This document shows, piece by piece, positions 1 to 35,006 of a stretch of 35,006 nt of DNA. Origin of the DNA: Chthonomonadaceae bacterium (GTDB lineage: Bacteria > Armatimonadota > Chthonomonadetes > Chthonomonadales > Chthonomonadaceae); NCBI GenBank assembly GCA_025352825.1, contig JANXSG010000114.1:1-35006 (forward strand), read 5' to 3'. Position 1 is the stretch's first letter, and each line of letters opens with the position of its first letter. The notes under the pieces were generated by a model. The model did not search any database, had not been told where the DNA came from, and was given only the letters and a program-made list of their open reading frames with translations. Both the position numbers and the translations under genes were made by a program.

Positions 1-2171
1 AATTCGGAGAAAATAAATCCGCCTGCATCATCACCTGCGAAATCTACTCGGTCGATGACCGCCGTCTCCACACTGCATACATCCATTAAATCGCGAACGT
101 TAGTCTTTGTGCGAGTTACCGATGCTCCGTGCAGTGATGCGAGAGATTCGATTATTCTTGGCGCGTTAATAGGAACCGCAATTTTAGCATTTTCCTTGGT
201 TCTGGCAACCAGAACACACATCATGGCAAGGAGCTGATCTCCGTCGATTACCTGCCCATTTTCATCCACGAGAGTCATTCTCTCGCCATCTGCCTCGAAT
301 AGCACTCCCAGGTCGGCATGCAGAGTTTGAACTATCTGCGCTAGATTCGGAAGCAGGCTTGCTCTGTCGAGAGGAGTTTTCGGTGTTTTAGAAACATCCG
401 GGTAGGCGTTCAGTGCAATAAGATCGCATCCAAGCCGGCCAAGCATGGTGGGATAGACACTTGCAAGCCGCCCGAAAGCAAAGTCGGCGACAATTTTCAG
501 ATGTCGTGTTTCCACTTTGGCAACATTTATATGATGATAAAAATCTTCTGCGTACTGCTCTTCACTTCGGCCAGCAAACTCCAGCTGCCCTACCTGCTCC
601 GCATCGACACGTCTGAAATCTTCACGGAAGAAGATGGTCTCAATCTTGCGCTCTGCATTTTTAGATAGGTAGACTCCCTGTCCGTCAAAGAATTCTATCA
701 GAGCAAGTTTGGGATCGTTTGGCGCCAGCCGAATATGCACTCCCCCACCCGCCTGCGACCCGAGGATTCCATGGCGCGCAATAGGAAGCGGTTTAGAACG
801 CATATCCAGCACATTCACACCTACCGAAAGCAGCCCTGAAATCATGGCACGTTTCATCATTCGAGCGACCGGGCCAGAATCGCGGCTCGTGACTACTGTA
901 GCTCCCCGCTTTAGATAGCCTCCGAATGATGCTCCCAGCTTGCAGGCAAAATCAGGAGTGAGTTCAATATTGGCGATTCCCATGACACCTTGGTTACGGA
1001 AGAGCGAGCCCGCCCATTTCTGACCCCATATCAGGCTCATCGTTACTGTGCTTCCAGCCTCGATAATTTTGTCTGGCCAGAGTTTAATCTGTGTACGAAT
1101 GGTGCAGCCGTTTTCAATCCGGCATCTATTACCTATGACGACGCCTTCTTGAATGACACAGCTCTGCTTAATAGTTGCATGGGAGCAGACCGTACAGGCA
1201 CTTAACCGCGACTCGACTCCCACATAGACATTATCCCAAAGGACGCTGCGGTGGATTACTGCCTTCTCTTCGATGATGGCATTGTCACCTACGACTGTGT
1301 ACGGACCGACAACTGCCTCTGCTTTAATTTTGCAGTTCTTACCTATCACTACCGGAGGGATAATCTGTGCCGTAGGATCGATATCGCAGCCATCTCCCAC
1401 CCATACTCCGCCCTCACGAACCAGCGAAGTACTGGAGCCGATTTGAATTCTAGTCTGGCCATCGAGCACAGTGTACTGAGCCTCTCGATACTGCTGGAGA
1501 TTACCTACATCGCACCAGTAGTCGTTATCCATTACATAGCCAAATATGGGCTTAGACTCTGAAAGCATCTGAGGGAAAATATCCTGGCTCCAGTCGTAAT
1601 TCTTCCCCATCTCCATATAATTAAATATGGATGGCTCCAAAATATACATTCCCGTGTTCACGGTATCGGAGAATACTTCTCCCCAGGAGGGCTTTTCCAG
1701 GAATCTTCGAATACGGCCTTCGTCGTCAATGATAACAACACCGAATTCGAGTGGATTTGGAACATGCGACAGCACGATAGTCGCCTGACTATCTTTCTCC
1801 TTGTGATATTTTATAGCCTTTGTTAAATCTATATCGGTGAGTGCGTCTCCGCTGATGATAAGGAATGTATCGTCTTTTAAATGCTCTTCGGCCTGCTTCA
1901 CACTGCCAGCCGTCCCCAGAGGAGTATCTTCGACAGAGTATATAAGTTTGACTCCCCATTCGGAGCCGTCGCCAAAATAGCCTTCTATCTCATCCGCAAG
2001 ATAATGCAGAGTAACGATAATCTCCGTGATATCGTGCTGCTTAAGCAGAATCACAATATGTTCCATGATTGGAACATTGAGTGCTGGGGCCAACGGTTTT
2101 GGGCGCTGGGAAGTGATCGGCCGCAGTCGCGTTCCTTCTCCCCCTGCCATAATGACTGCTTTCAAATCCAC
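1..2171 (-). CDS. Mannose-1-phosphate guanylyltransferase / phosphomannomutase-like fusion (C-terminus cut by window)
   Basis: Makes a nucleotide sugar, most likely GDP-mannose from mannose-1-phosphate and GTP, for polysaccharide synthesis. About 723 codons are visible and the C-terminus is lost at the left edge. Order of domains: nucleotidyltransferase (residues 1-235; [11 protein letters not shown] at the start, [20 protein letters not shown] further in), a left-handed beta-helix hexapeptide region (about 250-370), then an alpha-D-phosphohexomutase-like region from about residue 390. In that region the phosphoserine loop expected to read TASHNP reads IRLAPNDP, and the metal loop expected as DGDxDR reads EADGER, so I infer that mutase activity is lost. 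GTG at 2171 is taken as the start; TTG at 2165, with a G-rich stretch upstream, is equally possible and gives the classic KAVIMAGG beginning. The sugar specificity (mannose or glucose) is not proven by sequence. It is the last gene of a minus-strand run. Confidence 0.88.
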
Positions 2172-2274
2172 CCCCCATTCCAGTGATGCTAAAATAATGG
2201 AAATTATCCGCACGATATCAGCACATGCACTATTTCGTCATGAAAAATCTGGGGCTGCAGAGGAGGTAAGGATA

Positions 2275-2745
2275 CTATCCTTTGGTCTGATCTGCAGCAG
2301 TATATCTATCAACGGCACCATATATCATCAGAGCGCCACCCGCAAGCCCGACCAGCACACCAGAAAGCATCGAAAAACGTGCGAGAGCAATCAGAAAGCA
2401 TACTGCCCCCATCAATCCCTGTCCAGCGCCAATCAAACGTCGATTTGAATGATCAGGTGTCCAAAGCAACATCAATCCGCAACCAACACTGCAGATTGTA
2501 ATGGGCCAGCGAATAACAGTGCTGATACCATGATAAGTGATGCTCAGCGGGTGTGAATATACTGCTGGAAGTGGTAAAATCATATTTGCAGGAATGACAT
2601 GGCTTTCCCAGGGCAAGAATAGACTAAATATTGCCGCTAACATTCCAATCAGAGTTGCAGCCTCACCTCGGCTTAAAAAACGCTGCAGATCGCCGTTTGC
2701 TGAATCAGGAGAAACGGCATGAGCTATTTCCTTTTCTTTTGCCAA
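2275..2745 (-). CDS. Four-helix membrane protein of unknown function
   Basis: I do not recognise this 156-residue protein. It has a charged cytoplasmic-type N-terminus (MAKEKEIAHAV) and then four hydrophobic segments at roughly residues 31-48, 78-97, 103-121 and 124-145, so it is an integral inner-membrane protein. A PW motif follows the first helix. The start is TTG at 2745, chosen because AGAAGGA lies just upstream. It sits 103 bases upstream of the guanylyltransferase gene and 81 bases downstream of the hexulose-phosphate-synthase-like gene, all on the same strand, so co-transcription is possible. Nothing in the sequence indicates a ligand or catalytic site. The reading frame is open with sensible codon use, and the overlapping plus-strand frames are shadows. 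Confidence 0.7.
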   Translation of the reverse strand: MAKEKEIAHAVSPDSANGDLQRFLSRGEAATLIGMLAAIFSLFLPWESHVIPANMILPLPAVYSHPLSITYHGISTVIRWPITICSVGCGLMLLWTPDHSNRRLIGAGQGLMGAVCFLIALARFSMLSGVLVGLAGGALMIYGAVDRYTAADQTKG

Positions 2746-2826
2746 TATTCCTTCTAATCCTCAATATTGAATTGAACATCAAAACTCAAGTTCGTATACT
2801 AACTAAAAAGCGAATCATGCTTTACT

Positions 2827-3519
2827 CTATTGCTCGTGAATCCGACTGCAAATCTCTCTTAATATGCCTTCCAGATCGCCGGATGCCGTCTTAAAAGCGT
2901 CGGCATCCACCGTGAGTGGAGCACCAAGCACCACGAGAGGTGCGCCATAACTTGGGCATGCGATAGCCTGTTCAATGGATAAACCACCTACGGCCTGAAC
3001 CGGGATAGAGACGGCCTGAACTACTTCTCTCAGCTTATCGAGCGGGCTGGGCATTCCGCCGTTGTACATTTTCTGTACTTCCGGGTCGCGCCGTTCGTCG
3101 TATCCGATATGATGGATTACAAAATCACAGCCCAGATCTTCGAGAATTTTGGCTCCTTCAACCATATCTTCACAGCCTAAATTATCCCCCATCACCTTGA
3201 TACCATAATCTTTACCAGCTTGTACAACCTGCTTGATTGTAGCTGGATGTGCTCGTGCCATCACTACCACATGGGTGGCGCCTGCCTTGGCCATCATCTC
3301 CGCTTCCAAATAACCGCCATCCATCGTTTTCAGGTCGGCAACTATAGGTGTGTCTGGAAATGCAGCACGCAGTGCGCGCACTCCATGCAGGCCTTCGGCA
3401 AGAATAAGTGGAGTACCTGCTTCCAGCCAGTCGATACCAGCTCGCATTGCGATAGCGGCTGTTTCTAAGGCTTCTTCCTTGCTGGTTAAATCAAGGGATA
3501 TCTGTACGATCGGTTTCAA
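2827..3519 (-). CDS. 3-hexulose-6-phosphate synthase-like / OMP-decarboxylase-superfamily TIM barrel
   Basis: A TIM-barrel enzyme of the orotidine-5'-phosphate decarboxylase superfamily, in the branch holding hexulose-6-phosphate synthase (formaldehyde plus ribulose-5-phosphate) and 3-keto-L-gulonate-6-phosphate decarboxylase. Signature strands are visible: PIVQISLDLTS at the start, PIVADLKTMDGGYLEAE with the D-x-K-x-x-D catalytic set, MGDNLG, and VQAVGGLSIEQA near the end as phosphate-binding loop. Length is about 230 residues, normal for the family. An upstream ATG exists at 3555, but TTG at 3519 is preceded by AGGAG at an 8-base distance and gives the usual family beginning, so I take that start. 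The partner isomerase (hxlB) is not in the window, so a role in the ribulose monophosphate pathway is unproven. It could instead act on ketogulonate phosphate. Confidence 0.85.
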   Translation of the reverse strand: MKPIVQISLDLTSKEEALETAAIAMRAGIDWLEAGTPLILAEGLHGVRALRAAFPDTPIVADLKTMDGGYLEAEMMAKAGATHVVVMARAHPATIKQVVQAGKDYGIKVMGDNLGCEDMVEGAKILEDLGCDFVIHHIGYDERRDPEVQKMYNGGMPSPLDKLREVVQAVSIPVQAVGGLSIEQAIACPSYGAPLVVLGAPLTVDADAFKTASGDLEGILREICSRIHEQ

Positions 3520-3593
3520 GTTAAATTCTCCTGGATTCAACCCTGATGCATTCATAAATTACTACAGGAATTGAAAAAAGCTCTGAGTTAGTG

Positions 3594-3621
3594 TTTATAA
3601 GTGATTTAATTGCATGGGCAA
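3594..3621 (-). promoter_or_regulatory. Candidate sigma70 promoter of the hexulose-phosphate-synthase-like gene
   Basis: Reading the minus strand: TTGCCC (3621-3616), a 16-base spacer, then TATAAA (3599-3594). The -10 box lies about 75 bases upstream of the TTG start. Plausible but not tested. Confidence 0.4.
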
Positions 3622-3684
3622 ATTCTCAGAATTTTTTCTGCACGCAATAATAAAAAACTTATAAAAATATACCTGTTTTTTTGC

Positions 3685-3713
3685 TTGCTTTTGATAAGAG
3701 TCTGTGCTACTAT
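3685..3713 (+). promoter_or_regulatory. Candidate sigma70 promoter upstream of the small ORF and DUF5679 gene
   Basis: TTGCTT (3685-3690), exactly 17 bases, TACTAT (3708-3713). It points at the small ORF at 3883 and would give a leader of about 160 bases. In 3714-3870 I see no gene. Confidence 0.45.
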
Positions 3714-3882
3714 AGCGCCTACGAAATATTTCCCCAGCCGAAGTATACACTGTTTATACTCTGGCTTGCATGCCAAATTATTGTCTCCTGAATTTCTGTA
3801 AGATTGGCAGTGAGAGCGTATGGATTATAATCGGGGTGTTTGGCATCAGAACTTTTTATTATTTTTAGAAAAGGAGTCGGTT

Positions 3883-3987
3883 ATGAATACAGGGTACCTC
3901 CTAATGTCGGTGAATACTATCTCTTTCTATTCTGCAAACCTAGAATTCATGGGTTTTGCTTCGCCTTCATGGAATTTGGTGAGTTGA
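3883..3987 (+). CDS. Small upstream ORF, 34 residues, directly abutting the DUF5679 gene
   Basis: An ATG at 3883 follows AAAAGGAG at a good distance (GTCGGTT between), one of the best ribosome sites in the window. The frame encodes 34 residues (beginning MNTGYLLMSVNTISFYSANL) and ends in TGA at 3985-3987, immediately before the ATG of the DUF5679 gene and in the same frame. The peptide resembles nothing I know and has no clear membrane segment. It may be a leader peptide that controls the next gene by translational coupling, a real small protein, or an old in-frame extension cut by a stop codon. The strong ribosome site argues that it is translated. Confidence 0.45.
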   Translation: MNTGYLLMSVNTISFYSANLEFMGFASPSWNLVS

Positions 3988-4224
3988 ATGGAAGACAAAA
4001 CTAATGGGAATGTTTTGGATTCTGATGGGTTTGTAGCTGGATACTGTGTGCACTGCCGAACAAAACGCCCCATGACAGGCGCAATACAGGTCTGCAATAA
4101 ACGTGGCGGCCGAGATTTGAAAGGTCATTGTGGAGTGTGTGGTATCTCCATGTACCGTCTTGGTGGCTGGGATTCCGTGGCGGCCTCATCAGCCCGAGCG
4201 GATAAGCCAAATATTTCCGTTTAA
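3988..4224 (+). CDS. DUF5679-type zinc-ribbon protein
   Basis: A 78-residue protein whose core matches the DUF5679 pattern: YCVHCRTKRPM, a basic stretch (CNKRGGRDLKGHC), then CGVCG and a short strand. Two CxxC pairs separated by about 30 residues should bind one zinc. DUF5679 has no assigned function; the fold suggests nucleic-acid or protein binding. The tail after residue 55 is unstructured in appearance. ATG at 3988 has GGTGAG a few bases upstream, inside the end of the preceding small ORF, so its translation is probably coupled to it. It is followed by an AT-rich gap with no gene. Confidence 0.75.
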   Translation: MEDKTNGNVLDSDGFVAGYCVHCRTKRPMTGAIQVCNKRGGRDLKGHCGVCGISMYRLGGWDSVAASSARADKPNISV

Positions 4225-4494
4225 GATTGCTATGTGATTCTTTTTTCCTGATATAATCGCATTTTTCAAAAATAATACTATTCAGCATGACAATTCGCAG
4301 CAATCGAATATAGTGTTACATCACTTTCGAATCAATTGAAGATGTTGATCAAAAGTATTCCAAGACAAATTATTAGGCGCACATGTATTATCCATTAATA
4401 TTTATTTCTAAATAGTTACCAATGGAAGCGACTGTAATCTGATTATGCTGAATAGTTGCATCTTTAATTTATTTTCCAAATGCATAATAAATGC
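4225..4494. other. AT-rich gap without a gene
   Basis: Between the DUF5679 gene and the cinA promoter I see no open frame with a ribosome site, no hairpin followed by a T-run and no tRNA-like fold. Confidence 0.5.
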
Positions 4495-4523
4495 TTGCAT
4501 TCCTGCGCACTACACAGTATAAT
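4495..4523 (+). promoter_or_regulatory. sigma70 promoter of cinA
   Basis: TTGCAT (4495-4500), a 17-base spacer, and a perfect TATAAT (4518-4523). This implies transcription starting near 4530, only about 23 bases before the GTG start at 4553, with GGAGG in between. Confidence 0.75.
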
Positions 4524-4552
4524 TACTACTAATACATGTGGAGGTTTGTATA

Positions 4553-5800
4553 GTGTTATCCGCTGAAGTGCTCTCGGTTGGAACGGAACTACTTCTCGGC
4601 CAGATTGTGGATACTGATGCCGCTTATCTGGCTAAAGCGCTGTCCGAACTGGGTATAGCAGTATACCGCCGCACCACTGTCGGCGATAATCCCGAGCGCT
4701 TGCTGACGGCGCTGAAACATGCGCTCGAAGAAGCAGATATCGTGTTTACAATCGGCGGTCTTGGCCCCACAATGGACGATATTACACGTGATATTCTTAC
4801 GGATTCGTTCGGCGATACACTCCAGATCGACGAGAATATAGCGAAATGGCTGCGCGAGTTTTTCTCCAGCCGGGGCATGGCCGTTCTCGAAAGCAATATG
4901 CGACAGGCCATGGTTCCTGTTCACGGGCGGGCGCTTTCCAATCCCAATGGTACTGCCCCCGGACTTCTGATAGAAAAAGACGGCAAGATCGGTATTGCGC
5001 TCCCCGGGCCTCCCAACGAATTTATCCCCATGGTCGATAACGAAGTGGTTCCGTACCTTCGCGCAAAAACCGGCAATGTCGGCACCATTCGATCTCTAAT
5101 GCTTCGTGTAGCCGGAGTTGGCGAGAGCGCCGCAGAAGATAAAATAAAAGATCTGATGCTCGATTCGAATCCTACCGTCGCGCCATACGCCAAGGTTGGC
5201 GAGGTGCATTTGCGAGTGACAGCGAAATGCGACACAGCAGAAGAGGCGGAACGCATGATTGCCGAACGCGCTGAACTGGTTCGTGCCAGGCTGGGTGTTG
5301 CGGTCTACGGAGAAAACGATACTACCCTCGAAGCCGCCGTAGTAACGGAGCTTACGAAACGCAGCCGTACTCTTGCAACCGCCGAGAGCTGTACAGGCGG
5401 CTTACTCGGGCAGCGAATAACGGATGTTCCTGGAAGCTCGGCGGTATATCTTGGGGGAACCATTGTATACAGCAACGCCGCCAAAACAGACCTCGCCTAT
5501 GTACCGCCCGAACTGATACGCGAACACGGCGCTGTCAGCGGGGAAGTGGCCGCGGCGCTTGCACAAGGGGCGCGAAGACGTTTTGGGGCAGACTATGGCA
5601 TTGGAATCACCGGTATAGCCGGTCCGGATGGAGGCAGTGAAGAGAAGCCTGTCGGGCTGGTACATATTGCGGTGGCAGATGCCAGCGGCGTTAAAGCGGA
5701 CTATACCACTTTCATCGGCTCCAGGCAGATTGTGCGGCATCGGGCATCGCAGATGGCGCTGAATATGCTCCGATTACAAGTTCTGAAAGAAAAGTCTTGA
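4553..5800 (+). CDS. cinA: CinA family protein (nicotinamide-nucleotide amidohydrolase)
   Basis: Cytoplasmic enzyme of 415 residues, the normal full length. The N-terminal half is a molybdopterin-binding-like (MoCF) domain associated with ADP-ribose pyrophosphatase activity: VLSVGTELLLGQIVDT at the start, then FTIGGLGPTMDDITRD. The C-terminal domain from about residue 260 is the PncC/CinA amidohydrolase, which deamidates NMN to nicotinic acid mononucleotide; TAESCTGGLL, GSSAVYLGGTIVYSN and GITGIAGPDGGSEEKPVG are its hallmark blocks. The GTG at 4553 is chosen over GTG 4538 because GGAGG (4540-4544) is then 8 bases upstream and the start gives the family-typical beginning. The gene has its own promoter. 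It lies upstream of recA, a pairing well known in other bacteria, with one small gene between. Confidence 0.95.
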   Translation: MLSAEVLSVGTELLLGQIVDTDAAYLAKALSELGIAVYRRTTVGDNPERLLTALKHALEEADIVFTIGGLGPTMDDITRDILTDSFGDTLQIDENIAKWLREFFSSRGMAVLESNMRQAMVPVHGRALSNPNGTAPGLLIEKDGKIGIALPGPPNEFIPMVDNEVVPYLRAKTGNVGTIRSLMLRVAGVGESAAEDKIKDLMLDSNPTVAPYAKVGEVHLRVTAKCDTAEEAERMIAERAELVRARLGVAVYGENDTTLEAAVVTELTKRSRTLATAESCTGGLLGQRITDVPGSSAVYLGGTIVYSNAAKTDLAYVPPELIREHGAVSGEVAAALAQGARRRFGADYGIGITGIAGPDGGSEEKPVGLVHIAVADASGVKADYTTFIGSRQIVRHRASQMALNMLRLQVLKEKS

Positions 5801-5847
5801 TTCGTAGTTATCTTTTTTGAAATCTTTTTTCTTGTTGTCTTAGTGAC

Positions 5848-5914
5848 CTAGCGGTTCAAATTCTTACCAGACTAATCAGAATTAAAACATAAAATCCCGC
5901 ATGTCAACCGCTAG
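5848..5914 (+). other. Nested inverted repeat (possible structured leader)
   Basis: CTAGCGGTT (5848-5856) is the exact reverse complement of AACCGCTAG (5906-5914). Inside it, AATTCT (5859-5864) pairs with AGAATT (5878-5883). It lies 61 bases before the next gene's start and lacks a T-run, so it is not a simple terminator. Confidence 0.45.
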
Positions 5915-5974
5915 TACATTCATTATTAATATAAAAGCTTAACATCATTTCCTGATTTCACGAGGAGGAGTATA

Positions 5975-6442
5975 GTGGAAAATATAGAGATAGAAATTGA
6001 GATAGATAAAGCTGTTCACAGAAAGCTAGCAGTCGACTGTTTCAATGGGACTTGGACGCTGATGGAAAAAGCCGATCTTTCTCGTGAAGAGATCGATACG
6101 ATGATCAGTATGGCTCATGCTTCCCGATATCATTGGGAGATCGCCGGGGACGCCACTAATCTGGCTCGCGGTGATTGGCAGATTTCCCGAGTATACTGCA
6201 TACTTAAGAGGCCGGAACCTGCAGAGTACCACGCTACGCGGTGTCTGCAAATCTGCATTGAAAATAAGCTGAGTGATTTCGATCTTGCTATTGCATTCGA
6301 AGCAAAGGCGCGTGCTGGATCTGTAGCAGGAAATTTAGGAGACCGCGATCATAATCTTATTCTGGGAAGAGAGACAGCTGCAAAGATTATGGATCTCGCA
6401 GAGCGAAAACAGGCGCTCGCCGATCTGAATTCAGTACCCTAA
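5975..6442 (+). CDS. Conserved-looking helical protein of unknown function
   Basis: A 155-residue soluble protein with a GTG start at 5975 preceded by a strong GAGGAGG. I cannot name it. After a short acidic repeat-like start (IEIEIEID) it is almost wholly alpha-helical, with the look of paired helices as in TPR-like proteins: AHASRYHWEIAG, ARGDWQISRVYCIL, PAEYHATRCLQIC, DFDLAIAFEAKARA, and NLGDRDHNL near the end. No membrane segment, signal peptide or metal motif is present. It lies between cinA and recA on the same strand, with 174 and 270 bases of non-coding DNA on either side, so it may be its own transcription unit. Confidence 0.7.
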   Translation: MENIEIEIEIDKAVHRKLAVDCFNGTWTLMEKADLSREEIDTMISMAHASRYHWEIAGDATNLARGDWQISRVYCILKRPEPAEYHATRCLQICIENKLSDFDLAIAFEAKARAGSVAGNLGDRDHNLILGRETAAKIMDLAERKQALADLNSVP

Positions 6443-6614
6443 TTTGGTATTTTCATAGATTGTACTTCCGTATTGACCAACTCCCATGCTGTAAAAAACA
6501 GTCAGGTCTATCTCATTCTGCAGATATTTGATTCTGTAGTCTGAGGTGGGAGAGAAACGCCGGAGGCCACTCGTGCTCCAGCCCATTCAGGGCAAATCGG
6601 CGCGTCACTCGTTT

Positions 6615-6634
6615 GCTGTAAATATTTAGACAGC
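6615..6634. promoter_or_regulatory. Imperfect palindrome upstream of recA
   Basis: GCTGT (6615-6619) and ACAGC (6630-6634) flank an AT-rich core containing AATATT. It lies about 80 bases before the recA start, a sensible place for an SOS operator, but the half-site spacing is two bases longer than the proteobacterial LexA box. The rest of the 270-base gap shows nothing else firm. Confidence 0.25.
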
Positions 6635-6712
6635 GCACGGATGGCGGCAGATGGATCACCGCTGCGTCCTCATGGAGAAGCGCTGCCAAGCGCAAGAAAG
6701 GAAACTAAGACC

Positions 6713-7768
6713 GTGGCAGTTAACGAAGTAGAACACAAGATTGATCCTAAGAAGGCCAAAGCGCTCGAAATGGCGCTAGGTAACATCGAGAAACAGTTTG
6801 GAAAAGGAAGCGTGGTACGGTTGGGGCAGTCGATGCGCCTCAATGTGGATGCTATTTCCACTGGCTCGATTGCGCTGGATATGGCTTTGGGAGTAGGGGG
6901 AGTGCCGCGAGGCCGCATCACCGAAATATACGGCACGGAATCATCAGGTAAAACAACAATCGCGCTGCAGGTAATCGCGCAGGCTCAAAAGAAGGGTGGG
7001 GTGTGTGCTTATGTGGATGTAGAGCACGCCATCGACCCCGAATATGCTCGCAAACTAGGTGTGGATGTGGACAACCTATTTATTTCGCAGCCGACCACCG
7101 GTGAAGAGGCCCTTGATATTATGGACGCGCTGATACGTTCCAGCGCCATCGATGTAGTCGTTCTCGATTCTGTGGCGGCACTGGTTCCCAAAGCGGAGCT
7201 TGAAGGCGACATGGGCGATTCGCATGTAGGACTCCATGCCCGCCTGATGTCTCAGGCGCTTCGGAAAGTTGCTGGGAGTATCAACCGTACAAATACCGCC
7301 GCCATCTTTATCAATCAGATACGGCAAAAAATCGGCGTCATGTTTGGGAATCCGGAAACAACATCAGGCGGGCTTGCACTCAAATACTATGCCTCGGTTC
7401 GTATGGAAGTCAGGCGAACTGAGACTGTAAAAAGCGGTACCGATGCGGTGGGCGCGCGAGTCAAAGTAAAGATCGTTAAGAATAAGGTGGCTCCCCCATT
7501 CCGCCAGGCTGAGTTCGACATTATGTTTGGCAAAGGAATTTCTCGATCTGGCAGCATGCTTGATATGGGAGTTGATCTGGGGATAATCGGGAAGAGTGGC
7601 GCCTATTTCTCCTATGGGGACATTCGACTTGGCCAAGGAAGAGAGAACGCACGTACCTTCTTAGATGATAATGAGATGCTGATGGATGAGATCGAATCGC
7701 GCATTCGAACTCATGGCGCTGAGACGCCAATCGTGAAAGCAGCTATATTAGAGGATGAAGAAGAGTAG
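6713..7768 (+). CDS. recA: Recombinase A
   Basis: The RecA strand-exchange ATPase, 351 residues, full length. It forms filaments on single-stranded DNA for homologous recombination and SOS signalling. Visible motifs: Walker [10 protein letters not shown] (residues about 74-82), Walker B region [20 protein letters not shown], the L2-region GNPETTSGG, and [13 protein letters not shown]; the C-terminus ends in an acidic tail (ILEDEEE) as in most RecA proteins. An in-frame ATG occurs at 6641, but its extra 24 residues look non-native; GTG at 6713 follows AAAGGAA and gives the typical N-terminus. It is followed by a palindromic repeat block rather than by recX. Confidence 0.98.
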
Positions 7769-7772
7769 ATTT

Positions 7773-7960
7773 TCGCCCACATCCCCGGCCCTCTCCCGAA
7801 GCTTCGGGAGAGGGGAGCGAAATTGTTACTGTTTGCACTTCGCTATTGACAATTCCAATACAGTGGAATTGCTTATATACTTGCTCCCCTTCCCTCCGAG
7901 GAACGAGGGAATCAGGGAAGGGGTCGGGGGTTATGTAGATTATGGCTGGGGATGAGGGTA
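7773..7960. repeat. Palindromic GC-rich repeat block, copy A
   Basis: Contains two strong inverted repeats: a 12-base-arm palindrome at 7789-7814 (CCCTCTCCCGAA / TTCGGGAGAGGG, 2-base loop) and CCCCTTCCCT (7886-7895) / AGGGAAGGGG (7914-7923). It shares its CCCTCTCC / GGAGAGGG and GAGG-start vocabulary with blocks at 22241 and 25879, so I treat them as one dispersed family. The first hairpin may also end recA transcripts, though no T-run follows it. Confidence 0.6.
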
Positions 7961-7971
7961 AAACTCAATCT

Positions 7972-8253
7972 CTACTTTCTTACAAATAAAATGTACATCA
8001 AAATCAGCGCGAGAATAAAAAACACCACACCGATCAAGGGGGCGAACCCCTTTTTGGGAGGTGCGTCCTGAAGCTCCTGAAGTTTTTGTATATTCGAGGC
8101 TCGGAAATTTGTGGTAGTTGGTACTGAGGTTTTTGGAGTGTTGTCCGTGTCTGTTAAATTGCTTCCCAATCGCTTCCCGCACTGCCAACATGGCTCCTTT
8201 TCTGATACATCTTGATTGATTGCTGCGCAATGAGGGCATCTGATTTTAGCCAT
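7972..8253 (-). CDS. Zinc-ribbon protein with a C-terminal membrane anchor
   Basis: A 93-residue protein. Residues 1-30 form a zinc ribbon (IRCPHCAAI, then CWQCGKRL, with 15 residues between the two CxxC pairs). A polar linker of about 35 residues follows, and a single hydrophobic helix (LIGVVFFILALILMYILFV) ends the protein with a short basic tail, so the ribbon is probably cytoplasmic and tail-anchored. The open frame extends to 8403, but ATG 8253 has AGGAT at a good distance and starts directly on the ribbon, so the upstream part is rejected. It diverges from the TPR gene. It resembles a short version of the zinc-ribbon/TM protein encoded at 13515-14825. Function unknown. Confidence 0.7.
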   Translation of the reverse strand: MAKIRCPHCAAINQDVSEKEPCWQCGKRLGSNLTDTDNTPKTSVPTTTNFRASNIQKLQELQDAPPKKGFAPLIGVVFFILALILMYILFVRK

Positions 8254-8395
8254 GTAAACATCCTGATGAGAAATTTCTATGCTGATCAGTTCATGGAAAT
8301 AGGGTAAAATTCCTGCAATAGTTTCTTCACATACACACGTAAGCACTAGAGCATATCCTGCTCGCCATCTAACCAACCTGAAAGATAGTGGAAAG

Positions 8396-8884
8396 TTGAA
8401 CACATTTAAACATCAATGTAGAGATTCACTCTCAGAACAATATAAACGGCACATTATCTTAATGGAGACATTTATGCAGCGGGATGATGTAGAAGAAGCG
8501 CTGCCTTCCCTGGATTTCCTGCGAAGTGTCGATCCAAAGAATCAAGAAGTGTTGTACAACCTGGGGCTAGTGTATCAGCATAAAGGAGATGTCGCACGCG
8601 CAGTGAGTGTATTCTGGGAGTGTATGAATATCGATCAGGTCAGCTCTTTTGGCAAACAGTCTGGGATCGCTTTAGAAATACTCGACTGTGTTCAAATCAA
8701 TCAGATCGGGCTTCTTTCACATGACGATTTGGTATTCCGTACTAAACTGTGTCAAGGTTCTGCAGAAGCTGCCAAAGATAGAGGATACACACTTAGCCGC
8801 TTTGGAGAGCGCATGCTAGAACAGCTTGTGATTTCTCATCTATCGAATGTTCCCGACAACTGTCGCCCTACATACATTAATTAA
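8396..8884 (+). CDS. Small TPR-like protein upstream of folP
   Basis: A 162-residue soluble protein. Residues 13-70 read as two tetratricopeptide-like helix pairs (a repeat ending FLRSVDPKN, then LYNLGLVYQHKGDVARAVSVFWECM), which in other proteins bind partners. The rest is helical with no motif I recognise. TTG at 8396 is chosen because the first TPR helix begins around residue 12; an ATG at 8474 has a better ribosome site (GGAG, 6 bases) but would cut that helix in half. The stop is 5 bases before the folP ATG, and folP has no clear ribosome site of its own, so the two are probably translationally coupled. There is no sequence evidence for a role in folate synthesis. Confidence 0.7.
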   Translation: MNTFKHQCRDSLSEQYKRHIILMETFMQRDDVEEALPSLDFLRSVDPKNQEVLYNLGLVYQHKGDVARAVSVFWECMNIDQVSSFGKQSGIALEILDCVQINQIGLLSHDDLVFRTKLCQGSAEAAKDRGYTLSRFGERMLEQLVISHLSNVPDNCRPTYIN

Positions 8885-8889
8885 CTCTC

Positions 8890-9783
8890 ATGCCACTACG
8901 GCCATCAGATATTCGCTTAAAAGAACTTTTACAGACTGCACGCGCAGGACACAGAACGCTTGTGATGGGGATTCTGAATGTCACTCCGGACTCTTTTTCG
9001 GACGGAGGCAGATTTCTTACAATCGAAACTGCAGTCATTCAAGCGCAGCGTATGGTTGAAGATGGCGCAGATATTCTGGATATCGGCGGGGAATCAACCC
9101 GGCCAGCAACATTTCATACCTCATCTCCTCTCGATCCTCAAGAAGAACTCGACCGGATTATCCCCGTTATTCAAGCTATATTAATAACCATGCCAGCCAT
9201 ACCAATATCTGTAGATACGTACAAATCTTGTGTGGCATTAAAGGCAGTAGAGACGGGCGCTGCCATGATCAACGATATCAGCGCGATGCGTGCGGATGTG
9301 AACATGCCAAACTTGATTTCTAGCCTTAGTGTACCTGTCTGCTTGATGCATATGCCCGGTCTCCCTACCTCCATCCCATCCCATCCCGATTACGAAGATG
9401 TAGTTTCTAATGTTAGGCAGTTCCTAGAAGAACGAATCGAATCCGCTATTTCAGCCGGTATATTGCGGGACAATCTGATTATCGATCCTGGATTTGGGTT
9501 TGGCAAAACGGTCGAACAGAATTTAAACATACTGCGCAGGCTTCAGGAAATCTGCATTCCAGGAGTACCTCTTCTCTCTGGTACTTCTCGCAAATCAATG
9601 ATTGGAAAGACACTGGCCGACCTGCCTCCCAATGACAGATTAGAAGGAACTGCGGCGACAGTGGTTATGTCTATTATGAATGGAGCATCTATTGTTCGCG
9701 TACACGATGTCAGAGAGATGAGCAGAGTAGTGCGAATGACGGATGCCGTACTTCACGCTCAAGATGTGCCCGTAGTGTACTGA
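8890..9783 (+). CDS. folP: Dihydropteroate synthase
   Basis: Cytoplasmic folate-pathway enzyme joining p-aminobenzoate to the pterin pyrophosphate; target of sulfonamides. Length 297 residues, normal. The family blocks appear in order: MGILNVTPDSFSDGG, DILDIGGESTRP, PISVDTYKS, MINDISAM, LMHMPG, LIIDPGFGFGKTVEQN, LLSGTSRKSMIG and a C-terminal IVRVHDV. All the pterin and phosphate-binding positions I would expect are intact. It follows the TPR-like gene by 5 bases and lacks a clear ribosome site, suggesting coupling. No other folate genes are in the window. Confidence 0.96.
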   Translation: MPLRPSDIRLKELLQTARAGHRTLVMGILNVTPDSFSDGGRFLTIETAVIQAQRMVEDGADILDIGGESTRPATFHTSSPLDPQEELDRIIPVIQAILITMPAIPISVDTYKSCVALKAVETGAAMINDISAMRADVNMPNLISSLSVPVCLMHMPGLPTSIPSHPDYEDVVSNVRQFLEERIESAISAGILRDNLIIDPGFGFGKTVEQNLNILRRLQEICIPGVPLLSGTSRKSMIGKTLADLPPNDRLEGTAATVVMSIMNGASIVRVHDVREMSRVVRMTDAVLHAQDVPVVY

Positions 9784-9921
9784 GTAATTCGAACTTGCGA
9801 AATCAGGTAATGATGGCAGGAGTAAGCTGCCTAATTGTACAAGTATTAGTTATAAAGGGTTTGGGGTGTTTCGGTTGAACCATTAAAAGTCTAATGATCT
9901 ATTGAATTGAAGGAGAGAAAC

Positions 9922-10575
9922 ATGAAGTATGTAAATAGTTGGGTTCCAAACAAAATAAGTTTTTCTGCGCTGACGTCGATAGTTTCGATAGTGGCTGCAA
10001 TATTTTCAATACCGAATGCTCGCGCGAATGAGATTGCCAGCCTGCCACAGTTGATTGGCGCATCTGCACTACATCGTGTTGCGATAGTGGATACCCAGCT
10101 TCATTTGAACTCGATTCAGACTGCTTTATCCGATTCGATTTTAACCAGTTCAGTAATTCGTGGCGGAGGTGGTATCTCCCTCACCAATCCGCTAGGTGTT
10201 CATCTGAGAGTGGGCGCGATGGTTTCACCACGCACCAAGTTTATCGGCGGGCTTGATGTGACGATACCAGGCCTAGGTTTTGGAACGAACTACTCCACCA
10301 GAGTGGACGCAGATGCTATTGTCTCAGCGAATATCGGCGGTGTATCTACCCTCATTCCCCTCACCATTAATGAAGTGTACTCGAAAGGCTTGATTACAGG
10401 AACTCGTTTCTACGGTGGCGCTGGTGTGGGAGCATATATTGGCAAGGTCACTCGGCTGGGAGGCAAAATCTTTGTTGGGGTCGATTTAGCTGGCAGAATA
10501 AGCGGAGAACTTGGTGTCCATTTCTCCGGTTTTGGCGATCCACTCCTCACACTTCAGGCACGATTGCCATTGTAG
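9922..10575 (+). CDS. Exported glycine-rich protein, probably beta-structured
   Basis: Not recognised. 217 residues from ATG 9922, which follows AGGAG; an upstream TTG at 9907 is less likely. The N-terminus is a signal peptide (basic start, hydrophobic stretch about residues 16-32, cleavage likely after NARA). The mature part is rich in Gly, Val, Ile and Thr with alternating hydrophobic pattern (RGGGGISLTNPLGVHLRVG, GGAGVGAYIGKVTRLGGK, GGKIFVGVDLAGRISGELG) and ends in LTLQARLPL, similar to a terminal beta-barrel strand. I infer an outer-membrane or periplasmic beta protein. It is flanked by non-coding DNA and by a hairpin just after its stop, so it is probably monocistronic. Confidence 0.65.
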   Translation: MKYVNSWVPNKISFSALTSIVSIVAAIFSIPNARANEIASLPQLIGASALHRVAIVDTQLHLNSIQTALSDSILTSSVIRGGGGISLTNPLGVHLRVGAMVSPRTKFIGGLDVTIPGLGFGTNYSTRVDADAIVSANIGGVSTLIPLTINEVYSKGLITGTRFYGGAGVGAYIGKVTRLGGKIFVGVDLAGRISGELGVHFSGFGDPLLTLQARLPL

Positions 10576-10587
10576 CTAACAGTGGAT

Positions 10588-10625
10588 AGCAATGGAACTA
10601 CGAATTGGATTCGTATTCCATTGCT
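10588..10625 (+). terminator. Long hairpin after the exported-protein gene
   Basis: AGCAATGGAA plus TACGAAT pair with ATTCGTATTCCATTGCT, a stem of about 17 base pairs with one bulged C and a TGG loop. It starts 12 bases after the stop codon. No T-run follows, so it may act as an RNA stabiliser or a Rho-linked end rather than a classic intrinsic terminator. Confidence 0.5.
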
Positions 10626-10681
10626 TTGCAATATGTATTCAAACTGCATCGGTCATACATCACTCCATCAGTCCCGTAGTT

Positions 10682-10711
10682 TTGACAAAAGTGCGTGTTT
10701 AGGTGTATACT
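10682..10711 (+). promoter_or_regulatory. Near-consensus sigma70 promoter of the DEAD-box helicase gene
   Basis: A perfect TTGACA (10682-10687), 18-base spacer, TATACT (10706-10711). Predicted start near 10718, which leaves a 5' leader of about 155 bases before the ATG at 10873. It is the strongest promoter I can read in the window. Confidence 0.75.
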
Positions 10712-10872
10712 GAATATACAAGGATTGCTTGTTGCGCAACCCGGTCTGCGTCTCATCCTCGTTCGTGGTCTATCCTTAAGCACCTCGATTTTGCATTTCC
10801 GTTTGTTTTATCTGCCTGGACCGGCACTAAAAGATACATCTTTACAGGCCGATCTCAGGAGATTTTTATTTT

Positions 10873-12219
10873 ATGTCGTTCGCAAACCTCGGCCTCATGC
10901 CCGAACTGCTCAAAACAGTCGCGGATGAAGGCTACACCGACGCCACGCCTGTGCAGCTGCAGGCTATTCCCATCATTCTGCAGGGCCGTGACATCATGGC
11001 TGGAGCACAGACTGGTACTGGCAAAACTGCCGGATTTACGCTGCCACTCCTGCAGCTTCTTAATGCCAAACACACCCGCCCGCTGCCTGGTGTACGCCGC
11101 AAAATTCGTGCCCTCATTCTCACTCCCACACGTGAACTCGCGGCACAGGTTGAAGAAAGCGTCCGTACTTATGGCAAAAACTTGCAGCTCCGCTCCACAT
11201 GCATATTTGGCGGTGTGAATATCAACCCGCAGATACACACTCTCCAGCGAGGAGTTGAGATTCTGGTAGCAACCCCTGGCCGTCTGCTCGATCACCTGCA
11301 GCAGCGAACCGTCGATCTTTCTACTGTGGAAATATTAGTTCTCGACGAAGCAGACCGAATGCTGGATATGGGCTTTATTCGCGATATTCGAAAGATACTT
11401 GCGGTCATACCTCAGCGCAGGCAGAACCTACTTTTCTCTGCCACCTTCTCAGAAGAGATAAAAGAGCTGGCAGATTCTTTCCTGCATGATCCCGCCCTCA
11501 TAGAAGTCGCCCGCAGGAATACAGCGTGCGAGCTGGTCTCGCAGATTGTCTACCCTGTTGACCGTGAACGTAAGCGGGAACTGCTTACCCACCTCATCAA
11601 GAAGCACGATATGCAGCAAGTACTGGTCTTTACGCGCACTAAGCATGGCGCCAACAGGCTCGCTGAGCAGCTTGAGCGTGATGGAATCTCCACCGCCGCC
11701 ATTCATGGCAACAAGAGCCAGCCACAGCGTATGAAAGCGCTGGCCGATTTCAAACGCGGTGCAGTGCGTATTCTGGCTGCCACCGATATTGCCGCGCGTG
11801 GGCTTGATATCGATCAATTGCCGCATGTGGTTAATTATGAACTACCCAATGTGGCTGAAGACTACATTCACCGCATTGGCCGAACTGGCAGGGCAGGAAG
11901 CACAGGCAGCGCCATCTCCTTAGTCTGTGTGGATGAACTCAAGCTTCTTTCTGACATCGAACGCATGTTGAAAACCCGAGTCGATCGTGAGATTATCACA
12001 GGGTTTGAACCAGATATGAGTATCCGCCCAGAGCCGATCCCAAATGGGCGCAATGGTGTGCGCGAACAGCGAGATACTCGTGAATATCGACCCAGAATGA
12101 GTGCGCACCACACTCCTTCTTCAGGCAATCATAGAGGAGCAATGGGCGGTGGACAGAGAGGCGGCGCTTCCAGACCACCAGCAAGATTCGCAACTCGACC
12201 GAACAACGAGAGAGGTTAG
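10873..12219 (+). CDS. DEAD-box ATP-dependent RNA helicase (RhlE-like)
   Basis: Cytoplasmic RNA helicase, 448 residues. All conserved motifs are present: an N-terminal Phe plus Q motif ([21 protein letters not shown]), Walker [69 protein letters not shown] and [10 protein letters not shown]. After about residue 375 a basic, Gly/Arg-rich tail ([19 protein letters not shown]) should bind RNA without sequence choice. The architecture is that of RhlE, involved in ribosome assembly or RNA turnover and often cold-induced. The gene has a near-consensus promoter and a long leader, which suggests leader-level control. The ribosome site AGGAG lies about 11 bases upstream, slightly far. It is followed after 21 bases by the HAD phosphatase gene. 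Confidence 0.93.
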
Positions 12220-12240
12220 TCAATCAATTCGGAGGCAGTG

Positions 12241-13113
12241 GTGGAAAGTCCTATTCGAGCGCTATTTCTGGATATCGATGGTACGCTTATTTCAGGAAAT
12301 GAGATCATTTCATCCGAAGTGCTGATTGCAATCAGAAAAGCGCATGAGTGTGGCGTAGAGGTGGTGTTATGTACCGGAAGAACCATGTTCACCACCCACC
12401 ACATTGCAGCCCAGCTTCCAATTCCTTTAGGATTTGTGGTCACATGCAACGGCGCTGTAGCAACACATGCGGGAATGGGGGAAACACTTGTACGAGAAGT
12501 GATCCCCATATCCATCGCCTTACAGATTGTTCGGGTAATTTTCAACTCTGGAGCAACCCCTTATGTCTTTGAAGACTCGATAGGATACGGCACTGAATCT
12601 GCTCGGGTGTTACACCCACACGGAATGCCATTAGGTCATTTCGCCGAAAAGCCCCGGTATCGGCCTTATACCGACATTTTGCACACTCTCCCATTCGAGC
12701 CATGCTCCGTCAGCACTTTCGGCCCCACAGAAAATATTCGGCCCCTCGTTCAGTCGATCAAATATCAGTTGCCAGACGCGGTACGCGTGATACAGTCGGG
12801 TTCTAATACCGATTGGGGGATAGAAGTGTTCTCCGCCAAAGTCAGTAAGCAGCTTGGCCTGGAAGCAGTCGCTAATAAATTGAACCTCAAGCGCCACCAG
12901 ATCATGGCTATCGGAGATCATCATAACGATACAGAAATGATAGAGTGGGCAGGTATCGGAGTTGCGATGGGAAATGCGGTACCCGAGATAAAGCAAGCAG
13001 CGGATTGGGTGACAACATCGGTTGAAGAACATGGCGTCGCCCTGGCAATTGAACGATTTATACTGTCGCCATCAGTTGAAACCAATAAGTTCGCGAGTTC
13101 GTCTCTAAGGTAG
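12241..13113 (+). CDS. Cof-type HAD-IIB phosphatase
   Basis: A 290-residue cytoplasmic HAD-superfamily hydrolase that removes phosphate from sugar phosphates or similar small molecules (FMN, pyridoxal phosphate and erythrose-phosphate are known substrates of relatives). Motif I is FLDIDGTL at the N-terminus, motif II lies in VLCTGR, the Lys of motif III is in the SAKVSKQLGLEAVANKL block, and motif IV is IMAIGDHHNDTEMIEWAG followed by GVAMGNAVPEIKQAADWVT, which is diagnostic of the Cof subfamily. The C2-type cap sits between residues about 85 and 200. Of two adjacent GTG codons I take 12241, with GGAGG five bases upstream. Same strand as, and close to, the helicase; functional linkage is not evident. 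Confidence 0.92.
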   Translation: MESPIRALFLDIDGTLISGNEIISSEVLIAIRKAHECGVEVVLCTGRTMFTTHHIAAQLPIPLGFVVTCNGAVATHAGMGETLVREVIPISIALQIVRVIFNSGATPYVFEDSIGYGTESARVLHPHGMPLGHFAEKPRYRPYTDILHTLPFEPCSVSTFGPTENIRPLVQSIKYQLPDAVRVIQSGSNTDWGIEVFSAKVSKQLGLEAVANKLNLKRHQIMAIGDHHNDTEMIEWAGIGVAMGNAVPEIKQAADWVTTSVEEHGVALAIERFILSPSVETNKFASSSLR

Positions 13114-13144
13114 TGATCATTCAGACGAAATGGGGAGAGATCGT

Positions 13145-13510
13145 ATGAAAAACTGGGTACTGCGCTGGATAGCCAGCGCTCTGGCGCTATTTATAGTAGC
13201 GAATGTTGTTCCTGGAATCCGGGTGGACAGCCTTCCCACACTTCTAATTGCAGTTGTGGTACTGGGTCTGGTTAACTCCTTCATTCGCCCATTGATTATG
13301 TTTTTCGCCTGGCCAATCAACTGTCTCACGTTTGGGCTGCTTGGATTCGCGATTAATGTTTTCCTTTTCTGGTTTGTCGGGAGTAATATGGTCAAGGGCT
13401 TTCATGTTGAAGGGATATATGCCGCGTTAATCGGTTCCGTGGCAATGGGATTCCTGAGCGGCCTGTTCAATATGCTCCTGAAAGATAAAGGCGACCGCGA
13501 CAATAGGTAG
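13145..13510 (+). CDS. Four-TM phage-holin-superfamily-IV-type membrane protein
   Basis: A 121-residue inner-membrane protein with four hydrophobic helices (about residues 5-22, 27-49, 52-75 and 87-110), a positively charged start and a charged C-terminus (KDKGDRDNR). The pattern NSFIRPLIMFFAWPINCLTFGLLGFAINVFLFW is characteristic of the family labelled 'Mycobacterial 4-TMS phage holin, superfamily IV', which is widespread in chromosomes and mostly unconnected with phage. ATG 13145 is preceded by GGGGAGAG; the upstream ATG at 13130 overlaps that site and is rejected. The gene follows the HAD phosphatase by 31 bases and converges on the zinc-ribbon/TPR gene with a 4-base gap and no terminator between. 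Function unknown. Confidence 0.85.
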   Translation: MKNWVLRWIASALALFIVANVVPGIRVDSLPTLLIAVVVLGLVNSFIRPLIMFFAWPINCLTFGLLGFAINVFLFWFVGSNMVKGFHVEGIYAALIGSVAMGFLSGLFNMLLKDKGDRDNR

Positions 13511-13514
13511 AAAA

Positions 13515-14825
13515 TCAGGGAGTGAGCATGTGGAAGGAAGCCATTCGTTTCTCGAGGACATCCGATGGATCTGTTTCGATCGACGACGCGTATATCTGCC
13601 CGCGATCTACTTCTGATATGGCTAGCCGATTATCGCCTGAGGAGCTGCTGTTTTCAAGTGCTATGGTAATTGTAGCACGCGCCAAAGTGGAATCCGTATC
13701 GAATATTGCTTTACTTGCCCGATAACAGGTGCGCACTAACTGCTCTCTTGATGGTGAGCTGCTATCCTCGCCGCCTATGGAAATTGCAGCTACCTGAATA
13801 GAAACAGTGCCATTGCCGCGATCTGGAACTGCTTGAACCACATTCATGCCAGCGGAAAGCGTAAGCGGATTGGCGCGTGAGATGAGCAGCATCGACGCAG
13901 AACTTTCACCCACACCTGAAACATCCTGACCAAGAATTGACGGCAGCGGAGTTACTTTGTTCACAGGAGCTGGAGTAACATTAAATGCTCGTGCTCTTGA
14001 TGATTCCCGATCAGAATTAATCGTATTAATAGGAGCGGGGAGAGAGTTTGCAGTGTTTCGTGCAGATAAATTATCTGGCCGAAACCCCTGACCTCCCACG
14101 GCGCCTGTTCGAATTCCAGTAGTTTCCTGCAATAGGGGTGAATTTTTTTCTGAGCTGCTATCTTTCGCTTCCGTAGATATATCTTTAGGCGGCAAAGTAG
14201 GTAATGATTGATGCCTCCGCGATATAGATAGCCAGGATAAGCCCAAAACCATGAGGATGGCGCAAGTAATGGAAGTAATAGTGATAGCTCGAAGCCATCG
14301 CTGTGGAGAGATACCAAGAAGATTTACAGTACCGCTCGCGAAGGATTCATCGTCCAGAGGAGACAGTTTTCCAGAACCTGAATTTTTACTAGACCGATGC
14401 GCAAGGATTAGTTTGATCTCTTTCTCTGCTTTTTCGAGCTTTTCTCTATCTATTGGGCTGGCCCCAAGATCGAAAGCCATTCGATACCACTGAACCGCAT
14501 CCTCAAACTTGCCTTGATCGCGGTATATGTCGCCTAAAAGAGAGTGTGTGGCGAGATCTGCGGGAGAAATCCTTAGCACACAAACACAAAAATCTATGGC
14601 TTCGGCCCATTGACTACGAACTCGGCAGAGATTTGCTTGTGTAAGCAGAGAATGAACATTCACATCCGTCTCGGCGAGGGTCAAATAAGAGACATGTTCA
14701 GTGCCGTAAATGTTCTGGAAATCAGTTAAAGCTATCGTGACATCCGCATAGGGCAAAGCTGCATTGCAGCAGCTGCACACAACGGCGCCGTTTTCGATTT
14801 CTGAACTGCATTGTGGGCATTTCAT
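13515..14825 (-). CDS. Zinc-ribbon / TPR / transmembrane protein with an extracytoplasmic tail
   Basis: A 436-residue protein of unknown function with a readable layout: zinc ribbon at residues 3-22 (KCPQCSSEI, VCSCC), two TPR-like units at about 55-125 (HSLLTQANLCRVRSQWAEAI, THSLLGDIYRDQGKFEDAV), a charged linker, one membrane helix at about 183-203 (ITITSITCAILMVLGLSWLSI), then a Ser/Thr/Pro/Asn-rich stretch of about 130 residues and a final domain of about 110 residues with strand-like repeats. I infer that ribbon and TPRs are cytoplasmic and the C-terminal domain is outside the membrane. It would suit a protein linking an internal partner to the envelope. It is 32 bases downstream of dut on the same strand and may share its transcript with the kinase. 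Confidence 0.75.
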   Translation of the reverse strand: MKCPQCSSEIENGAVVCSCCNAALPYADVTIALTDFQNIYGTEHVSYLTLAETDVNVHSLLTQANLCRVRSQWAEAIDFCVCVLRISPADLATHSLLGDIYRDQGKFEDAVQWYRMAFDLGASPIDREKLEKAEKEIKLILAHRSSKNSGSGKLSPLDDESFASGTVNLLGISPQRWLRAITITSITCAILMVLGLSWLSISRRHQSLPTLPPKDISTEAKDSSSEKNSPLLQETTGIRTGAVGGQGFRPDNLSARNTANSLPAPINTINSDRESSRARAFNVTPAPVNKVTPLPSILGQDVSGVGESSASMLLISRANPLTLSAGMNVVQAVPDRGNGTVSIQVAAISIGGEDSSSPSREQLVRTCYRASKAIFDTDSTLARATITIALENSSSSGDNRLAISEVDRGQIYASSIETDPSDVLEKRMASFHMLTP

Positions 14826-14857
14826 GCTTGATCTCTCATATAAGAGCCTTTACCAGA

Positions 14858-15328
14858 TTACTGAGCAGCCAACCCAGTACTTCCGAATCCGCCATATCCT
14901 CGATCTGAAGGCTCTAAAATATTAGCCTCGTCGAGAGTTACAATCGTAATCCTTGCTGGCACAATCTGAGCAATACGATCACCACGGCGGACAGTAAATG
15001 GCTCTGATCCCCAGTTGATAAGTATGACTTTAACCACACCTCGATAGTCGGAATCGATGGTGCCAGGTGCGTTCAGAATACCAACTCCATGATTGATAGC
15101 TAGGCCACTTCGAGGGCGCACCTGTATCTCATAACCTGGAGGCACTTCGAAACGGAATCCTGTGGACACGAGAACACGTTCACCTGCCTGCAAGACGATC
15201 GGCTGGTCAACTGGAATAGCTGCACAGATATCCATACCTGCCGATCCTGAAGTGGCGTATGTGGGAAGCGGTATATCAGATGCTTCAGGTTCTCTATAGA
15301 TGAGAATGTTCACATGCTCATTACTCAT
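14858..15328 (-). CDS. dut: Deoxyuridine 5'-triphosphate nucleotidohydrolase (dUTPase)
   Basis: Hydrolyses dUTP to dUMP, keeping uracil out of DNA and feeding dTMP synthesis; a homotrimer in the cytoplasm. All five trimeric dUTPase motifs are present: SAGMDICA (I), RPRSGLA (II), LNAPGTIDSDYRG (III, catalytic Asp), RRGDRIAQIV (IV) and the Gly-rich C-terminal arm RGYGGFGSTG (V), where Tyr replaces the more usual small residue. About 156 residues, normal. ATG 15328 is chosen because it has GAGAA at 8 bases; another ATG lies at 15337. Either start overlaps the end of the histidine kinase gene (stop at 15321-15323), so translation is coupled. Confidence 0.95.
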   Translation of the reverse strand: MSNEHVNILIYREPEASDIPLPTYATSGSAGMDICAAIPVDQPIVLQAGERVLVSTGFRFEVPPGYEIQVRPRSGLAINHGVGILNAPGTIDSDYRGVVKVILINWGSEPFTVRRGDRIAQIVPARITIVTLDEANILEPSDRGYGGFGSTGLAAQ

Positions 15329-17144
15329 CAGAGGCATTCTCAGATTCTATCGTTTCCCCAACGGGTTTTGGATGATGCAATGGAATACGGAACCAGAAAG
15401 TCGTCCCCTGCCCCGTTTCGCTTTCCACCCATATATGCCCTTTGTGCGCATCTACCAGGTTTTTGACGAGAAAGAGTCCTATTCCTGTTCCACCGACTTT
15501 TCGTGTGCTCTTGTTATCCACGCGATAGAATTTTGTAAATAGCTTTTTTTGAGCAGTTTCAGGGATGCCCATTCCCTGATCTCTAATACCTATGAGCAGA
15601 GTTTCAGTTTCTGGTTCAATGCGGCCAATAATTCGCACTTCTCCGCCTGCTGGAGAATATTTAATAGCATTAGAAACGAGATTTTGGAGAATATTTTGGA
15701 TTTTATCGGGGTCGGTTTCTGCGATGATGGCTTCAGGTTCAAAGTCGATAACAAAAGTGTGTTTATCAGTCATCCCTTTTTGAATATCCAGAACTGCCTC
15801 GGCTGATTTCCGGATATCCACATCTTCCCAATTCATCTCGATGCCTTCGACACCAGTTTTTTCAATACGGGAAACGTTCAGCAGATCGTTTATCAGGCGG
15901 CTTAATCTGTCTACATTAGAATCGATGATAGTGTAGAATTCACGCCTATCTTCGAGTGTATACCACTCTTCGTTTTCGTCGTCCAGAAGTGTTCTTACAA
16001 AACCTTTCATGGGAGTGAGCGGAGTACGAAGTTCGTGAGAAACGATGGAAACGAACTCTGTTTTCATGCGCTCAACATTACGAATATCCGTAATATCATT
16101 AAAAATGACGACCGTGCCAATGGGTTTTTCAGAGTCGTCGCGAACAGCAGCAGCATGAACCTGATAGATATACTCTTCCGCTTCGCTATCGAATATCGAA
16201 ACTTCATCTGGAGTTTTTGGAAGTACTTCAACCTCCGGCTCGATTTCAACGTCATCCTGGGATCTGGCTGCTTCCTCAATTTTACGATTGATGATTGCCA
16301 GACAGTCTTCATGTTTCAGCACTTCCGCCATGGGTTTCCCCAGAGCTTCTTCACCCACATCAAACATCGTACGAGCCTGCGCATTCATCTGGCCAATACG
16401 TCCGTGCTGGTTTATCAGGATAAGCCCCGCAGTAATGCTTTCTAAAGTATGAACGAGTTTCTGTTTCTCTTCCACAATTTCCTGAAACATCTGGGCATTA
16501 GCAATGACAGCTGCTGCATTACGTGATAACCGCTCAAGAAGCCGTACATCCTCGTCGATGAACTCACCACTGTATCGTTTGTTGAAGCAGTGCAGCACAC
16601 CTATCGTGAGGCGGTCTACTACTCGGCTGTCATCATCGCGTTTTTCAACTATTAGGGGCACTGTCACCCCGTTGCGCACACGCAGATCGGGAAGATGCTC
16701 TTCTTGCGCCAGGGCATTGAGTTCTGCATCATGAAAAATTGTAGGAGTACCCGTTCGATAAACTTCACCGGAGACACCAGATTGTAATGGCACGCGGAAT
16801 CTTGAGACTTCATCTTCTGTCATTCCGAAGGCAGGAGAACGTGCAAAAAAATCGCCTGTTTCACGATCACGAACCATGATGACACACTTCTCGGCCTGCA
16901 CGATCATCGCGGTGCGTTGAACAAGACGACGAAGTGTTTCCTCGAATTCGTTTACAGCGATGGGTAGTTCCCCGACATCCGCAGCAGCGCTGGTTTTCGC
17001 TCGCTCCATATCAGAGTTCTTCTGCTTCTGTTCTGCCAGTTCACATTCGAGCTGGTGAATTTTTTGCTTAAGCGAGCTTATTTCATCCGTTGCCAATTGC
17101 TTGCATTCCTCTCTCGTCCGCATTCGCTTCACGATAGTGACCAT
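15321..17144 (-). CDS. Soluble GAF-PAS sensor histidine kinase
   Basis: A 607-residue cytoplasmic sensor kinase without membrane segments. Order: N-terminal coiled coil (about 20-50), GAF domain (about 65-220), PAS domain (about 228-355) with an unusual acidic insert around residues 295-320 (DDVEIEPEVEVLPKTPDE), HisKA dimer domain with His370 in SIVSHELRTPLTPMKGF, and HATPase_c with NLVSNAIKYSPAGG, DQGMGIPE and GGTGIGLFLVK. All catalytic boxes are intact, so it should autophosphorylate. No response regulator is next to it, so it is an orphan kinase. Its gene has a good promoter and overlaps dut by a few bases. The signal is unknown; GAF plus PAS suggests a small intracellular ligand or redox state. 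Confidence 0.93.
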   Translation of the reverse strand: MVTIVKRMRTREECKQLATDEISSLKQKIHQLECELAEQKQKNSDMERAKTSAAADVGELPIAVNEFEETLRRLVQRTAMIVQAEKCVIMVRDRETGDFFARSPAFGMTEDEVSRFRVPLQSGVSGEVYRTGTPTIFHDAELNALAQEEHLPDLRVRNGVTVPLIVEKRDDDSRVVDRLTIGVLHCFNKRYSGEFIDEDVRLLERLSRNAAAVIANAQMFQEIVEEKQKLVHTLESITAGLILINQHGRIGQMNAQARTMFDVGEEALGKPMAEVLKHEDCLAIINRKIEEAARSQDDVEIEPEVEVLPKTPDEVSIFDSEAEEYIYQVHAAAVRDDSEKPIGTVVIFNDITDIRNVERMKTEFVSIVSHELRTPLTPMKGFVRTLLDDENEEWYTLEDRREFYTIIDSNVDRLSRLINDLLNVSRIEKTGVEGIEMNWEDVDIRKSAEAVLDIQKGMTDKHTFVIDFEPEAIIAETDPDKIQNILQNLVSNAIKYSPAGGEVRIIGRIEPETETLLIGIRDQGMGIPETAQKKLFTKFYRVDNKSTRKVGGTGIGLFLVKNLVDAHKGHIWVESETGQGTTFWFRIPLHHPKPVGETIESENASDE

Positions 17145-17192
17145 TGAGCGCGCGGTATTTCGAAATTCGAAAAGTTCTTATATGAGCATTGC

Positions 17193-17222
17193 ATTATATC
17201 ACAACTAAAGGATGAGCGTCAA
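17193..17222 (-). promoter_or_regulatory. sigma70 promoter of the histidine kinase / dut transcript
   Basis: On the minus strand TTGACG (17222-17217), 18-base spacer, perfect TATAAT (17198-17193). The leader is about 40 bases and holds an almost perfect palindrome of two TTCGAA units at 17158-17172, a possible operator. Confidence 0.7.
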
Positions 17223-17254
17223 CGTGCGGGCGCGTGAGTACAGCATTCAAAAGA

Positions 17255-17295
17255 CCATTTCAGCCGGGTGTTGAGAACACCCGGCTGCGAAATGG
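17255..17295 (-). terminator. Strong intrinsic terminator of the GGDEF gene
   Basis: A stem of about 17 base pairs: CCATTTC, then AGCCGGGTGTT / AACACCCGGCT with a 3-base loop, then GAAATGG with a two-base bulge. On the minus strand it is followed by TCTTTTG, so it ends GGDEF transcripts and insulates the kinase promoter just downstream. Confidence 0.75.
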
Positions 17296-17380
17296 ACACT
17301 ATTCGATAAATCAGTGAGGCAAAACATTGTAATTTTCTGACTAACAGAATGATAGCAGCGAAAAATACATCATCATACCT

Positions 17381-19906
17381 CTACACGAGTGCAGGTTCCT
17401 CACGACGAACTGATGGCTGTTCAACCTCTGCCAGACCAACCACAGCATGCCGCGTTATATCCATATCGGTTGCCGCGGAAGTTCGGAACACCTTATTTTT
17501 CCCAGAACGTTTCGCTCCGTAGAGCGCTTTGTCGGCTCCTTCCAGAAGCCCAATTCGCCCATTTGTATACTGAACTCCATCCGCCACTCCGACGCTCACA
17601 GTCAGTCGCAGATTCACCTGGCCATCGGCGGCTACAAAGCGGGTAGATTCAACCTTGCTGCGTATTCGTTCTGCGGCGATTAGTGCGCTTTCACAATCTG
17701 TTTGCGGTAAAATAAGCGCGAACTCATCACCCCCATACCGCGCCACAATCTCCGTATCTCGCACAGATTTTCTGAGCAGTGAGCCTAACTGTTGCATCAC
17801 CGAATCACCCGTTGCATGGCCAAAATGATCATTAATCGATTTGAAATTATCTACATCTACCATAATCAAAGACAGATTCAAATTATATCTTTTACTGCGA
17901 CGCAGTTCATCATCCAGGCGAATCTCAAAATATCGATGGTTATAACACTGAGTAAGACCATCGGTTATTGCCAGCATCTCCATTGCCTGGAATGCCTCTG
18001 TTCTCTGGATAGTCGCTGCTGCCTGAGCGCCTAATACATTCAACATCTGTACTTCTTCAGTGTTGAATGCGTTTGGCCGGGAGTGGCTAACGCTGATGAC
18101 ACCTATCACACGACCATCTGCTTTCAATGGAATCGCAACAAACGATCTAATTCGAGGTGGAATCATCTCCACATTTAGGAGATTTGGCTCATCCTTCAGA
18201 TCTCGTATCACGAGCTGACGCCCGCAGCTTGCGACCCACCCAGAGATTCCTTTTCCTTTTTCAAATGCATAGTGGTTGAGCAGGTTGACAACACGGCCTT
18301 CCGAAGCCTTCGCTTCCAGATGGGCATGGTTGCGATCTAGCAGGAAGAGAGTACAGTTTTCGCAGGTTACCAGTTCACCTACCTGAGCAACCACTGCCTG
18401 ATAGACCTCGTCGATATCCGTTGCACTCTGCACTAATCGGCTCATTTCATACAGTAATGAAGTCTCCCGCATACGCCGTTGGAGGTTTCGACGTTGTTCG
18501 ATGCTATTAAGGGAAGCCACAAGTGGAGCCGACATACTTTGAAAGCGTTCCTTATCTGCAGCATTAAAATGTATGGCTCCGCGAGGCTCACATATTCCAA
18601 CTACACCCACTAACGCCCCAAATTCGCTCCCATCAGTGCGTGATTCCCTCAGTATCACGACAGATACTGGCTGTATCGTAAGTTTTTCACCAGATATTAC
18701 ATGGGGTTTTTTCTCACTATTTTCATACTCCCACTCTTCGCAGGCATCTTCCGAATTCAATTCGTCGACGGCTGAGTCTGTGTTTTCGAATTCTGTATCA
18801 AATAAGGCCGAATTGATTACCGCGCTAAAAGGATCAGGCAGTGTCTCCACTTCTTCTGTAAGAGTTGGCGACCTTTGTCCCAACAGCTGAGATTCACAAA
18901 AAGATTTTAGCTCAGATGCGGAGAGCTTCGAGACATGTGGAACAATCTCAGATCGGAGTTGATCGGCACCGCGGCCATGCGCGGATCGAACCTGGAGAGT
19001 ATCGCTGCTTTCTGAGTACATCCAGATCGCTCCGCCACCCGCATCCATCAGATTGATTACCCCTGTTAAAAGCTGAGAATATGCACCTTCTGCGTGCCCA
19101 TGATCAATAGTCGCATTTGCGGCGGTCTCAAGAAGCTGCTCCGATGCTCGGAGTTTATCAATCTGTGATTTCTGGTCACGATGCAGTGAAGCCACCTCTT
19201 TATAAGTTGATCGGAGCTGAAGGTGTGCTCCTTCCAGTTCCTCAAGCTGCTGTTCCAACACTTGCTGAGATCGTATCAGCCCGGTAGCGGTTTGGCTGCG
19301 TTTTAGCTGTTCTCCCAGATCGCTATCTTCATAGCTGCTCCTTTCCGAATGTCGTTTGAACATCTGATTCCAACTAATCAAAACGGCTGTCAAGATAAGA
19401 GTAGATGTCGCAAAGCCATACAGAACAAAAGCATTGCGTGATATCTGGCCAAGCCTGAGGTGGAGAAGGCTTGCAATGGCTGCAATTAACGCCGTGTATG
19501 ATGCGTTTGCAGCGCCCAAAAGGGCATAACTTTCGTATACCGTGAAGAATAGCAATGGCGCAAAAGGACTGCTGAATCCACCCGTGTAGTGCACCAATAA
19601 GGTGACGACAGCAACATCCATTCCTACATCCACCTTGCGCAGAGTAATTCTATCTTTTGTATCCTGTTCCACAGTCAGGTGATCACTTAAACTTGTATAT
19701 ATTGGGGCAGGCTTAAGAGCAGGCGCGTTTAAGGTCGACTTTCGAACGGATGACCAGATGATAGAAAATAGTGTACCAAACGCCGCAGCCTGCCAGCCCA
19801 AAGGAAATTCCGTGCGGTAGAGAAGCAGCGCTACTAGAAAAGCACTCGACCAAACGGATATACGGCAGATGAGAAGGCGTCTTTCAAGTTGAAGTGCATG
19901 AGGCAA
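17381..19906 (-). CDS. Membrane GGDEF protein with GAF domain (diguanylate cyclase)
   Basis: An 841-residue inner-membrane protein that should make cyclic di-GMP from GTP. The N-terminus has hydrophobic segments at about 10-60 and 95-185 (LVALLLYRTEFPLGW, DVAVVTLLVHYTGGFSSPFAPLLFF, LILTAVLISWNQMF), then a coiled coil (about 200-260), a GAF-like region split by an acidic insert (about 270-470), a clear second GAF domain (about 485-630) and the GGDEF domain to about 810. The catalytic signature RYGGDEFALILP is intact at about 725. The inhibitory I-site, usually RxxD five residues before, reads RDTE, so product inhibition may be weak. TTG 19906 is the start, with AAGGAG 7 bases upstream. It ends in a strong terminator; no EAL or effector gene is nearby. 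Confidence 0.92.
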   Translation of the reverse strand: MPHALQLERRLLICRISVWSSAFLVALLLYRTEFPLGWQAAAFGTLFSIIWSSVRKSTLNAPALKPAPIYTSLSDHLTVEQDTKDRITLRKVDVGMDVAVVTLLVHYTGGFSSPFAPLLFFTVYESYALLGAANASYTALIAAIASLLHLRLGQISRNAFVLYGFATSTLILTAVLISWNQMFKRHSERSSYEDSDLGEQLKRSQTATGLIRSQQVLEQQLEELEGAHLQLRSTYKEVASLHRDQKSQIDKLRASEQLLETAANATIDHGHAEGAYSQLLTGVINLMDAGGGAIWMYSESSDTLQVRSAHGRGADQLRSEIVPHVSKLSASELKSFCESQLLGQRSPTLTEEVETLPDPFSAVINSALFDTEFENTDSAVDELNSEDACEEWEYENSEKKPHVISGEKLTIQPVSVVILRESRTDGSEFGALVGVVGICEPRGAIHFNAADKERFQSMSAPLVASLNSIEQRRNLQRRMRETSLLYEMSRLVQSATDIDEVYQAVVAQVGELVTCENCTLFLLDRNHAHLEAKASEGRVVNLLNHYAFEKGKGISGWVASCGRQLVIRDLKDEPNLLNVEMIPPRIRSFVAIPLKADGRVIGVISVSHSRPNAFNTEEVQMLNVLGAQAAATIQRTEAFQAMEMLAITDGLTQCYNHRYFEIRLDDELRRSKRYNLNLSLIMVDVDNFKSINDHFGHATGDSVMQQLGSLLRKSVRDTEIVARYGGDEFALILPQTDCESALIAAERIRSKVESTRFVAADGQVNLRLTVSVGVADGVQYTNGRIGLLEGADKALYGAKRSGKNKVFRTSAATDMDITRHAVVGLAEVEQPSVRREEPALV

Positions 19907-20014
19907 GAGAAGTCTCCTTAATCCTTGGGGATAGATGTGGACAATACGTTTACACCCATAGTACTATTATGTGTGTTTAAGAGTCAGATATACAGGTGTT
20001 TTAAGAAGGAATTT

Positions 20015-20043
20015 TTGCACTGCTTGTTTAACCCCATAATAAT
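20015..20043 (+). promoter_or_regulatory. Candidate promoter of the Tat oxidoreductase gene
   Basis: TTGCAC (20015-20020), 17-base spacer, AATAAT (20038-20043), just upstream of the AAGGAG site and ATG at 20067. The -10 box is imperfect. The 160-base gap is shared with the divergent GGDEF gene, whose promoter I could not place. Confidence 0.35.
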
Positions 20044-20066
20044 CTGAGAAATTAAGGAGAAATTCC

Positions 20067-21518
20067 ATGACTGGTATCTCACGAAGACGTTTTCTCGAAC
20101 AATCTCTACTGACAGCAGTCGCCTTATCAGGCGCGAGCGGTATTAAGTCTGCTCAATCTGAGCAATTAAGACTAACTACTAGAAGACGTGGGGCAAATGA
20201 TCGAATCCGTATAGCTTGCATCGGAGTTCATGGCCGGGGAATGAATCATATCGAGGGATTTCTGTCTGCGGATGGCGTGGATATTGTGGCTATTTGCGAT
20301 GTGGATGAAAGCTGTATCCTAAACGCTCAATCTGTGACAGAGAAGGCTGGAAAACCGAAACCTCGTGGTGTACAGGATATCCGGAAGCTGCTGGAAGATA
20401 ACTCTATCGATGCAGTCTCTATAGCCACTCCCAATCACTGGCATGCCCTGGCAGCAATATGGTCTATGCAGGCCGGCAAGGACGTCTATGTCGAGAAGCC
20501 CGTGAGCCACAATGTGAGCGAAGGCCGGCGCATGGTGGAAGCAGCACGCAAATATGGCAAAATATGTCAGACAGGAACGCAGATAAGATCTCAAAAAGGC
20601 TCCATTGATGCCATCGAATACATCCATGCTGGCCATATTGGGAAAGTAACTCTCGCACGAGGACTCTGCTATAAGCCCAGAAATAGTATTGGGAGATTTC
20701 CAGATAGTGAAGTACCGGCGGGCGTTGATTACGATCTATGGCTGGGCGCTGCGCCAAAACGCTCCTTCAATCGGAACAGGTTTCATTACAACTGGCACTG
20801 GAACTGGGACTATGGCAACGGTGATATGGGAAACCAGGGAATACACCAGATGGATGTGGCTCGTTGGGCTCTCAATCAAAAAGGGATGCCATGGAGCGTC
20901 ATGGGTGTGGGAGGTAGGTTCGGATACGAGGATGACGGCACCACACCCAACACCGAACTAGCATTTTTTGACTACGGATCTGCACAGCTTATTTTCGAAG
21001 TTCGCGGATTAAAGACGGCGAGTGATCACGATGTGAAAGTGGGCAATATCATCTACGGAACAGAAGGAATAGTCGCCTTCACAGGGTACTCATCCGCAGC
21101 GGCTTTTGACAACCAGGGTAAACTTGTAAAGAAATTTGAAGGCGATGGCAACCATTATGCCAATTTCCTCGACGCCGTCCGTTCCCGAAAACATACCGAT
21201 TTGAATGCAGACATCGAGGAAGGGCATCTTTCGAGCGCTCTCTGCCATCTGGGGAACATCTCCTATCGTTTGGGCTCATCCGTTCCGTTCCAGGAAAAAA
21301 CGAAGGCGTTCGGCGACAACAAAGAGGCTTACGAAAGCTTCGCTCACTTCGAAGGCCATCTATCGGACAACGGTATTAATCTTCAGCAGACTCATTATCA
21401 CCTTGGGCCAAAGTTAAAGATAGATGCGCACTCCGAACGATTTCACAATAACTCTGAGGCAGATGCGCTCCTCACACGTGAATATCGGGCACCATTCGTA
21501 GTGCCGGAGAAGATTTAG
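20067..21518 (+). CDS. Tat-exported Gfo/Idh/MocA family oxidoreductase
   Basis: A 483-residue NAD(P)-dependent sugar oxidoreductase of the Gfo/Idh/MocA family. The N-terminus is a twin-arginine signal (SRRRFLEQSLLTAVALSGASG), meaning export in folded form with cofactor bound. The Rossmann part begins IRIACIGVHGRGMNHIEGF; the family signature VYVEKPVSHNVSEGRRMVEAA with the catalytic Lys-Pro is present, followed by a substrate domain (YDLWLGAAPKRSFNRNRFHYNWHWNWDYGNGDMGNQGIHQMDVARWAL) typical of the exported group common in Planctomycetes, Verrucomicrobia and Armatimonadota. ATG 20067 has AAGGAG at a good distance. The substrate is unknown, probably a plant or microbial polysaccharide-derived sugar. 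The PEP-CTERM gene follows after about 95 bases. Confidence 0.93.
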   Translation: MTGISRRRFLEQSLLTAVALSGASGIKSAQSEQLRLTTRRRGANDRIRIACIGVHGRGMNHIEGFLSADGVDIVAICDVDESCILNAQSVTEKAGKPKPRGVQDIRKLLEDNSIDAVSIATPNHWHALAAIWSMQAGKDVYVEKPVSHNVSEGRRMVEAARKYGKICQTGTQIRSQKGSIDAIEYIHAGHIGKVTLARGLCYKPRNSIGRFPDSEVPAGVDYDLWLGAAPKRSFNRNRFHYNWHWNWDYGNGDMGNQGIHQMDVARWALNQKGMPWSVMGVGGRFGYEDDGTTPNTELAFFDYGSAQLIFEVRGLKTASDHDVKVGNIIYGTEGIVAFTGYSSAAAFDNQGKLVKKFEGDGNHYANFLDAVRSRKHTDLNADIEEGHLSSALCHLGNISYRLGSSVPFQEKTKAFGDNKEAYESFAHFEGHLSDNGINLQQTHYHLGPKLKIDAHSERFHNNSEADALLTREYRAPFVVPEKI

Positions 21519-21612
21519 AATAGTGTAAATGAGTATTTCTACACTCATGCCAGATGTAGATTCATTGCGATATAGTTTCGGCTATCAGCATTTTTACGAA
21601 CAGGAGAATGAA

Positions 21613-22227
21613 TTGAAGATTCACAAATTGGCCGCGATAGCAGCGCTTCTTTTAGTTGGAAGTATGTCGTCGGCACATGCGCAGTTCCAATTAATATTTG
21701 AAATCGATGAAAATGGGCATGGTGAAGTATTCGTTCCTAGTCTTGGAGTGGTAGGAAGTTTATCCTCATATTTAGCCCCCGATCCTGGCCCTGGCGGCTT
21801 GTCGTCGGTACTCACTTACGATCTTGGTTATCCGCCATCTCTGGTAGTAGGTGATGTACAGCTCACAGAAAACGGTTTACCTCTGGATGTTATCCGATTC
21901 AATGCTGCAGATGCCAGCAATGGAACTCCTGCAGCCATGCTATTCTATTCGGATAATATTGATGGATATGATAGCCTCGCAGATACAGTTAGCCCACCTT
22001 TACAGTACTACAGCAATTTAGTTTCTATTCCGGAAATAGGTGCCGAATCTAGCAATGGCGCTATCTACACGCCAGGGGCGAACGACCCTGGGTTTGTGGG
22101 TGGATACGACATTACGTATATTTTCGTAAGCGATGCGGTACCGGAGCCTGGCACGATAGCTTTGCTTTTGAGTTCGGTAAGTATTCCGCTTCTAGCGCTG
22201 CGCCGACTTCGAATACTCCGAGAGTAA
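21613..22227 (+). CDS. PEP-CTERM surface/exported protein
   Basis: A 204-residue exported protein. It has a signal peptide at the start (KIHKLAAIAALLLVGSMSSAHA, cleavage after AHA) and a C-terminal sorting tag: VPEPGTIALL, a hydrophobic helix, and the basic end RRLRILRE. Such tags are processed by an exosortase during export and are linked to exopolysaccharide or biofilm surfaces. The central domain, about 150 residues, has no family I recognise; it looks beta-rich with Gly/Pro turns. The start is TTG 21613, with AGGAG at 6 bases; the longer frame from 21529 lacks a signal peptide at its beginning and is rejected. No exosortase is in this window, so it must be encoded elsewhere. Confidence 0.88.
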   Translation: MKIHKLAAIAALLLVGSMSSAHAQFQLIFEIDENGHGEVFVPSLGVVGSLSSYLAPDPGPGGLSSVLTYDLGYPPSLVVGDVQLTENGLPLDVIRFNAADASNGTPAAMLFYSDNIDGYDSLADTVSPPLQYYSNLVSIPEIGAESSNGAIYTPGANDPGFVGGYDITYIFVSDAVPEPGTIALLLSSVSIPLLALRRLRILRE

Positions 22228-22240
22228 ATTGTAGAATCAA

Positions 22241-22352
22241 CCTCACCCCGTCATGCCCTCATCCCCCGCCCCCTTCTCCCAAAAACAGGAGAGGGGTTGG
22301 GGTGAGGTGCATTCGCCCCTCTCCTCCGAGCTTGCGAGGGTATGCGAAGGGC
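22241..22352. repeat. Palindromic GC-rich repeat block, copy B
   Basis: CCTCACCCC (22241-22249) is mirrored by GGGGTGAGG (22299-22307), with CCCCTTCTCC / GGAGAGGGG inside; a further CCCCTCTCCTCCGAG ... GAGGG segment extends to about 22352. Same family as the blocks at 7773 and 25879. It lies between the convergent PEP-CTERM and GNAT genes and could act as a bidirectional end. Confidence 0.65.
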
Positions 22353-22377
22353 AAATATAAACGCACTTATTGATTCC

Positions 22378-23418
22378 TCACAGTAGATACAGTGGTTCGT
22401 GGCCAATATACCTATCTAACATACCCATCGGATGAGAACTCATGAAGGTATAGTGAAACATCAGCTTCCACCCCGAATTCACCAGCCAGATTAACATCGT
22501 TTCATTGCTGCCAGCTACTGAACAGTATATTTCTCTGGTGGGAGCAAAAAGACCTTGCTCGGCTTTCTGTATCGTGGAACGAAGTGATGCAGCATGTGTG
22601 ATCATCCACGGCTGGTATTCCGGGTTCAACGATAGGACAGGCCCACAGAAGTTCTTACCCATATAAGCATAACCAGCGATTTCACCACTTTGGCGATATC
22701 GAAAAAGACGTGCCGTTCCCTGCTGCCCACCCGATTCGTCCAGCCAATGCCGATGCTCCTGAGGCCTGGCGAATCCTACGATTTTGCGATCTATATGACT
22801 CATCAGTGCCTCAAGTTCAGGTGTCGGCTGGATCGGCTCAGCTATCAAAGGTGATTTGCCATTAATATCGGAAGCATGAAATGGTTTCTGTCTTTCGAGA
22901 TTTACGCACTGATCTTCAATAATATGAGATGTGTCTTGAATTACCATTGACTCAGCAGCGGAGAACATGATCATTGGAATTCGAGGAAAGCAGCCCGCCT
23001 TCTTAATATACAGGCGCAGCGCAGCCGGAGATTGAGAAGCCAGCACCATTTTAATCACGGCTCCAGCTCTGTCCGCGTCTTCCATCATCTTCTCTATCAG
23101 CGCAGTCCCAATTCCGGCACTTTGATGTCCTGGTAGTACAAAGAATTCAGTAAGACACATCACTTTTTCACGAATAAGCGCTCGTATATATCCGAATATT
23201 TTTGTACCGCCCAACAGCGAACGCTCTTCAGCCACCCAGAATATACAGCTCGGATCGAGGCGTATATAGTTCCTGATGGATGCATGGTTTTCCCAGGTGA
23301 TCTCGAACCCCATTGCCCGACGCATCACATCAAAAGCAGGAATTTCATCCGATTCCTGTCCTTTTCGAACATGAATCCCTTTTGGAAGCGCTCTTTCCAA
23401 TCTAGCATTACACTCCAT
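22378..23418 (-). CDS. Tandem GNAT-family N-acetyltransferase
   Basis: A 346-residue cytoplasmic protein with two GNAT-like halves. The first (about 15-160) has the acetyl-CoA loop HQSAGIGTALIEKMMEDA and a typical strand CLTEFFVLPG; the second (about 200-340) has ARLFRYRQSGEIAGYAYMG but a much weaker CoA-binding loop, so it may be only structural or bind substrate. The substrate is unknown. It is the last gene of a minus-strand run behind the outer-membrane-type protein (43-base gap). Start ATG 23418 lacks a well-spaced ribosome site (AGGA is about 13 bases away), so the exact start is uncertain. Confidence 0.85.
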   Translation of the reverse strand: MECNARLERALPKGIHVRKGQESDEIPAFDVMRRAMGFEITWENHASIRNYIRLDPSCIFWVAEERSLLGGTKIFGYIRALIREKVMCLTEFFVLPGHQSAGIGTALIEKMMEDADRAGAVIKMVLASQSPAALRLYIKKAGCFPRIPMIMFSAAESMVIQDTSHIIEDQCVNLERQKPFHASDINGKSPLIAEPIQPTPELEALMSHIDRKIVGFARPQEHRHWLDESGGQQGTARLFRYRQSGEIAGYAYMGKNFCGPVLSLNPEYQPWMITHAASLRSTIQKAEQGLFAPTREIYCSVAGSNETMLIWLVNSGWKLMFHYTFMSSHPMGMLDRYIGHEPLYLL

Positions 23419-23461
23419 GAAAATGAAAAATCCTGATTATTGCGGCCTGAAAAAATTGAGG

Positions 23462-24319
23462 CTAAAATAGTTTGCCCAGAAAAAAGGTCCTGCCAACAAG
23501 GATTTGAAAAGTAGAACCATCTCCGTGCAGGCCCCACTGGGCAGCAATATCATAAACCTCATATCGATGCACAGCATAGGTGAAGCCATGCATCATCGTT
23601 ACCTGTGCATGCTGACCATAAATCGGCGACGAATACGAAACTTCATTTGTATACTGCCACCGTCCACCCTTGATGGGAATCGTAAAGGAGGCAGAGAGAA
23701 AAAGCTGCTGGTCTGTGCCTGCCGTTCCCTGCCTGCTAAGCGACGACAAGCCAGCATTAAAATCGCCATGCAGAGTTGGAGTAAAATCTCTGCTTGCAAG
23801 CAGAAGAAGATTACAGTCGAATTTTTTGGTTCCAAGGGCAGCTCTAGCGGTTGGTATTTTTATGGTAGTCCGGGCTGCAATATCGAACCCTGCTTTCTCT
23901 TGTGGAGCGATCAAATAGTGCAGTCCGGCGTAAGTATCACCATAACCATCCGTGCGATCACCCAGTCGAACATATCCATCCATGCCCACACGATACTGCA
24001 GCCTCTTATTTCCAGAAGTGAGCTTGATCAGCACTGGGGAACCAAAGGAACGGTCTCTATCCAGATTCTGCTGCAGCCCAAACTCCGTTTCCAGCCAGCC
24101 TGGCGCTGTAAGGCCAGCCGGATCTGTCAGTGTGGGGCGTCCCGGGTTTACTGCTGGCGGATTGCTATCTGGTTTTTCGGAGGCACTGGATTTGGCTTCG
24201 TTCTGCTTTACTTCCGTACTATTCGTCGTGGATGCACTCTGACAATAAGACACTGAAGGAACCAGAACAATTGGCAGAGTCAGAACTGCACTCAATGTAA
24301 AAATACGGATAGCTTTCAA
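23462..24319 (-). CDS. Outer-membrane-type transporter / phenol-degradation MetA-like protein
   Basis: About 285 residues. N-terminal signal peptide (AIRIFTLSAVLTLPIVLVPSVSYC), a low-complexity linker rich in Ser, Thr, Lys and Pro, then from about residue 60 a beta-rich domain with repeating amphipathic strands (GWLETEFGLQQNLDRDRSFGSPVLIKL, RVGMDGYVRLGDRTDGYGDTYAGLHY, FDIAARTTIKIPTA, LLASRDFTPTLHGDFNAGL, ending in an aromatic-rich final strand TFFLGKLF). This is the pattern of the MetA-pathway / 'transporter' outer-membrane barrel family. A Cys near the signal cleavage point might be lipidated, though the context is not a clear lipobox. TTG 24319, with GAGGA just upstream, is taken as the start; the open frame to 24379 overlaps the preceding gene. 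It starts 7 bases after that gene's stop, so the two form an operon. Confidence 0.75.
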   Translation of the reverse strand: MKAIRIFTLSAVLTLPIVLVPSVSYCQSASTTNSTEVKQNEAKSSASEKPDSNPPAVNPGRPTLTDPAGLTAPGWLETEFGLQQNLDRDRSFGSPVLIKLTSGNKRLQYRVGMDGYVRLGDRTDGYGDTYAGLHYLIAPQEKAGFDIAARTTIKIPTARAALGTKKFDCNLLLLASRDFTPTLHGDFNAGLSSLSRQGTAGTDQQLFLSASFTIPIKGGRWQYTNEVSYSSPIYGQHAQVTMMHGFTYAVHRYEVYDIAAQWGLHGDGSTFQILVGRTFFLGKLF

Positions 24320-24326
24320 AAAATCC

Positions 24327-25631
24327 TCATTTCTTCCCCAGAATATGCATCTGAGTGGAGAGTGTAAAAGTCTTGCCATTCATAGCGTACGTGACCTCAC
24401 CAAAGATAGCTGCGAATCCTGTGGCGGGAGTATCAAAATGCCCCTTGAACCCGCCCGCACCTTCTATCATTGGTTCGGAAGTCCATTTGGAGTCCCTGAA
24501 ATCCTGAGTGGGAGCAAAACAACGATACAGTCTGGCAGAGGTACCTGTGACATTGCTGCCAACAAAGAGATCGACCCCATTCGTGACTTCGGAATACTGC
24601 CATTTCATCTTAGGAAGCGGACGCTTGCTCGCGATTGAATCGATATAGGCAACCATCGTCCCGAACACATGCATCCTATCTTCCAGCCCGTGGCCGCTAT
24701 TGGGGGTGTACGAGACCCATTTTGGGCCTTTCAGATCGTCCCAATACAAGTTAAGCGCATCCTGAGCCCAATATCTATCGTTGGTTCCCAGAACTAGCAG
24801 CTTCGGCAGAGTGAGGATATCCTTGTAGTTGATGGGATCCTCTATCTCCAGCAGGCGCTTACCCCGGGGTGTTTGGAGCTTGTGCGCCATATTAGCTGCT
24901 GTATAGTCTCCCACCTGCTCACTCGGAGTCCCACTAAAGGCTTCCAATTGATGAGGCATCTGTTTCGCCACATTAAGCGTGTCTATCACCATGGGGGCGA
25001 TTGCTTTAATTCTTTTATCCTGACTCGCACCCGCAAGCCAGGTCGTCCAGCCTCGCTTCGATTCCCCCGTCACCATAAAATCGGTAAGCAATGGCAGGCC
25101 TTCCTGTTTGGTGTAGGCCTGTACCGCATCCATCGCTTTGATGACTGCTTTGCACATTGGAAAATGCAGCGGCCAGGTTTCGTCTCCAGTCTGGAGAAAT
25201 CGATCCCAAGTATACACAATGAGTGAATCTTCGGTGCGGCCGTCGTACAACGGTTGATTAGGATTGTTATAGACACACGCGTAGATAGCCCCGCTGCCTT
25301 TTGCCACGAGCGTCCCCACTTGTTCCCACTCTGGCCCGCCATCACCACCCATGTTTCTCATCGTGCAAAAATGGGGATAAGCTAGTTTTGAAGGGCGGAA
25401 AATCTGAAGGTGATGCTCCCATTTTATTTTATGCCAGACCTGAGATACCAGATGAAGATCGGTTATGGTTACCCCATCCTGCTGTTTTTCACCAGTTTTT
25501 TCCCATCTGTAAGCCGGCTCAGGCCGTGCAAGGTATGCCGCAAGATCGGCTTTGGCAGCAAATGATATCCCCATCAAGAGTATGGTTGCAGCCAGAAGCG
25601 TTATTTTTTGCAGGTTCAAAGAGTTCACCAT
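24327..25631 (-). CDS. PhoPQ-activated pathogenicity-related (PqaA-type) alpha/beta hydrolase
   Basis: A 434-residue exported protein of the PhoPQ-activated pathogenicity-related family. Signal peptide about residues 1-28 (cleavage near AAKA/DLAAY). The alpha/beta hydrolase core includes the nucleophile elbow VTGESKRGWTTWLAG with Ser191, an Asp-bearing segment LVLGTNDRYWAQDAL and the His of PNSGHGLED, so a Ser-Asp-His triad is complete. Members occur in environmental bacteria and slime moulds; the natural substrate is unknown. The name comes from Salmonella and does not by itself imply virulence. It heads a three-gene minus-strand operon (hydrolase, outer-membrane-type protein, GNAT). ATG 25631 has AAGG immediately before it, a poor site, whereas a 7-codon in-frame ORF just upstream has an excellent one. 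Confidence 0.85.
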   Translation of the reverse strand: MVNSLNLQKITLLAATILLMGISFAAKADLAAYLARPEPAYRWEKTGEKQQDGVTITDLHLVSQVWHKIKWEHHLQIFRPSKLAYPHFCTMRNMGGDGGPEWEQVGTLVAKGSGAIYACVYNNPNQPLYDGRTEDSLIVYTWDRFLQTGDETWPLHFPMCKAVIKAMDAVQAYTKQEGLPLLTDFMVTGESKRGWTTWLAGASQDKRIKAIAPMVIDTLNVAKQMPHQLEAFSGTPSEQVGDYTAANMAHKLQTPRGKRLLEIEDPINYKDILTLPKLLVLGTNDRYWAQDALNLYWDDLKGPKWVSYTPNSGHGLEDRMHVFGTMVAYIDSIASKRPLPKMKWQYSEVTNGVDLFVGSNVTGTSARLYRCFAPTQDFRDSKWTSEPMIEGAGGFKGHFDTPATGFAAIFGEVTYAMNGKTFTLSTQMHILGKK

Positions 25632-25643
25632 CCTTAAATTGAA

Positions 25644-25667
25644 TTAAGAATCGATTCGACGTTTCAC
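25644..25667 (-). promoter_or_regulatory. Seven-codon upstream ORF before the PqaA-type gene
   Basis: A GTG at 25667 lies 6 bases after a perfect AGGAGG (25679-25674). It encodes seven residues (MKRRIDS) and stops at TAA 25644-25646, twelve bases before the hydrolase ATG and in the same frame. A leader peptide for translational coupling or attenuation is likely; chance is possible given its size. Confidence 0.35.
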
Positions 25668-25736
25668 TTGATTCCTCCTGCGTAGGAATACCGCTGTACG
25701 CGCTAATAGATTTTAAGGAGGAACTGGAAATAGAAA

Positions 25737-25806
25737 GAACGTAATATAATAAGATTTACATGTGGTTCTTAATACCTTAGAAGTTGTATTACGTTCAGAA
25801 TGAACG
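25737..25806. other. Two overlapping, mutually exclusive hairpins
   Basis: GAACGTAATATAA (25737-25749) pairs with TTGTATTACGTTC (25784-25796), 13 pairs with one wobble. The last bases of the right arm, in CGTTCA (25792-25797), can instead pair with TGAACG (25801-25806). Such competition is typical of attenuators and riboswitches. It could work in the leader of the minus-strand hydrolase operon. Confidence 0.4.
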
Positions 25807-25837
25807 CAAATTAGTTTGCGCCGAGGTTGAAGGGGCT

Positions 25838-25866
25838 GTTAAAGTAATCCGAAATGCAGATATAAT
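25838..25866 (+). promoter_or_regulatory. Candidate promoter of the YCII / MocA / isomerase operon
   Basis: A perfect TATAAT at 25861-25866 with a weak GTTAAA 17 bases upstream (25838-25843). It lies about 180 bases before the first gene, with repeat copy C in the leader. Confidence 0.4.
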
Positions 25867-25878
25867 CGCTTAAATACA

Positions 25879-26000
25879 CCTCACCCCAACCCCTCTCCCG
25901 GTAACTCGCAAGCTCGTTGGGAGAGGGGCCAATGCATGGTTTTAGTCAGCCCCTCTCCCCGCGAGGTACGAGCATCTGGGAGAGGGGGCAGGGGGTGAGG
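25879..26000. repeat. Palindromic GC-rich repeat block, copy C
   Basis: A 122-base block with terminal inverted repeats CCTCACCCC (25879-25887) and GGGGTGAGG (25992-26000), and internal AACCCCTCTCCC / GGGAGAGGGG pairs. It is the clearest member of the family and lies between a putative promoter and the YCII gene, so it would be part of the leader RNA. Confidence 0.7.
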
Positions 26001-26048
26001 TTAAGAGTTTACTTTTGGTTCTGGCTATGCCAGCTTAGGGAGCTAGAA

Positions 26049-26807
26049 ATGAAAATTAATCATAATATACTAATCGTTCTCTGGATTCTATTCTCCACTA
26101 CAAATACACATGCTTTTCCGATGGAGAAGAACGAATTCACGCTTGTATTTTTAAACACAGGCTCGAATAAAACACCGCTCCATAAAGCCGATGCAGACAA
26201 GATGCTGCAAAACCATTTGGGAAATTTCACACGGCTGCACGATCTCGGAAAGCTGCTAACGGCTGGCCCACTTGGAGACAATGGGAAAATTAGAGGGATC
26301 GTAGTTCTCAAACTCTCTGGCTCAACAAAAGTGAAAGAGTGCTTCCTTCCTGATCTTTTCGTGCAAAACAACTATTTCTCTCTTGAATTCTATCGATGGT
26401 TAGTCGATGGTAAAAAACTCCACGAGGCGAACCAGCCGTTCAAGATGAAGGAATACACGATCGGTATTATTAAAAAGGGCTTCAACTGGAAGAAACAGCA
26501 TTTTAAAGCCCGCGCGAATCAGATTGAAGGTTTTGGAGTGAGTTTGAAAGAGTTTTCGAGAAGTGGAGAACTGGCAGCAGCCGGACCGTTCGAGAATTCG
26601 GAAAAGATACTTGGTGCTGCTCTTTTCAGAACGTCAGACCAGAAAAAGCTGTTGCTATCTATCCAGAAAGAACCTTCGATTCGTGCCGTGGAGATTGAGT
26701 GTGAACTGCATTCACAATGGCTTGCTGAAGGTTTACTCGAAGAGCACGAAATCGTCCCCGATCAGAGCTCTGAACGTCCAGAGCTAGAAGATATTTGGCA
26801 GGAGTAG
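26049..26807 (+). CDS. Secreted protein with two YCII-like domains
   Basis: A 252-residue protein. A signal peptide (residues 1-22, cleavage after THA) is followed by two repeats of the YCII (YciI-like, ferredoxin-like alpha-beta) fold: residues about 28-105 (FTLVFLNTG, HLGNFTRLHDLGKLLTAGPLGDN) and about 137-215 (YTIGIIKKG, HFKARANQIEGFGVSLKEFSRSGELAAAGPFENSEK). The conserved GxLxxAGPxxD-type turn is visible in both. YciI proteins are usually small cytoplasmic ones, so an exported tandem form is uncommon. ATG 26049 is taken as the start; a longer frame reaching 25917 runs through repeat DNA and would bury the signal peptide. It is 6 bases before the MocA gene and should be co-transcribed with it. 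Confidence 0.8.
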   Translation: MKINHNILIVLWILFSTTNTHAFPMEKNEFTLVFLNTGSNKTPLHKADADKMLQNHLGNFTRLHDLGKLLTAGPLGDNGKIRGIVVLKLSGSTKVKECFLPDLFVQNNYFSLEFYRWLVDGKKLHEANQPFKMKEYTIGIIKKGFNWKKQHFKARANQIEGFGVSLKEFSRSGELAAAGPFENSEKILGAALFRTSDQKKLLLSIQKEPSIRAVEIECELHSQWLAEGLLEEHEIVPDQSSERPELEDIWQE

Positions 26808-26813
26808 CTTAGA

Positions 26814-27797
26814 ATGGCAACTGATCGTGTACATGTGTTAATGATTGGGGCGGGAGGGATGGCAAATTCTGTCCACTATCCGTCACTCCACTCTTTTGAG
26901 GATGTGGAAATTATTGGAATATGTGAACTACACCCGGAACGGCTAAATACTACAGCGGATAAGTATGATATCAAGGGCAGATACCTCTGTGACCAGGTGA
27001 GTGACTATGCGTCCGTGGTGAAGGAACTTCAGCCGGATGCAGTATACGCTATTGGAAACCCCGATGTGATGTATCCCGTATGGCAGTGGCTGCTTGAAAA
27101 TGGAAAGAATCTCTATATCGAAAAACCTATGGGGCTGTCTATTCACCAGGCGCGAAATCTAGCCTATCTTGCGGAGAAGCATGGTTCGATTACGCAAGTG
27201 AGTTTTCAGAGAAGAAGCTGCCCGATGGTGAAACAGCTGCACGCTGCCTGTCTGGAGCGAGGGCCAATAACACACGCGGTTTGCGAATTCTATAAATGCA
27301 ATCCAGAACCGATGCTAGGACCGCGTGACCATATGATGGATGATGGAGTGCATGCTATCGATACTCTGCGCTGGATGTGCGGTGGTGAGGTAGTGGAGAT
27401 AAAAAGGTTCACGCGAAGGCTTGAGGTCCCTGATCTGAATTTTTTTGCTGCCCTGCTTTGCTTCGACAACGGATCGACGGGAGTACTCTTAAATAGCTGG
27501 ACGAGTGGACGGCGTATTTTTCGCGTGCAGATACATGCGCCCCATATCTGCGCAGAAGCGGAGCATGAAGGTAAAGGAGTTCTTTATGCAGATGGTGATA
27601 CACAGGGCATCTGGTACGATACAAAAGAGGTTTCTGGAAGCAGTGAAAACTACGTTTATGGTGGATTCCAGGCAAAAAACCGTGAGTTTATCGACTGTGT
27701 AAAGAGTGGCGGGCAGCCTTCCAGCCGATTTAGTGATGCGGTTAAAACGATGGAAGTTGCGGATAAAATTTTAGCGATGGATTTACTGAATATTTAG
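26814..27797 (+). CDS. Cytoplasmic Gfo/Idh/MocA family oxidoreductase
   Basis: A 327-residue NAD(P)-dependent dehydrogenase of sugars or cyclitols, without a signal peptide. Rossmann start VHVLMIGAGGMANSVHYPSL, catalytic region LYIEKPMGLSIHQARNLAYLAEKHGSITQVSFQRR, and the C-terminal substrate domain with DDGVHAIDTLRWMCGG, whose His is in the position of the usual catalytic base. ATG 26814 is served by AGGAG located in the end of the previous gene. Its neighbours, a sugar isomerase/epimerase 11 bases downstream and the secreted YCII protein upstream, suggest a catabolic sugar or inositol-type pathway. The substrate cannot be read from sequence. Confidence 0.93.
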   Translation: MATDRVHVLMIGAGGMANSVHYPSLHSFEDVEIIGICELHPERLNTTADKYDIKGRYLCDQVSDYASVVKELQPDAVYAIGNPDVMYPVWQWLLENGKNLYIEKPMGLSIHQARNLAYLAEKHGSITQVSFQRRSCPMVKQLHAACLERGPITHAVCEFYKCNPEPMLGPRDHMMDDGVHAIDTLRWMCGGEVVEIKRFTRRLEVPDLNFFAALLCFDNGSTGVLLNSWTSGRRIFRVQIHAPHICAEAEHEGKGVLYADGDTQGIWYDTKEVSGSSENYVYGGFQAKNREFIDCVKSGGQPSSRFSDAVKTMEVADKILAMDLLNI

Positions 27798-27808
27798 GAG
27801 ATTGATCG

Positions 27809-28603
27809 ATGCCTTCGAATGGAATTAAATTTACCGTTTTCAATAAACCCTGGAAATTTGATATGCCCGCCCTTGCCGTCCATATTGCGAGATTAGGGTT
27901 TGACGGAGTGGAGCTCCCTGTACGTCCAGGATATCCGGTTACTCCTGAGAATATCGGTATAGAACTTCCCAAAGCAGTGAAAATACTTGCCGATCAGGGC
28001 TTAGTCATTGGAAGTATTGCCGGCCCGACCGATGAAAAAACGATAGTCGCTTGTTCTGAGAACGGGATTCCAATCATTCGAATATGTGTGGGAACGCTGG
28101 AAGACGAAACCTATTTAGAGGGCGAATTTCGTCTTCAGCGAGAATTTGATGCAATGGTTCCGCTTCTGGAAAAATACGGCGTGATTCTCGGACTTCAGAA
28201 TCACTATGGCAGGCGTGATGTTTGCAACGCGATGGGTCTGCGGCACATCGCTGATAAGTTCAACCCAAAACAGATCGGCCTGGTGTGGGATGCCGGCCAT
28301 AATGGACTGGAAGGGGAGCAGCCAGAAACAGCGATCGATATCGTGTGGTCTCATCTCTGCATGGTAAATTTGAAAAGCGCTTACTGGCGGCTTATCAGCG
28401 GGCCAGAAGCGGAACTGTCCAAATGGGAATCCTATTGGACAACCGGTCGCAGGGGCAGAGCGCAGTGGGGACGAGTGGCGGATGAATTGAAACGACGAAG
28501 CTATTCTGGAATTATCTGCTTAACGGCAGAGTACACAGACGAAGCAGCGGTGGATCAACTAATTGCAGAAGATATTCGGTTTGCCCGCTCACTTTTCAAT
28601 TAA
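27809..28603 (+). CDS. Sugar phosphate isomerase/epimerase (xylose-isomerase-like TIM barrel)
   Basis: A 264-residue TIM-barrel enzyme of the AP-endonuclease-2/IolE-like family. Features: [22 protein letters not shown]-type first strand and loop, [16 protein letters not shown], the metal-binding block [16 protein letters not shown] and, near the end, [14 protein letters not shown] with the Glu ligand. Together these give the Glu/Asp/His metal site expected for a ketose 3-epimerase or keto-inositol dehydratase. ATG 27809 is preceded by AGGAG. It forms an operon with the MocA gene and ends in TAA at 28601-28603, sharing bases with the stop codon of the convergent DUF1186/SEC-C gene. No terminator separates the two. 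Confidence 0.9.
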
Positions 28604-29556
28604 ACCGCTCGACCACAGCACTTCTTATATTTCTTGCCGCTTCCACAAGGGCATGGATCGTTGCGTCCCACCTTCAATTCAGCCACGTATGGTGTTTGTG
28701 GTTCAGAATCTGGATCACTAATAACATCGCTTTCATCTTCATTTAAAATATCATCTCCATATTCATCCAGGGTATCGTATCCAAATGCTTTAGATATCTC
28801 CTGGCCATCAATCGGAGGGACTGCCTTGAAACCTAAATGCAGTTCAGTCTCTTCAATGGAAATGAGGCCTGGATCGATCAAATGTTTACGGAATGCATCA
28901 AAAATTAATTCGGATGACTCCTTCGATCCGCAATCTAATAGTCCCATAACGAGCTGAGAATTGAGGGCAGGTTCGTCCTCTGCTCTAATAAGCGCGGTTT
29001 CAAAAACTCGAACGATCTCTTTTTTTAGTTCTGGGTGCGCTTCAGCAATTTCTGTCAGGCAGTCGACCGCAGATGCCCTTCCATCCCCCTCTTCCTCAGG
29101 ATCGTTTACAATCTCTATGAGTGGCCGAATCGCAAGCTCTCCCACATTGGCAAAATAGAATGGAAGTGTTTCAACCACAAGATCATCATCGCTGTCGAGT
29201 TGATCGAGCATCTGTTCCAACACTATGGCAGCATGTTCTGGCATCATGCTCAGCACAAGAATAGCGTTCGATCGAGCAGCCCATCGCTTATCCAACTGGT
29301 AAAAATCTTCAGGGTTTTCATAGAAATCAATATAGTCATCAAAGGTATCATCACATGCAATTGCTGCCAGTTGAAGCGCGCCTTTTTCCCCATGGTCTAA
29401 TGCAATTTTGAGCGCTATTGCCAGCACATCATCCTCATCGTCGAACTCGCCCGAAGTCAGAAGATCAGAGTAAGGTTCATCGAAATTATGATGTGGGAAA
29501 TTGGCAGGGATTGGGGATGCGCTTCGAGCTGGCTTTTTGGATATCACTTTTCTCAT
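28600..29556 (-). CDS. DUF1186-like protein with C-terminal SEC-C zinc motif
   Basis: A 318-residue acidic, soluble protein. Residues about 30-245 are helical repeats (HEAT-like; [73 protein letters not shown]), resembling DUF1186. The C-terminus is a textbook SEC-C motif ([20 protein letters not shown]) with the CPC and CC zinc ligands, as in the SecA tail, which binds ribosomes or SecB. A basic N-terminal segment ([13 protein letters not shown]) precedes. The function is unknown; the architecture suggests a docking or chaperone-linked role. ATG 29556 has AGGAG at a good distance. Confidence 0.82.
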
Positions 29557-29634
29557 GAATTACTCCTGAATTTATTGAAACTTTATTTTAAAAATATTAA
29601 CCCTTGAAGTGATAAGAATAATTCTTTTAAGATA

Positions 29635-29819
29635 ATTGCAAAAGTCGCACATATACTGGTGTAGTTGCGACAAATGAATTTCTTCGCTTGGTAGACTCCG
29701 GCTGTCTGTCGTTCGGACACTAGTTCGGGTATTTCCCATAGGCTAGGAATTTATTGGCGAGGCACATATGGCGGAACGCCATAAGCGAAGAAATTCATTT
29801 CGTCGGATACTTTTGCAAT
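29635..29819. mobile_element. MITE-like palindromic element, copy 1 (no ORF)
   Basis: A 185-base element bounded by ATTGCAAAAGT (29635-29645) and its exact inverse ACTTTTGCAAT (29809-29819). A second inverted pair lies inside (GAATTTCTTCGCTT near the left, AAGCGAAGAAATTC near the right). It encodes nothing, and no clear target duplication is seen. Its reverse complement matches the sequence from 34873 to the window end. This is the pattern of a non-autonomous mobile or REP-like repeat. Confidence 0.7.
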
Positions 29820-29844
29820 CACCGCTGTCAGTTTAGATAAATCA

Positions 29845-29892
29845 CTATTGGGGAACTTGCATTGTGATATTCAGCGTATTTTTAAAATTCAT
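29845..29892 (-). other. Tiny ORF with a very strong ribosome site
   Basis: AAAGGAGG, two bases, then ATG at 29892; 15 codons (MNFKNTLNITMQVPQ) and TAG at 29845-29847. It sits between the MFS transporter end and the MITE-like element, 25 bases from the latter. It may be a leader or small peptide, or the remains of a gene whose body was lost. The ribosome site is better than that of most real genes here. Confidence 0.3.
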
Positions 29893-29929
29893 GTCCTCCT
29901 TTTATTGAAATCTATCTCCTATTGATAGA

Positions 29930-29968
29930 CCCAATTTCCACGATATTTTTGTGGAAATAGGGTTTTTT
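29930..29968 (+). terminator. Intrinsic terminator shape, plus orientation
   Basis: CCCAATTTCCAC (29930-29941) pairs with GTGGAAATAGGG (29951-29962), one mismatch, followed by TTTTTT (29963-29968). The T-run is on the plus strand only, although the nearest gene end (MFS, stop 29975-29977) is on the minus strand. A small extra hairpin TCTATC / GATAGA abuts it at 29911-29929. Confidence 0.6.
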
Positions 29969-29974
29969 ATTAGT

Positions 29975-31294
29975 TCACGCGATTCCACGCTGGTAGTTAT
30001 AACGGAACGACATCGCTTGAAAAACTGCGCCGAGTACCATAATTCCCATGGAAAGGCAAAACGCCACCGGGAAATTGTGGTTGAGTGCGATCAACATTGG
30101 TGCGGCAAGAAGTGGTGCAATAGTTCCGCGAAGGCCGAAAAATGTAGAGTGCAGCGCCTGATATTGAGCTGCTCTTCCGGGCTCAGCATACATCAGAGTC
30201 GTATTCAGATATCCTAAATCGATGCCGGTGCCGACTGCCCCCGCCACTGCTGCACCTACATACAGCCAGCCTATAGATGGACCAAATGCGTAGCAAAGAG
30301 GCTGGAGACATAAGGCGGATGCAGCTATAAACACAGCAGCCAATGAGCCATATCTATCGAGTACATGCCCCCAGAAAAATAGGCTTATCATAGCCAGAAT
30401 GCCGCTGATATTCTGCATGGTTGCCATTTGAGTGGGCGTTATCTTGAAGTGGTCTACCTGGTAGATTGGGTAGAGAGTGTTCGCCACAAGATTCCCAAAG
30501 CCTGAAACAAACACACTCACTGTGAACCACCTATAACCGGGATTATGCACCACAATTAAGAAGGTCTCCCGCATGAACTGTTTTATGGGTGGCGGTATCA
30601 CCTCGGCGTGATTTTCGGGAAGCTTTAGACGGCTGAATGCCGCCGCCGTTCCTACCCCAAAAACACCTCCGATAGCGCACATCACACGGAAATCCAAATT
30701 GTAGTGTTCTTGCAAAATTCCCATGAGGCGTGCAGAAATCAGCATCGTGCCATACATTCCAATGCGCACATAGCTCATCAATCGACCGCGAAGATGATCG
30801 GGATAGATATCTTTCATGATCGATGTGTAGGCTGGAGTCGATATTGAAAAAATAATCGGGGCGGAACATAGAATTGCCACGAACATACCCCGGCTCATCT
30901 GTCCCTGGACAAGCAGAGGGGTGAGCAGGAAGCTGCCGCGAGCAATCGTCCAAGTGATGGTGACGAATGGTAGTTTTGAACGCCCTTCCATCTGACGAGC
31001 CCAGATGAGGGCAAAAATATATCCTATCGCCTGGGCTGCCGTGACTAGCCCTATCTGAAAACCGGTGGCATGTAGTTTTCCACGAGCAAGCTGAAGTGCA
31101 AAGGTCCAGATACAGCCTTGATAGGCTCCGGCACATAGCCCTGCGATGACATCGCAGCGCCAGTTGTACCAGACGATATCCGGAATATCAAACCCTATAA
31201 CCCTGCGAAGCCATCCGCCTCCCGATACGACGATTGGTGCCTGGAATTCGTCTTCGGTACTCACTTCTAATTCATTTGTGGGCGGAAGAGTCAA
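29975..31294 (-). CDS. MFS transporter
   Basis: A 439-residue inner-membrane protein with about twelve hydrophobic segments and the layout of the major facilitator superfamily. It starts with a soluble stretch of about 45 residues (acidic, then VVSGGGWLRRVIGFDIPDIVWYNWR), with helices from about residue 45 on, a long central loop near 240-255 (KLPENHAEVIPPPIKQFMRETF) and a second set of six helices. The loop 2-3 signature is reduced to ARQMEGRSKLPF. The substrate is unknown; sugar or nucleoside-type exchange is possible. TTG 31294 is the start, with AGGA 8 bases upstream. Possible tail-end control: an orphan plus-strand terminator lies just beyond its stop. Confidence 0.9.
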   Translation of the reverse strand: MTLPPTNELEVSTEDEFQAPIVVSGGGWLRRVIGFDIPDIVWYNWRCDVIAGLCAGAYQGCIWTFALQLARGKLHATGFQIGLVTAAQAIGYIFALIWARQMEGRSKLPFVTITWTIARGSFLLTPLLVQGQMSRGMFVAILCSAPIIFSISTPAYTSIMKDIYPDHLRGRLMSYVRIGMYGTMLISARLMGILQEHYNLDFRVMCAIGGVFGVGTAAAFSRLKLPENHAEVIPPPIKQFMRETFLIVVHNPGYRWFTVSVFVSGFGNLVANTLYPIYQVDHFKITPTQMATMQNISGILAMISLFFWGHVLDRYGSLAAVFIAASALCLQPLCYAFGPSIGWLYVGAAVAGAVGTGIDLGYLNTTLMYAEPGRAAQYQALHSTFFGLRGTIAPLLAAPMLIALNHNFPVAFCLSMGIMVLGAVFQAMSFRYNYQRGIA

Positions 31295-31357
31295 TACTAT
31301 ATTCCTAGCTTGGTATAGAGAAAGCTTTATTATTTCGGAAGAGTGATACTGAAGTCA

Positions 31358-34300
31358 TCATTTTACTCGTACTCCAGCCTGAGCCTGAAGCGCTTTCAAG
31401 GAAGATTCCAGCCCTTTAATAGCTTCTCCATAACCTGCAAAGTCACCGCTTTTTAATTTCGACTGGGCAGAATCATACGCTTTGCCTGCCTTTTTAATCA
31501 TTTCACGAAGAGCTGGCGGCAGCTTAGAAGGCAGGTCTGTATTCGTAGTTGGCGCGGCTGCAGATGGCCCTGAAGTACCGGCTTCCTTTGAGTTATTGTT
31601 AGAATAGCCTTCGAATAGCCGGGTGAGCGCTTTTTCAAGAGAATCGTCCATCGCTACACGCACATTTCGTGCTCCAATCCCTACTACTACCTTTTGAAGC
31701 TGTGGCAGACTAGAGCCAGAGCTTGTGGAGTAGATATAGAGCGGAGCGATATAGAGCAGCGATTGTTCCACTGGGATAACCAGCATATTTCCGAATTTGG
31801 CATCTGATCCTCCAGTTCTCAGAAGCGATAGCTCTTTTGAAATAGTCGGATCGGTGTTTATCAACGACATCATCTGTGATGGGCCATTGACGGATACTTT
31901 CTGCGGGAACCGATACAGAATCAGTTCTCCATAGTGTTCACCATCGCAGCGAGCGCTCATCCAGCCGAGAATATTTTTATTTTCACCATTGACTGGCGCC
32001 AATGGAGTCATCAACACAAACTCCTCAGCAGGCTTATGTGCAGTGGATTTATCGCCTGTATCTGGCAGGCGCATAATAACGTAGTAAGGTTCGAACTGTT
32101 TCTGTGCCCCTGCAGCAGCTCCAGTATCTACATTAGGCTCGCTTGGGATAGTCCAGGCATCCGATTTGAGGAAGAATGTGCGTGGATCGTCCACATGATA
32201 GGTTGCATATACGGATCGCTGCAGCCGGAACAGATCCTCAGGATACCGCATATGTGCCTTCAGATCATTCGGCATCTGAGCGAGTGGCTTTAAAAGTCCT
32301 GGAAAGATTTTGCTATAGGTCTTAGCAATTGGATCAGCAGGGTCTGTGAGATAGAAACTAATTTTGCCGTCATAAGCATCGACCGTCGCTTTGATCGAGT
32401 TTCGGATGTAGTTTGGTGCGATCTCCATCACCGGATTTACGGATATCACTCTGGGAGTTGAGTACGGATATTTGTCCGACATGGTGTAACAGTCGATCAT
32501 CCAGATCAGTTTCCCATTATCTTGTAATACTAGATAGGGATCGCCATCCTGCTGTACAAATGGAGCAGCAGTCTGCACGCGATCTCTAATATCACGGCGG
32601 AAAAGAACTCTGGTTTTCTCCGTGAATCCCTTTGCAAGAAGGATGTTCGGGTCGGATAGCCGCAGGCTGAATGCCAGCTTCGCCATCAGTGAATCACCTA
32701 TGCGAATTCCTCCGCTCCCGGTGTAGGTGGTGTAGTGCCCCTGGGTCGCCGCATGGGCTGCCGTTCCACCACTCTCTGATGTTGGATAGTCAAACTCGGG
32801 CTGAGCAGTGTCCACGAATACATAGTCATGCTCGAGCTGGCCGTAGTAGATATCCGGCTGATTCACTAACAGATTTGATGCTTCAGGAGAGGCAACCGGA
32901 GGAAATCCTTGAATGAAATAGTCCGGTCCTCCCTGAACAATTCTGTTGACGGGGCTCATGACAAGTCCGTAGCCGTGCGTGTAGCTCAACCGCTGAATCT
33001 GCCATGCCTGAGCCTCTGCGGGAAGACTGTGCGAATCCATCTCTCTGGCGGCGAGCATCACCTGCCGCAGTTTACCACCAACCGTGTAACGATCTATATC
33101 GATATTATCAGCAACGCTTCCGTCCGCAGAATCCTGTTTAAATTTATAGTAGTTCTGAACCGTTTGAACCTGATTATAGACCTGTCCGAGATACTGATAG
33201 TCCCATAGGCGAACATTTTCGAGCGTATCTATGTTATCGTGGAGCCCTTTGGCATCGAGGCTCTCGTCTGCAGGGAAATCGGCGAGGCTCTGAACTTTTT
33301 CAAGCCCGAATCCTTTTCTTGTAAACGCAATGTTCCGCTTGATGTACTCTTGCTCCATACCTAATTGATTGGGTTCCACAGAAAATTTCTGCGAGAATGT
33401 CGGCACAGCTATGCCTAATAGAACATTAGCAGCCGCCCACAAGGCAACTCCTATGAATGGCAGAATATATGGTCGATTCACTTTGCGGGAATCGTTGTTA
33501 ACTTTATAAAACGCAGAAATCAGACAAGCGAGCGAAGTGAATATCAGAAGAATTATCTGCACGGTAAAGGCGAATTTTCGATAGTGATCATCCACATATC
33601 CTGCTCCCGAGAACACTCCATTATCCGCAAAGAGGAGATCATATGAATCCAGTCGTGTAGAAAAAGCCTGAACTGCGGCGAGTGATGCGAACAGCACCAT
33701 AAGCTGAGCACGAACCGTTCTTTTGATATTCGGCAGACCAGCCCAAGTCTGAATTGCCTGGGTAGCGATGTTCAAGAGCACCACCGTAAACAGCGTAATG
33801 GCCAGAGTTCCTGTCAGAAAATTCGCTATAAGTCGCAGAAGTGGGAGCCGGAACACATAGAAGCCGACATCATTTCCGAATACCGGGTCTGTGATGTTGA
33901 ACGGAGTCCAATTAGTAAATTCAAGAAGTTTGGTCCAGGAATCTACAGAAAAACGACCTGCCCAAAGACTGACAAATATCGAAAGTAGCAGCAGCGCCCA
34001 TCCAAGTGCACGGGTGATAATTTTGCCCCATTCTGGGCCAAATTTTTCCATCATGAACTTATCAGGGTCATTTGGGGCGTGACGCTTCGCAAAAAGCAGG
34101 CTGCCGTAGAAGATTACGAAAAATCCCAGTCCAAAAATCGAAAACATCTCAAGTTTTGCGATAATGGTGGTGGTAAATATACTTCGGAATCCCACTTCCT
34201 TGAACCAAAGCCAATCGGTATAGAGTGGCACCGCGTTATGTATTGCTAGAAAAAGAAGAAACATGCCTATCAATATAAAGTGTTTGCGGCCGAGTTTCGG

Positions 34301-34360
34301 CAAATTAAACCCTGCACCATCTGCAAGAATTAATTCTGGATCATCGGGATATCTAGGCAT
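31358..34360 (-). CDS. UPF0182 family giant membrane protein
   Basis: A 1000-residue protein of the UPF0182 family (unknown function, found in Cyanobacteria, Actinobacteria, Firmicutes and Armatimonadota). Seven predicted membrane helices lie in the first third (from HFILIGMFLLFLAIHNAVPL near residue 25 to ILPFIGVALWAAANVLLGIA near 305), after which some 600 residues should lie outside the membrane. Family blocks seen: NIDTLENVRLWDYQYL, SLPAEAQAWQIQRLSYTHGYG, YYGQLEHDYVFVDT, RMLAKG-like ILLAKGFTEKTRVLFRRDIRDRV, and a C-terminal helix hairpin. The tail (KKAGKAYDSAQSKLKSGDFAGYGEAIKGLE) is the usual one for this family. ATG 34360 is preferred (GGTGAG 7 bases upstream); GTG 34372 would sit directly on its ribosome site. 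Its own promoter is upstream; monocistronic. Confidence 0.93.
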   Translation of the reverse strand: MPRYPDDPELILADGAGFNLPKLGRKHFILIGMFLLFLAIHNAVPLYTDWLWFKEVGFRSIFTTTIIAKLEMFSIFGLGFFVIFYGSLLFAKRHAPNDPDKFMMEKFGPEWGKIITRALGWALLLLSIFVSLWAGRFSVDSWTKLLEFTNWTPFNITDPVFGNDVGFYVFRLPLLRLIANFLTGTLAITLFTVVLLNIATQAIQTWAGLPNIKRTVRAQLMVLFASLAAVQAFSTRLDSYDLLFADNGVFSGAGYVDDHYRKFAFTVQIILLIFTSLACLISAFYKVNNDSRKVNRPYILPFIGVALWAAANVLLGIAVPTFSQKFSVEPNQLGMEQEYIKRNIAFTRKGFGLEKVQSLADFPADESLDAKGLHDNIDTLENVRLWDYQYLGQVYNQVQTVQNYYKFKQDSADGSVADNIDIDRYTVGGKLRQVMLAAREMDSHSLPAEAQAWQIQRLSYTHGYGLVMSPVNRIVQGGPDYFIQGFPPVASPEASNLLVNQPDIYYGQLEHDYVFVDTAQPEFDYPTSESGGTAAHAATQGHYTTYTGSGGIRIGDSLMAKLAFSLRLSDPNILLAKGFTEKTRVLFRRDIRDRVQTAAPFVQQDGDPYLVLQDNGKLIWMIDCYTMSDKYPYSTPRVISVNPVMEIAPNYIRNSIKATVDAYDGKISFYLTDPADPIAKTYSKIFPGLLKPLAQMPNDLKAHMRYPEDLFRLQRSVYATYHVDDPRTFFLKSDAWTIPSEPNVDTGAAAGAQKQFEPYYVIMRLPDTGDKSTAHKPAEEFVLMTPLAPVNGENKNILGWMSARCDGEHYGELILYRFPQKVSVNGPSQMMSLINTDPTISKELSLLRTGGSDAKFGNMLVIPVEQSLLYIAPLYIYSTSSGSSLPQLQKVVVGIGARNVRVAMDDSLEKALTRLFEGYSNNNSKEAGTSGPSAAAPTTNTDLPSKLPPALREMIKKAGKAYDSAQSKLKSGDFAGYGEAIKGLESSLKALQAQAGVRVK

Positions 34361-34419
34361 CTGAATACTCACCCTCCTTCGGTGGAGGAAGAGAGCACTC
34401 TTCCCGGCATTAGTATATC

Positions 34420-34447
34420 ATATTATGTCCCGGTGATGCCTTTTCAA
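34420..34447 (-). promoter_or_regulatory. Candidate promoter of the UPF0182 gene
   Basis: On the minus strand TTGAAA (34447-34442), 16-base spacer, TAATAT (34425-34420). The -10 box is about 60 bases before the start codon. A second -10-like TATACT lies a few bases further downstream. Confidence 0.45.
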
Positions 34448-34563
34448 GTGTATTGCTGATACTGCAAAGCTCGATTCAGGTGGGGGCTTCGTTCCCAATA
34501 CGCGTTAGTTTAACGATTTGGCAATGGGCAACGTCGTTATAAAAGTATTCCAATATTCTGCGG

Positions 34564-34806
34564 TTTCCGGGAGTTGAAAACTCCTGGCATCAAAAAGCAG
34601 GCGTCTTTCAGACGCGTTTCCCGTCCGGAGGGTGGCTGGGTGCAGGCCTCCCAGACGGGTACTTCAGTGCCCGGCAATGTGCGGGGGATTATTTCCTGGA
34701 GTAGAAAACTCCCGGCATCAAAAAGCAGGCGTCTTTCATAGGCGTTTCCCGTCCGGAGGGTGGCTGGGTGCAGGCCTCCCAGACGGGTACTTCAGTGCCC
34801 GGCAAT
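34564..34806. repeat. Tandem direct repeat, two units with period 128
   Basis: Unit 1 is 34564-34678 and unit 2 is 34692-34806, with a spacer between. The last 64 bases of each are identical; a few changes lie in the first half. Each unit folds into hairpins: a GGAGTT / AACTCC type stem at the start, GCGTC / GACGC (broken in unit 2), and a large CCCGTC ... GACGGG with an inner GGAGG / CCTCC. No protein is encoded. It is not a CRISPR array: only two units, and the spacer is 13 bases. Confidence 0.8.
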
Positions 34807-34872
34807 TACTCCGGCACTAAAGAATGGAGGATTTCTGCATTTGCTCTCGAAATTAGTTCTTGTAAAGAGGTA

Positions 34873-35006
34873 ATTGCAAAAGTCAGGCGACGAAATGAAT
34901 TTCTTCGCTTGTGGCGTTCCGCAATATGTGCTTCGCATATACACCTACCATAACTCGGGGAAACTGCTGATTTAGTGTCCGAAGGACATACAGCCGAAGG
35001 CTACCG
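34873..35006. mobile_element. MITE-like element, copy 2 (inverted, cut by the window end)
   Basis: Starts with the same ATTGCAAAAGT end and runs as the reverse complement of copy 1: GACGAAATGAATTTCTTCGC, then GGCGTTCCGC, an ATATGTGC stretch, a GTGTCCGAA segment and an ACAGCCG segment are shared, with scattered differences. The far end lies beyond the window. Confidence 0.7.

Follow-up and report, generated by a model that had tools for sequence, protein, structure and literature searches.

A bacterial family of sugar nucleotidylyltransferase fusions with a probably non-catalytic phosphohexomutase domain

Results

A nucleotidyltransferase-mutase fusion gene with altered mutase loops

The window, i.e. 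the whole stretch of DNA analysed, is a complete 35,006-nucleotide contig (G000:C124) of a Chthonomonadaceae bacterium. Its first gene (1..2171, minus strand) encodes a fusion of a nucleotidyltransferase, a left-handed beta-helix and a phosphohexomutase; the contig stops at base 1 and truncates its C-terminus. The mechanical open reading frame (3..2213, minus strand) comprises 737 aa and stays open where the contig ends, and the GTG at 2171 is the likely start codon. Pfam placed the NTP_transferase domain at 1464..2162 (minus strand; residues 18-250; E 2.4e-57), with its G-x-G-x-R, SGD, EKP and W-x-D-x-G motifs, followed by the hexapeptide left-handed beta-helix (LbH) at 1098..1406 (minus strand; residues 270-372), which is also found in the structure model of a relative, L007. 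A KLWPDK linker (1068..1085, minus strand), conserved as K-I/L-W-P-D-K in 14 aligned sequences, leads from the beta-helix to the mutase half. There, a degenerate phosphoserine domain, PGM_PMM domain I (612..1004, minus strand; PGM_PMM_I residues 404-534; E 2e-21), precedes domain II (255..560, minus strand; PGM_PMM_II residues 552-653; E 2.3e-14); domain III is truncated and domain IV lies beyond the contig end. A 156-residue ORF without a Pfam match adjoins the fusion gene (2278-2745, minus strand), and relatives of this ORF lie close to the fusion in 7 further loci; an OMPdecase/HUMPS gene comes next at 2830-3555. The neighbours in the window say nothing about the function of the fusion.

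The mutase half was aligned with an archaeal PMM/PGM (PDB 1wqa, using phmmer) and with the products of three further genes of the mutase superfamily in the same genome. An earlier note on this DNA had read the phosphoserine loop TASHNP as replaced by IRLAPNDP (residues 494-501, nt 711-734) and the DGDxDR metal loop as EADGER, and both replacements were confirmed by these alignments. Within the former phosphoserine loop (711..749, minus strand; active form GGAVITASHNPP), TASHNP has become RLAPND, i.e. Ala497 (nt 723-725) replaces the catalytic serine, Arg495 aligns with the preceding Thr and Pro498 with the His. In the former metal loop (279..296, minus strand; residues 640-645; active form DGDADR), Glu640, Asp642 and Glu644 align with the three metal Asp residues (E-x-D-x-E over D-x-D-x-D). 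Since these positions all stay acidic in the window protein, the metal loop is better termed altered than lost. The sugar-binding loop GE-x-S-G-G/H is absent, with AGDDAGGF (15..38, minus strand) in place of GGEESGG, and the position of the RPSGTEP phosphate loop falls off the contig.

The replacements are common to the family

Relatives were collected from Armatimonadota (the phylum of the window genome), Bacillota (the phylum of G101), the phylum of G105 and plasmid-collection records (4 sequences, from Actinomycetota and Sulfuricurvum). This gave 179 sequences, or 147 at 99% non-redundancy. An intact mutase site was present in 0/147 and no member combined Ser with three Asp; therefore, the loop change is neither chance nor a sequencing slip. 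The location of the gene at a contig end would fit an assembly error or a local pseudogene, but equivalent replacements throughout the family, together with purifying selection in relatives (see below), refute this explanation and leave it a negligible chance.

The serine itself is missing from the window protein (Ala497), but a clean, branch-wide loss was rejected because the column is variable (A 54, S 44, L 23, D 9, other or gap 17). None of the 44 members with Ser has His after it, i.e. no loop reads S-H, and the Thr preceding the Ser column is replaced by Arg in 137/147. Since the Ser column varies, the losses in the phosphate loop and at the third metal Asp carry more weight. Glu occupies the third metal position in 143/147 members and Asp in none, and RPSGTEP has changed to LPDASEP in the relatives. 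The Arg of this loop survives in none of the 144 members whose sequence covers it (the window protein is among the 3 others), and the loop Ser is replaced by Asp in 137/147. At the sugar-loop Glu position, 49 of 69 relatives have Asp and 2 have Glu. Two changes are near-universal in the family: the phosphate-loop Arg is lost, and the third metal ligand is Glu instead of Asp.

In a tree of 59 mutase domains, 30 family rows lay beyond one branch with support 100; the tree was built by a quick method, and the other rows include long branches and came with a warning about how they join. This clade and the 147 sequences show that the loss is common to the whole sampled branch. Judged from these alignments, a fusion with replaced mutase catalytic parts is a design common to a large bacterial family.

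The mutase half is retained and predicted to fold

The selection acting on both halves was estimated from Nei-Gojobori counts for eight pairs of relatives, of which five were scorable; the other three, including the window versus L007, were saturated in one or both halves. For the five pairs, dN/dS was 0.025, 0.038, 0.060, 0.050 and 0.127 in the mutase half, similar to the NTP half (0.025, 0.046, 0.097, 0.028 and 0.101), demonstrating that the mutase half is under purifying selection in these five of eight pairs. Within the half, several columns of the old loops were comparatively well conserved (R481 in 64/73, E630 in 70/73, P813 in 73/73 and D814 in 69/73), and the Ser column was at the 17th percentile of conservation.

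The fold was examined in L007 (82% identical), whose AlphaFold model (mean pLDDT 91.9, pTM 0.65) contains the four-domain mutase fold; the window protein itself has no domain IV. Residues 389-847 of this model matched the phosphoglucomutase 9du5_A over 447 residues (Z 46.2, 2.4 A), and the N-terminal half matched GMPPB (7d72) over 350 residues (Z 43.0, 1.9 A). The dN/dS values, the conserved columns and the L007 model together give good support to a domain that is retained, predicted to be folded and probably not catalytic in the known way.

Other mutases and nucleotidyltransferases in the window genome

The genome encodes three further mutases, each with catalytic motifs. GlmM (C39) and Pgm (C120) exceed the NCBIfam cut-offs of their models, and the third, C114, is of the PMM/PGM type and scored 445 bits, below the cut-off of 618. 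Their serine loops read SASHN, PSHN and TASH, their metal loops DGDADR or DPDHDR, and their phosphate loops retain R-x-S. Hexose-phosphate mutase work can therefore be done elsewhere. This agrees with the prediction that another gene takes over, although what the earlier note called mannose-6-phosphate isomerisation should read as the mutase reaction. The genome also holds RmlA (over cut-off), two GalU-like genes (below cut-offs), two standalone ManC-like nucleotidyltransferases (below cut-offs; C34, and C248, cut by a contig end) and four more NTP_transferase matches.

The nucleotidyltransferase half and its sugar

The NTP_transferase motif residues of the window protein are invariant in 73/73 relatives, and the N-terminal half looks like a working sugar-activating enzyme. 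Which sugar it activates is less clear. The best NCBIfam match was man1P_GTase_Rv, a mannose-1-phosphate guanylyltransferase model (NF052502), at 278.8 bits and below the cut-off of 440, and the GlgC model (TIGR02091) gave 115.5 bits, far below its cut-off of 424.9. Among solved structures, the closest by sequence was tlr0611 (8x7s; E 7e-62, 36-37% identity), which was deposited as a UTP--glucose-1-phosphate uridylyltransferase and, at ~390-400 residues, differs from the fusion in having no mutase half; GDP-mannose enzymes ranked behind it (1e-41 and weaker). A guanylyltransferase annotation is in itself weak evidence, since sll1558, a Synechocystis gene annotated as guanyltransferase, is reported to be the UDP-glucose enzyme CugP (PMC7401256). 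The 'GDP-mannose-type' label in the earlier note is thus doubtful, with a glucose-1-phosphate uridylyltransferase entry as the nearest solved relative and a Bacillota gene context that points to alpha-glucan.

That context was examined in 20 loci from 19 genomes, hand-picked among 128 Bacillota genomes with the fusion. A GT4 gene lay within 3.5 kb of the fusion in 17/20 loci, scoring best on a glycogen-synthase model yet below its cut-off. Proteins related to GH57 branching enzymes, which also stay under the cut-offs of the NCBIfam models they match best, were encoded within the same distance in 10/20. A DUF4912 gene accompanied the GH57 gene in 9/20 loci (L194, L195, L197, L198, L199, L205, L206, L207 and L208) and may be a hitherto unrecognised component of an alpha-glucan cluster. 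Near the fusion in Armatimonadota, GT4 was found in 2/18 loci and GH57 in 4/18; neither was found in the 5 loci from the phylum of G105. Among 80 genome_contigs loci, 4 had GH57 near the fusion, two of them Bacillota/Firmicutes and one of the others apparently identical to a contig among the 18 Armatimonadota loci. The GH57 gene of the window genome (contig C271, 8326 bases) had neither GT4 nor the fusion alongside on that contig. GT4 genes near GH57 in archaea are described as possible glycogen synthases of unproven function (PMC11046441). Possibly, then, the fusion is linked to the storage of glucose polymers and not to mannose.

The fusion and GlgC in Armatimonadota and Bacillota

Of 101 Armatimonadota genomes, 55 had the fusion (4 by partial matches), 24 had full-length GlgC (21 over cut-off, 3 just below) and none had both. 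GlgA was over cut-off in 54 genomes, most of which are split between the two (33 with only the fusion, 17 with only GlgC, 0 with both), and one of the 4 with neither, G100, has GlgC fragments. At the level of 33 sampled families, 12 had the fusion, 14 GlgC, 0 both and 7 neither, a split that may reflect few events. In 299 Bacillota genomes, the fusion was present in 128, GlgC in 85 and both in 19 (odds ratio 0.28, Fisher P = 5e-6, relatedness ignored); when 19 ambiguous genomes were counted as having the fusion, 30/147 had both (P = 0.003, again ignoring relatedness). Strict replacement of GlgC is exclusive in the Armatimonadota sample, yet 19/128 Bacillota have both proteins, and it was rejected as a general rule.

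In the window genome, neither GlgA nor GlgC was detected over cut-offs, and GlgA over cut-off was lacking in 22 of the 55 fusion-bearing Armatimonadota, this genome included; therefore, a glucan role cannot be general. Standalone nucleotidyltransferases score about as well as the fusion on the GlgC model (in the window genome, 123.3 bits for C34 versus 115.5) and are also candidates in GlgA genomes without GlgC.

Related fusions and paralogues

A mirror-image fusion, here called type B, has an intact mutase half behind a degenerate nucleotidyltransferase half. It was found at L116:376-2880 (G055) and L118:236-2755 (G042), both on the plus strand, i.e. in 2/101 genomes, which also carry the fusion with the degenerate mutase. 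Its mutase loops read TASHNP, DGDADR or DCDGDR, GEESGG and RPSGTEP, and in its nucleotidyltransferase the Arg of G-x-G-x-R is Pro and SGD reads NGH. A common origin with type B was rejected, as the type B mutase half grouped within the phylum's standalone mutases in the tree. In G083 (L170, G083:C31:16984-19518), the parts of type B are two distinct genes that lie side by side and have catalytic motifs, an arrangement that may predate the fusion. Two further loci, L280 (G412:C285) and L281 (G407:C8), have adjoining standalone mutase-family genes, one intact (TASHNP, DADADR) and the other degenerate (SAGHNG, NSDVSR), which suggests another pseudo-mutase lineage or a heteromeric mutase.

Within the fusion family, L104, L113, L253-L257, L266 and L277 are longer (~945-965 residues), with a C-terminal extension of ~120 residues; in L104, the one scanned, part of the extension weakly matches DUF5752. 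The family has paralogues, since the Bacillota genomes G154, G183, G219 and G353 hold two full-length copies each.

Discussion

We propose that the fusion protein is a sugar-1-phosphate nucleotidylyltransferase that would work through its N-terminal half, with a C-terminal phosphohexomutase fold that probably no longer catalyses phosphoryl transfer and would be kept as a non-catalytic module. Most likely, the module would regulate the attached enzyme, through an effector bound in the reshaped cleft, or assemble it. We give this reading a probability of about 60%, with the role and the sugar as its inferred parts. The earlier note's view of the mutase domain as non-catalytic is well taken: with its loops replaced family-wide, it is very probably not a mutase. 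Sugar-phosphate sensing, if any, would be unlikely to rely on the canonical contacts, as the Arg and Ser that bind the phosphate have been replaced, and this loss in the relatives argues against sugar-phosphate binding in the usual mode.

An active mutase half with an unusual mechanism would need Glu/Asp/Glu to hold the metal and another residue to be phosphorylated. The acidic residues at all three metal positions of the window protein, the Ser in 44/147 members and the purifying selection on the domain are compatible with this, as is the listing of CDD cd05805 among subfamilies with distinct reactions (PMC9426568). However, the substrate-phosphate Arg is gone wherever the loop can be read, the Ser column is among the poorly conserved positions of the half and Ser never occurs with three Asp, which makes such an enzyme improbable. 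The degenerate but conserved fold could also have gained a new catalytic activity. A purely structural mutase half, which binds no ligand and serves oligomerisation or docks partners such as GT4, would explain the loss of the phosphate-binding residues, and mutase folds can act as protein partners (GlmM with CdaA, PDB 7olh and 9g69, both structure matches here). We consider it rather unlikely, as the good conservation of R481, E630, P813 and D814 suggests that a pocket, and not just a surface, has been conserved. For our preferred reading of a nucleotidylyltransferase with a regulatory or assembly module, there are precedents with the roles exchanged. GMPPA/GMPPB and eIF2B gamma/epsilon share the NTP_transferase and beta-helix fold with the fusion (structure matches), and in these pairs a non-catalytic copy regulates or serves its partner; there the dead part is a nucleotidyltransferase, whereas in the fusion it is the mutase. 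PGM5 is an inactive mutase paralogue; like GlmM in its complex with CdaA, it is a mutase fold with a non-mutase role and no fused nucleotidyltransferase, and 6y8x and 7olh were among the structure matches of the L007 model.

The product is a separate question. Synthesis of GDP-mannose, with the Bacillota glucan neighbourhood as a side branch, would fit man1P_GTase_Rv as the best, although sub-threshold, NCBIfam model, the close fold of GMPPB to the L007 model and the recovery of S. coelicolor SCO1388 as a ManC candidate (PMC5982138). However, the same paper reports that SCO1388 disruption had no effect on phage sensitivity and assigns the activity to two other genes. The window genome has ManC-like genes of its own outside the fusion, and tlr0611 ranks ahead of the GDP-mannose enzymes. 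We regard GDP-mannose as a doubtful possibility. NDP-glucose is our tentative choice of product in much of the family and, for alpha-glucan, the likeliest one there ahead of GDP-mannose. A more specific and unlikely extension is that the family is an alternative to GlgC, which shares the nucleotidyltransferase and beta-helix but has no extra mutase fold. The fusion would then be an allosteric NDP-glucose pyrophosphorylase with a dead phosphoglucomutase as its regulatory domain, and the fold of the preceding step would now be a sensor that sets alpha-glucan flux in lineages with glycogen synthase and without GlgC.

The fusion family is presumably CDD cd05805 (MPG1_transferase), a subfamily of alpha-phosphohexomutases that carry a fused domain of the mannose-1-phosphate guanylyltransferase type, and CDD may already remark on its missing catalytic residues; the novelty we claim is lowered accordingly. 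Our search of the open-access literature found no description of the mutase half of this family as dead. From its domains, SCO1388 'appears to be a bifunctional enzyme', i.e. GMP and phosphomannomutase, in the wording of PMC5982138. It probably belongs to the fusion family, judged from the described domains and from the plasmid-collection Actinomycetota loci L122-L124, which have the same architecture (99-100% of the length of L012, 36-40% identity). The mutase loops of L122-L124 are equally degenerate and more divergent, and a bifunctional reading is unsupported by the loops of these three sequences. Since such proteins are described as guanylyltransferase/phosphomannomutase, as for SCO1388 in that paper, pathway predictions may credit them with a mutase activity for which the sequences give no support, and with an unproven role in mannose metabolism. 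If the glucan reading is true, the fusion would be a candidate enzyme for NDP-glucose formation, the step that is missing where Armatimonadota have GlgA but no GlgC, and it would offer a fused pseudo-enzyme module that is testable by ordinary kinetics.
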